Shown here: positions 1 through 43,385 of the stretch, one piece after another
Layout of the letters: each line of letters begins with the position of its first letter
How positions within the stretch are numbered: position 1 is the first letter of the stretch
Assembly (NCBI GenBank): GCA_944380725.1
Contig: CALWIK010000010.1
Coordinates: 1-43,385 of the forward strand
Reading direction: 5' to 3'
From: an uncultured Clostridia bacterium
GTDB lineage: Bacteria > Bacillota > Clostridia > Oscillospirales > Acutalibacteraceae
Length of the DNA stretch: 43,385 bases
Translations under genes and position numbers: made by a program
The notes under the pieces: generated by a model
The model's database searches: none
Seen by the model: only the letters and a program-made list of their open reading frames with translations
Told to the model about the DNA's origin: nothing

Positions 1-1801
1 CTACCTGATTAAATCGAGAATGGATTCTTCCATCTGAAGAAATAACCTTAAGAATCCCATCACAGTACGTACTTTTCAATTTAGAAAGTTCTCTATAATT
101 TAAAATTAAATCCACAACCGTATGCAACCCTCTTATGCTTTCAAGAACTTCTGCACTTGTTGAATATCCATTTTTCGTTTTTTTCCCTTTCGGAAGCTGC
201 ATCTCTTCAAAAAGAACTTCTCCTAACTGTTTAGGCGAATTGATATTAAAATTTCTTCCCACAATATTATATATTTTTTCTTGCAAAATTTGTAATTCTT
301 GCTCCAAATTTGCTCGGTATTTTTTTATCCCTTTTGAATCAACAAAAAATCCAGTTGTCTCCATCTCAGCTAAGACTCTAGCAAGCGGAATTTCTATATT
401 TTCTAGCAAAGATTCTTGCTTATTTTCTTTAATTTTAATCTCCATATTTTCACTCAGCTCTTTAAGCTTTACAACTTCTCTAGCAAATGCATTATTATCA
501 GATTGACAAATAAGTTTTACTTCTTTTACTTTATATTCTTTAATCAATTTTTCTAAATCATAGCTTTTGCTCGAAGGGTTGAGTAAATATGCAGCTAAGA
601 GGACATCCATTTTTATATTTCTTACAGATATCGCCATAGCACACATGGTCTTATAAATTGATTTTATATCACAAGTTATTTTTGATATTCTTTCATCTTC
701 CAGAATACTTTTTAAAAAGCTTTTTATTTTAGTTAAATCATTCAAAATGTAAACTGTATTATTTAAATAAAATCCAATATTACTTACTTTATCATTTTCG
801 TAAGATAATAAAAAGCATAAACACCTCTCTTTTTTTGCAATTTTTTCTAAATTAATTAAAGACTCATTTAAAACTACTTTAACTTTTTTATTTTCGTTAT
901 TTTCAACTTTCAAATTTCCTTTTTTTAAATTTGTTTTTAATCCCATTTTTTCTATAATAGAAAACATTTCAAGATCAGAAAGAATTTCTAAAACTTTTAC
1001 TTCATTCATTTTTTCAGGAATATAATTCTTTAAATTTAAATCTATAGGAACATTTTTTATAATTGTTCCAAGATATTTACTTAAAAAAGCATTTTCTTTT
1101 GATGCAATTAATTTTTTTCGGATTCCTTCTTTTATATCGATTGTATCTATATTTTCATAAATATTCTCAATTGAACCATACTTTTTAATTAATTCACCTG
1201 CACCTTTCTCTCCGATTCCTGCAACTCCAGGAATATTATCGGAAGCATCTCCTTGAATTGCTTTTACGTCAATAAGCTGTTTTGGATTAACACCATAAAC
1301 TTCTTTAATTTTATTCTCGTCATAAAGAGTTACTTCTGGTTTGCCAAATTTTGTTGCAGCAATTCTTACCGAAACATTTTTAGAAACCAGTTGCAAACTA
1401 TCTCTATCTCCAGTAGCAATTATACATTCTTCGCCAGACTTTTCACACGCAAAAGCTAGCGTACCTAATATGTCGTCTGCTTCATAGCCTTCTTTTTCAA
1501 CAAGTTTATAGCCCATATCACTAAGTAGCTCTTTTAATACCGGAAACTGCAGCGCTAACTCCTCTGGCATACCTTTTCTATTGGCCTTATACTCTTTATA
1601 GCTTTTATGTCTAAAAGTTGGTGATTTCGTATCAAAAGCTATGGCAACTGCATCAGGGTTAATCTCTTCTTTTAATTTATTTAGCATAGTTAAAAAACCA
1701 TATATCGCATTGGTATAAAATCCATCTTTTGTAGTTAAAAGTTTTATGCCATAAAAAGCTCTATTAAAGATACTATTTCCATCCAAAACAAGCAGTTTCA
1801 T
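1..1801 (-). CDS. polA: DNA polymerase I, N-terminal 600 residues (runs off left edge)
   Basis: Repair and Okazaki-fragment polymerase. The frame is open from the ATG at 1801 to the window edge. Residues 1-290 form the 5'-3' exonuclease: the start MKLLVLDGNS, then AFDTKSPTFRH, YKANRKGMP, GYEADDILG, ATGDRDSLQL and the helix-hairpin-helix region QGDASDNIPG carry the usual acidic metal ligands. Residues 290-460 occupy the place of the 3'-5' exonuclease domain, but the DxE metal-binding motif is missing (VVLNESL stands there), so proofreading is probably lost, as in several Firmicutes PolA proteins. From about residue 470 the polymerase thumb begins (INSPKQLGEVL). Catalytic motifs A to C lie outside the window. 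The start is supported by an SD (GGAG) eleven bases upstream and an extended -10 promoter. Confidence 0.95.
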   Translation of the reverse strand, partial: MKLLVLDGNSIFNRAFYGIKLLTTKDGFYTNAIYGFLTMLNKLKEEINPDAVAIAFDTKSPTFRHKSYKEYKANRKGMPEELALQFPVLKELLSDMGYKLVEKEGYEADDILGTLAFACEKSGEECIIATGDRDSLQLVSKNVSVRIAATKFGKPEVTLYDENKIKEVYGVNPKQLIDVKAIQGDASDNIPGVAGIGEKGAGELIKKYGSIENIYENIDTIDIKEGIRKKLIASKENAFLSKYLGTIIKNVPIDLNLKNYIPEKMNEVKVLEILSDLEMFSIIEKMGLKTNLKKGNLKVENNENKKVKVVLNESLINLEKIAKKERCLCFLLSYENDKVSNIGFYLNNTVYILNDLTKIKSFLKSILEDERISKITCDIKSIYKTMCAMAISVRNIKMDVLLAAYLLNPSSKSYDLEKLIKEYKVKEVKLICQSDNNAFAREVVKLKELSENMEIKIKENKQESLLENIEIPLARVLAEMETTGFFVDSKGIKKYRANLEQELQILQEKIYNIVGRNFNINSPKQLGEVLFEEMQLPKGKKTKNGYSTSAEVLESIRGLHTVVDLILNYRELSKLKSTYCDGILKVISSDGRIHSRFNQV

Positions 1802-1832
1802 TTTAATAACACTCCAAAAAATTTATAAAGTT

Positions 1833-1861
1833 ATTATATCACACTTAATAAAATAAATCAG
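1833..1861 (-). promoter_or_regulatory. Probable SigA promoter of polA (extended -10)
   Basis: On the minus strand the sequence TGATATAAT gives a perfect TATAAT (1838-1833) preceded by TGn. The -35 region seventeen bases upstream (CTGATT) is weak, which is common for extended -10 promoters. It lies about 30 bases ahead of the polA start. Confidence 0.55.
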
Positions 1862-1958
1862 TAAACACTTTTATAGTACTAATATTATGGTCATAGACTT
1901 TCTGCTTAAAATATGTTAAACTTATGTTGCAAAAATCAGCCTAGAGGGAGGAATGTGG

Positions 1959-2921
1959 TTGAAAATTGGAAACGTTAAAATAAATGGATTTGCTGCATTG
2001 GCTCCAATGGCTGGTGTTGCTGATAAAACTTTTAGAGAATTATGTGTAAAATTTGGTGCAGGATATGTTACGAGTGAAATGGTTAGTTCTCGTGGGATTT
2101 CTTTTTATAATGAAAAAACAATTGAACTTTTAGAATTATCTAACAATGAGCATCCGTGTGCTATCCAAATTTTCGGAGATGATCCTGAAACAATGGCCAA
2201 GGCAGCTTACTTTGCATTAAAATACGAACCAGATATAATTGATATAAATATGGGATGCCCGGCACCTAAAGTGAATAAAAGTGGTGGTGGAGCAATATTA
2301 ATGAAGTCTCCTGAGCTCTGCGGAAAAATAGTTAACGCTGTAAAAAAAGCTGTTAATATTCCTGTTACGGTAAAAATTAGAAAAGGTTGGGATATCACTG
2401 CCCCAAATGCTCCACTGATTGCTAAAATATGTGAAAATTCTGGCGCCGATGCTATTACTATTCATGCAAGAACTCGTGAGCAAATGTATAAACCGGGAAT
2501 CGATTTTGATATTATAAAAAAAGTGAAAAAGTCTGTCAAAATTCCCGTCATAGGCAACGGAGATATCTCTTGTGGACAGGACGCATATAATATGATGAAT
2601 AAAACTGGTTGTGATATGGTTATGGTTGGCAGAGCCGCTTTGGGAAAACCTTGGATTTTTTCAGAAATTAATAATTTTTTCAATACTAAAAATAAATATA
2701 AAATACCAACTTTTGAAGAAAAATTAAAAATTATGATTTTGCATATTGAATCAATATGCAAAAATTACGGAGAAAAATTAGGGATGCTAAAGTCTCGTAG
2801 ACACATTACTTATTATATAAAAGGATTTCAAAGTGCTGCTGCTTTTAGAAGCATGGCCTGTAAACTTGAAACTTTAAAACAATTTTACGAATTTTCTGAT
2901 AAAATTTTAAATTCAGTTTAA
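1959..2921 (+). CDS. dusB: tRNA-dihydrouridine synthase, DusB type
   Basis: FMN- and NADPH-dependent reduction of a uridine in the tRNA D-loop. A TIM-barrel protein of about 320 residues, normal length. The FMN site LAPMAGVADKTF is near residue 15, the catalytic cysteine is in NMGCPAPKV (about residue 100), KIRKGWD near 144, and phosphate-binding GNGDI and VGRAALGKPW follow. An ATG at 1953 is in frame but touches the SD (AGGGAGGA). The TTG at 1959 sits six bases after that SD and yields the family-typical N-terminus MKIGNVKI, so I place the start there. degV follows with 42 bases between. Cytoplasmic. Confidence 0.93.
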   Translation: MKIGNVKINGFAALAPMAGVADKTFRELCVKFGAGYVTSEMVSSRGISFYNEKTIELLELSNNEHPCAIQIFGDDPETMAKAAYFALKYEPDIIDINMGCPAPKVNKSGGGAILMKSPELCGKIVNAVKKAVNIPVTVKIRKGWDITAPNAPLIAKICENSGADAITIHARTREQMYKPGIDFDIIKKVKKSVKIPVIGNGDISCGQDAYNMMNKTGCDMVMVGRAALGKPWIFSEINNFFNTKNKYKIPTFEEKLKIMILHIESICKNYGEKLGMLKSRRHITYYIKGFQSAAAFRSMACKLETLKQFYEFSDKILNSV

Positions 2922-2963
2922 GTAAAGTATAAATAAAAAATAATTTTGTTTTGGGAGGAAATT

Positions 2964-3806
2964 ATGAAAAAAATTGCTATAATAACTGATTCTGCTGGAG
3001 ATTTATCTAAGGAAATTATAAAAAAGTATAACATAAAAGTGATTCCACTTAGAATTTGCTTCTCTGATAAAGAGTATCTTGACGGAGTTAATATTAGTAG
3101 CAGTGAAATTTATCCTTTGATAGAAAAAGAAATTCCAAAATCTTCTCTGCCATATAGACATGATATCATTGATGCCTTTGATAGGGCCAAGTCTGAAGGT
3201 TGCACAGATGCAATTTATATAGGCATTTCATCTGGGCTGTCAGGAACTTTTAATTTGATTAGAGTTGTTGCAAGTGAATATGAGGGATTAAATATACATT
3301 GCTTTGACACAAAAACGTTATCTTGCGCTCAAAATATGTTAATTATGGCAGCTATAGCTGCCTTCAAAACTACCGATAATGTTCAGGAAATTATAAACAA
3401 ACTTAAAGAAATTAGAAAAAAAATGACCGCTATGTTCTGTGTTCGAGACCTTACATATTTAATAAAAGGTGGCCGAATTGGCAAAGTTGCTGGTACTGTT
3501 GGAAATTTATTAAAGTTATGTCCTGTAATTAAAGTTAACGATGATGGAATTTACGAAACTGCATCAAAAACTATTGGATTTAATCGAGCTATTTTATCGC
3601 TTATAAATGAGATTAAAACTCGTTTTAATAATGCTGAAGTTGCTATATCTTTAACTTATTCTTCTAATAAAGCAATCGCAGAAAAAATTAAGTCTGAAAT
3701 AAAAAAATATTGCAAAGTTAAGTCCTGCGAGATTAATCCGGTTACTGCCGTTTTAGGTGTGCATACAGGGCCAGATATGGCAGGAATCGCAGTTTATAAA
3801 ATATAA
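2964..3806 (+). CDS. DegV family fatty-acid-binding protein
   Basis: DegV proteins bind a fatty acid; in Firmicutes, FakB-type members present it to the kinase FakA for phosphorylation. The 280-residue length is typical. Visible family motifs are the N-terminal ITDSAGDLS, GISSGLSGTF in the middle, the GGRIGK loop and a C-terminal HTGPDMAG. The frame is open from a TTG at 2946, but the ATG at 2964 lies five bases after GGGAGG and gives the canonical MKKIAIITDSA start. It probably forms one transcription unit with dusB and ends at a clear terminator. Which fatty acid it binds, and whether a FakA partner exists, cannot be seen here. Confidence 0.9.
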   Translation: MKKIAIITDSAGDLSKEIIKKYNIKVIPLRICFSDKEYLDGVNISSSEIYPLIEKEIPKSSLPYRHDIIDAFDRAKSEGCTDAIYIGISSGLSGTFNLIRVVASEYEGLNIHCFDTKTLSCAQNMLIMAAIAAFKTTDNVQEIINKLKEIRKKMTAMFCVRDLTYLIKGGRIGKVAGTVGNLLKLCPVIKVNDDGIYETASKTIGFNRAILSLINEIKTRFNNAEVAISLTYSSNKAIAEKIKSEIKKYCKVKSCEINPVTAVLGVHTGPDMAGIAVYKI

Positions 3807-3820
3807 GATCATAAAAAATA

Positions 3821-3856
3821 AGGCTTTTGAATTTAAAAATCAAAAGTCTTTTTTTG
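3821..3856 (+). terminator. Rho-independent terminator after degV
   Basis: A ten-base stem (3821-3830 with 3840-3849, one G-U pair) and a nine-base loop are followed by a run of seven T. It ends the dusB-degV unit and leaves mazF to its own promoter. Confidence 0.8.
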
Positions 3857-3979
3857 TCACTTTAACCCTAAATTTAATATTATGTATTGATAAGTTTAAT
3901 TTTAATGTTTATTTTTATTAAAATCAGGTAAAAATATTCTTGTCCATAAATAATAATAAAATTTCGGAGCGTGAAAAAG

Positions 3980-4351
3980 GTGACTATAAAACGTGGAGAT
4001 ATTTTCTATGCGGATTTAAGTCCTGTAATTGGTTCAGAACAAGGCGGAATCAGACCAGTTTTAATTGTACAAAACGATGTAGGAAATAAATTTAGTCCCA
4101 CTGTAATTGCAGCTGCAATAACAAGTCAACATACAAAAGCTAATCTTCCCACTCACATTCAGCTTAGAGGGCATGGCTGCGGACTTTCTAAAGATTCTGT
4201 AGTTCTTTTAGAACAAATTAGAACTCTTGATAAAAAACGGTTAAAAGAAAAAACTGGCTGTCTTGATACCTTTGCAATGAATTTAGTTGATGAAGCTCTT
4301 TCAATAAGTTTTGGGCTCTTAAATAACTACTCTGTAAAAGAAGCTACATAA
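3980..4351 (+). CDS. ndoA: MazF/NdoA (PemK-type) mRNA interferase toxin
   Basis: Sequence-specific endoribonuclease of the MazF/PemK fold. It follows Bacillus NdoA closely: [57 protein letters not shown]. These include the conserved Arg and Thr of the active site. A GTG at 3971 is in frame, but the GTG at 3980 has a GGAG ten bases upstream and gives the family N-terminus (VTIKRGD), so 123 residues are preferred; family members have about 115. A MazE-type antitoxin gene normally sits just upstream, but the 173 bases between degV and this gene hold no such frame. Confidence 0.92.
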
Positions 4352-4380
4352 AAATAAAAATTCGAAGTTTCTTTACAGCC

Positions 4381-4421
4381 AAAAAGCGATTGTCATCACC
4401 TAAGGTAAACAATCGCTTTAT
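4381..4421. terminator. Bidirectional terminator between mazF and the convergent 4461-6113 gene
   Basis: A perfect eleven-base stem (4383-4393 with 4409-4419) encloses a 15-base loop. On the minus strand five T follow the stem (AAAAA at 4381-4385 on plus), so it fits best as the end of the minus-strand gene. It may also stop mazF transcripts. Confidence 0.7.
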
Positions 4422-4460
4422 ATATTTAGTATCATTCAAAAATCGCATTAAAACAAAACA

Positions 4461-6113
4461 TCAGTGCACTTGAATCTGTGGATCACTTACTGCTAATTGA
4501 GGCCGATTATTTTGGTTTTGCTGTTGATTTTGGATAACATTAACTACAACATTTGGCTGCCCATCAGCTTGCTGCTGTTGTGGTTGCTGCTGCGGCGGAT
4601 TTTGCTGTTGCTGCGGTTGCTGTGGATTCTGCTGTGCAGCAGCGTTACCGCCATTACCCTGTTGAGGCCCTACATTGCCACCTTGATGCTGCGGCGGTGA
4701 GTTCGGCTGCACAGCACCGTTACCGCCATTACCTTGTTGAGCCCCTACATTGCCGCCTGGTTGCTGCGGATTCTGCTGGTGTACGCCTGCCGCTTGTTCT
4801 TCACTTGCATGCTCATTATCATCTGGAACTAAATAAGTTCCATTATAATTACCTCCCAAATTAAGACCTAGTAGTTCACACACAGAGCCAATAAAATCGG
4901 TTGTAAATTGAGGTAAAATAAATTTTATTACTTTTACAAAATTGTCAAATTTATTTTTCGTCCACTGTTTAAAACCAGGTTTTGCTTTAGTTGCCTCAAT
5001 GTCTGCAAGTGCTCTATTCCGCTGTTCTTCATCTGCTGGTAAACCTGACTCTGGAACAGTAAATAATTTCTGAGCATCAAATTCTATAATAGATTTATCG
5101 GACTTTAAAAAATTATGACCATTAATAGCAAGAAAATGACTTAGTTTATAGCTTTCTGCACTATCATCAATATTATCATTTACAACAATTGCAAAGTTTA
5201 AACTTGGCTTTTCTGCGGAAAGGGTTCCTAAAACTCCTTGGCTTTTTAAATCTTCGTTGTATATTTGTGCAAATTCATCACATATTTTTTTCTTTTCTGA
5301 TTCGATTTCTTTATTTTTTTCATCAGTTTCTTTTTTAGAATAATAAAGAGAAGTATCTATTTGTTCTTTATAATCGCCTAACTTTAAAAAATTGCCATTT
5401 TCTATTAAATTAAAAGGATCATAAGAATCAACATTTGGATTATTTAAAGCACTAAGAGCCCTCTTTAAAAGCTCATCTCGAAGTTTAACAACATCACTTT
5501 TTCCATTAAGATTCTGAATATTTTTATATATATCTTCGTTATTTATAACTTCTGGTTTCTTTTGCCCTGGTTTTACAAAGTTTGCCGTCAATTTTTTTAC
5601 TTTATCAGGGGCAATTTGAATTAATCTATACTCTATCGGTATACGCCTATCAAAAAGCCAATTTAACAGCCTCTCTGGCACATTATACCACGATACTTGA
5701 ACTGGCAAGCCTGTTAATTTAAATGAGTTTACATATTTACGTTTAAACGATCTTTGAAAAAATATAGTGTCAAAAATAACCTTTAAAATTATTCCGGTTC
5801 GTTGCATTATAGATGAATTTTTCCAATCTATATTACTCCAATTAAAATACTTTAAAGGTTCTTTATTAGCTTTTACTTGGATTGTAGTATTTTGCATTAA
5901 ATTTTGTGGATTTTTTATTTTAACCTCTAAAACTCCAAGACAATGAGCTGTCATGTCATTGTTTGTCCAAGGATATGTAACTGGTTTATTTATTGTTGCA
6001 GTTATTAGATTATTCCCTGATCTTGTACATTGTGCTTTTATAGCAAATACTGATTTTGGTGTAAATGTCATTAATGTAGAAATATTTAAAATCACCGCAA
6101 TAAATCTTTTCAC
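4461..6113 (-). CDS. Secreted protein of unknown function with Gln/Pro/Asn/Gly-rich tail
   Basis: I do not recognise this 550-residue protein. The N-terminus MKRFIAVILNISTLMTF followed by FAIKA looks like a signal peptide cleaved near residue 25. Residues 25-430 appear globular, with a Trp/Asn-rich first part, a charged, probably helical stretch around 255-285 (EIESEKKKI) and a hydrophobic helix near 410. Residues 440-550 are low complexity, dominated by Q, N, P and G, with a 25-residue unit repeated twice. There is no LPXTG motif or C-terminal membrane helix, so export or cell-wall association is an inference. The start is GTG with AAGGA ten bases upstream. It has its own strong promoter and a terminator, so it is monocistronic. 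Confidence 0.75.
   Translation of the reverse strand: MKRFIAVILNISTLMTFTPKSVFAIKAQCTRSGNNLITATINKPVTYPWTNNDMTAHCLGVLEVKIKNPQNLMQNTTIQVKANKEPLKYFNWSNIDWKNSSIMQRTGIILKVIFDTIFFQRSFKRKYVNSFKLTGLPVQVSWYNVPERLLNWLFDRRIPIEYRLIQIAPDKVKKLTANFVKPGQKKPEVINNEDIYKNIQNLNGKSDVVKLRDELLKRALSALNNPNVDSYDPFNLIENGNFLKLGDYKEQIDTSLYYSKKETDEKNKEIESEKKKICDEFAQIYNEDLKSQGVLGTLSAEKPSLNFAIVVNDNIDDSAESYKLSHFLAINGHNFLKSDKSIIEFDAQKLFTVPESGLPADEEQRNRALADIEATKAKPGFKQWTKNKFDNFVKVIKFILPQFTTDFIGSVCELLGLNLGGNYNGTYLVPDDNEHASEEQAAGVHQQNPQQPGGNVGAQQGNGGNGAVQPNSPPQHQGGNVGPQQGNGGNAAAQQNPQQPQQQQNPPQQQPQQQQADGQPNVVVNVIQNQQQNQNNRPQLAVSDPQIQVH
4644..4769 (-). repeat. 75-base imperfect coding repeat (two copies)
   Basis: The block beginning GTTACCGCCATTACC at 4644 recurs at 4719, 75 bases (25 codons) later, with a few substitutions. 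In the protein this gives GGNVGAQQGNGGNGA and GGNVGPQQGNGGNAA. The repeat is in frame and lies inside the low-complexity tail of the secreted protein. Confidence 0.8.
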
Positions 6114-6143
6114 AACACATCATTCCTTTACTTTTACATTTTC

Positions 6144-6172
6144 ATTATACCACATTAAAGCTTAATATTCAA
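6144..6172 (-). promoter_or_regulatory. SigA promoter of the 4461-6113 gene
   Basis: On the minus strand TTGAAT (6172-6167) is separated by 17 bases from a perfect TATAAT (6149-6144). It lies about 30 bases ahead of the GTG start. The rest of the 175-base gap to the next gene is AT-rich, with an eight-base inverted repeat near 6253-6271 that lacks a T-run. Confidence 0.75.
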
Positions 6173-6288
6173 ACACACACAACATTTTCTCCCATTTGCA
6201 CAATCAGATCGAATTAAAAACAAAAAATATATTAATTTAGCGAAATTACTCAAATTTTAGGGCTAAAATTATAAATTTAAAAATCTGT

Positions 6289-7833
6289 TTAACTTTTTCT
6301 CATTTTTACTTTTTGGATATGATCTTTAATCTGAGAAAAATCTATTTCTTTATACTTATCAATAAACTTGATAAAATCTTCTAATATTAAAGTTACCCCT
6401 CCTATTTTGTTGCTTTCAATATTAAGCGGCATAACCGGATCATGCACACTCATTCTAAGCAAAAACCACCCATCAGCACTCTTTTTGTCAAACGAAACTC
6501 TTATTCCTTCTTTATTATCTGGGACGATATTCCAGTTGTTTTTTTCACTAGCATAAATATATAAATCGTTTATTACTTTCTCTCCATAAATTTTAAAATC
6601 TTTGTTCATTATATTTAGTCTAAATTCTAAACTTTCTTTTGGATTTTTTAAATTGCACAAAATATCTTTGAAACCTTGTCCTTTGTGTCTTAGGATACAT
6701 AATTCAATTATAATTTTTGTAATAAGGTATGCACCATCATCAAGAAAATAATTTTCTCTCATAGCGGCATGTCCAGAAGTTTCTATTGCCAAAGGACAAT
6801 TTATTCCCTCCAAATTTAATCTTTTTGCTTCATTTATTACATTTTTATATCCACGTTTAAACCGATTATGAACTCCATGTAATTCATTCTCTATGTAATC
6901 ATGCAGGCCATCTGATGTAACTGAATCGGTAACTATAGTTCCTCCAGAATTATTTTTAAGTGCAATTGTTGCCGCAAGAGCAATTAAACTATTTCTACAA
7001 ATCTCACTACCGTCACAATCAACTGCACCTGCCCTATCAACATCCGTGTCAAAAATTATACCTAAGTCTGCTTTGTTTTTTATCGTTGCTTCAACGATGG
7101 AGCGCATAGCATTTTTATCTTCTGGGTTTGGCATATGATTTAGAAACCTTCCATCCGGCTCCAAAAATTGGCTCCCAGAAATGTCCGCTCCAAGTGGCTC
7201 TAAAACATTTGTAGCATAAAAACTTCCGACACCATTACCCGCATCAACTATAATTTTTAATCCAGCAAGTGGTTTACTTTCTTCTTTTTTCCTTAACCCA
7301 TCACAAATTATTTTTCTTAATCTTTCTGAATATTTTTCCATATAGTTCACTTTTTTTACAGAAAAATTTTTTGATTTTATAAAATCAAATTTATTTTTTG
7401 TATTATTTAATATTTCCTCTATATCGTTAGCCTCAAGTCCTCCACTTATAGTAAAAAATTTAAACCCATTTCTATTAAAAGGATGATGGCTTGCGGTTAT
7501 TTCTATTGCCGCATCGCAATTCAAATCTATTGTTGTCATAAACATAGCAGGGGTAGATGATAAGCCACAGTCTAAAATTTTTATACCTAAACCGCCTAAT
7601 GTATCTATAATTATATTTTTTATTCTTTCTGCAGATAGCCTTGAATCATGTCCAACTGAGACAGTTAACTCCTCAAAATCTTTACTAGTTTTATGTGCCA
7701 GCCAGTATGCAAAAGATATCATTATTTTAGCTATTACCTCATCAGTTAAATTGATCTCTTCGTCAGCAACACCAGCAATAGCAATGCCTCTTATGTCTGA
7801 ACCACTTTTTAGTTCCATTATATTATTACTCAT
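6289..7833 (-). CDS. Phosphohexomutase (phosphomannomutase/phosphoglucomutase superfamily)
   Basis: Alpha-D-phosphohexomutase that interconverts hexose-1- and hexose-6-phosphates; the exact sugar is not decided by sequence. About 514 residues. The phosphoserine loop is TASHHPFNRNG (about residue 130; TASHNP in most relatives), the Mg2+ loop is DTDVDRAG, and the sugar-binding motif is ETSGHAAM followed by DDGAY. A TTG-led extension to 7848 is possible, but the ATG at 7833 has GAGGAA seven bases upstream and overlaps the stop of the aminopeptidase gene by one base (TAATG), suggesting translational coupling. It may feed sugar phosphates into envelope polysaccharide synthesis. Confidence 0.88.
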   Translation of the reverse strand: MSNNIMELKSGSDIRGIAIAGVADEEINLTDEVIAKIMISFAYWLAHKTSKDFEELTVSVGHDSRLSAERIKNIIIDTLGGLGIKILDCGLSSTPAMFMTTIDLNCDAAIEITASHHPFNRNGFKFFTISGGLEANDIEEILNNTKNKFDFIKSKNFSVKKVNYMEKYSERLRKIICDGLRKKEESKPLAGLKIIVDAGNGVGSFYATNVLEPLGADISGSQFLEPDGRFLNHMPNPEDKNAMRSIVEATIKNKADLGIIFDTDVDRAGAVDCDGSEICRNSLIALAATIALKNNSGGTIVTDSVTSDGLHDYIENELHGVHNRFKRGYKNVINEAKRLNLEGINCPLAIETSGHAAMRENYFLDDGAYLITKIIIELCILRHKGQGFKDILCNLKNPKESLEFRLNIMNKDFKIYGEKVINDLYIYASEKNNWNIVPDNKEGIRVSFDKKSADGWFLLRMSVHDPVMPLNIESNKIGGVTLILEDFIKFIDKYKEIDFSQIKDHIQKVKMRKS

Positions 7834-9269
7834 TAATCTTCCTCGCAAAAAAAAGCGCTTATAGCCTTATACGTCATATAAACATCCACTTTGGCAACAA
7901 CCTCAAACGGAGAATGCATAGATAAAACTGGCACACCTAGATCAACCACATTAACGTCCAAATTTGCCATATATTTAGCAATTGTTCCCCCGCCTCCTGC
8001 GTCGACCTTACCAAGCTCACCTGTTTGCCAAAGCACATTGTTCTTTTCAAGCAGGTTACGGATATAACCCATAAACTCTGCCGATGCGTCCGAAGTACCA
8101 TATTTACCTCCGCTGCCTGTATATTTTGTTATTACAACTCCATTATTTAAATAGCAACTATTGGCCTGGTCATAAACAGTACTATACAACGGGTCAAATG
8201 CAGCATTAACGTCAGCCGATAAGCACATGGATTTTGTCAACACATGTCTATAATCGACTCCATCAAGTTTTGCAAGGTCTGCAATAAAATACCTAAAAAA
8301 AGCTGATTTCATGCCTGTATTTCCATCGCTTCCTATTTCTTCTTTATCTGCCAAAACAGTTATTATAGTTTTCTCCGGCACCCATTTATAGTCTAGCACA
8401 GCCATTAAGGACGGATAAGCACAAACTCTGTCATCATGGCCATAAGCACCAATCATACTCCTATCAAACCCAACATCTCTAGCTTTAAAAGCCGGAACTA
8501 TTTCAAGTTCGGCAGATAAAAAATCCGACTCAATTATTCCATATTTTTCATTTAAAATCTTCATAACATTTAACTTTACAAGTTCCGAACCAGTATCGGT
8601 TCTAAACGGTCTGCTACCAACTAAAACACTTAAATTTTCTGCATCAATAGCTTTTTGTAGAGGTTTTGTCAATTGCTCTTTAGCCAGGTGTGGCAACAAA
8701 TCTGTAACACAAAACACAGGATCATTTTCATCCTCGCCAAGCATAACATCAACTGCCGTGCCATCACGTTTAATAATTTTTCCATGCAAGGCAAGCGGCA
8801 TAGCCGTCCATTGATATTTTTTTATTCCGCCATAATAATGAGTTTTTAAAAGTGCTAAATCGCTCACCTCGTATAAAGGATTTGGTTTTATATCGAGTCT
8901 AGGTGAATCAATATGAGCCACTGCAATTTGGGCACCATTTTTTGCACCGTTTCTGCCTATTATCGCAACTATTAGCGCCTTTCCTCTATTAACACAATAA
9001 ATTTTATCGCCAGGTCTATAATTCTTATTTAAATTGAACTCGCTAAACCCAGCTTTTTGAGCCATATCGATTGCAAAAGCTATTGCTTCTCGTTCTGTTT
9101 TGGATTCATTGATAAAATTTTTATATCCTTCACAAAAGGTATCTGCTTCATTTTGCTTTTCTTTGTCCAAACTTATCGTACCGTGAGTTCTTTTCATAAA
9201 CAAACTTTCTCTTAATTTTTCAGCTTCATTTTTTTGTTTATTTTTAGAATTATCTTTATCAACCAACAT
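7833..9269 (-). CDS. M18 family metalloaminopeptidase
   Basis: Cytosolic dinuclear-zinc aminopeptidase with the M18 architecture (usual length about 430-480; here 478). Metal-binding and catalytic stretches are all present in order: AHIDSPRLD (His and Asp), YGHDDRVCAYPS (bridging Asp), DKEEIGSDG (Glu-Glu pair), LSADVNAAFD and, near the C-terminus, MHSPFEVV (last His). A TTG at 9275 would add two residues; the ATG at 9269 sits ten bases after AAAGG. It is the promoter-proximal partner of the phosphohexomutase gene and lies 18 bases downstream of the lytic transglycosylase gene. Confidence 0.92.
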   Translation of the reverse strand: MLVDKDNSKNKQKNEAEKLRESLFMKRTHGTISLDKEKQNEADTFCEGYKNFINESKTEREAIAFAIDMAQKAGFSEFNLNKNYRPGDKIYCVNRGKALIVAIIGRNGAKNGAQIAVAHIDSPRLDIKPNPLYEVSDLALLKTHYYGGIKKYQWTAMPLALHGKIIKRDGTAVDVMLGEDENDPVFCVTDLLPHLAKEQLTKPLQKAIDAENLSVLVGSRPFRTDTGSELVKLNVMKILNEKYGIIESDFLSAELEIVPAFKARDVGFDRSMIGAYGHDDRVCAYPSLMAVLDYKWVPEKTIITVLADKEEIGSDGNTGMKSAFFRYFIADLAKLDGVDYRHVLTKSMCLSADVNAAFDPLYSTVYDQANSCYLNNGVVITKYTGSGGKYGTSDASAEFMGYIRNLLEKNNVLWQTGELGKVDAGGGGTIAKYMANLDVNVVDLGVPVLSMHSPFEVVAKVDVYMTYKAISAFFCEED

Positions 9270-9287
9270 AACCAACCAGCCTTTCAG

Positions 9288-9851
9288 TTAATCATAAAAA
9301 TACAAATTTTTATACATTCGTTTACTTTCTAAAACATTCTTAACATAAATTAACGTATCCGGATATGGTATTTTTTTCAATGTTTTTCCATCTAAAGAAT
9401 ACCTCGAGTCTTTGAGCCACTTGTCTACCGTACCTATCCCCGCGTTGTATGCACAAATTATTTCTACAAAAGTATTATACCTCTTTTTCAATATAGATAA
9501 AAGATACGTACCATATTTTACATTTGTTTTTGGGTCTTTCAGATGGCCAACATCCAAATATGGCATCAAATTATGAGTTTGCAACCACTCAAATGTTTCT
9601 GGCATAACCTGCATCAAACCTATTGCTCCTGCATGTGATTCCGCATCTTGTCTAAAATTGCTTTCAGATTTTATTATTGCTAAAATTAAATCCTTTTCTA
9701 CATCAAATTTTTCAGCACTTTCTTTTATATAATCATAATACTTTATAGGATATGCCTTTTTAAAGAAAAAAGCTTGGCCACAATAAAGAGCAAAACCTGC
9801 AAAGATGAAAATTAAAAAACTCAAAATTAAAGACTTATATCTGTATCGCAT
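9288..9851 (-). CDS. Membrane-anchored lytic transglycosylase (SLT family)
   Basis: Cleaves peptidoglycan glycan strands with formation of 1,6-anhydro-muramic acid. It is 187 residues long. An N-terminal membrane helix (residues 8-27) is followed by an SLT domain: the catalytic Glu is in IKSESNFRQDA (about residue 63), followed by GAIGLMQVMPET and the AYNAGIGTVDKWL motif typical of the Slt70 fold. The start is ATG with AAGAGGA seven bases upstream. It acts outside the membrane as part of wall turnover. Confidence 0.92.
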   Translation of the reverse strand: MRYRYKSLILSFLIFIFAGFALYCGQAFFFKKAYPIKYYDYIKESAEKFDVEKDLILAIIKSESNFRQDAESHAGAIGLMQVMPETFEWLQTHNLMPYLDVGHLKDPKTNVKYGTYLLSILKKRYNTFVEIICAYNAGIGTVDKWLKDSRYSLDGKTLKKIPYPDTLIYVKNVLESKRMYKNLYFYD

Positions 9852-9913
9852 TAAAATCCTCTTTTAATATTATAATTTCAAATAACTCTTAGCATATATT
9901 TATTTTCTACATT

Positions 9914-10927
9914 TTAAAGATTTATTATATTAAAGCCTGCCGCACGGATTAATCTATTATAAACTGCCAAACCTACACCAGATTTTGCAGGACATCGTGC
10001 ATAAACCAAATCAATATTTTTCATATTATCAAGTTTTCTAAGAGCATCAAACAATTTTTCCGCCTGTAATAACGGATCAACTTCTTTACCATAAGTAGCA
10101 AAAGGAATTTTTAGATTTTTTGCATCTTCTTCAAAACATAGCGCAGCTACTTTATTTGCCTCATTATTATTAATATAATCTAGATATTGTTTTTGGTTAC
10201 CATCCAAAATTATAAGCTTCACATTAGGTGCATAGTGCTTATATTTTAGTCCTGGTGATATTGGCTTAGAGTTTTCATCTAAACGATTTATCACGGCACT
10301 GTCAAATTCTACTTTACCAAGCACAGACTCTAACTGTTCTATAGTTATTGCTCCCGGGCGGAATACCGTTGGGATTTTTTCACACAAAGAGATCACTGTA
10401 GATTCTACCCCTATATTACAAGTGCCAGCATCAACAATGGCATCAATTTTTCCTTTCAAGTCCAAAGCAACATGCTCTACCTTTGTTGGACTAGGTCTAC
10501 CAGATAAATTTGCAGATGGTGCTACCAACGGAGTTTTTGTTTCTTTAATTATCTTTTTAGCAATTCTATGCGCCGGCATCCGTATCGCTACAGTATCCAA
10601 CCCACCACTTATAATGTCTAAAATAACTTTAGATTTTTTCAAAATAATAGTTAAAGGTCCTGGCCAAAAGGCATTCGCTAGTTTTATGGCTTCCGGAGTA
10701 ACCTCTTGCACTAAGCCATATATTTCATCAATACTACTAATATGTACAATTAAAGGGTTATCGCTTGGCCTGCCTTTAGCAATAAAAATTTTTCTTATTG
10801 CGTCTTCATTAAAAGCATCTGCTGCAAGGCCATAAACTGTTTCTGTTGGGATCGCTACAATCCCTCCCATTTTTAATATTTCTGCTGCCTCGTTTACATC
10901 TTTTGCCGATAATATTTTTGTTTCCAT
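9914..10927 (-). CDS. tsaC: Threonylcarbamoyl-AMP synthase (Sua5/YwlC type)
   Basis: Makes threonylcarbamoyl-AMP from Thr, bicarbonate and ATP, the first step of the universal t6A37 tRNA modification. 337 residues, the long Sua5 form: a YrdC-like domain (residues 1-200; MGGIVAIPTETVYGLAADA, KGRPSDNPLIVH, PSANLSGRPSPT, FRPGAIT) joined to the C-terminal Sua5 domain (residues 220-337; SPGLKYKHYAPN). Its stop is followed by about 60 bases before the transglycosylase gene; upstream, prfA ends 17 bases before its ATG. Such coupling of prfA and sua5 (with or without prmC) is common in Firmicutes. Confidence 0.95.
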   Translation of the reverse strand: METKILSAKDVNEAAEILKMGGIVAIPTETVYGLAADAFNEDAIRKIFIAKGRPSDNPLIVHISSIDEIYGLVQEVTPEAIKLANAFWPGPLTIILKKSKVILDIISGGLDTVAIRMPAHRIAKKIIKETKTPLVAPSANLSGRPSPTKVEHVALDLKGKIDAIVDAGTCNIGVESTVISLCEKIPTVFRPGAITIEQLESVLGKVEFDSAVINRLDENSKPISPGLKYKHYAPNVKLIILDGNQKQYLDYINNNEANKVAALCFEEDAKNLKIPFATYGKEVDPLLQAEKLFDALRKLDNMKNIDLVYARCPAKSGVGLAVYNRLIRAAGFNIINL

Positions 10928-10943
10928 TATACACTCTTCTTAA

Positions 10944-12023
10944 TTATTTATTATCTATTGAATTCTCAAGTTTTGCTGTTCTATCTGCAGTAATTAAAGA
11001 ATCAATAATTTCGTCAAGATCTCCATTTAAAACATCATCCAATCGATATAACGTTAGTCCTATTCTATGGTCAGTTACTCTTCCTTGAGGATAGTTATAA
11101 GTTCTAATTCTTTCAGAACGGTCTCCCGTTCCTACCTGAGTTTTCCTTTCTTGAGCCATTGCCTCGGTTTGTTCTTGCATTTTTGCCTCTAAGAGTCTAG
11201 CTTTTAAAACCTTCATAGCCTTTTCTTTATTTTTATATTGGCTGCGTTCATCTTGACATTCCACTACAACTCCGGTAGGAATGTGCGTAATTCTGATTGC
11301 AGACTCTGTTTTATTTATGTGCTGCCCTCCCGCACCACTCGCACGAAATGTATCTATCTGCAAATCCGAAGGGTTAATTTCAACTTCTACATCTTCTGCC
11401 TCTGGCAAAACAGCAACCGTCACAGTAGAAGTGTGGATCCTGCCCTGAGCCTCTGTTTCTGGCACTCTTTGAACTCTATGCACTCCGCTTTCATATTTTA
11501 ATCTAGAATAAGCCCCATCACCCGAAATAATAAAACTAATTTCTTTGTATCCTCCAAGGCCTGTCTCATTGGAATTTAATATTTCCGTTTTCCAGCGCTT
11601 AGATTCTGCATACATGCTATACATTCTAAACAGGACTCCAGAGAATAAGGCAGCTTCTTCTCCTCCAGCTCCACCTCTAATTTCTACGATAACATTTCTA
11701 TCGTCATTTGGATCTTTAGGCAGCAGTAAAATTTTAAGTTCTTCCGATATCCTCTCTATAGAATTCTTTGCATTTTCAAGTTCAGATTCGACCATTTCTT
11801 TAAAATCTTTATCGAGCCCAGCCTCGTTTAAAAGCTGTTTTGCGTCTTCTTCATCGCGTTTAGCTTTTTCATATTCATTATATTTTTCTACAATCGGGGT
11901 TAAATTTTTTTGTTCTTTCATGAGTGCTCTATATTTTTCTTGATTAGAGACAACATTTGGGTCACATAATAATTTAGTTATTTCAGTATTTCTCTTTTTA
12001 AAAACTTCTAATTTTTCAAACAA
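10944..12023 (-). CDS. prfA: Peptide chain release factor 1
   Basis: Recognises UAA and UAG stop codons and triggers peptide release. 359 residues, full length. The codon-recognition tripeptide PET is in RVPETEAQG, which makes it RF1 and not RF2 (SPF). The catalytic GGQ is in [25 protein letters not shown] and [10 protein letters not shown] are standard. The start is TTG at 12023 (MFEKLEVF): the upstream ATGs are out of frame, and a GGAGG lies 12 bases before it. The GGQ glutamine is the target of PrmC, encoded about 6.5 kb away in this window. Confidence 0.97.
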
Positions 12024-12030
12024 AACCGCA

Positions 12031-12231
12031 TCATTCCTCCAAATTATTGGGCTCAGGCCTTATTATTTTTTTTATATTTTTTTCTATTTTTGAACGTTTG
12101 CTCATAAAATCATGATTACAAGTTATGCATCGCAACTTAAAATCCATTCCAGAGCGTAGAACTAAAAAATTTTTTCCCTTGCAAGGATGTGGCTTTTTCA
12201 TTTCTAATATATCACCTATTTTTACGTTCAA
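12031..12231 (-). CDS. DUF951 family small zinc-ribbon-like protein (YyzM type)
   Basis: A 66-residue basic protein of the DUF951 family, whose biochemical role is unknown. The family signature is clear: [14 protein letters not shown], then [13 protein letters not shown], giving the CxnCxxC pattern that may bind a metal. The frame is open further upstream (ATG at 12252), but the TTG at 12231 has GGTGG eight bases ahead and gives the usual length of about 65. The next gene downstream is prfA, seven bases after the stop, so the two are probably co-transcribed. Confidence 0.82.
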
Positions 12232-12301
12232 AAATCTCACCACCATACTCATAATAAACCATAAACAATTATATCATTTTTGCATCTGTGCATCAAGATT
12301 C

Positions 12302-12329
12302 TTGAAAAATCTAATAAAATTCATATAAT
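12302..12329 (+). promoter_or_regulatory. SigA promoter of birA-bioY
   Basis: TTGAAA (12302-12307), a 16-base spacer and TATAAT (12324-12329), followed by AAAAGGAG and the birA start. No inverted repeat resembling a BirA or BioR operator is obvious in the 112-base gap. Confidence 0.65.
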
Positions 12330-12364
12330 ATAATAAAAAATTAAAAGGAGTTTAGCCATGTGCT

Positions 12365-13156
12365 ATGGAAAAATTGGAAAATAACATTTTTTTAAAAAAT
12401 ATATTATATTGCAAACAAATTGATTCAACAAATGAATGGGCAAAACGTTACTTTCATTCTGCTAAAAATATCATTGAAAATACAGTTTTTCTTGCTGATG
12501 TTCAAACCTCTGGCAAAGGTCGATTATCTCGCACTTGGCTTTGTGACCCGAAAAAACAAATAAACATGTCTATTTTAACGTGCCCTACAAAAATTGACTC
12601 GACTCATTTGCAATTAATATGCTTATGTGCGGCTCTTGCTATTTATAACTCTATTAAAGTATTGTCTAATTTACCTTGTGAGGTTAAATGGCCAAACGAT
12701 ATTCTTATTAATAAACGAAAAGTTTGTGGCATTTTATGCGAATCTATATTCTACAGCAAGAACAATACCCCTAGTGCAATTATTGTTGGAATTGGTATAA
12801 ATGTAAATAATAATAAATTTGATAAATCCATAGCTAAAAAAGCTACTTCTATTTATTTAGAATCTAAAAAGATTGTATCTAAAAAAGCCCTGATCGGCCT
12901 TATCCTAAAAGAATTTTCTCTTTATTTTCAAAAATTTAATATGTGTCAATTTGAAGATATTATAAAGGAATATAAGTCTTGTTGTGCTACCTTGAATAGA
13001 AAAATCGAATTTGAGCGCACAAACAAAATCGTTTATGCTACTGCTATAGACATAAACAATTTAGGTGAGCTTATTGTTAAAACGCCTTACGGAGAAATCT
13101 TTACTTTAAATCACGAAGAGATTTTCTATAATAATATTTATAAAAATGAGGTGTAA
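12365..13156 (+). CDS. birA: Biotin--[acetyl-CoA-carboxylase] ligase (no DNA-binding domain)
   Basis: Attaches biotin to the biotin carboxyl carrier protein through biotinyl-AMP. 263 residues. The catalytic domain begins at once (IDSTNEWAKRYF), with the biotin/ATP loop TSGKGRLSRTW, the lysine motif KWPNDILINKRKVCGIL and a C-terminal SH3-like domain. The N-terminal helix-turn-helix of bifunctional BirA is absent, so this is a group I, non-regulatory ligase. An ATG at 12358 is out of frame; the ATG at 12365 is used. bioY follows directly, so the operon pairs biotin use with biotin uptake. Confidence 0.93.
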   Translation: MEKLENNIFLKNILYCKQIDSTNEWAKRYFHSAKNIIENTVFLADVQTSGKGRLSRTWLCDPKKQINMSILTCPTKIDSTHLQLICLCAALAIYNSIKVLSNLPCEVKWPNDILINKRKVCGILCESIFYSKNNTPSAIIVGIGINVNNNKFDKSIAKKATSIYLESKKIVSKKALIGLILKEFSLYFQKFNMCQFEDIIKEYKSCCATLNRKIEFERTNKIVYATAIDINNLGELIVKTPYGEIFTLNHEEIFYNNIYKNEV

Positions 13157-13160
13157 ATTT

Positions 13161-13733
13161 ATGAACAAAAAATTTTTAAACTTAACTTTATCTGCGTTTT
13201 TTGTTGCCATTATGGCTGTTTCTGGAACAATATTAAAAATCCCTCTCCCTCCACCATTGCCTAGTTTAAGCATGCAATTTTTTTTTAGCACACTTTCAGG
13301 AATAATTCTCGGTTCAAAGTTAGGCGCCGTTTCTATGCTTGTTTATCTACTCCTTGGTCTTGCTGGAGCTCCAATTTTTACCGCCGGTGGTGGAATCGGG
13401 TATATTTTTTATCCTTCATTTGGATATATTTTAGGATTCATCGGTAGTGCATTTATCTCTGGGTTCTTTCACGAACTTATAGAAAGAAAATATAATATAA
13501 TCTCGATTAAATGGTTAATTATCGGAAATTTTTTATCTTTAATATTTGTCTATTTTTGCGGTGTTTTCTACATATATCTAATTAAAAATTTTTACACCGA
13601 ATCCAATATATCAATTATTAATGCCATGCAGATAGGCATGCTCTCTTTTATGCCAACCGACTCATTATGGTGTGTTTTTTCAGCTTTAATTGGAAATAAG
13701 ATATTACCTTTAGTTAAAAATTATTCTAAATAA
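13161..13733 (+). CDS. bioY: Biotin transporter substrate-binding subunit BioY
   Basis: S-component of an ECF-type biotin importer; six membrane helices are expected over about 190 residues. Typical features are the SMQFFF stretch, GSKLGAVSMLVYLLLGLAGAPIF, and AGGGIGYIFYPSFGYILGF. The ATG at 13161, seven bases after GAGGTG, is preferred over the ATG at 13146, which lies inside birA. The birA stop is four bases upstream. No bio biosynthesis genes lie nearby, consistent with biotin salvage; the energising EcfA/EcfT subunits must be elsewhere. Confidence 0.92.
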   Translation: MNKKFLNLTLSAFFVAIMAVSGTILKIPLPPPLPSLSMQFFFSTLSGIILGSKLGAVSMLVYLLLGLAGAPIFTAGGGIGYIFYPSFGYILGFIGSAFISGFFHELIERKYNIISIKWLIIGNFLSLIFVYFCGVFYIYLIKNFYTESNISIINAMQIGMLSFMPTDSLWCVFSALIGNKILPLVKNYSK

Positions 13734-13801
13734 AAATTTTATTTTTATTATTTTCCCTTGGTATTTTCGTCGCAGAACCTATTTTTTCTACCGGCGTAAC
13801 T

Positions 13802-15828
<2,027 letters not shown>

Positions 15829-15967
15829 ACTTACTCAACCTCCAAAATACTTTTTATTTTTAATTTTACAGCTAAAAAAATTGTTTGTAAATAGATTCTC
15901 TTAAAAGTTTTATCATAGTTTGTTAATAATTATAATAAATTAAAATTAAAAAGGATGATTTATTATT

Positions 15968-17002
15968 ATGAGACAAAAAATGCTATTTATGTTTAGTTTA
16001 TTACTTTTTATTTTTTCAATCCCGCTATTTATTTCTTTAAAAGAATTAAATGATATAAATTTTAATTTAAAATTTAGCATACCAGAATTAAAACTAAACT
16101 TTCTAGATAAAATAAAAAAAAATAAAAATATCCCAGAAATTAAAGACAAATTAAATTATGCTTTTAAGGTTTTAGATCAGTCAACAGATGCTGTTTTAAA
16201 TATAACCTTAAAAGACTTTACTATAGGTGCAGTAGCAACAGAAATGCCTTTAACTTTTGAGGCAGAAGCATTAAAAGCTCAAGCTGTTGCCACTTATACA
16301 TATTTTAGCAACTTAAAAGAAAAAAATGCTCAAAAAAATGATCCTACCTTGAAAGGGGCCGATTTTTCTATAGATTCGGACAAATGGTTATATTATACTT
16401 CTAAAGAACAGATGCAGTTGCGCTGGGGAGAAAATTTTAACGATTATTATGAAAAACTTTGTAAAGCAGTTGAACCCGTACTAGGACAAAGTCTAAAGCA
16501 AGATGGAAAATATATTCAAGCGCTATATCATTCTATATCTTCCGGAAATACAGAAGACATCATGGATGTATTTGGCGGATCATGTGAATATTTAAAACCT
16601 GTGCCTAGCCCTGAAGATTTGCTTGCCCCCGGGTATCTTAGCTACAAGGAGTTTGCTTTAGAAGAATTCAAAACTATTGCAAAAACTAAATGGCCTGATG
16701 CCTCTTTTTCTGATGAATCTGAGGCAATTATACAAATAAAGAGGCGTTCTCCATCTGGAATGATAATTGAAGCCAAAGTTGGATCAAGACATACCTCCGG
16801 AAGAGAAATTCGAGACGTGTTTGGTTTGCGTTCTGCTAATTTTGATGTAAATATCCAAAATGATAAAATACTATTTACTGTAAAAGGATACGGTCACGGC
16901 GTTGGCATGAGTCAATATGGTGCACAAAATATGGCAAAAAATGGAGCCACCTATAAACAAATTCTTTCATGGTATTATCCGGGCGCAGAACTTTGCTCAT
17001 AA
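15968..17002 (+). CDS. spoIID: Stage II sporulation protein D (SpoIID/LytB lytic transglycosylase)
   Basis: Membrane-anchored enzyme that, with SpoIIP and SpoIIM, degrades peptidoglycan during engulfment; SpoIID cleaves the glycan strands. 344 residues: an N-terminal membrane helix (residues 6-22), then the SpoIID domain with IGAVATEMP, the catalytic Glu region EALKAQAVATYTY, HSISSGNTED, and the C-terminal KGYGHGVGMSQYGAQNMA. The ATG at 15968 follows AAAAAGG by about 14 bases. It stands alone between divergent and convergent genes. Its partner spoIIP is about 8 kb away in this window. I found no clear SigE promoter in its short leader. Confidence 0.94.
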   Translation: MRQKMLFMFSLLLFIFSIPLFISLKELNDINFNLKFSIPELKLNFLDKIKKNKNIPEIKDKLNYAFKVLDQSTDAVLNITLKDFTIGAVATEMPLTFEAEALKAQAVATYTYFSNLKEKNAQKNDPTLKGADFSIDSDKWLYYTSKEQMQLRWGENFNDYYEKLCKAVEPVLGQSLKQDGKYIQALYHSISSGNTEDIMDVFGGSCEYLKPVPSPEDLLAPGYLSYKEFALEEFKTIAKTKWPDASFSDESEAIIQIKRRSPSGMIIEAKVGSRHTSGREIRDVFGLRSANFDVNIQNDKILFTVKGYGHGVGMSQYGAQNMAKNGATYKQILSWYYPGAELCS

Positions 17003-17088
17003 AATACCGGCCGCACTACACATTGCACGGCTGGTTAACTACTTCTGTGAGAAAAATTCCCTAATTTTTTCTAAAATATTTTTGCATC

Positions 17089-17751
17089 TTAGTGCTTTTC
17101 AGATAATATTTTCTTTAAGCTTTTTTGTGAGTTCCCGTCACAAACCGCAACAACTTCATCTCCAGAATAAATTTTTGTATCTCCCTGCGGAATTATTAAA
17201 TTTTCATCTCTTAAAACAGATATTATAAGCGAAGAGTTTGGTAAATCGATATCCTTTAACGACATCCCATCCACTTTTGCATTTTCCGGCACAACTATCT
17301 CACAAATTGCGGCTCTTCCTTTGTTTAAACTTGCCAAAAGCCTCATTTCTGCACTTTCTACTTCTTGTTCAATTAGCCTTGTAATTATCTCTGTGCTACT
17401 CACGGCATTATCCATTCCAAGTTTTCTTAAAGCTTCCAAATTTCTAGGATTATTTGCTCTTGTTATAACTTTCTTAACTTGAAACCTTTTTTTAGCCAAT
17501 TGAGAAGCCACCAAATTGTCCTGATCGCTTCCGGTAACCGCAATAAAGCAATCTGCCTTATGGGTGTTGGCCTCTGTTAAAACTCTAATTTCTGTCCCGT
17601 CTCCACATATAACCTCAACATCAAGAATATCTGCTAAACGCATACATTTTATTTTATCTTTTTCTATTAGTTCAACTTCATAATCTCTATCCAACATTGT
17701 CTGTGCTAAATGATAACCTAACTTTCCGCCACCTACTATAACTATCCTCAT
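17089..17751 (-). CDS. TrkA/KtrA-type potassium uptake regulatory subunit (second of a pair)
   Basis: Cytoplasmic gating subunit of a Trk/Ktr potassium transporter. 220 residues with one RCK_N domain (MRIVIVGGGKLGYHLAQ, the NAD-binding glycine loop; acidic LIEKDK; GDGTE; VTGSDQDN) and one RCK_C domain (residues 135-220). The ATG at 17751 gives the canonical start, yet no SD stands right before it: the nearest is GGGAGG at 17792-17787, 35 bases away across a perfect hairpin. A second RCK protein is encoded just upstream; no TrkH/KtrB membrane subunit lies in the window. Confidence 0.9.
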   Translation of the reverse strand: MRIVIVGGGKLGYHLAQTMLDRDYEVELIEKDKIKCMRLADILDVEVICGDGTEIRVLTEANTHKADCFIAVTGSDQDNLVASQLAKKRFQVKKVITRANNPRNLEALRKLGMDNAVSSTEIITRLIEQEVESAEMRLLASLNKGRAAICEIVVPENAKVDGMSLKDIDLPNSSLIISVLRDENLIIPQGDTKIYSGDEVVAVCDGNSQKSLKKILSEKH

Positions 17752-17758
17752 AATACAC

Positions 17759-17781
17759 AATAATTGTTTGGAACAATTATT
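17759..17781 (-). other. Stem-loop between SD and start codon of the TrkA gene
   Basis: A perfect ten-base inverted repeat (17759-17768 with 17772-17781) has a three-base loop. It lies between GGGAGG (17792-17787) and the ATG at 17751. Without it the SD-to-ATG distance is 35 bases; with the stem folded, 12 unpaired bases remain. No T-run follows, so it is not a typical terminator. Confidence 0.65.
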
Positions 17782-17796
17782 AAAGGCCTCCCTTTT

Positions 17797-18420
17797 TTAG
17801 TCACTTATATAAGTTAATATAATTTTGTCTTTAGGGTTCAAAACTATTTTTTGACGTCCATCAAAAAGGTATAGCTTGCCGTTTTCTCTTAAAACTCCCA
17901 TAATAGCCTCGCCTGTTCTCATCGGAATAGAATCTACAGTTCGGCCAACAAAAATTGGATCTACTTCTTTTGCTTTAATTCCAATAGTATTGTCCCCAAA
18001 ATGGAGCTGCTTTTCGGTAAATTCTTCTACTAACGCAGAGTACAATGCTCCACATGCCAAATTAGTCTGACAAACAGTTTTTAAGCCAAATTGATGAAAG
18101 ACATCTTCACGAACTGGATCAGTAATTCGTGCTACCACGTTTTCGACATAAAAAAACTCCTTAACTATTTGAGACACTGTTATATTAAGATTATCATCAG
18201 AAGTCACAACTGCTACAGCGTCACAACTTTCAACTCCAGCATTTCGCAAAACATTCATATCCATTGGCATCCCAACAACAGTAATACCGTCAAAATCGTC
18301 CGAAAGCTGCTCAAATGCCGATTCATTTCTATCCACAATAGAAACATCGTGCCCATGGTAGCACAAGGTATTTGCCAGTCTTGCGCCTAATTTACCACAA
18401 CCAATAACAAGAATATTCAA
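17797..18420 (-). CDS. TrkA/KtrA-type potassium uptake regulatory subunit (first of a pair)
   Basis: RCK protein of 207 residues: a Rossmann RCK_N domain (MNILVIGCGKLGARLANTL, SIVDRNESAF, VVTSDDNLN) and an RCK_C domain (about residues 133-207). The nucleotide-binding acidic residue is Asp in VDRN, as expected for NAD(H) or ATP binding. The start is TTG with AGGAAG eight bases ahead. It is only distantly similar to the following RCK gene, so the pair is likely to make a hetero-oligomeric gate or to serve two transporters. Their adjacency, same strand and 45-base spacing indicate one operon. Confidence 0.9.
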   Translation of the reverse strand: MNILVIGCGKLGARLANTLCYHGHDVSIVDRNESAFEQLSDDFDGITVVGMPMDMNVLRNAGVESCDAVAVVTSDDNLNITVSQIVKEFFYVENVVARITDPVREDVFHQFGLKTVCQTNLACGALYSALVEEFTEKQLHFGDNTIGIKAKEVDPIFVGRTVDSIPMRTGEAIMGVLRENGKLYLFDGRQKIVLNPKDKIILTYISD

Positions 18421-18480
18421 CTAAAAGCACTTCCTGCCCTTAAAAATTATTATAAATCTATTTTTTAAATTATAAATACT

Positions 18481-19350
18481 TTACTCTGCGAAATCAACAT
18501 GCTTAACTTTTTTTGCAGTTATAGCTCTGCTTATTCCATTTATATCCTTCACAACAGCAACGCACTTTAATCCCGAGCTTTCTAATATACCTTTAACCTT
18601 TTCGGCCTGATTTACACCAACTTCTAAGCAAATATATCCATTATTTTTTAAATATTTAACCCAATTTTTTGCAATAGCTCTGTAAAATTTTAGACCATCA
18701 TTTCCTCCATCCAAAGCTATTTTGGGCTCTTGCTGCACCTCTTTTTGCAACGATTTTAAATCTTGTGTAGGAATATATGGAGGGTTAGAAACGATTATAT
18801 CAAAATCTTTAAAATTAAATTTGTTAAAATCACAAATTATGTCAAGTTCTATAGGGGTAACATTTTTAATGTTGTTTAGAATAAGATTCTCTTTTAAAAA
18901 ATTTATAGCCTTGCTAGAAAGTTCAACCGCTACAATCTCTGCTTTTAAAAAATTTTTTGCCAAAATAATAGAAACTGTTCCTGGGCCAGCACATAAGTCC
19001 AAAATTTTTGGTCTGTCTATTTTGCTCATGAGAGCCAAAACTTCTTTCACCAAAACTTCTGTGTCATCTCGTGGAATTAGTGCACCTTCTCCAATTTTAA
19101 ATTTTGACCCCATAAAATTCCAATAACCTAAAATGTACTGTAAAGGGCGCCCATTAGCTCGTTGACTAACTAAATTAAAAAATTTTGCTGTTTTAACTTC
19201 ATCCGCATGGTTGTTTCTAAATAGTATTGTCTGCTGACGATTCAGATTAAAACAAAATTCAAATATACACATAACGTCAAATGCCGGAGACTCGATGCCA
19301 ACCTTTGTTAATATATTTTTGCCCTGCCAATAAACTTCATTTAAAGTCAT
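18481..19350 (-). CDS. prmC: Release factor glutamine methyltransferase
   Basis: SAM-dependent N5-methylation of the GGQ glutamine in release factors, raising termination efficiency. 289 residues: an N-terminal helical domain (residues 1-80; GRPLQYILGYWNF and IPRDDTEVLV are typical), then the methyltransferase fold with DLCAGPGTVSI for SAM binding and the substrate motif SNPPYIP. Its likely substrate RF1 is encoded at 10944-12023. The start is ATG; only a weak GAAAG precedes it. It lies 23 bases downstream of the histidine kinase gene. Confidence 0.93.
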   Translation of the reverse strand: MTLNEVYWQGKNILTKVGIESPAFDVMCIFEFCFNLNRQQTILFRNNHADEVKTAKFFNLVSQRANGRPLQYILGYWNFMGSKFKIGEGALIPRDDTEVLVKEVLALMSKIDRPKILDLCAGPGTVSIILAKNFLKAEIVAVELSSKAINFLKENLILNNIKNVTPIELDIICDFNKFNFKDFDIIVSNPPYIPTQDLKSLQKEVQQEPKIALDGGNDGLKFYRAIAKNWVKYLKNNGYICLEVGVNQAEKVKGILESSGLKCVAVVKDINGISRAITAKKVKHVDFAE

Positions 19351-19373
19351 ATTAAAACACTTTCTAATAAAAA

Positions 19374-20795
19374 TTAACTATCTTCCGATGTTTTTGCTAT
19401 CGGGAGCGAAATTGTAACAACCGTACCAACGTTCTCCTCGCTTGTAATGTCTAATGTACCTGAATGCATTTTTACTAATTCATCAACTACAGCCAGCCCT
19501 ATTCCGGAGCCCTTTTGCGCTGTATTTGCTTTGTAAAATTTATCCTTAACATAAGGCAAATGCTCCGCAGGAATTCCGCATCCTGTATCACTAACCGTTA
19601 TATAGATATAACCTGCAACTTCTTTTACTTTTACAGTAATTGTTCCACTTTTTGCGGTATATTTTAGTGCATTATCTATAATGTTAATAAAAACCTGTCT
19701 TAGTCTATTCTTATCTCCCAAAACAGGAGACAACATAGGTGGCTCCGAATAAACAAGTTCTTTCTGCTCCAATGCCGCTCTATCTTTAAACATATATACA
19801 GCTTCACTGAGTTCTGCTAAAATATCTATTCGCTCTAGTGTAAGCACCATTTTTCCGCATTGCAATCTAGAAAAGTCCAATAACTCTTCTACCAAGCCGC
19901 AAAGGCGTTCTGATTCATGAATTATAACTTTAAGCCCTCGTCTATTCATCTCAAAATCTTTTTCATCGCCTAAATCAATAGTTTCTGCCCAACCTTTTAT
20001 AGCCGTTAGTGGTGTTCGCAATTCATGTGAAATAGACGAAATAAATTCATTTTTAACTTTTTCAGATTCTCCTAACTTACGCGCCATATAATTTACTGTA
20101 TCGCAGAGTTCTCCAACTTCATCGTCATATGACTTATCGATTCTTGCATTAAAGTCTCCCAAAGCAATTTTTCGCGCTGTCTTTCCTATTTCTCTAATCG
20201 GATTAACTATAGAATTTATAAAATACGAGCTAGACATGATAACAAAAAACAAAATAGCAAGTCCTATAGTTATGCAGCCAATTATTAACCAAAATACTGT
20301 ATTATCAACCGATCGTAATGAAACAATATATCTGACAGCTCCAACATACTCTCCATCATTTGTATATATAGCTCTTGTTTGTGCCATTATATTTTCACCT
20401 GAAGAATTCTTGCCAACAAAGGTTCCAACGTTGCTATTTGATTCTTTTGCAGTTGTATAATCTGTAGTTTTTAAGATACTTTCTGGCAAAAAACCTGTAG
20501 ATGTAAGTATTGGCTCATCATTACTATTAAATGCAACTACTTCCATCAAATTTTTATCTTCAAAATCCGAAACATAAATTTTAGCCTTAAAAATAAAATC
20601 TTTTTCAGAATCTTCTTTATATCCAGGAAATACATTAACAAGTCCGGCTGATTTATTATTAATAGTTTGCTGCACTCCATTATAAAAAAATTCATGAATA
20701 AAAACCGCTAAGCCGATCTCAATTGCAATCAAAGTAACTATAATCATTCCGAGGCTATTAAGAAGCCAACGTTTAGTTATTCCCTTAACAATCAT
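19374..20795 (-). CDS. Sensor histidine kinase with HAMP domain
   Basis: Membrane sensor of 473 residues. Transmembrane helices at about 13-35 and 168-190 flank an extracytoplasmic sensing domain of 130 residues. A HAMP linker (about 190-245) leads to the HisKA domain with the phospho-accepting His in SSISHELRTPLTAIKG, and to a HATPase domain with the N box (DNALKYT), DTGCGIP and GSGIGLAVV. It is encoded after the cognate response regulator with 32 bases between (SD AGAGGCGG). Its ligand is unknown; the adjacent lipoprotein gene could serve as an accessory sensor. Confidence 0.92.
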   Translation of the reverse strand: MIVKGITKRWLLNSLGMIIVTLIAIEIGLAVFIHEFFYNGVQQTINNKSAGLVNVFPGYKEDSEKDFIFKAKIYVSDFEDKNLMEVVAFNSNDEPILTSTGFLPESILKTTDYTTAKESNSNVGTFVGKNSSGENIMAQTRAIYTNDGEYVGAVRYIVSLRSVDNTVFWLIIGCITIGLAILFFVIMSSSYFINSIVNPIREIGKTARKIALGDFNARIDKSYDDEVGELCDTVNYMARKLGESEKVKNEFISSISHELRTPLTAIKGWAETIDLGDEKDFEMNRRGLKVIIHESERLCGLVEELLDFSRLQCGKMVLTLERIDILAELSEAVYMFKDRAALEQKELVYSEPPMLSPVLGDKNRLRQVFINIIDNALKYTAKSGTITVKVKEVAGYIYITVSDTGCGIPAEHLPYVKDKFYKANTAQKGSGIGLAVVDELVKMHSGTLDITSEENVGTVVTISLPIAKTSEDS

Positions 20796-20827
20796 AAAAC
20801 CGCCTCTTTAAAAAAGATTTTTAAGCT

Positions 20828-21526
20828 CTAAGCCTCCCATCTATAACCAAGTCCCCATACAGTTAAAATATGCTTTGGAATAGACGGCTCATCCTCAACT
20901 TTCATTCTCAATCTTCTAATATTTACATCAACAATTTTTTCTTCGCCAACATAATCTTTTCCCCAAACATGATTTAAAATATCTGTTCTACTAAGTGCTG
21001 TGCTTGGGTTAGAAAAAAAATACTCCATAATCTGAAATTCAACTTGAGTAAGTTCAACAAGTTCTCCACGTTTTAAGAGGGTTCTATTTCTCATATTCAA
21101 AATAAAATCGCCAGATCGTAATTCTTCTTTAAACTTATTTTCAGACCTCATCTGTGCCAAGGCAACTCGTCTATAAACAGCATCTACTCTAGCCACCAAT
21201 TCTGATGGACTAAAAGGTTTCGTTACATAATCGTCTGCACCACCCATAAGTCCGGTAATTTTATCCATCTCTTGAGTTTTTGCTGTTAACATGATTATTC
21301 CTATCTCACTGCTTTGTTTTCTAAGCTCCTTACACACAGTTATACCATCAACACCTGGCATCATTATATCCAAAACAGCCACGTCAAAACTCGGATCATT
21401 TGAATAAATCTGTAATGCTGTTTCTCCGCTGTCTGTCTCAGTTACATCATATCCAGCCCTTTGCAGATTAATAACCACAAATTCTCGGATTGCTGCTTCA
21501 TCTTCTACAACTAAAATTTTTTTCAT
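20828..21526 (-). CDS. OmpR/PhoB-family response regulator
   Basis: 232 residues: a receiver domain (1-118) with the acidic pocket VVEDEAA, the phosphorylation site Asp in VLDIMMPGVDG, Thr in MLTAKT and Lys in VTKPFSP, then a winged-helix DNA-binding domain (130-232) ending in the characteristic VWGLGYRWEA. It pairs with the histidine kinase just downstream. The ATG at 21526 has only a weak purine stretch before it. Target genes are not visible; no repeated operator was recognised. Confidence 0.94.
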   Translation of the reverse strand: MKKILVVEDEAAIREFVVINLQRAGYDVTETDSGETALQIYSNDPSFDVAVLDIMMPGVDGITVCKELRKQSSEIGIIMLTAKTQEMDKITGLMGGADDYVTKPFSPSELVARVDAVYRRVALAQMRSENKFKEELRSGDFILNMRNRTLLKRGELVELTQVEFQIMEYFFSNPSTALSRTDILNHVWGKDYVGEEKIVDVNIRRLRMKVEDEPSIPKHILTVWGLGYRWEA

Positions 21527-21577
21527 AAAATCTTATTTGGCACTTAATTTTGCCGTGCCTCTACCTCCTATAATATT

Positions 21578-22939
21578 TTAAGAAACCTTAAAATTTTCTT
21601 TTATTTCTTCTTTCGAAATTGCCAGTTCTGAAGCCTCTGCCAAACAGACCGCTGCATATATTTTATTATTTTCTTGATGCAAAACTTTGTAATCATCTTT
21701 GTTGGTTAATTCTTCATATTCTTTTTTAGAAATCACAATTATATTTAAAAACTCTCTATTATTTACAACTTGACCAACATTTTCTATATTTTCAAAAATT
21801 CTTAAGGTTTTAAGTCCATAATCATAAGTTACTTTTATTTTATAAGATCCTAAAGGCTCGTTTTTCCACTTTTCAGGAATATAAAAATTATAAGCATCAT
21901 TACCATTGACGATACAGCTATCAACATATTCACTACCGCTATTTCTGGTATTAAATTTAAACCATGACGAAATAAAAATATTTTTTTCATTTAATCCTTC
22001 CAACGGATCGACTTTAGGTAACTCAATTATGCCATCATTATTTATATCGGTAGCTTGTATTACGCTATCTCTTAAAAAGTCAGATGAACTTAAAGTCTGT
22101 GCATTATAAAGCGGAGTCTTTAAACTTTTTTCAGCCTTATTCCAGTATACAATTTCTGATATAGTTTTTTCTTTATCAGTATTAGCATCAATTATTGCTC
22201 CGATTTGCCGGTCATCTATTTTTCCAAATTTAAAATAATTATACTTAACAGCAGTAGAATCCATCGGAGCCGACCCAATAATTTCAAAACTTTTATTTCC
22301 ATCATTAAACTTTATAAGTCTAGCCTTAGCGGGTCGATTTAAACCATCATCATACTGAAGTTCTTCTAACTTACTTATAGACAATGTTAAAATTTCGGAT
22401 CTTGCGTCATTATCAAAATCCTCCACAAAAACATCCGAATAGGTACCCTCGAAAGGAAATAATTTATAGTCTCCGTCGTCCAAAAAAATCCCTGTCAATT
22501 TTTTACCATGGTTCGAATAGCTTATCCATGCTAATAGAATATCGTCTTTACCATCACCGTTAAAATCTCCAAAACAAACTTTATACAAGTCCATATTCTG
22601 AACTGTTATAGTTTTAGCAACCTGCCAATCATCATCTATCTTGTCTATAATCATTATATAGCATTGTGTGTCCTGAACATCTAGCTGATAAACAGCAAGT
22701 GCTTCATCCTGAGAATCTCCATCAATATCATGCATAACAATAGCCGATTTAAAATCTCCATCTTGTGGATATTTAAAAAATATATCTTTACCCACGTTTT
22801 TTTCTATAGTCGATTGGATCTGTGCCATTTCTCCCGTAGCTTTAGGCGGGTGCATTAAATTGCTTGTTTCAAAATTGCTAAAAGAGCAGCCAGAAATAAA
22901 AAGCACAATAAAAATTAATATAAATAAACTTTTCTTCAT
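21578..22939 (-). CDS. Lipoprotein with DxDxDG (FG-GAP/VCBS-like) repeats
   Basis: 453 residues. The signal peptide ends in a lipobox (FISGC, Cys at about residue 18), so the protein is probably lipid-anchored on the outer face of the membrane. At least four calcium-binding-like loops are spaced along the first 300 residues: DIDGDSQDE, DFNGDGKDD, DFDNDARSE and DINNDGIIE, a pattern seen in beta-propeller FG-GAP repeats. It lies 51 bases upstream of the response regulator gene and probably shares its transcript, suggesting an accessory role in sensing. The function is otherwise unknown. Confidence 0.8.
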   Translation of the reverse strand: MKKSLFILIFIVLFISGCSFSNFETSNLMHPPKATGEMAQIQSTIEKNVGKDIFFKYPQDGDFKSAIVMHDIDGDSQDEALAVYQLDVQDTQCYIMIIDKIDDDWQVAKTITVQNMDLYKVCFGDFNGDGKDDILLAWISYSNHGKKLTGIFLDDGDYKLFPFEGTYSDVFVEDFDNDARSEILTLSISKLEELQYDDGLNRPAKARLIKFNDGNKSFEIIGSAPMDSTAVKYNYFKFGKIDDRQIGAIIDANTDKEKTISEIVYWNKAEKSLKTPLYNAQTLSSSDFLRDSVIQATDINNDGIIELPKVDPLEGLNEKNIFISSWFKFNTRNSGSEYVDSCIVNGNDAYNFYIPEKWKNEPLGSYKIKVTYDYGLKTLRIFENIENVGQVVNNREFLNIIVISKKEYEELTNKDDYKVLHQENNKIYAAVCLAEASELAISKEEIKENFKVS

Positions 22940-22966
22940 TTTATTCGCTCCTTTTTGGCTTTAATT

Positions 22967-23623
22967 TTATTTTAACCTTGCTATCAAAAATTTTATTTTT
23001 ACGCCCTGTTCACTAAACATCCTTTCGTGCTCGGTAGAGATATTTTCCGTAAAATCCGTATGCAATAAATCTCGAGTTATATAAACCACATCAAATCCAA
23101 CTACACTAAAATATTCTATACTTTCATCAAACAGATTTTCATCATCCGTCTTGAAAAAGATATCTGCACCTTGAGCCAAAAAATTTTTATATTTTTCAAG
23201 CTGTTTTGGATGAGTTAACCGCCGTTTTTTATGCTTTGCTTTTGGCCAAGGATTACAAAAGTTTATATATATCCTACTAACTAAATCCTCACACCCTAAC
23301 ATATTATCTATTTGTTCGATATTTTGAGCTGTCAAAAGAACATTGTTTACCGATTGATTTAATATATTATACTGTTTTTCGATATTTCTCTTAGCCAAAA
23401 CCAACACTTCACTTTTTATGTCCACCGCAATAAAATTTTTATCCAAATTACAGCTTGCCAAGGTCGAAATAAACAAGCCCTTTCCACAGCCTAACTCCAA
23501 ATAAATCGGATTCTGTTTAGTAAAAAGAGAATGCCATTTTCCTTTATAAATACTGGGTTTTTCAACAAAAAACTCACATGCAGCTAATTCTGGTCGTGCC
23601 CATGGTTTTCTTCTTATTCTCAT
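22967..23623 (-). CDS. trmB: tRNA (guanine-N7-)-methyltransferase
   Basis: SAM-dependent m7G46 methylation of tRNA. 218 residues with the TrmB pattern: LELGCGKGLFI for SAM binding, then the signature NFCNPWPKAKHKKRRL and FKTDDENLFD, ending near the substrate-binding Thr region (TEHERMF). The length is normal. It is encoded 27 bases upstream of the lipoprotein gene on the same strand. It starts at an ATG; the AAGGAGG at 23672-23666 is too far upstream to serve this start. Confidence 0.94.
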   Translation of the reverse strand: MRIRRKPWARPELAACEFFVEKPSIYKGKWHSLFTKQNPIYLELGCGKGLFISTLASCNLDKNFIAVDIKSEVLVLAKRNIEKQYNILNQSVNNVLLTAQNIEQIDNMLGCEDLVSRIYINFCNPWPKAKHKKRRLTHPKQLEKYKNFLAQGADIFFKTDDENLFDESIEYFSVVGFDVVYITRDLLHTDFTENISTEHERMFSEQGVKIKFLIARLK

Positions 23624-23738
23624 TATTTACAAAGTCGTTACTCATCTTATCCGTAACAACTTATGCATCCTCCTTTTTATAATAAGTTTAATTATACCAC
23701 ATATAATCTAAAATTAATAGCTATAAAACTTTTAAACC

Positions 23739-23774
23739 AAAAAGCAGTGCCCCGCACAGTATAATGCGAGACAC
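23739..23774 (-). terminator. Rho-independent terminator after the Ser/Asn-rich surface protein gene
   Basis: On the minus strand a ten-base stem (23774-23765 with 23756-23747, two G-U pairs) is followed within three bases by TTTTT (23743-23739). It separates the 23788 gene from trmB. Confidence 0.75.
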
Positions 23775-23787
23775 TAATAAAAAAGAA

Positions 23788-24651
23788 TTAAAACTTATCT
23801 CTATAATAATCATTTGGAAGAAGATGTTTTCCTTTTCGTTTGCGTTTTTTTGTTCCTGTTATGGCTTGAATCGGCACATCTTCATTACTTTTACCATTAA
23901 TCATAACAAAAATTACAATAGCAACACCAATCAGAATGCAGCCCCAGGCAATAATTCCTGCAAATAAATTATTCGATCCGTTTTTTTCGGCATTTTCTGC
24001 TGAAACAACTTCAGGGAACTCCATCTCAGAATCTTCAGCTGGCGGTAAATCTTCCGGTTTTTGAGTCTTTTCGTCTAAATTCTTATCTTCTTGTTTCACC
24101 TGCGAAGTTGTTTCATTCGAGGCAACATTCTCAGATAGCTCTGTCTCATTATTATTCTTTGCTGTTTGTTGTTGAGAAGTAGGCTCTTTTTGTTGACTTG
24201 TACGCTGATCATTCTCTTCATTATTTTGTGAAGCATTAGTTTTTGTAGCGTTATTTGAACTAATTTGCTTGCTATAAGAAGGCTTTTGAGAACCTACCGA
24301 ACTTTTTGTGTTAGAATTATTATTGGATGAATTTGCATTTTGCTTAGTATTTGAAGGAGGTGAAGAAATTGCAACTTGTGAATTGTTAGAAAATTTTGTT
24401 GATGAATCAGTCTTGTCTTTAGGTGCAGAATTGTTAGTAGTATTTGAATTTTGAGAAGTGCTTTTGCCTTGAGTGTTTGCAGATGTAGCACTATTGGGAG
24501 AAGAAAAAACCGTTGCCGGCTGGCTATTTGAAGGATTATTATTTGCAGGATTATTTTCTTCAGCTAACACAACATTAAAGCAAAATAAGAAGAAAAAATT
24601 TAAAAAAACACAACAACTAAATTTTAAGAAATTATTAAAACTTTTTTTCAT
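23788..24651 (-). CDS. Type I membrane surface protein with Ser/Asn/Thr/Gln-rich ectodomain
   Basis: About 287 residues. A signal peptide (MKKSFNNFLKF to FNVVLA) leads to roughly 170 residues dominated by N, S, T, Q and K, without regular repeats, then an acidic stretch. A single transmembrane helix (GIIAWGCILIGVAIVIFVMI) follows at about residue 230, with a basic cytoplasmic tail (KKRKRKGKH). The protein is thus predicted to be outside with a tail inside. No enzymatic domain is seen. The start is uncertain: a TTG at 24660 is in frame with the ATG at 24651, and the only good SD lies 44 bases upstream across a hairpin. It is encoded alone, with promoter and terminator. Confidence 0.75.
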   Translation of the reverse strand: MKKSFNNFLKFSCCVFLNFFFLFCFNVVLAEENNPANNNPSNSQPATVFSSPNSATSANTQGKSTSQNSNTTNNSAPKDKTDSSTKFSNNSQVAISSPPSNTKQNANSSNNNSNTKSSVGSQKPSYSKQISSNNATKTNASQNNEENDQRTSQQKEPTSQQQTAKNNNETELSENVASNETTSQVKQEDKNLDEKTQKPEDLPPAEDSEMEFPEVVSAENAEKNGSNNLFAGIIAWGCILIGVAIVIFVMINGKSNEDVPIQAITGTKKRKRKGKHLLPNDYYRDKF

Positions 24652-24662
24652 TTTTAACAACT

Positions 24663-24689
24663 CATATTAGCTAGCATAAGCAAAATATG
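24663..24689 (-). other. Stem-loop between SD and start codon of the 23788-24651 gene
   Basis: CATATT...AATATG (24663-24668 with 24684-24689) plus an inner GCT/AGC pair form a nine-base stem with a small asymmetric internal loop. The strong AAAAGGAGG ends at 24696 and the ATG is at 24651. A short frame of nine codons (TTG CTT ATG ... TGT TAA) also runs through this segment and stops next to the start region, so a leader peptide is an alternative explanation. Confidence 0.45.
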
Positions 24690-24738
24690 ATTCAACCTCC
24701 TTTTAATATACTTTTAAAAAGCTTAAATATGTACACAC

Positions 24739-24766
24739 ATTATAACATATTTATACTTTTAATCAA
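24739..24766 (-). promoter_or_regulatory. SigA promoter of the surface protein gene
   Basis: On the minus strand TTGATT (24766-24761), a 16-base spacer and TATAAT (24744-24739). Transcription should start near 24732, about 80 bases ahead of the ATG. Confidence 0.6.
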
Positions 24767-24782
24767 CATGAAATTTTATTTT

Positions 24783-25085
24783 TCAGCGTCTTTCTACTAT
24801 ATTTTTTAGTTCACTTACATATTTTGAAGTGGTTTGAGATATTATGTCTGTAACATCATATAAACAAGAAAAGTCTATCGTATAAAAGCAGTCCATAAAC
24901 TTAAATTTTACATAATGCCCACTCTGGCAACTATTTTTATAAATAACCCACGGGTTATTATCTGCAAAACCGATCCTTCTGGTATTTTTTTCTACAACAA
25001 TAAAACCAATGATCAAGCTTAAAAGAAGTAATGTAGAGATCATACTATTTAAAATCATTTTTATTGATAAAAATTTTTTCTGCAA
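24783..25085 (-). CDS. Small single-pass membrane protein, unknown
   Basis: About 100 residues, not recognised. A membrane helix (SMISTLLLLSLIIGFIVV) lies near the N-terminus, followed by a hydrophilic domain with three cysteines (SCQSGH, DCFY, SCLYD). It follows spoIIP by some 20 bases on the same strand and may be part of the sporulation operon. The ATG at 25094 abuts its SD (AGGA), so I prefer the TTG at 25085, nine bases after it. No close family came to mind. Confidence 0.55.
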   Translation of the reverse strand: MQKKFLSIKMILNSMISTLLLLSLIIGFIVVEKNTRRIGFADNNPWVIYKNSCQSGHYVKFKFMDCFYTIDFSCLYDVTDIISQTTSKYVSELKNIVERR

Positions 25086-25106
25086 GTTTATCATTCCTAA
25101 TAAATT

Positions 25107-26243
25107 TCAAATTCCTTTAAACACATTCTCTAGCACTTTACCAAGCAATACTCCAGTATATACCGCTTCATTTAAGGTATTAACTTCTGTTCCTACTTCT
25201 ATTAACAACGAGGCATGTGTTTTATTCATATTATATTTTACAGGTCCAAAAAATAGTGAACGAGTCATTCCTGGATACAGTGTCTCTGCACTTTTTTGAA
25301 GTCTAAGTGCAAACCTTAAGTTGTATTCCCAATCAGGAAAGTCCATACTGCCATCTAAATCACATCCTGACATAATCATAATCTGAGCAGCTTTTTTACC
25401 ACCAACTTTAAAGGTAGGTTTTATTTTGCCACGCTCATTGTTGCCAATAGTATCTCTGTGTATGTCAATGGTGACTTGAATAGACGGATATTTTGCTAAA
25501 TTTCTATCTATAGTCTCTGCGCTGCGTTTATAAGATCCACTAAAGCTTGGCGAATCATGGCATGTAGTATCATGAATAGATGCAATACCCGCTTTTTTTA
25601 AGCTCTCACAAATCGCATCTCCAACTCTAACCACGTTATACCTTTTATCTTCTGTACGAGGATAGAAACTTTCGTAATAAAAGCCCTGGTCTTTGTCCAT
25701 AAAAGATTCACATGTGTGCGTATGATAAATTAAAACTTGTGGAGTCCCATCTTTTTTTATATTTATATCAGGCCTTTTTGAGAGTTCTTCTGCAATATTT
25801 AGGTCTAGCCCAGATTTATTGTTAACGTAAAAATTCTCATATTTAATTCCGCTATCTCCAAAATGACTCTCTATAATTTTAAAGGTGTTTTCGCCATCAT
25901 TGTGAGGTATTTCAAAATCTTTAATATCCGGATAATCTTCTAAAGAAATAACTTTTTCAATGTTGTTACTGCTTATGTTAGGCGAAATAAACGGTTCAGG
26001 CTTGCGTATATCTAAATTTATAACTTCTTTTATATTAAAATCTCTAACATCGATTTTTTCTTCATTGCTTCTAATATCTCCGTCAGACATTATAAAACTA
26101 ATCGAAATTAACTCAAACAATCCTACATTCTCTTTTGACAGCTCAAAAGTGCGTAAAATAAGGCAATAGCAACACAACAAAGCCGAACTACTTGATAAAA
26201 AATAAACAAAAAATTTTTTTGCCTTCCGTCCGTCAATTAACAT
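25107..26243 (-). CDS. spoIIP: Stage II sporulation protein P (engulfment amidase)
   Basis: Peptidoglycan amidase and endopeptidase that works with SpoIID and SpoIIM in engulfment. 378 residues. An N-terminal membrane helix (about residues 10-30) is followed by a linker and the SpoIIP domain: LIYHTHTCESF (zinc-binding His and catalytic Glu region; most relatives read HTHTTE), TIDIHRDTI, and ASLLIEVGTEVNTLNEA near the C-terminus. The frame is open to 26315, but the ATG at 26243 has GGAGG eight bases ahead, and the upstream stretch carries a SigE-type promoter. gpr lies immediately upstream, as in many spore formers. Confidence 0.94.
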   Translation of the reverse strand: MLIDGRKAKKFFVYFLSSSSALLCCYCLILRTFELSKENVGLFELISISFIMSDGDIRSNEEKIDVRDFNIKEVINLDIRKPEPFISPNISSNNIEKVISLEDYPDIKDFEIPHNDGENTFKIIESHFGDSGIKYENFYVNNKSGLDLNIAEELSKRPDINIKKDGTPQVLIYHTHTCESFMDKDQGFYYESFYPRTEDKRYNVVRVGDAICESLKKAGIASIHDTTCHDSPSFSGSYKRSAETIDRNLAKYPSIQVTIDIHRDTIGNNERGKIKPTFKVGGKKAAQIMIMSGCDLDGSMDFPDWEYNLRFALRLQKSAETLYPGMTRSLFFGPVKYNMNKTHASLLIEVGTEVNTLNEAVYTGVLLGKVLENVFKGI

Positions 26244-26284
26244 CCTTTTACCTCCACACAGATTTAAAATTAAGATCTGTAGTA

Positions 26285-26313
26285 AAATTATGCTATCGGC
26301 GCAACAAATATGC
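26285..26313 (-). promoter_or_regulatory. Candidate SigE promoter of spoIIP
   Basis: On the minus strand GCATATT (26313-26307) matches the SigE -35 consensus (kmATATT). After exactly 14 bases, CATAATTT (26292-26285) resembles the -10 (CATACAmT) at C, A, T, A and the last T. The start of transcription would fall about 35 bases ahead of the spoIIP ATG, just before an ACAGAT/ATCTGT inverted repeat. Confidence 0.5.
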
Positions 26314-26330
26314 AAAACAAAGCACTCTGC

Positions 26331-27218
26331 TTATACTAAAGACATAATCTCCTCAATAGAGAATTCTGGCTGAAGTGCGCTATTTATCGACATCGCTAAT
26401 AATTTTGAAGCGCGCTCAATAAGTAGATCTATTTCTCTAGGAGTTACAATCATTGGCTCACCACTTGGCATTGTTTTGTCGTTTAATCTTTCGTTGTAAC
26501 TATTTTCACTAAGTTTTAGTATATCTTTTGCCAGAGTTTGAGCATCTACAACTGTTGGGACGCCAACACCAATTACTGGAACTCCCATTGTTTTTTCGTT
26601 TAAACCCGGTCTTGAGTTTCCCACCCCAGAGCCTGGAGAGATCCCTGTATTGCAAATCTGGATAGTAGTACCTAGCCTGCTAGCTTGCATCGATGCTAAA
26701 GCGTCAACTACAATTAACCCTACAGGATTTATTTTTTTTATTATGCTCTGAATTATTTCACTAACTTCTATTCCTGTTTGCCCCAAAACTCCTGGTGCAA
26801 TTGCTGCAACACCTCTTAATGCTTCTAAGCCTGTCGAACGCGCTATCTCTTTTGTAATATGTCTCGTAGCCAATATAGATTTTATTGTTCTTGGTCCTAA
26901 CGCATCTGGTGTTATTGACTCATTACCTAACCCCACCACAAATATTAATCCATTTTTAGGCAACAAATATCTTATTTGTTCCGAAATTGTTTCTACTTTT
27001 TCATTTATATCTTGAGCGTTATCAGTAAGTGTTGGCAATTCTATCGTAATATATTCTCCTTTTAATTTTCCTATCTTTTTTGCAGCCTCATCTGTTTTTA
27101 TTGATACTTTGATTATTTTTAAACTGCCTAAATTTTTTTCTTGTTGAGTTATTCCTTTAATTTTATGAGAATCTAAAACTTCCACTGCTTCCACTGCTAA
27201 ATCTGTTCTAAAATTCAC
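26331..27218 (-). CDS. gpr: Germination protease GPR
   Basis: Atypical aspartate-type protease (family A25) that degrades small acid-soluble spore proteins on germination. 295 residues, shorter than the about 370 of Bacillus GPR. The self-cleavage site, which mimics the SASP cut site, is at the very N-terminus (NFRTDLAVEAVEV). Conserved stretches are GLGNESITPDALGPR, ATRHITKE, RGVAAIAPGVLGQTG and VDALASMQASRLGTTIQICNTGISPGSGV in sequence. The start is GTG with GAAAGGAG nine bases upstream; an in-frame TGA upstream rules out a longer propeptide. It precedes spoIIP with 87 bases between. Confidence 0.95.
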   Translation of the reverse strand: MNFRTDLAVEAVEVLDSHKIKGITQQEKNLGSLKIIKVSIKTDEAAKKIGKLKGEYITIELPTLTDNAQDINEKVETISEQIRYLLPKNGLIFVVGLGNESITPDALGPRTIKSILATRHITKEIARSTGLEALRGVAAIAPGVLGQTGIEVSEIIQSIIKKINPVGLIVVDALASMQASRLGTTIQICNTGISPGSGVGNSRPGLNEKTMGVPVIGVGVPTVVDAQTLAKDILKLSENSYNERLNDKTMPSGEPMIVTPREIDLLIERASKLLAMSINSALQPEFSIEEIMSLV

Positions 27219-27320
27219 TTTATATGGCTCCTTTCACCACTTTTCTTTTATTATTTGTTAATTTACATATTTGTATTCTATAAAATTATTTGGCTTTATT
27301 TAAGTGATTCTCAAAAACTA

Positions 27321-27349
27321 TTGATTTTTTCTTTTTTTGATGTTATCAT
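27321..27349 (+). promoter_or_regulatory. SigA promoter of rpsT
   Basis: TTGATT (27321-27326), a 17-base spacer and TATCAT (27344-27349). It lies about 40 bases ahead of the rpsT start codon, with AGGAGG in between. Confidence 0.55.
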
Positions 27350-27391
27350 AGTTTTAACTAGTTGAATTATTGAAGTTAAGGAGGTGTTTAC

Positions 27392-27661
27392 GTGCCAAAT
27401 ATTAAATCGGCAAAAAAGCGTGTAAAAGTTATTGCAACTAAAACCGCTAAAAATAAAGCTTATAATTCTGCTTTGAAAACTGCTATAAAAAAAGCATCTC
27501 TAGCTACTAACTCTAATGCTGTAGATAAAGCTGAATGTGTTCGCGTTGCTGTTAGAAAAATCGATCAGGCTCAAGCTAAAGGCATCATTCATAAGAATAC
27601 CGCTGCTAGAAAAAAATCTGCTCTTGTACGCAAATTAAATGTTTCTTCAACTTCAGCATAA
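27392..27661 (+). CDS. rpsT: 30S ribosomal protein S20
   Basis: Primary-binding small-subunit protein that contacts helices of 16S rRNA. 89 residues, very basic and almost entirely helical, beginning PNIKSAKKRVKVIATKT after the start and ending with the family-typical KGIIHKNTAARKKSALVRKLN. The start is GTG with AAGGAGG upstream. Placement next to gpr is standard in Firmicutes. It is monocistronic: promoter before, terminator after. Confidence 0.97.
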   Translation: MPNIKSAKKRVKVIATKTAKNKAYNSALKTAIKKASLATNSNAVDKAECVRVAVRKIDQAQAKGIIHKNTAARKKSALVRKLNVSSTSA

Positions 27662-27724
27662 ATCATGTGCTATACGAATCTATAACGTTCTGATTAAAGA
27701 CAAAATGTAAAAATAGATATTATT

Positions 27725-27757
27725 ATGAGTTTGATATTTTATCAGGCTCATTTTTTA
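27725..27757 (+). terminator. Rho-independent terminator of rpsT
   Basis: An eleven-base stem (27725-27735 with 27741-27751, two G-U pairs) and a five-base loop are followed by a T-run. The remaining bases to 27884 are AT-rich with no further feature that I can support. Confidence 0.75.
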
Positions 27758-27884
27758 TTTTGTAACGGTATTTAATTACCACAATTTTAATATTTTTTGA
27801 ATTTATCGATTATTATTCCATATATACCCCATGTTATTTCCTTAAAAATTATATTATACTTTCTTATTTTAATCTGTCTATTAA

Positions 27885-29333
27885 TTATTTCACAGTTTTT
27901 ACTATATATTTAATAAAGAATGACATGCAATATCCAAGAATAAGCCAAAAGAATATACTCATAAAGTTAATTTCTGAAAGCAACGTTTTTTCGAACATTG
28001 CAAAAATCAAATACGAAAAAAAGCATATAATTAAATTTATAAATACAGTATTCTTTAAAGAATTAAAATTTTTTAAGAAAAATAAAATTAAATCAAACAA
28101 AATCATAAATAAAAATGTTATAAACAGCATAAAACCAATTATTCCGTTGCAAACCAGTATAGAAATATACCCATTGTGGAAATTAGAAAAAGCTGCACCG
28201 GATTCAAAATATATATCTCCGTAAGCCAATATATTAGTGGATCCTATTCCCAAAAAAGGATGTTTTAAAAAAATAAACATAGCCTGTTTTAAAAGTAATC
28301 TTCGGCCACTTCCGCTACGTATATCGTAATTGGGGCGGCCAAAATGAATATCATAAAGGTCTTCGTGAGGACTTGTACTATTAGTTATTATAGAACAAAG
28401 TTCGTCAATAATATTTGAAGCATTATTTTGGAAATACGCTCTCAGTGCAAACAGGCCAAAAATAAGTATTAAACATCCAAAAAGGAATATGATTCCATGC
28501 TTTACAATTGATTTTATTGTCGATATGTTTTTTTCTAAAACTAGTTTATAAAAAAGCCAGAAAATTGCATAAATAACTAAAAACAAAAACGAAGCAACAG
28601 AATCGCTTAAAATTAATGCAGAAAAATGAGTTGACACTATTAAAGTTACTAACAAAACTTGAGCCCATTTTTTTTCTAAAAAGTAAAATTGATTTGTTCT
28701 ATAAAGTATGTGACAAAAAATTATAGAAACTACCGAGCTAAAAGCTAAAATATTAGGATTAATAAAAACACCTGTAAATCGTACTGAAGCAGTATTTTTT
28801 ACAATTCCTAAAATCCTATAATAGTGTTCGTAATTGTCGATTATTGGAATAGTAAATTCAAAAGAAAAAGAATCTCCAACCAATAGAACGATAAATCCTA
28901 ATATTACAAGTGCAGTTGAGATAGTTACCAGAATTTTACATAACAAAATTATTTCTTTTTTTATTTTTTCAAAACTAGATTCACAGTACATTCCATAAAA
29001 TATAAAAAAACATATTGCAGAGTGGTAAATAATAACTAACCCGGCTAAAAAGCTAATAGGAAATCCCATTCTTACATTTATAAAAGCTGTAATTATTGAA
29101 AATAAAATAAATAAAAAAATAATTTTTGAATATTTTACTTCTCTTAGCACTTTGTGCTTTAACTTGTTTTTAAAGATAAACAATGACCAAATAAAAATTA
29201 TCACACACAAAAATACAGATACAATATCTAAAAAAACTACTCCACTCAAAAATAGACTTATAAAATAAGCTATTCTAAAAGCAGACTCATTTAAAATGTT
29301 TTTGCAACAAACTGCTTTTATTGATTCTTTCAA
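27885..29333 (-). CDS. O-antigen ligase/polymerase-like membrane protein
   Basis: Polytopic protein of 482 residues with about 10-12 membrane helices. The large extracytoplasmic loop before the last helices carries the O-ligase-type signature: an Arg-rich segment (RSGSGRRLLLKQ), then KHPFLGIGSTN and FHNGYISILVCNGIIG, where the conserved HN.. motif of WaaL/Wzy-like proteins is found. It should polymerise or transfer lipid-linked glycans outside the membrane. The start is TTG with GGAG five bases ahead. It is the last gene of a three-gene operon (sugar transferase, aminotransferase, this), so a surface glycan or glycoprotein is the likely product. Confidence 0.85.
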   Translation of the reverse strand: MKESIKAVCCKNILNESAFRIAYFISLFLSGVVFLDIVSVFLCVIIFIWSLFIFKNKLKHKVLREVKYSKIIFLFILFSIITAFINVRMGFPISFLAGLVIIYHSAICFFIFYGMYCESSFEKIKKEIILLCKILVTISTALVILGFIVLLVGDSFSFEFTIPIIDNYEHYYRILGIVKNTASVRFTGVFINPNILAFSSVVSIIFCHILYRTNQFYFLEKKWAQVLLVTLIVSTHFSALILSDSVASFLFLVIYAIFWLFYKLVLEKNISTIKSIVKHGIIFLFGCLILIFGLFALRAYFQNNASNIIDELCSIITNSTSPHEDLYDIHFGRPNYDIRSGSGRRLLLKQAMFIFLKHPFLGIGSTNILAYGDIYFESGAAFSNFHNGYISILVCNGIIGFMLFITFLFMILFDLILFFLKNFNSLKNTVFINLIICFFSYLIFAMFEKTLLSEINFMSIFFWLILGYCMSFFIKYIVKTVK

Positions 29334-29368
29334 ATCAACTCCAACCCCTTATACGTCTCCATACCGCA

Positions 29369-30577
29369 TTATTTAGATATCTTTATTAAGCTATCTTTAA
29401 ATACGTCTATTATATAATCAACATCTTCATCTTTTAACAAAGTATGCAAAGGCAATGTAATTTCATTTTCATACATTTTATAAGCATTATTGAAGTCTTT
29501 TATATTAAATCCTAAATTTTTATAAGCATTAAACATTGGCAGTGGTTTATAATGAACATTTGTTGCAATTCCTTTTTCGGCCATTAACTCTATTAATTTG
29601 TTTCTAATTTTTTCATTCTGACCAACTAGCCTGACTAAATATAAATGTCCACTTGAAATAAAGTTTTTATCAAAATGATTTAAAAATTCAACCGGTAAAC
29701 ATTGCAAAGCTTTGTTATACTTATAGATTATGTCCTTTCTTCTTTTTAAAAAATTAGGATATCTCTTTAATTGCACCAAACCTATTGCAGCCATTATATC
29801 TGTCATATTGCACTTGTAACCAGGATAAATTATATCATACTCCCAAGCTCCCAGTTGTGTTTTTGCTAGCGCATCTTTAGACTGGCCATGAAGAGACCAT
29901 AGCATAAATTGCTTATATAAATCTTCATCGTTAAGTCCTTTTATAGCCTTCCAAGTAAGCGCTCCACCCTCTGCAGTTGTCAAATTTTTAACTGCATGAA
30001 ATGAAAAACTTGTAAAATCTGCAACAGCTCCACAAACTTGATTTTTATATCTCGCTCCAAACGCATGTGCAGCATCTGCTATAACTAATATCCGATTAAA
30101 AGCTTTTTGAATTTCATTTTTTGCACGGAACAATTTTTTTTTGTTTTCTACAACTGCAAATATTTTATCATAATCGCACATTTTTCCTGCTAGATCCACA
30201 GGAATTATAGCTTTAGTTTTTGGAGTTATTGCTCTACTTAAAAGGTCGTAGTCCATTTCAAAAGAGTCCTTAGCTGTGTCCACTAAAATAGGTGTAGCAC
30301 CAACATGGCAAATAACGCTAGCAGAAGCTGTATATGTATATGCACTAGTTATGACCTCATCTCCGGGTCCAATGCCCAAAACCCGCAGAATTAGCTCCAT
30401 GCAAGCCGTAGCAGAATTTAAACATACTGCTTTTTTAGTATAACAATACTCTGCGATTTTAGATTCAAACAATTTAGTTTTAGGTCCAGTAGTTATCCAC
30501 CCAGAGCGTAAAGAATCTTCAACTGCCTTTATTTCTGCCTCTGTAATATCAGGAGGAGAAAACTTTATAATTTTCAT
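29369..30577 (-). CDS. DegT/DnrJ/EryC1/StrS-family sugar aminotransferase
   Basis: PLP-dependent enzyme that aminates nucleotide-linked keto-sugars. 402 residues. PDITEAEIKAV and LRSGWITTGPKTKLFE open the protein, GDEVITSAYTYTASASV follows, the PLP aspartate is in IADAAHAFGA, and the Schiff-base lysine is in SFHAVKNLTTAEGG (about residue 195). The C-terminus NVHYKPLPMF is typical. The similarity is to PglE/PseC-type enzymes that make 4-amino sugars, but the precise substrate is not decided. It is encoded between a phosphoglycosyl transferase and an O-ligase. Confidence 0.92.
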   Translation of the reverse strand: MKIIKFSPPDITEAEIKAVEDSLRSGWITTGPKTKLFESKIAEYCYTKKAVCLNSATACMELILRVLGIGPGDEVITSAYTYTASASVICHVGATPILVDTAKDSFEMDYDLLSRAITPKTKAIIPVDLAGKMCDYDKIFAVVENKKKLFRAKNEIQKAFNRILVIADAAHAFGARYKNQVCGAVADFTSFSFHAVKNLTTAEGGALTWKAIKGLNDEDLYKQFMLWSLHGQSKDALAKTQLGAWEYDIIYPGYKCNMTDIMAAIGLVQLKRYPNFLKRRKDIIYKYNKALQCLPVEFLNHFDKNFISSGHLYLVRLVGQNEKIRNKLIELMAEKGIATNVHYKPLPMFNAYKNLGFNIKDFNNAYKMYENEITLPLHTLLKDEDVDYIIDVFKDSLIKISK

Positions 30578-30624
30578 AAAAAACCTTCGTTCCTCTGTTC
30601 AAAAAGTTTCACTAAAAAATTAAG

Positions 30625-31311
30625 CTAATCCAGCACCGCCAAAACAGTCTTTAACATTAATTTTACATCATAAAAAACATTGAAATTTTTGATATATTCG
30701 AGATTATATTTCATTTTATCTGGTAAAATTTTATTTATGTACTTTTCTTCTACAGTTTCATTACTTTCAAGATATTTATTCTCATCTTTAAAGCTTATGC
30801 TCGCCAAAGATGTGATTCCTGCTGGCATAAATAATGTTGCCAGCATTTCGTCAGAATAAGCGTCTACATATTTTTGAACTTCTGGACGAGTACCCACAAA
30901 GCTCATTTGTCCCCTCAATACATTAAATAGTTGAGGTAATTCATCCAGTCTAAATCTACGCAAAAATTTTCCTACTTTTGTAATTCTTTTATCATTATCC
31001 AAAGTAACCAAAGCGCCCAGTTTATCAGCGTTTTCAACCATTGTTCTAAATTTTAATATTCTGAATATTTTCCCATAAGTTGTAACGCGTTCTTGTTTAT
31101 ATAAAATTGGTCCTTTAGAAGTTGCCCTCACCACAACAGATATAATAAAAATCAGTGGAAACAATAAAATTAATAAAAAAACTGCAAATATAAAGTCGAA
31201 TAATCTTTTTAATAAAAGATCAAATTTTTTCCTTTTTAATACATCATAATAATATTTAGTCCTTTCGTTTTTTAAAGCCTTAGGAATTTGCTCCCAACTG
31301 CGTAAAATCAA
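30625..31311 (-). CDS. Undecaprenyl-phosphate sugar phosphotransferase (PglC/WcaJ-type)
   Basis: Initiating phosphoglycosyl transferase that moves a sugar-1-phosphate from a nucleotide sugar to undecaprenyl phosphate. 228 residues. A re-entrant hydrophobic helix (LFDFIFAVFLLILLFPLIF) is followed by the family core KGPILYKQERV, FRILKFRTMVENAD, the DE catalytic dyad in RRFRLDELPQLFNVLRGQMSFVG in sequence and TRPEVQKYV. This is a monotopic, small form like PglC. The start is TTG, with GAGG nine bases upstream. First gene of the polysaccharide operon, with a strong promoter. Confidence 0.93.
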   Translation of the reverse strand: MILRSWEQIPKALKNERTKYYYDVLKRKKFDLLLKRLFDFIFAVFLLILLFPLIFIISVVVRATSKGPILYKQERVTTYGKIFRILKFRTMVENADKLGALVTLDNDKRITKVGKFLRRFRLDELPQLFNVLRGQMSFVGTRPEVQKYVDAYSDEMLATLFMPAGITSLASISFKDENKYLESNETVEEKYINKILPDKMKYNLEYIKNFNVFYDVKLMLKTVLAVLD

Positions 31312-31355
31312 AGTTATAACCTCATTTTTATTTTTGTATTTACAAATCTTTTTTT

Positions 31356-31384
31356 AGTATACTAAAAAAGCTTAAAATTTTCAA
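31356..31384 (-). promoter_or_regulatory. SigA promoter of the polysaccharide operon, inside a palindrome
   Basis: On the minus strand TTGAAA (31384-31379), a 17-base spacer and TATACT (31361-31356). The -10 is the centre of a nearly perfect 20-base palindrome (TTTTTT AGTATACT AAAAAA), which could be an operator or, less likely, a chance AT-rich symmetry. Confidence 0.7.
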
Positions 31385-31394
31385 CAAGAACTAA

Positions 31395-32261
31395 TTATCT
31401 GCATTTTAATATAAATTTATCGACAAAAGTTGTAGATTCTACTATAGACTGCTCATATATATCAAAGAAGCTATCCGTGCGATATTCAAGGCTGCCCATA
31501 GGCCAAGACCATGAGCCGTGCAATAAATTTGAATAATCGTATCTATCGTCCTCTGTCAAGTCACGAATAAAGCTAGACATATACTCATCTTTACCTTTCC
31601 ATTTTTCTAATTTTTTTAATACAGACTTTTTAAGGCCTGTTCTATCTGTCATAAGGCCAAAAAACTTTCTAAAATCGCACATAGCCTCAAAAATATCCGT
31701 TTCTTTAACATTTGCACTATAATTTTCATTAAAAAGAGTACAAAAAAGTTCAGACATAAAATTTTTGACTTTTTCATCTTTTGGCAATAAACTTTTTAAC
31801 CTTATTTGGGTAGGCAACTGTTGTTTCTCATAACGCAAAATTATAACATCCAAAGTAGACTTTAAATTATTTCTACAAACTTTTAAAGGGCAGTTTTTAT
31901 TTAGCTCTGCTAAATTTTGTGAACCAAAATTAATAAAAGGAAGCGCTAATCTATCCAATATGCTATGGCAAAAAAATGCAATAAGGTAGGATTCCTCTAA
32001 TCGAGTAAAAAACTTGTTCTTAATGGCAGCCATAACTTCCTTTTGTAAATTATTAATATTTTCATTTTGTAAATATGCCCCATATTTTTTTATGCTGTAT
32101 CTACTCTTCTGCCCAGGCAACGCATTATGAGACAAAATAAAATCTGGGCCTTGGGCTCCCCATAAAATAGCATTTTTATTGTAATCAAAATGTGGATGCA
32201 ATTTTTTTAAATTTTTTAAAACGCGCTCTACCTGTAGATAATGTGTAATAGCCGCGGGCAT
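31395..32261 (-). CDS. Zinc-dependent phospholipase C-like protein
   Basis: 288 residues, related to the PF00882 zinc-dependent phospholipase C family (clostridial alpha-toxin/Bacillus PLC fold) but without a signal peptide, so probably cytoplasmic. Likely metal ligands are H in AAITHYLQ (about residue 7), D in WGAQGPDFI, H in FFCHSILDR and the neighbouring D. The N-terminus MPAAITHYLQ is typical of the uncharacterised clostridial branch. The function is not established, and true phospholipase activity is not implied. Start ATG with AAGGTG upstream. It stands between rsmF and the polysaccharide operon. Confidence 0.72.
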   Translation of the reverse strand: MPAAITHYLQVERVLKNLKKLHPHFDYNKNAILWGAQGPDFILSHNALPGQKSRYSIKKYGAYLQNENINNLQKEVMAAIKNKFFTRLEESYLIAFFCHSILDRLALPFINFGSQNLAELNKNCPLKVCRNNLKSTLDVIILRYEKQQLPTQIRLKSLLPKDEKVKNFMSELFCTLFNENYSANVKETDIFEAMCDFRKFFGLMTDRTGLKKSVLKKLEKWKGKDEYMSSFIRDLTEDDRYDYSNLLHGSWSWPMGSLEYRTDSFFDIYEQSIVESTTFVDKFILKCR

Positions 32262-32337
32262 TTTTTCACCTTCTTTATAAAAGTATTCTGTGGCAAAATT
32301 ATATCATCTGTGCACTTCTTTGTGCAAATTATAGTTA

Positions 32338-33708
32338 TTAAAGCAGTCTTAACCCTTTGGGATATTTATTTTTTAGTCTTCCACCTACAGCCTTCGCATA
32401 ACCGGTTACAACTCCGTCCACGCAAATTCCAACATATCCATTAATATTTGCAGAAAACGGTAGTTCTTCTCCTTTTAAATATGCCAAAACTTCTGGTGAA
32501 CTCGAAGAAAAATTAACCTTTAACTTTATTTCATTTGGCTTAGCGGCCATATATACCGAATGTTCCGGAACTAAAGAATCCTTTTTTATTTTTGCTAACA
32601 AAACTCCAGCTCTTAAAACATTTAAACCTATCGTATTAGGCAAATCATCTGGCAAAATAGCAATATTTTCTCCAATTTGCATTATTTTTCCGTAAGGGTA
32701 TTCATTAAAAAGTTCCGAAAACAATTTTAGTCCAATATTATTTTCTCTAACTTTTTTACTTTTATAATTAAATTTGTTTGAATTTTTATAATTTAAATAT
32801 TTTCTTCTAAATTTAGCAATAAAATGTCCCTCACCGCCATCCTGTGGAAAAATTCTTATGGCGTTGCAAGTATTTATCAAACCGTTGCCCATCCTAATAT
32901 TAAACGCAGGTCGACCAAAATTACAGTTTATTTTTTCAAGTTCAAAATCAGGATTTTCATTTAAAAAATAGTATACAGCCTGTTCGTTTTCTTCCAAAGA
33001 AAATGTGCAGGTCGAATATACCATTACACCATTTTCTTTTAAAGTTTTGGCTGCAAAGTTTAATATATCCCGCTGTCGTTTGGCACATATTTTTACACGT
33101 TCTATTGACCACTCATTTATTGATAACGGATTTTTCCTAAACATTCCTTCACCAGAACATGGAGCATCGACTAAAACTTTGTCAAAAAAACAACTTAATT
33201 TGCTGCATAAAATGTCTAAAGCACATGATGAAACCACTGCATTTCTAATCCCCATACGTTCAATATTAGAAAGTAAGATTTGAGCTCTATTTTTTATTAT
33301 CTCGTTTGACCATAAAAGTCCTTTTCCATTTAGCTCTGCAGCTATTTGAGTTGATTTTCCTCCTGGCGCGGCACATAGATCTAGAATTTTCTCGCCTGGC
33401 TGCGGAGCCAAAATCGTAACTGCCGAAGTTGCAGATGGTTCCTGAACATAAAACGCACCTGCATGGTGTAGCGGTAAATTGCCTATTGAATCAATATTTT
33501 CTTTAATATAATAGCTATTTTTTGAAAATTTTGATTTTTCTATTTTAAAATTAAAAACTTTTTTAAATTTTTCTTCATTAATTTTTAAAGTGTTTATTCT
33601 AATTCCTTTATAAGGCGGACTTTTATAGCACAACATAAATTTTTTATACTCTTCGTCAGCTTTTAATATCTTTTTCATCTCTAATTTATAAGATTCGGGC
33701 AACTTCAT
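32338..33708 (-). CDS. rRNA/tRNA (cytosine-C5)-methyltransferase, NOL1/NOP2/sun family
   Basis: SAM-dependent m5C RNA methyltransferase of 456 residues. The N-terminal region (1-90) includes RINTLKI. The catalytic domain has DLCAAPGGKSTQIA for SAM binding, VDAPCSGEGMFRKNP with one catalytic Cys and YSTCTFSLEENE with the second. A C-terminal PUA-like region (390-456) ends GRLKNKYPKGLRLL. The architecture is like RsmF of Firmicutes, which acts on 16S rRNA, but the exact position cannot be told. ATG start with GGAGAC 12 bases upstream. Confidence 0.92.
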   Translation of the reverse strand: MKLPESYKLEMKKILKADEEYKKFMLCYKSPPYKGIRINTLKINEEKFKKVFNFKIEKSKFSKNSYYIKENIDSIGNLPLHHAGAFYVQEPSATSAVTILAPQPGEKILDLCAAPGGKSTQIAAELNGKGLLWSNEIIKNRAQILLSNIERMGIRNAVVSSCALDILCSKLSCFFDKVLVDAPCSGEGMFRKNPLSINEWSIERVKICAKRQRDILNFAAKTLKENGVMVYSTCTFSLEENEQAVYYFLNENPDFELEKINCNFGRPAFNIRMGNGLINTCNAIRIFPQDGGEGHFIAKFRRKYLNYKNSNKFNYKSKKVRENNIGLKLFSELFNEYPYGKIMQIGENIAILPDDLPNTIGLNVLRAGVLLAKIKKDSLVPEHSVYMAAKPNEIKLKVNFSSSSPEVLAYLKGEELPFSANINGYVGICVDGVVTGYAKAVGGRLKNKYPKGLRLL

Positions 33709-33771
33709 ATTATAAAAATGTCTCCTTATATTTTTAGAATATTTTATTTTTTTGTGTTAATAATACTATTG

Positions 33772-33808
33772 CGATCAAAAATTAAATCTATTTTTTAACA
33801 TTTGATCG
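33772..33808. repeat. Inverted repeat upstream of the Asn/Gln/Lys-rich mini-gene
   Basis: CGATCAAA (33772-33779) and TTTGATCG (33801-33808) are perfect inverted arms 21 bases apart, in the gap between rsmF and the divergent mini-gene. A further IR (GTTATA-CCA-TATAAC) lies at 33832-33846. They could be operators; no T-run follows, so neither is a terminator. No convincing -35/-10 pair of any sigma class was found here. Confidence 0.4.
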
Positions 33809-33862
33809 TAAAAATATTTTTAATTCTCGTTGTTATACCATATAACGTGGGGGGTGATTTTA

Positions 33863-33955
33863 ATGGCACAGAACAATCAAAATAATCAAAACAAAAATAA
33901 TAACAGCAATAAAAGTGATAATAATAAGCAAAACAAAAATACTAACGACAGATAA
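33863..33955 (+). CDS. 30-residue Asn/Gln/Lys-rich peptide, possible spore protein
   Basis: Too short for routine gene finding but well formed: ATG preceded by GGGGGGTG at eight bases, 30 codons, then TAA and a terminator. Two thirds of the residues are N, Q or K (MAQNNQNNQNKNN...NTNDR), with no hydrophobic core, so it should be disordered. Tiny hydrophilic peptides of this type are found among minor spore proteins, but I cannot assign a family, so this is a suggestion only. Codons are mostly AAT, AAA and CAA, in line with the genome's AT bias, so the frame could partly reflect base composition. The SD is the main argument. Confidence 0.6.
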   Translation: MAQNNQNNQNKNNNSNKSDNNKQNKNTNDR

Positions 33956-34023
33956 ATGTTAACGTAACCCCAATGAGCATAGTTTAAACAGAAAAAGTTA
34001 TTAAAATAAGATATTATTTTTAA

Positions 34024-34058
34024 AACCAACATTCTAAAATGTGGAATGTTGGTTCTTA
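34024..34058. terminator. Terminator between the mini-gene and the YitT-family gene
   Basis: A perfect eleven-base stem (34024-34034 with 34044-34054) and a nine-base loop. The plus side is followed by CTTAATT, the minus side by TTTTA. It lies between convergent genes and can serve both. Confidence 0.65.
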
Positions 34059-34090
34059 ATTATACACAAAATTGGATTTTATTTGCAAAT

Positions 34091-35050
34091 TTACTTTTTT
34101 ATTTTTTTGTTCTTATCGGAAATTTTCTTAAAAAAATTAGAACGTTCTAGTTCTTTATCAAGTTCTTTAAAACCAAGCCCTGTAATTTCTCCCTCATTAC
34201 TTATCATTACAAATGCATTTTCGTCTTCTTCTTTTATTACGTCATATACCTTATATACTTCTTGCTTTCTTACCGCACTAAGCAAAACTTCTCCTTCTTG
34301 AGAAGAATACACGCCTCTAGCCTTTAAAGCTGTAACTCCCCTTTTTAACTCATTAATAATTCTTCTAGAAATCTCGTCACTCTTTTTTGATACAATAAAT
34401 ACAAGCCTACCCGTGCCTAAATTAGAACCATACAGCAAAGTATCAATAATTTTAGTTTCGATAAAAAGCAAAATAGCCGCATAAGTTGCTCCATTTATAA
34501 TAGCAAAAGGATCGCTGCTGCCCAGACTGTATGTAACAGCAGAAATCCCAATTACTGTTCCATCTATAAAAAGCAGTATTTTCCCAACAGGAATATGTGG
34601 AATATGTATTTTTGTTAAAGTAGCTAAAAGATCTGTCCCTCCAGTGGCAGCGCCTCTCATAAAAATTAGGCCTAACCCTAATCCACCAGTTAAAGCAGCT
34701 AATATAGCTGCTATCATCATGTCTCCATGATATTCTGGCAAAATCGGAACCGTTAAATCTGCAAAAACGTTTAAAGCTACCGTTGCAAATAGATTTTTTA
34801 TAAGCCCTCTCCAATTGAGCTCTATAAAAGCCCATAAAAATATTGGAATATTAACTAGCAAGCAGAACAAACCTTTTGGAAATCCCGTAAAATCACCAAC
34901 CAACTGACCAATTCCTATTACTCCTCCCGGAGAGATATTATTAGGATCTGTAAAACAATTTATAGATATTGCATACATAAAGCACCCAAATAATATTATA
35001 GCAACATCCTGTATCCATATAGATAAATTTTTATTTTTTAAATTTTTCAT
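34091..35050 (-). CDS. YitT family membrane protein (DUF161-DUF2179)
   Basis: 319 residues. Five or so membrane helices in residues 10-215 carry the YitT signature (NNISPGGVIGIGQLVG, GAATGGTDLLA), followed by a cytoplasmic DUF2179 domain (about 220-305; TALKARGVYSSQEGEVLL). Family function is unsettled. The frame is open to 35074, where a TTG lies, but its first codons overlap the GGAAG that serves the ATG at 35050. The C-terminus is Lys-rich. It follows mrnC by 29 bases on the same strand. Confidence 0.88.
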   Translation of the reverse strand: MKNLKNKNLSIWIQDVAIILFGCFMYAISINCFTDPNNISPGGVIGIGQLVGDFTGFPKGLFCLLVNIPIFLWAFIELNWRGLIKNLFATVALNVFADLTVPILPEYHGDMMIAAILAALTGGLGLGLIFMRGAATGGTDLLATLTKIHIPHIPVGKILLFIDGTVIGISAVTYSLGSSDPFAIINGATYAAILLFIETKIIDTLLYGSNLGTGRLVFIVSKKSDEISRRIINELKRGVTALKARGVYSSQEGEVLLSAVRKQEVYKVYDVIKEEDENAFVMISNEGEITGLGFKELDKELERSNFFKKISDKNKKIKK

Positions 35051-35079
35051 AATAATTAAATCACTTCCAGTCAAAAAGT

Positions 35080-35463
35080 TTATATCAAATCAAAAAGTTC
35101 TCTAACTCTTTTTATATCGCCTTTTAAATAAGTATATCCTATTAAGGCTTCTAGTCCTGTTGCTTTATGATACTCTTCATCTGAGGCATTTTTGGGAGTA
35201 TGATTGGTGTGAGTATTTCTTCCTCTTTTAAATATAGTTAATTCTTCTTCTGTTAAAAACGAAGATAATTTACTTATTGCCTCAGACTGAGCTTTGCAGC
35301 ATACTTTTTCTACCTTCATTTTATTTAATTTGCCTACTGGATAATTCCCTTCACATACAAGTTTTTCTCTAACCAGTAATTCATAAACTCCATCTCCAAC
35401 AAATGCTAATTTTAATGGATTTAACAGTTTATAATCACATTTTGCATCATATAAACGCTTCAA
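35080..35463 (-). CDS. mrnC: Mini-ribonuclease III
   Basis: RNase III-like dimer without a dsRNA-binding domain that matures 23S rRNA ends in Firmicutes. 127 residues. The catalytic stretch LKLAFVGDGVYELLVRE holds the key Asp, and RGRNTHTNHTPKNASDEEYHKATGLEALIGYTYL matches the family across the second acidic site. An in-frame ATG at 35478 overlaps the SD; the TTG at 35463, five bases after GGGAGGG, is preferred. It is downstream of obg by 21 bases. Note the unusual His-rich THTNHT in place of the common KSGTT. Confidence 0.9.
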   Translation of the reverse strand: MKRLYDAKCDYKLLNPLKLAFVGDGVYELLVREKLVCEGNYPVGKLNKMKVEKVCCKAQSEAISKLSSFLTEEELTIFKRGRNTHTNHTPKNASDEEYHKATGLEALIGYTYLKGDIKRVRELFDLI

Positions 35464-35484
35464 ACTAGTCCCTCCCATATAAAC

Positions 35485-36750
35485 CTATTCAATAAACTCA
35501 AACTCCAAATCATAAATGTTAACAGTATCGCCCTCTTTAATTCCATATTTTTTTAACTCCTCCGAAATTCCTAACTTGTTTAACATTCTTTGAAAATACT
35601 GCAAAGATTCATAATCATCAAAATTGACACTTTGAATCAAGTTTAGTACTTTTTTTCCCGTAATAAAGTATGTTTCATTTTGTTTTTCTACTTTTATTTG
35701 TTCATCTTGGTTGTTAACTGATATTTTAGATATTTTTTCTGGTTCATAAATTGTAATTAGCGGCAAAAGAGCTAACTGTGCTTCAATATATTTTAATAAT
35801 GCCTCCACACCATAATTTGTTGCAGCTATTATCGGAAAAAACTTATAACCTTTTGTTTCTATATAATTTTTAAATTTATTAATTTGAGCATCCGTTGCGA
35901 GATCACATTTATTGCCAGTAACAATCATTGGACGTTCTGTTAATTTTTGATTAAAATTTTTCAACTCATTGTTTATAACTTCAAAATCTTCAATAGGGTT
36001 CCGCCCTTCGTTTCCAGAAATATCCACAACGTGCACCAAAAGTCTGCAGCGCTCTATATGGCGTAAAAATTGATGGCCTAACCCTACTCCATTTCCTGAT
36101 CCTTCTATCAATCCAGGAATATCTGCGACTACAAAAGAGTTCTCATGCCTTCGAACCACCCCAAGCACTGGCGTAGTAGTTGTAAAATGATAATTTGCAA
36201 TTACAGGTTTTGCTTGGCTCACTACAGATATTAAAGTAGATTTCCCTACATTAGGAAAGCCCACAAGCCCAACATCCGCTAATAATTTTAACTCCAATTG
36301 CACTTCCAATTCTTCACCTTTTTGTCCAGGCTTTGCAAACCGCGGAGCCTGTCTTGTAGGTGTTGCAAAGTGAAAATTTCCAAAACCACCCCTGCCTCCT
36401 TTTGCAATAACAGTCGGTTCATCATCAGAAATATCTGCTATTATTCTACCATTTTTTAAGTCTTTAACTATTGTTCCTTTTGGCACTTTAACTATCAAGT
36501 TTGGTGCACTTTTTCCATAAGATCTGCTAGGCCGTCCATTTTCTCCATTTTGAGCAATATATTTTTTCTTATACCTAAAATCTGCTAAAGTAGATAAATT
36601 ATTGTCTGCAACAAAAATAATATCTCCACCTCGGCCTCCATCTCCTCCGTCTGGGCCTCCGTTTGCCACATATTTTTCTCTATGAAATGATACCGCTCCG
36701 TTTCCTCCATCACCTGCTTTTAATTTTATCTTTGCAATATCTACAAACAC
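35485..36750 (-). CDS. obg: GTPase Obg/CgtA
   Basis: Essential ribosome-associated GTPase involved in 50S assembly and stress and sporulation control. 421 residues: a glycine-rich Obg fold (1-158; AGDGGNGAVSFHREKY, GGDGGRGGD), the G domain (159-330; G1 GFPNVGKST, G3 DIPGLIEGSG, G4 GNKCDLA) and the C-terminal OCT domain (345-421). The start is GTG with AAGGGTGG upstream. A terminator-like hairpin separates it from rpmA, so its level may be set apart from that of the ribosomal protein genes. Confidence 0.97.
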   Translation of the reverse strand: MFVDIAKIKLKAGDGGNGAVSFHREKYVANGGPDGGDGGRGGDIIFVADNNLSTLADFRYKKKYIAQNGENGRPSRSYGKSAPNLIVKVPKGTIVKDLKNGRIIADISDDEPTVIAKGGRGGFGNFHFATPTRQAPRFAKPGQKGEELEVQLELKLLADVGLVGFPNVGKSTLISVVSQAKPVIANYHFTTTTPVLGVVRRHENSFVVADIPGLIEGSGNGVGLGHQFLRHIERCRLLVHVVDISGNEGRNPIEDFEVINNELKNFNQKLTERPMIVTGNKCDLATDAQINKFKNYIETKGYKFFPIIAATNYGVEALLKYIEAQLALLPLITIYEPEKISKISVNNQDEQIKVEKQNETYFITGKKVLNLIQSVNFDDYESLQYFQRMLNKLGISEELKKYGIKEGDTVNIYDLEFEFIE

Positions 36751-36794
36751 AAAAAACCACCCTTCATTTTGCAGCCAAAATATCTACAATAAAT

Positions 36795-36838
36795 AAACAA
36801 AAAGAACCTTAGGTATAGCTGAGTCCCAAGATTCTTTT
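36795..36838 (-). terminator. Terminator/attenuator between rpmA and obg
   Basis: A 14-base stem on the minus strand (36838-36825 with 36813-36800, two G-U pairs) and a 12-base loop end in a T-rich tract (TTTTTGTTTATTTATT). It lies 37 bases after the rpmA stop and about 45 before the obg start. Confidence 0.75.
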
Positions 36839-36874
36839 CATTGTAAATTTTTGCCAAATTCATAAAAAAGCAAA

Positions 36875-37159
36875 TTACTGCTCCAAAGCATAAACACAAA
36901 CACGTTTTCTATCTCGACCAAAACGCTCAAACTTTACTTTTCCATCAATAAGTGCAAAAAGCGTATCATCCGAACCTCGCCCAACATTTTCACCCGCATG
37001 AACATGCGTACCTCTTTGTTTAACAATTATATTCCCCGCACGTACTACCTGGCCATCAGCACGTTTTACTCCCAAACGTTTTGATTCAGAATCTCGGCCA
37101 TTTTTAGTTGAACCCATACCTTTTTTATGCGCAAATAATTGAATATCTATTCTAAGCAT
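36875..37159 (-). CDS. rpmA: 50S ribosomal protein L27 with cleavable N-terminal extension
   Basis: L27 reaches the peptidyl transferase centre with its N-terminus. 94 residues. Ahead of the conserved [15 protein letters not shown] there is a nine-residue extension (MLRIDIQLF), the form that in Firmicutes must be removed by the protease Prp. The usual site is LQFF|A; here it reads IQLF|A. The start at 37159 is seven bases after GGAGGTG; the ATG at 37177 lies within prp. The prp stop is four bases upstream. Confidence 0.96.
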
Positions 37160-37163
37160 ATCG

Positions 37164-37487
37164 CTACACCTCCACATAATTAACAGTAATATTTTTAGGA
37201 TACTGCTCTTCTAAATTAAGCATATGAAGCTTAAATCCTAATAAAATATCTTTGCACAAATCTGCATCATTATTATTTATTTTTAAAAATACATATCCAG
37301 AATTTTCTACCCGAATATCCACAGAAACTTTAATTATTTCGGATATGGTATTAGCAACGAGAAATGCTGCCGAAGAAACCGCAGCACATACTATATCATA
37401 GCCATGTACATCACATCCAGCATGACCATAAATTTCAAAGCCCAAAAGACAACCTTCATCCGTAATAAAAAAGTCCACGTTTACCAT
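37164..37487 (-). CDS. prp: Ribosomal-processing cysteine protease Prp (YsxB)
   Basis: Cleaves the N-terminal extension of L27. 107 residues. The catalytic dyad is at the usual places: His22 in YGHAGCD and Cys34 in [11 protein letters not shown]. The substrate gene is directly downstream, rplU directly upstream. The frame begins with GTG at 37499, but the ATG at 37487 gives the family-typical start ([12 protein letters not shown]). Neither start has a clear SD, so translation probably depends on coupling to rplU, which ends a few bases upstream. Confidence 0.94.
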
Positions 37488-37502
37488 ATCATACTGCACA
37501 TT

Positions 37503-37808
37503 CTAAACATTAATTGATTCAATCTGCACTTTAGTATATGGTTGTCTATGGCCAAGTTTACGCTTTTGGCCTTTTTTAGGTTTATAAGTAAAAACAGTAA
37601 TCTTTTTTCCTTTACCATTTTTCATGACCTTACCCACAACTTTAGCAGAATCTACAGCGCCATCAACAGTAATTTTTCCATCGCCAAATAATGCAATAGT
37701 TTTAAAATCTACATTTGAACCTTCTTCAACATCAAGTTTTTCAACATATATTATATCACCTTGTTGCACTTTATACTGCTTTCCGCCTGTTTCTATAACT
37801 GCATACAT
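37503..37808 (-). CDS. rplU: 50S ribosomal protein L21
   Basis: 101 residues, MYAVIETGGKQYKVQQGD to the C-terminal GHRQPYTKVQI, the normal size. The frame remains open for 40 codons upstream to 37928, but that stretch holds the promoter (-35 at 37928-37923) and cannot be translated from this message. The ATG at 37808 follows AGGTG by about ten bases. First gene of rplU-prp-rpmA. Confidence 0.96.
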   Translation of the reverse strand: MYAVIETGGKQYKVQQGDIIYVEKLDVEEGSNVDFKTIALFGDGKITVDGAVDSAKVVGKVMKNGKGKKITVFTYKPKKGQKRKLGHRQPYTKVQIESINV

Positions 37809-37893
37809 AAATTCTGGCACCTGCCCTCTTATAAAAGTCTCGCTATTGATAGGTAAATCTTTATAAATTTTTTTCGGACCCACAATATGCGGC
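37809..37893 (-). promoter_or_regulatory. rplU leader (about 85 nt untranslated region)
   Basis: From the predicted start of transcription to the rplU ATG about 85 bases are untranslated. Some Firmicutes carry an autoregulatory L21 leader here. I could not fold a convincing conserved structure by eye, so this entry only marks the leader. Confidence 0.3.
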
Positions 37894-37899
37894 CTTTTA

Positions 37900-37928
37900 A
37901 TGTTATCACACAGAGAAAAATTTGTCAA
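37900..37928 (-). promoter_or_regulatory. SigA promoter of rplU-prp-rpmA
   Basis: On the minus strand a perfect TTGACA (37928-37923), a 17-base spacer and TAACAT (37905-37900) with TGn directly before it. It is the best -35 in the window, as expected for a ribosomal protein operon. Confidence 0.75.
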
Positions 37929-37966
37929 TAAAATCTTCTTATTTATTAAGTAATATCAAGTATTTA

Positions 37967-37995
37967 TTGACGTTGTAATTTTTTTTTGATAAGCT
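37967..37995 (+). promoter_or_regulatory. Possible SigA promoter of tyrS
   Basis: TTGACG (37967-37972), a 17-base spacer and TAAGCT (37990-37995) with TGn before it. It is back to back with the rplU promoter. The 98-base leader to tyrS has none of the T-box hallmarks. Confidence 0.4.
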
Positions 37996-38092
37996 TTAAT
38001 AAAAAATGTTCAATAAACTCCTTTTAAATTTTTTCTGTTTTCCGGAGGCTATTTTCATTTTTAACTTAAATATTTTTGAAAGGAAAGTTTTT

Positions 38093-39337
38093 ATGGGAAT
38101 TTTTGAGACTTTACAAGAACGTGGACTAATTGCTCAAACCACAAATGAAGAAAAAATTAAAAATTTGCTTAATGACCAAAAAATTAAGTTTTATATCGGG
38201 TTTGACCCAACTGCAGATAGTTTACATATTGGACATTTTATCCAGATAATGATTATGTCTTATTTACAAAAAGCTGGGCATACCCCTATTGTTCTATTTG
38301 GTGGAGGAACAGGTTTAATCGGTGATCCGACTGGGAAAACTGATATGCGTAAAATGTTATCTAGTGAAATTATTTCACATAACATAGATTGCTTTAAAAA
38401 GCAAATGGCCCGGTTAATCGATTTTTCTAACAACAAGGCATTTATGGTAAATAATACTGATTGGCTGTCTAATCTTAATTACATCGAGTTTTTACGAGAT
38501 ATTGGAATTCACTTTTCTGTAAATCGCATGCTTTCTTTTGAGTGCTATAAACAACGGCTAGAGCGAGGTTTGTCTTTTTTTGAACTTAATTATATGTTGA
38601 TGCAAAGTTATGACTTTCTTATTTTAAATAGAAAATACAACTGCGTATTAGAATTAGGCGGAGATGATCAATGGAGTAACATAATTGGTGGAGTTGAGCT
38701 GATTCGTAAAAAAGAAAATAAAGAAGTCTTTGGCATGACTTTCAATCTTTTGACAAACAGTGAAGGCAAAAAAATGGGAAAAACTGAAAACGGTGCTGTT
38801 TGGCTAAACGAAAATAAAACTTCTCCATATGGTTTTTATCAATATTGGCGCAATGTTGATGATAAGGACGTTATAAAATGTCTCAAAATGTTAACATTTT
38901 TACCAATCGCCCAAATAAATAAACTTGATAAGCTTGAGGGAGAAGAGATAAATAAAGCAAAAGAAATTTTAGCTTTTGAAGTTACTTCTCTAATTCATGG
39001 TAAAGAAATAGCTACAAAAGTGCAAAATGCGGCTAAAAATCTTTTTTCTTCAGGAACAAACTTTGATAACATGCCAACAACACAAATTAAATCAGATTCG
39101 TTTAGCAATAGAAAAATTTTAATAATTGATTTATTAGTTTTAACAAACTTAGTTAATTCTAAAAGCGAAGCCAGACGTTTAATTGCTCAGGGAGGTATTT
39201 CTATTTTATTTAAGGATAAAACATTTAAAGTTAAAAATTCAGATGAAGTATTATCTGTTGATAATTTTAGTAACGGATTTATTATATTAAAAAAAGGCAA
39301 AAAAATATTTCAAAAAATTATTTTAAAAACAAATTAG
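38093..39337 (+). CDS. tyrS: Tyrosyl-tRNA synthetase
   Basis: Class I synthetase of 414 residues. The ATP-binding HIGH motif is in [10 protein letters not shown] (about residue 45), the second signature is KMGKTENG (KMSKS equivalent; the GK variant is common in TyrRS), and GGDDQWSNI holds the tyrosine pocket. A C-terminal S4-like RNA-binding domain (about 345-414; [17 protein letters not shown]-like) completes it. The frame runs 29 codons upstream, but the ATG at 38093 has AAAGGAAAG ahead and gives the canonical start [12 protein letters not shown] terminator follows. Confidence 0.96.
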
Positions 39338-39350
39338 AAATTTAGTTAAT

Positions 39351-39381
39351 AAAAGGCTCATTATAATGAGTCTTTTATTTT
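39351..39381 (+). terminator. Rho-independent terminator of tyrS
   Basis: An eleven-base stem (39351-39361 with 39366-39376, one G-U pair), a four-base loop and a T-rich tail (TTTTATTTTTA). It isolates the cotJ operon from tyrS. Confidence 0.8.
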
Positions 39382-39410
39382 TATATAAAATTCAACAAAA
39401 AAAATATTTG

Positions 39411-39418
39411 CATATAAT
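39411..39418 (+). promoter_or_regulatory. SigE-like -10 element of the cotJ operon
   Basis: CATATAAT agrees with the SigE -10 (CATACAmT) at seven of eight positions, and cotJ is SigE-dependent in Bacillus. A -35 at the correct distance is not clear (ATTCAAC region). Just downstream, 39422-39447, an eleven-base inverted repeat (ATTAAATCATA / TATGGTTTAAT, one G-U pair) with a four-base loop overlaps the predicted start of transcription. Confidence 0.45.
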
Positions 39419-39467
39419 GGTATTAAATCATAGAATTATGGTTTAATTTTTATGAGGAAGTGCATTT

Positions 39468-39668
39468 ATGGAAGATAATTTTTTTGATATTCAGCCAAAT
39501 AAACATTTAATATCTCCCTTACCCGAATCTCCTGTTGTAGCTATGGCATACGTTCCTTTTCAAAACCCAACTGAAATTTATTCTGCAGAACAAGGTCTAA
39601 AAAGAGGAACAATCTTTCCTTGCTTAGATAGGCCATTTTATGGTTGTGAGGTGCTAAAACATGGATAG
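39468..39668 (+). CDS. cotJA: Spore coat-associated protein CotJA
   Basis: 66 residues, the CotJA family: hydrophilic start, then AMAYVPFQ, YSAEQGLKRGTIFPCLDRPF with the conserved Pro-Cys and Phe. It belongs to the inner coat in Bacillus, where CotJA is required for CotJC assembly. SD GAGGAAGTG is ahead of the ATG. Its stop overlaps the cotJB start by eight bases. Confidence 0.93.
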   Translation: MEDNFFDIQPNKHLISPLPESPVVAMAYVPFQNPTEIYSAEQGLKRGTIFPCLDRPFYGCEVLKHG

Positions 39669-39921
39669 TCGAGAAAAATTATTAAAGCGCATTGCTTCGT
39701 ATGACTTTGCTATTGTTGAATTAAATCTATTCTTAGACTCCCATCCAAATGACAAAACAGCTAAGTTGAAAATTAACGAATATATTAATAAGTCTAACAA
39801 ATTACGACATGAGTTTGAAATTAAGTATGGTCCATTAGTTGCAACAAGCAAAGGTACCAATCAATGGACTTGGATTTCTAATCCTTGGCCATGGGACAAT
39901 GTTGAGGAGGTTGAAGAATAA
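39661..39921 (+). CDS. cotJB: Spore coat protein CotJB
   Basis: 86 residues with the family pattern IASYDFAIVELNLFLDSHP near the N-terminus and the aromatic C-terminal WTWISNPWPWD. It starts at an ATG inside the end of cotJA (SD GAGGTG seven bases before) and its TAA overlaps the cotJC ATG by one base, so the three are translationally coupled. Confidence 0.93.
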   Translation: MDSREKLLKRIASYDFAIVELNLFLDSHPNDKTAKLKINEYINKSNKLRHEFEIKYGPLVATSKGTNQWTWISNPWPWDNVEEVEE

Positions 39922-40127
39922 TGTGGGTTTACGAAAAAAAATTACAATATCCGATAAATATTAAAAGAACTAATCCTGAATTAGCCAAGATTATAATTAG
40001 TCAATATGGCGGTCCTGACGGAGAACTTGGTGCATCTTTACGCTATTTAAGTCAGCGATTTTCTATGCCATACCCTGAGCTAAAAGCCATATTAACAGAT
40101 ATAGGTACGGAGGAATTAGCACACTGA
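39921..40127 (+). pseudogene. cotJC: CotJC (Mn-catalase-like coat protein), interrupted after codon 68
   Basis: Normal CotJC has about 190 residues; here only 68 are encoded. The retained part is well conserved (MWVYEKKLQYPI, LAKIIISQYGGPDGELGASLRYL, LTDIGTEELAH), with the first dimetal ligands (Glu of DGEL, Glu and His of EELAH), and then stops at TGA. The expected continuation (LEMI...) and the second half of the metal site are missing. The sequence becomes unrelated directly after the CAC codon at 40122-40124, and the recombinase gene begins to read in from the other side ten bases on. No other lesion is seen in the retained portion, so the gene is split by insertion, not decayed. Confidence 0.85.
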
Positions 40128-40136
40128 TGTTGTATC
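40104..40136. other. Probable left attachment site (attL) of the intervening element
   Basis: The boundary between cotJC (GGTACGGAGGAATTAGCACAC, ending 40124) and foreign sequence. Large serine recombinases use sites of about 40-50 bases with a two-base crossover core, so the core should lie within or next to this segment. The matching attR with the rest of cotJC would lie beyond 43385. Confidence 0.5.
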
Positions 40137-41741
40137 TTATTTCATCCTATTATCGGAGCTATCTGGAAGTTTCGGATATAGAATAATCTCAAAGTCATCG
40201 GGAGAATTATGCCATCGTCCGCCTTTATCCTTGGTGTATACCACCTTCTCAAGAACCTGTTTCAACATATCGTTCTTAGCTTTTGGAGTTTTTAAATTTT
40301 TATAAACTTCCAGAAGTTTTTCTATTTTTGGAACTACAATTTTTTTATTTTTATTTCTTGCAATTTCAGTATCTACAAGAGATTCGATAGCCATTTTATC
40401 CTTTTTTAGTTTTTCAAGTTTTTTTGAATTGATAGAGGAACGTTCTAAAAATACTTCAGTAGAATATATCCCTTGTTCAAGCAAGTCATGTAATTTGTCC
40501 ATTTGGGATCTAATTTTCTCTATCTCTTTGTCAAGTCTTTTAATTGCTAGCATCTGCGCATTGATATTTATAGGAGATTTGTTGTTTGATTTCCAACTGA
40601 GCTTATACTCTTTCAGCCATTCTTTCAGGCCTTTTATTATTCTGTCTTCGACATAATAAAGTGCACAACTCACATTATTACAAGTCTTAGCGGCACACAT
40701 TAATGTATCTGGTTGATTTTTTTCTTTGCTGTAAGGTCTGCGAACCATTTTCCTTCCGCATTTACCACAAACAACTATTCCAGCAAGAGAATTTTTAATT
40801 ACTCCGTGTTCACCTATTGGTCTTGGAGGATTTTTAGACATTAGACTCTGAACTAAATCAAATGTTTCCTTTTTTATGATAGGGACATGAAGTCCATCAG
40901 ATAATATGCAATCTTCAGCAGATGCTCGAGGTCTTTCAATTGTTATTTGTCCATTTACAATTTTTTTATTTGCAGGTCTCCAATTCCATCTTATTTTTCC
41001 TATGTAAACGGGATTGATAAGTATATCTCGTATAGTAGATGGAACCCAATCTTTTCTCTTTTTCGCTGGAATTTTCATTGCATTTAACTTATTTGCAATT
41101 AATCCAGTACCTAATCTATTATAAGTACCGTCTTCTTGTAGCTCACCCACAGTGTATAATTCAAATATAAGCTTAACTATCTCAGCTTCTTCTTTGAGTG
41201 GTTCAAGCGTAAATCCCTTATCATTTTCTATTTTCTTTCTTATGTATCCATAAGGCGGTTGATTGGCAACGTATTTACCTTCCTTGACAGAAGCTATACG
41301 GCCTCTTTGCAGCCTTCGATTAATAGTTTTATATTCTCTCCTGCTCATAAAAAGGCCAAACTCAAAGTATTCCTCGTCAAATTCATTATTAGGGTCATAT
41401 ACCTTCACAGGGGTAATAATTTTTGTATCGCTTAGTTGGAAGGTCTGAGCAACGATTCCTTGGTCAATGGTGTTTCCACGTGCAAGACGTTCAACCTCCA
41501 TAACAAGTACCCCGTCCCATATCCCTTGCTCAACTTCTGATAGTAGTTTTTGCATTACTGGACGAGCTGATATAGTTTCTCCAGATATTATTTCTTTGTA
41601 TATACATTTGATATTAAGATGCATTTTTTTAGCAAGTTCAAGTAATGCTCTTTCGTGTCTTATTAATGTCTCACCTTCGCCGCGCAACTCTGCTTCCACA
41701 TCCGAACGTGATTTTCTCAAGTATATGCAATACTGTTCCAT
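40137..41741 (-). CDS. Large serine recombinase (phage integrase type)
   Basis: 534 residues, apparently intact. The resolvase-like catalytic domain (1-150) has the nucleophilic Ser11 with Arg9 in CIYLRKSRSD, GETISARP, and VMEVERLARG with the conserved Arg residues. The recombinase domain (155-270) includes PPYGYIRKK and NPVYIGKIRW. The zinc-ribbon domain (about 305-360) has VCGKCGRKM and the pair CAAKTCNNVSC, and a long coiled coil (about 400-460) is rich in K, E and L. Such enzymes integrate alone and excise with a directionality factor. Start ATG with AAGGAAGG ten bases ahead. The stop codon is ten bases from the broken cotJC. Confidence 0.95.
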   Translation of the reverse strand: MEQYCIYLRKSRSDVEAELRGEGETLIRHERALLELAKKMHLNIKCIYKEIISGETISARPVMQKLLSEVEQGIWDGVLVMEVERLARGNTIDQGIVAQTFQLSDTKIITPVKVYDPNNEFDEEYFEFGLFMSRREYKTINRRLQRGRIASVKEGKYVANQPPYGYIRKKIENDKGFTLEPLKEEAEIVKLIFELYTVGELQEDGTYNRLGTGLIANKLNAMKIPAKKRKDWVPSTIRDILINPVYIGKIRWNWRPANKKIVNGQITIERPRASAEDCILSDGLHVPIIKKETFDLVQSLMSKNPPRPIGEHGVIKNSLAGIVVCGKCGRKMVRRPYSKEKNQPDTLMCAAKTCNNVSCALYYVEDRIIKGLKEWLKEYKLSWKSNNKSPININAQMLAIKRLDKEIEKIRSQMDKLHDLLEQGIYSTEVFLERSSINSKKLEKLKKDKMAIESLVDTEIARNKNKKIVVPKIEKLLEVYKNLKTPKAKNDMLKQVLEKVVYTKDKGGRWHNSPDDFEIILYPKLPDSSDNRMK

Positions 41742-41771
41742 AATTTTTACCTTCCTTGTGGTTTTTATTTA

Positions 41772-41800
41772 ATTATACACTGATATTGGAGCTAAATCAA
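41772..41800 (-). promoter_or_regulatory. SigA-type promoter of the recombinase gene
   Basis: On the minus strand TTGATT (41800-41795), a 17-base spacer and TATAAT (41777-41772). This looks like a vegetative promoter; no SigE or SigK element was recognised ahead of the gene. Confidence 0.65.
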
Positions 41801-41836
41801 TTATATAGGTGCCAAAATAAAAAGGAGGAAACTCAA

Positions 41837-41983
41837 ATGCAAACATTTTTATTAATAGTAATTTTAATTTTGGTAGTAATAAATTTAAGGCAGGCAGATG
41901 AATTAAGGGATCTAGAACGGAAGACCTTAGATGCATTTAAAATAGTCTGCAAAAAATTAAAACAAAACACGGAGGAGAAATGA
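41837..41983 (+). CDS. Small membrane protein of the phage element
   Basis: 48 residues, not recognised: one hydrophobic helix (TFLLIVILILVVI) at the N-terminus, then a charged, helical tail. AAAGGAGG stands eight bases ahead of the ATG at 41837; the frame is open further upstream, but that start would overlap the recombinase promoter. The next gene begins one base after its stop. Confidence 0.65.
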   Translation: MQTFLLIVILILVVINLRQADELRDLERKTLDAFKIVCKKLKQNTEEK

Positions 41984-41984
41984 A

Positions 41985-42220
41985 ATGATGGAATTGATTG
42001 AAAAAATTTACTTAACGCCGCCAGATAATGAGGCAATTCCAGTAACGGAATGTTTTTTTGTAGTGAAAGTATTTATGTTGGCGATGAATTTTACATCTTA
42101 GATGGATTTAATTGCTGTGAAGATTGCCTGGACAAGTATTTTAAAGTTGTTGCAGAGCTGCCGGATTGGGAAGCCGAAAAGGCGGATTTAGAACATCATG
42201 ATGTGGAGGTGAATCGATAA
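41985..42220 (+). pseudogene. Cys-rich small phage protein (Zn-finger-like), frame broken at a T7 tract
   Basis: Read straight, the frame from ATG 41985 stops after 38 residues at 42101. A -1 shift at the run of seven T (42053-42059) continues for another 55 codons to the TAA at 42218-42220, just before the next gene. Only the shifted product joins the first cysteine pair (ECFFC) to the later CCEDC, giving a CxxC...CxxC zinc-finger layout. So the two parts once formed, or still form by slippage on T TTT TTT, a single protein of about 77 residues. Single-base loss, a sequencing error in the homopolymer, and programmed frameshifting are all possible. SD GGAGGAG precedes. Confidence 0.6.
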
Positions 42221-42221
42221 A

Positions 42222-42905
42222 ATGAAAGAAGAAAAATCAGTATTTGAAACGCTATTCGAAGTAAATGTAAATGAACATATCGAAAAGAAAAATGCGTTGT
42301 CGTACCTATCTTGGGCATATGCGTGGGCAGAGGTGAAGAAGAGGTTTCCAGAAGCAAATTATAAAGTTTACGAAACGGAGTCTGGATGTATTTACTTTAC
42401 CGATGGAAAAACTTGTTAGGTAAAAACTGGAGTGACGATTGATGGAATTGAGCACATAGAATATTTGCCGATAATGGATTACAAAAACAAGTCGATTCTG
42501 CTTGAAAACGTTACGAGCTTTGATGTGAATAAAAGTATACAGCGCAGCTTAACAAAGGCCTTAGCCCGCCACGGACTAGGTCTTTATTTATACGCAGGAG
42601 AGGATTTGCCAGAAATTGAGATTGAAAAAATTAGTGCAAAAGATGCAAAAATTCTTCAAAATGTGGTAAAAAACTTTGCTGAGCCGGATAAATTGTACGC
42701 TACACTCTTAAAGAGATACAATGTGCGAAGTTTTAAGGAATTAACACTTAAGCAACGAGTTGAAATTTTAGAAGGGCTCGCGGCGTTGCGCTGCCAGTGG
42801 CAGAAAAAGCAAGGTCGACGAGCAGGAAAAGGCACAGAGCAATGCAAACGGAGTGCGCAGTGCGACCATGCCTTTGACCGGGAAAACTTAAGTGCAAAGT
42901 TTTGA
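42222..42905 (+). pseudogene. DUF1071/Sak-like single-strand annealing protein with in-frame TAG
   Basis: The protein resembles phage DUF1071 (Sak) recombinases, which anneal single strands. Residues 1-65 (SYLSWAYAWAEVKKRFPEA, DGKTC) and 67-165 (VKTGVTIDGIEHIEYLP, KSIQRSLTKALARHGLGLYLYAGED) are in the same frame, split by TAG at 42417. Relatives have Trp at this place, so TGG to TAG is the simplest change. Near the 3' end the good reading moves to the +1 frame at about 42790 (AASGRKSKVDEQEK... ending LTGKT and TAA at 42889-42891). If continued in frame, the product ends at 42905. Either a decayed gene or an amber-suppressed one; the shift in frame favours decay. Confidence 0.65.
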
Positions 42906-43372
42906 ATAAGGTAAAAAATTTAGGATGGAAATAAAGTTCACAGTACCGGGGATGCCGCAGGGCAAGCAAAGACCGAGAGTGTGTAGAATTAATGGAAGAA
43001 GTCTTACCTATACGCCAAAGAAGACAATTGAATATGAAAGACTCGTAAGGGCAAGTTATGCAGCCGTTTCTAAAGTGAAATTCGAAAGAAATTTACCGAT
43101 AGAAATTAGTATTCTCGCCCTTTATCCTATTCCTAAATACGCCAGCAAGAAAACAAAAAACCTGATGTTAAATGGCTGTCTTTTACCGACAAAGAAGCCA
43201 GATTCAGACAATACCATCGAAATTATCTTGGATGCATTAAATGGAGTGGCTTATTGTGATGGTGCGCGGGGCGCCGCGTCCGGTGGACGATGAAGGAGCA
43301 CCGCGAACAGGAAGAAATACAGAGCGTTGCGAAGCGCTCCAAGCGAGCAAGGCGACAATATTTCTGACCGGG
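42820..43372 (+). repeat. Two related GC-rich 3'-tail segments (42820-42882 and 43305-43372)
   Basis: Both share GA(G/A)CAGGAA, ACAGAGC and, after a five-base indel, GCGAC.AT and TGACCGGG. In the +1 frame relative to the host gene both encode AT(M/I)(P/F)LTG(K/E) just before the stop. The first copy lies at the 3' end of the annealing-protein gene, the second at the 3' end of the RusA-like gene. Confidence 0.45.
42925..43293 (+). pseudogene. RusA-like Holliday junction resolvase, C-terminus disrupted
   Basis: Phage resolvase of the RusA family. Residues 1-113 match the fold: VPGMPQGKQRPRVCR (basic loop), TPKKTIEYE, and KPDSDNTIEIILDALNGVAYCD with the conserved Asp residues of the active site. 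After GVAYCD, relatives continue with D and a last strand; here the frame enters a GC-rich stretch and ends with GARGAASGGR. The +1 frame there stays open to the TAA at 43376-43378. The active-site region is complete, but the fold lacks its last part, so activity is doubtful. The start is ATG 20 bases after the previous gene. Confidence 0.65.
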
Positions 43373-43385
43373 GAATAAAAAATAT

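Follow-up and report, generated by a model that had tools for sequence, protein, structure and literature searches.

A prophage in the spore-coat gene cotJC of a gut Clostridia relative that looks built for removal at spore formation

The gene of the spore-coat manganese catalase, cotJC, breaks off after 68 codons in the DNA analysed here, which is one entire contig (C10; the window, 43,385 nucleotides, position 43385 being the end of the contig and not that of the inserted element) from a small-genome relative of gut Clostridia. The locus raises the question whether the gene is lost or is rebuilt during sporulation, as in sporulating Bacillus subtilis, where SprA excises SPβ from spsM. An earlier note had read it as interrupted by a skin-like sequence excised at sporulation; the 3′ half of the gene, a direct repeat and uninterrupted relatives support this reading, whereas several such elements look mobile rather than domesticated, and the phenomenon is far wider than one locus. 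Quite probably, a prophage in the E65 codon of cotJC is excised in the mother cell by means of a directionality factor, the gene being rebuilt thereby, and the virus-derived element looks built for removal at spore formation.

The two halves of cotJC

The host operon opens with cotJA (39468..39668, + strand; PF11007, E 2.4e-18), followed by cotJB (39661..39921, +; PF12652, E 1.7e-26) and the 5′ part of cotJC (39921..40127, +; 68 codons and a stop), the three being coupled. That cotJA and cotJB are intact and that cotJC ends directly behind GTEELAH had been noted before and is borne out by the profile matches, PF05067 being covered from position 1 to 69 only (E 3.2e-21). The stop codon of the 5′ part is completed by element DNA and overlaps the last base of a 13-bp repeat, the attachment-site core GAATTAGCACACT (40113..40125, +), which occurs once in the window and in 0 of 100 shuffles.

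The same 13 bp recur at positions 3679-3691 of a second contig of this genome (C18), outside the window, where they are preceded by element DNA and begin, in frame, the 3′ part of cotJC (G000:C18:3679-4092, locus L004). Such a fragment, starting with LEMI behind a direct repeat, was what the earlier note had predicted. Joining at the repeat restores an open frame of 201 codons, and neither half contains internal stops. Each of the two contigs carries one end of the intervening prophage (40126..43385 in the window, C18:1-3678 on the other), the middle of which is not assembled. In G002, a genome of the same genus, both halves are contiguous and overlap by exactly the 13 bp, a natural uninterrupted site, and cotJC is also intact in G001. 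Halves, repeat and relatives together show that the prophage inserted precisely at the E65 codon; the crossover, worked out by hand, most likely lies at the GA of codon 65 (GAA). An intact second cotJC, named earlier as a possible counter-argument, was not found in the contigs of the genome, part of which is masked.

Recombinase, prophage genes and a candidate directionality factor

Convergent to the 5′ part of cotJC and separated from it by 9 bases lies the gene (40137..41741, −) of a large serine recombinase, the integration/excision enzyme. Its frame is open over 534 aa, contains Resolvase, Recombinase and Zn-ribbon domains (PF00239, PF07508, PF13408), all above curated cut-offs, and matches the integrase family phrog_95 (E 5e-99); SprA/YokA (9dxh, 189 bits) is its sole solved homologue at E ≤ 0.001. 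The motif YLRKSR, which we take to be the segment holding the catalytic serine, aligns with YLRRSR of SprA. The earlier description of a complete recombinase beside the junction holds, and open frame and domains argue against an inactive enzyme. A sequence resembling a vegetative promoter (sigma-A type) for the gene, TTGATT-17-TATAAT (41772..41800, −), is a consensus match only.

Further genes on the + strand are a small phage ORF (42050..42220; phrog_10625), 91 % identical to an ORF beside a different recombinase in G002, a gene for a Sak-type single-strand annealing protein (42222..42905; PF06378, phrog_659) with one in-frame TAG (42222-42419, 42432-42905) and, near the contig end, a gene for a RusA-type Holliday junction resolvase (42925..43293; PF05866, E 6e-20). 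Because of the stop in the Sak gene, the window's prophage itself may be defective. Relatives of this phage carry other integrases.

At the end of the element opposite the recombinase, a conserved candidate directionality factor of 58 aa is encoded. The family is present in 53 of 80 recombinase loci, against 0 matches when these loci were reversed (1.2 Mb), and 52 of its 54 copies lie 5′ of the recombinase. In searches, neither SprB nor any protein family was matched significantly; in Foldseek, two chains of 9dxd (SPβ integrase-RDF complex) ranked best at non-significant E-values of 2.4 and 2.8. With the window included in each count, the motif AC-N16/17-CATA stands upstream of the candidate gene in 13/56 cases (shuffle mean 3.7) and upstream of cotJA in 9/31 (shuffle mean 1.8), with 0/100 shuffles as high in either set, and upstream of the recombinase in 4/80 (shuffle mean 4.8). 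A strict sigma-E core shows no enrichment ahead of the candidate gene (3/56 vs 1.8), and a clear sigma-K or sigma-E site was not found upstream of the window's own cotJA. We infer that the 58-aa protein acts as directionality factor, and the promoter-like counts suggest that the recombinase is vegetative and the factor sporulation-induced.

In the proposed mechanism, the prophage would insert into the E65 (GAA) codon via its large serine integrase, which would be made in growing cells and, alone, perform integration only. The small factor from the other end of the element, expressed from a mother-cell (sigma-E/K type) promoter, would reverse the reaction, and the element would presumably be excised during sporulation and cotJC rebuilt in the mother cell, the spore retaining the split copy. 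SPβ in spsM (SprA/SprB) likewise occupies a sporulation gene and encodes a homologous large serine recombinase; in the accessible text of PMC4191935 the SprA gene is vegetative and sprB sporulation-induced, as the promoter counts suggest for the cotJC element. The latter differs in targeting codon 65 of cotJC, in its candidate factor without significant similarity to SprB, and in that excision is known for SPβ and predicted here. Skin in sigK (B. subtilis, C. difficile) is similar in being prophage-like, in its serine recombinase and in splitting a mother-cell gene, but its target is sigK, not cotJC; the CD1231/CD1234 logic of the C. difficile element, as far as set out in the accessible text of PMC5025042, is comparable.

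Splitting of cotJC in other genomes and alternative readings

Among 80 related recombinases, 51 adjoin a cotJC fragment cut at the E65 codon (profile position 59-69). The gene lies in three or more pieces in 14 of 20 such genomes, which were partly chosen for this, and joining the pieces gave a full-length open frame in 8/8 cases, including the finished chromosome of Blautia parvula, which holds a separate intact cotJC alongside the four-piece one; the control gene spoIVA was not split. Cuts occur at four sites, in several genera, and the split fragments show dN/dS values of 0.03-0.38 where synonymous sites are unsaturated. We lean towards the view that separate serine-integrase element families each adopted one conserved codon block (A, ~29-33; B, 62-66; C, ~100; D, ~135), and that in many gut Clostridia each mother cell puts the coat catalase together anew, out of as many as four pieces and via up to three programmed excisions; no sporulation gene so far would then be more fragmented than cotJC. 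Sites A, B and D presumably hold or adjoin manganese-ligand motifs.

Alternatively, cotJC might be a docking site (attB) only, its most conserved codons being used by temperate phages and other integrating elements; the gene would then be off in lysogens and return only on phage induction, with no developmental excision. This is unlikely, but has points in its favour: elements cross species (recombinase dS 0.03 vs 0.54 for the host gene cotJC in the sister pair L035/L036), an IMG/VR phage contig (L230) carries an uninserted attP, and other integrases occur in relatives of the window's phage. The recombinase dS far below that of cotJC in L035/L036 and in L094/L098 (0.06 vs 0.27) also implies that these insertions are young, so that their intact halves prove little. 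A docking site alone is harder to reconcile with cotJC genes divided into three or four fragments, all of them open and in frame, and with mother-cell type sites before the 58-aa candidate gene. In L086/L103, moreover, the adjacent recombinase is about as diverged as the C-site exon (dS 0.37 and 0.46), and the w of 0.29 (p 0.009) of this exon suggests selection while split; in L088/L089, w 0.26 (p 1e-7) is compatible with such selection, but the recombinases (dS 0.85 vs 0.64) may be separate arrivals. An assembly chimera, with phage contig ends misjoined to the cotJC halves, could be suspected from the fragmented genome with its six Sak matches, but is very improbable in view of the same repeat, in frame, on two contigs and of an identical layout in many other genomes, including the finished B. 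parvula chromosome. Decay of a dead copy, to which the stop in the Sak gene might point, is hardly credible with cotJA and cotJB intact, both cotJC halves free of internal stops and full length when joined, and no other copy found in the partly masked genome's contigs.

Related interruptions and significance

Reassembly of cotJC by excision in the mother cell, the preferred reading, has further counterparts. Sporulation genes are likewise interrupted by gin in gerE (B. cereus), which, like some small cotJC elements, is without phage genes, and by yin in yabG (C. botulinum); in the accessible texts of PMC5595907 and PMC10747680 each is a single element at a single site, yin being described from one strain, as against four sites and several genera for cotJC. 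Several recombinase elements in one gene are also possible among the heterocyst interruption elements (nifD and others), Rivularia nifD having four according to the accessible text of PMC4874684; these concern cyanobacteria, other genes and another cell type, and comprise both serine and tyrosine recombinases. A literature search found no report of cotJC interruption, and the sporulation cases found in print involve a single element per gene, whereas cotJC is a recurrent target across Clostridia with up to three cuts and with cultured carriers, among them Lachnotalea glycerini DSM 28816 and Blautia parvula NBRC 113351. It thus becomes testable whether phages reside in sporulation genes since excision in the mother cell costs them nothing, and how several excisions in one gene are ordered. 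Genomes of this kind may be misread as lacking cotJC. The survey further supplies numerous recombinase/att pairs, together with a family of candidate directionality factors. In the window's genome, sigK is separately split, and the recombinase there shows no more than a remote relationship (highest score 87 bits in the set compared).

The two halves of cotJC

The source genome (1.08 Mb in 23 contigs; rated 100 % complete with 3.17 % contamination) contributes the window as the entire contig C10. The positions claimed earlier from the sequence alone for cotJA, cotJB and the 68-codon part of cotJC were confirmed, and the convergent large serine recombinase (open, 534 aa) is separated from the cotJC stop by nine bases. 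A search with the CotJC profile PF05067 detected exactly two pieces in this genome, that of the window (profile positions 1–70) and C18:3676–4038 on a further contig (profile positions 65–198), the latter representing the fragment starting with LEMI behind a direct repeat that the earlier note had predicted. Common to both junctions is GAATTAGCACACT (window 40113–40125; C18:3679–3691), a 13-bp match with a chance of ~4e-5 at such a place (manual estimate, 54 x 54 start positions / 4^13), and joining at this repeat yields 201 open codons (...DIGTEELAH-LEMIGAI...). Uninterrupted cotJC, likewise anticipated for relatives, occurs in the same genus: G001 possesses an intact gene (205 aa), and in G002 115 bp match the window half at 92 % and 418 bp the C18 half at 91 %, the two stretches being contiguous and overlapping by exactly the 13 bp. 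Repeat, open joined frame, contiguous G002 DNA and intact G001 gene together indicate that the two halves are parts of one gene, despite their unlinked contigs. CotJC matches solved catalases, 1jku among them, and its metal-ligand residues are presumably those assigned after the manganese catalase of Lactobacillus plantarum. A TPP riboswitch is located some 3.6 kb 3' of the C18 half (L004:7728–7830).

The phage contig L230, from a 64.6-kb IMG/VR record, carries an undisturbed attP dyad and no cotJC in the 10 kb beyond its recombinase. Its dyad centre was located by hand, and the attP arms of the window element have the same centre (also by hand). The integrated sisters L228 and L233 diverge from L230 directly after CGAA, so that the crossover most probably falls on the GA within a GAA codon, which encodes E65 in CotJC.

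Distribution, cut sites and phage genes

Among 80 related recombinases from GTDB genomes, all with frames of at least 510 codons, 51 are accompanied by a cotJC fragment no more than 1.5 kb from the recombinase 3' end, with the cut always at profile position 59–69; of the other 29, five come to the end of their contig in less than 1.5 kb, and a sixth has a fragment 1.6 kb away. In IMG/VR, 16 of 68 contigs bearing a related recombinase carry a fragment. PF05067 was found in 119 of 148 genomes related to that of the window (own included), with partial matches in at least 42, a tally made by hand from the rows listed, in which different manganese catalases may be included and some entries are contig ends (e.g. 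G105). The control spoIVA was found once each in 127 of the 148 genomes, 125 matches spanning nearly the whole profile.

At the loci studied, fragment edges fall almost entirely (132/134; duplicate loci removed by hand) into four intervals of 13 to 21 codons, together 40 % of codons 7–175, with site B over-represented since most loci were gathered via site-B recombinases. Recombinases from the multiply cut genes cluster by site, A (~codons 29–33), B (62–66), C (~100) and D (~135): among 25 of them, mean bits are 428 (A-A), 509 (B-B), 684 (D-D) and 431 (C-D), and 69–83 between A, B and C/D. Cuts at site B also occur in the genomes of L115, L116 and L118, whose observed recombinases are all distant.

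In a set of 20 genomes containing such loci, many of them chosen for appearing multiply cut, cotJC is in three or more pieces in 14 and in two in six. Four pieces are present in Blautia parvula NBRC 113351 (finished chromosome), G152, G161 and G164, three in Lachnotalea glycerini DSM 28816, Intestinimonas sp. (G150), G151 and G162, which bears the recombinase closest to that of the window. Joining gave an open CotJC of 180–213 aa for all eight genes, that of G162 running to the contig edge; some junctions share merely 2–3 bases, which weigh little alone because the script takes the best-scoring in-frame join. Single-locus junctions, including that of the window, gave a convincing join in 17 of 19 cases. 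B. parvula additionally harbours a separate, intact cotJC, and its ~101-kb middle stretch (eight proteins scanned) carries genes of phage and conjugation type and lacks dnaA.

The window recombinase adjoins phage genes for RusA and a Sak annealing protein, the latter interrupted by one TAG. In G002, these phage genes (523 bp at 89 %) recur next to another recombinase, located at site A of cotJC, and relatives on C4 and C15 of the window's own genome adjoin yet another; therefore, phages of one kind seem to exchange integrases, and the target along with them. Single in-frame stops occur in the Sak gene of the window (42222–42905) and its matches in G001:C6 and G002:C16; the window's genome holds six Sak matches. 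Two GC-rich, repeat-like stretches with similar ends (gaccggg; window 42780–42905 and 43250–43385) seem, by eye, inserted into the Sak and RusA gene ends.

The smallest elements reach down to 3,271 bp, L044 from an Alkaliphilus MAG (L044:9600–12436; a natural minimal element of 3.3 kb) consisting of candidate factor, recombinase and a two-gene pair resembling MNT/HEPN by eye. The L085 recombinase is oriented oppositely to cotJC as compared with the near-identical ones of L086 and L088, and L085:11542–11956 contains an additional att-like dyad that may reflect insertion in tandem. Two recombinase/candidate-factor pairs are arranged in inverted fashion on a single 5.5-kb contig (L059:1649–5434).

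Recombinase and candidate directionality factor

At E <= 0.001, the only solved relatives of the window recombinase are SprA of SPbeta and a SprA-SprB fusion. According to a B. subtilis study, sprA is vegetative, sprB is expressed in sporulation, and both together suffice for excision (PMC4191935); the C. difficile skin is described likewise (PMC5025042). By analogy with SPbeta, the recombinase would be made vegetatively and be switched to excision by a candidate factor made in sporulation. This 58-aa ORF (C18:3473–3649) occupies the opposite end of the window's element and immediately precedes the cotJC 3' half. With iterated profiles, its family was detected in 53 of 80 recombinase loci, in none of the same loci reversed and in none of 30 control loci totalling 103 kb; among 26 members, any given Pfam or NCBIfam model matches at most one. 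The AlphaFold model (pLDDT 83.7) is a hairpin plus helix, and Foldseek places two PDB chains of 56 and 57 residues highest, both from the SPbeta integrase-RDF complex 9dxd and probably SprB as judged by length; with E values of 2.4 and 2.8, this likeness is a mere hint.

AC-N16/17-CATA is found upstream of 13 of 56 candidate factors (shuffle mean 3.7; 0/100 shuffles as high) and 9 of 31 cotJA genes (1.8; 0/100), and is not enriched upstream of recombinases (4/80; 4.8; 77/100). A strict sigma-A site precedes 4 of 80 recombinases and 1 of 56 candidate factors (shuffle mean 0.2 each), and the strict sigma-E core is not enriched before the candidate factor (3/56 versus 1.8 in shuffles). Each set includes the window; the 62 candidate copies in 61 loci were thinned to one per locus, with four duplicate loci dropped. 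In the window's own element, TTGATT-17-TATAAT is located upstream of the recombinase and GTATAGT-15-CATATATT, matching 11 of 15 consensus positions, upstream of the candidate factor.

Split sporulation genes and selection

By its anatomy, the window element is of the skin/SPbeta kind, and we infer developmental excision in sporulation, the alternative being that cotJC merely serves as phage attB. Interrupted sporulation genes named in the published papers found are sigK, spsM, spoVFB, gerE and yabG, and two papers place C. difficile phi027 next to a cotJC homologue. No paper on an interrupted cotJC was found in the literature searched, and several elements in one gene are already known from heterocyst nifD. 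We regard cotJC as a new target gene, and the multi-site, multi-piece form as also new.

The sigK gene of the window's genome is likewise in two pieces (G000:C21:1811–2161 and G000:C20:269894–270247), interrupted in the AARCIEN/EILM region; a serine recombinase of 565 aa adjoins the 3' piece, and this interruption is a second skin-type element. That a genome of 1.08 Mb in which two mother-cell genes are split and spoIVA is intact has abandoned sporulation seems unlikely.

Selection on cotJC while split is likely. Split fragments gave dN/dS of 0.03–0.38 among pairs with unsaturated synonymous sites (counting method, custom script). The cleanest-looking pairs, L035/L036 and L094/L098, are yet misleading, because their elements are young. 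The best case is the C-site exon of L086/L103 (w 0.29, p 0.009), whose neighbouring recombinase has diverged about as much as the exon, and L088/L089 is compatible with selection in the split state.
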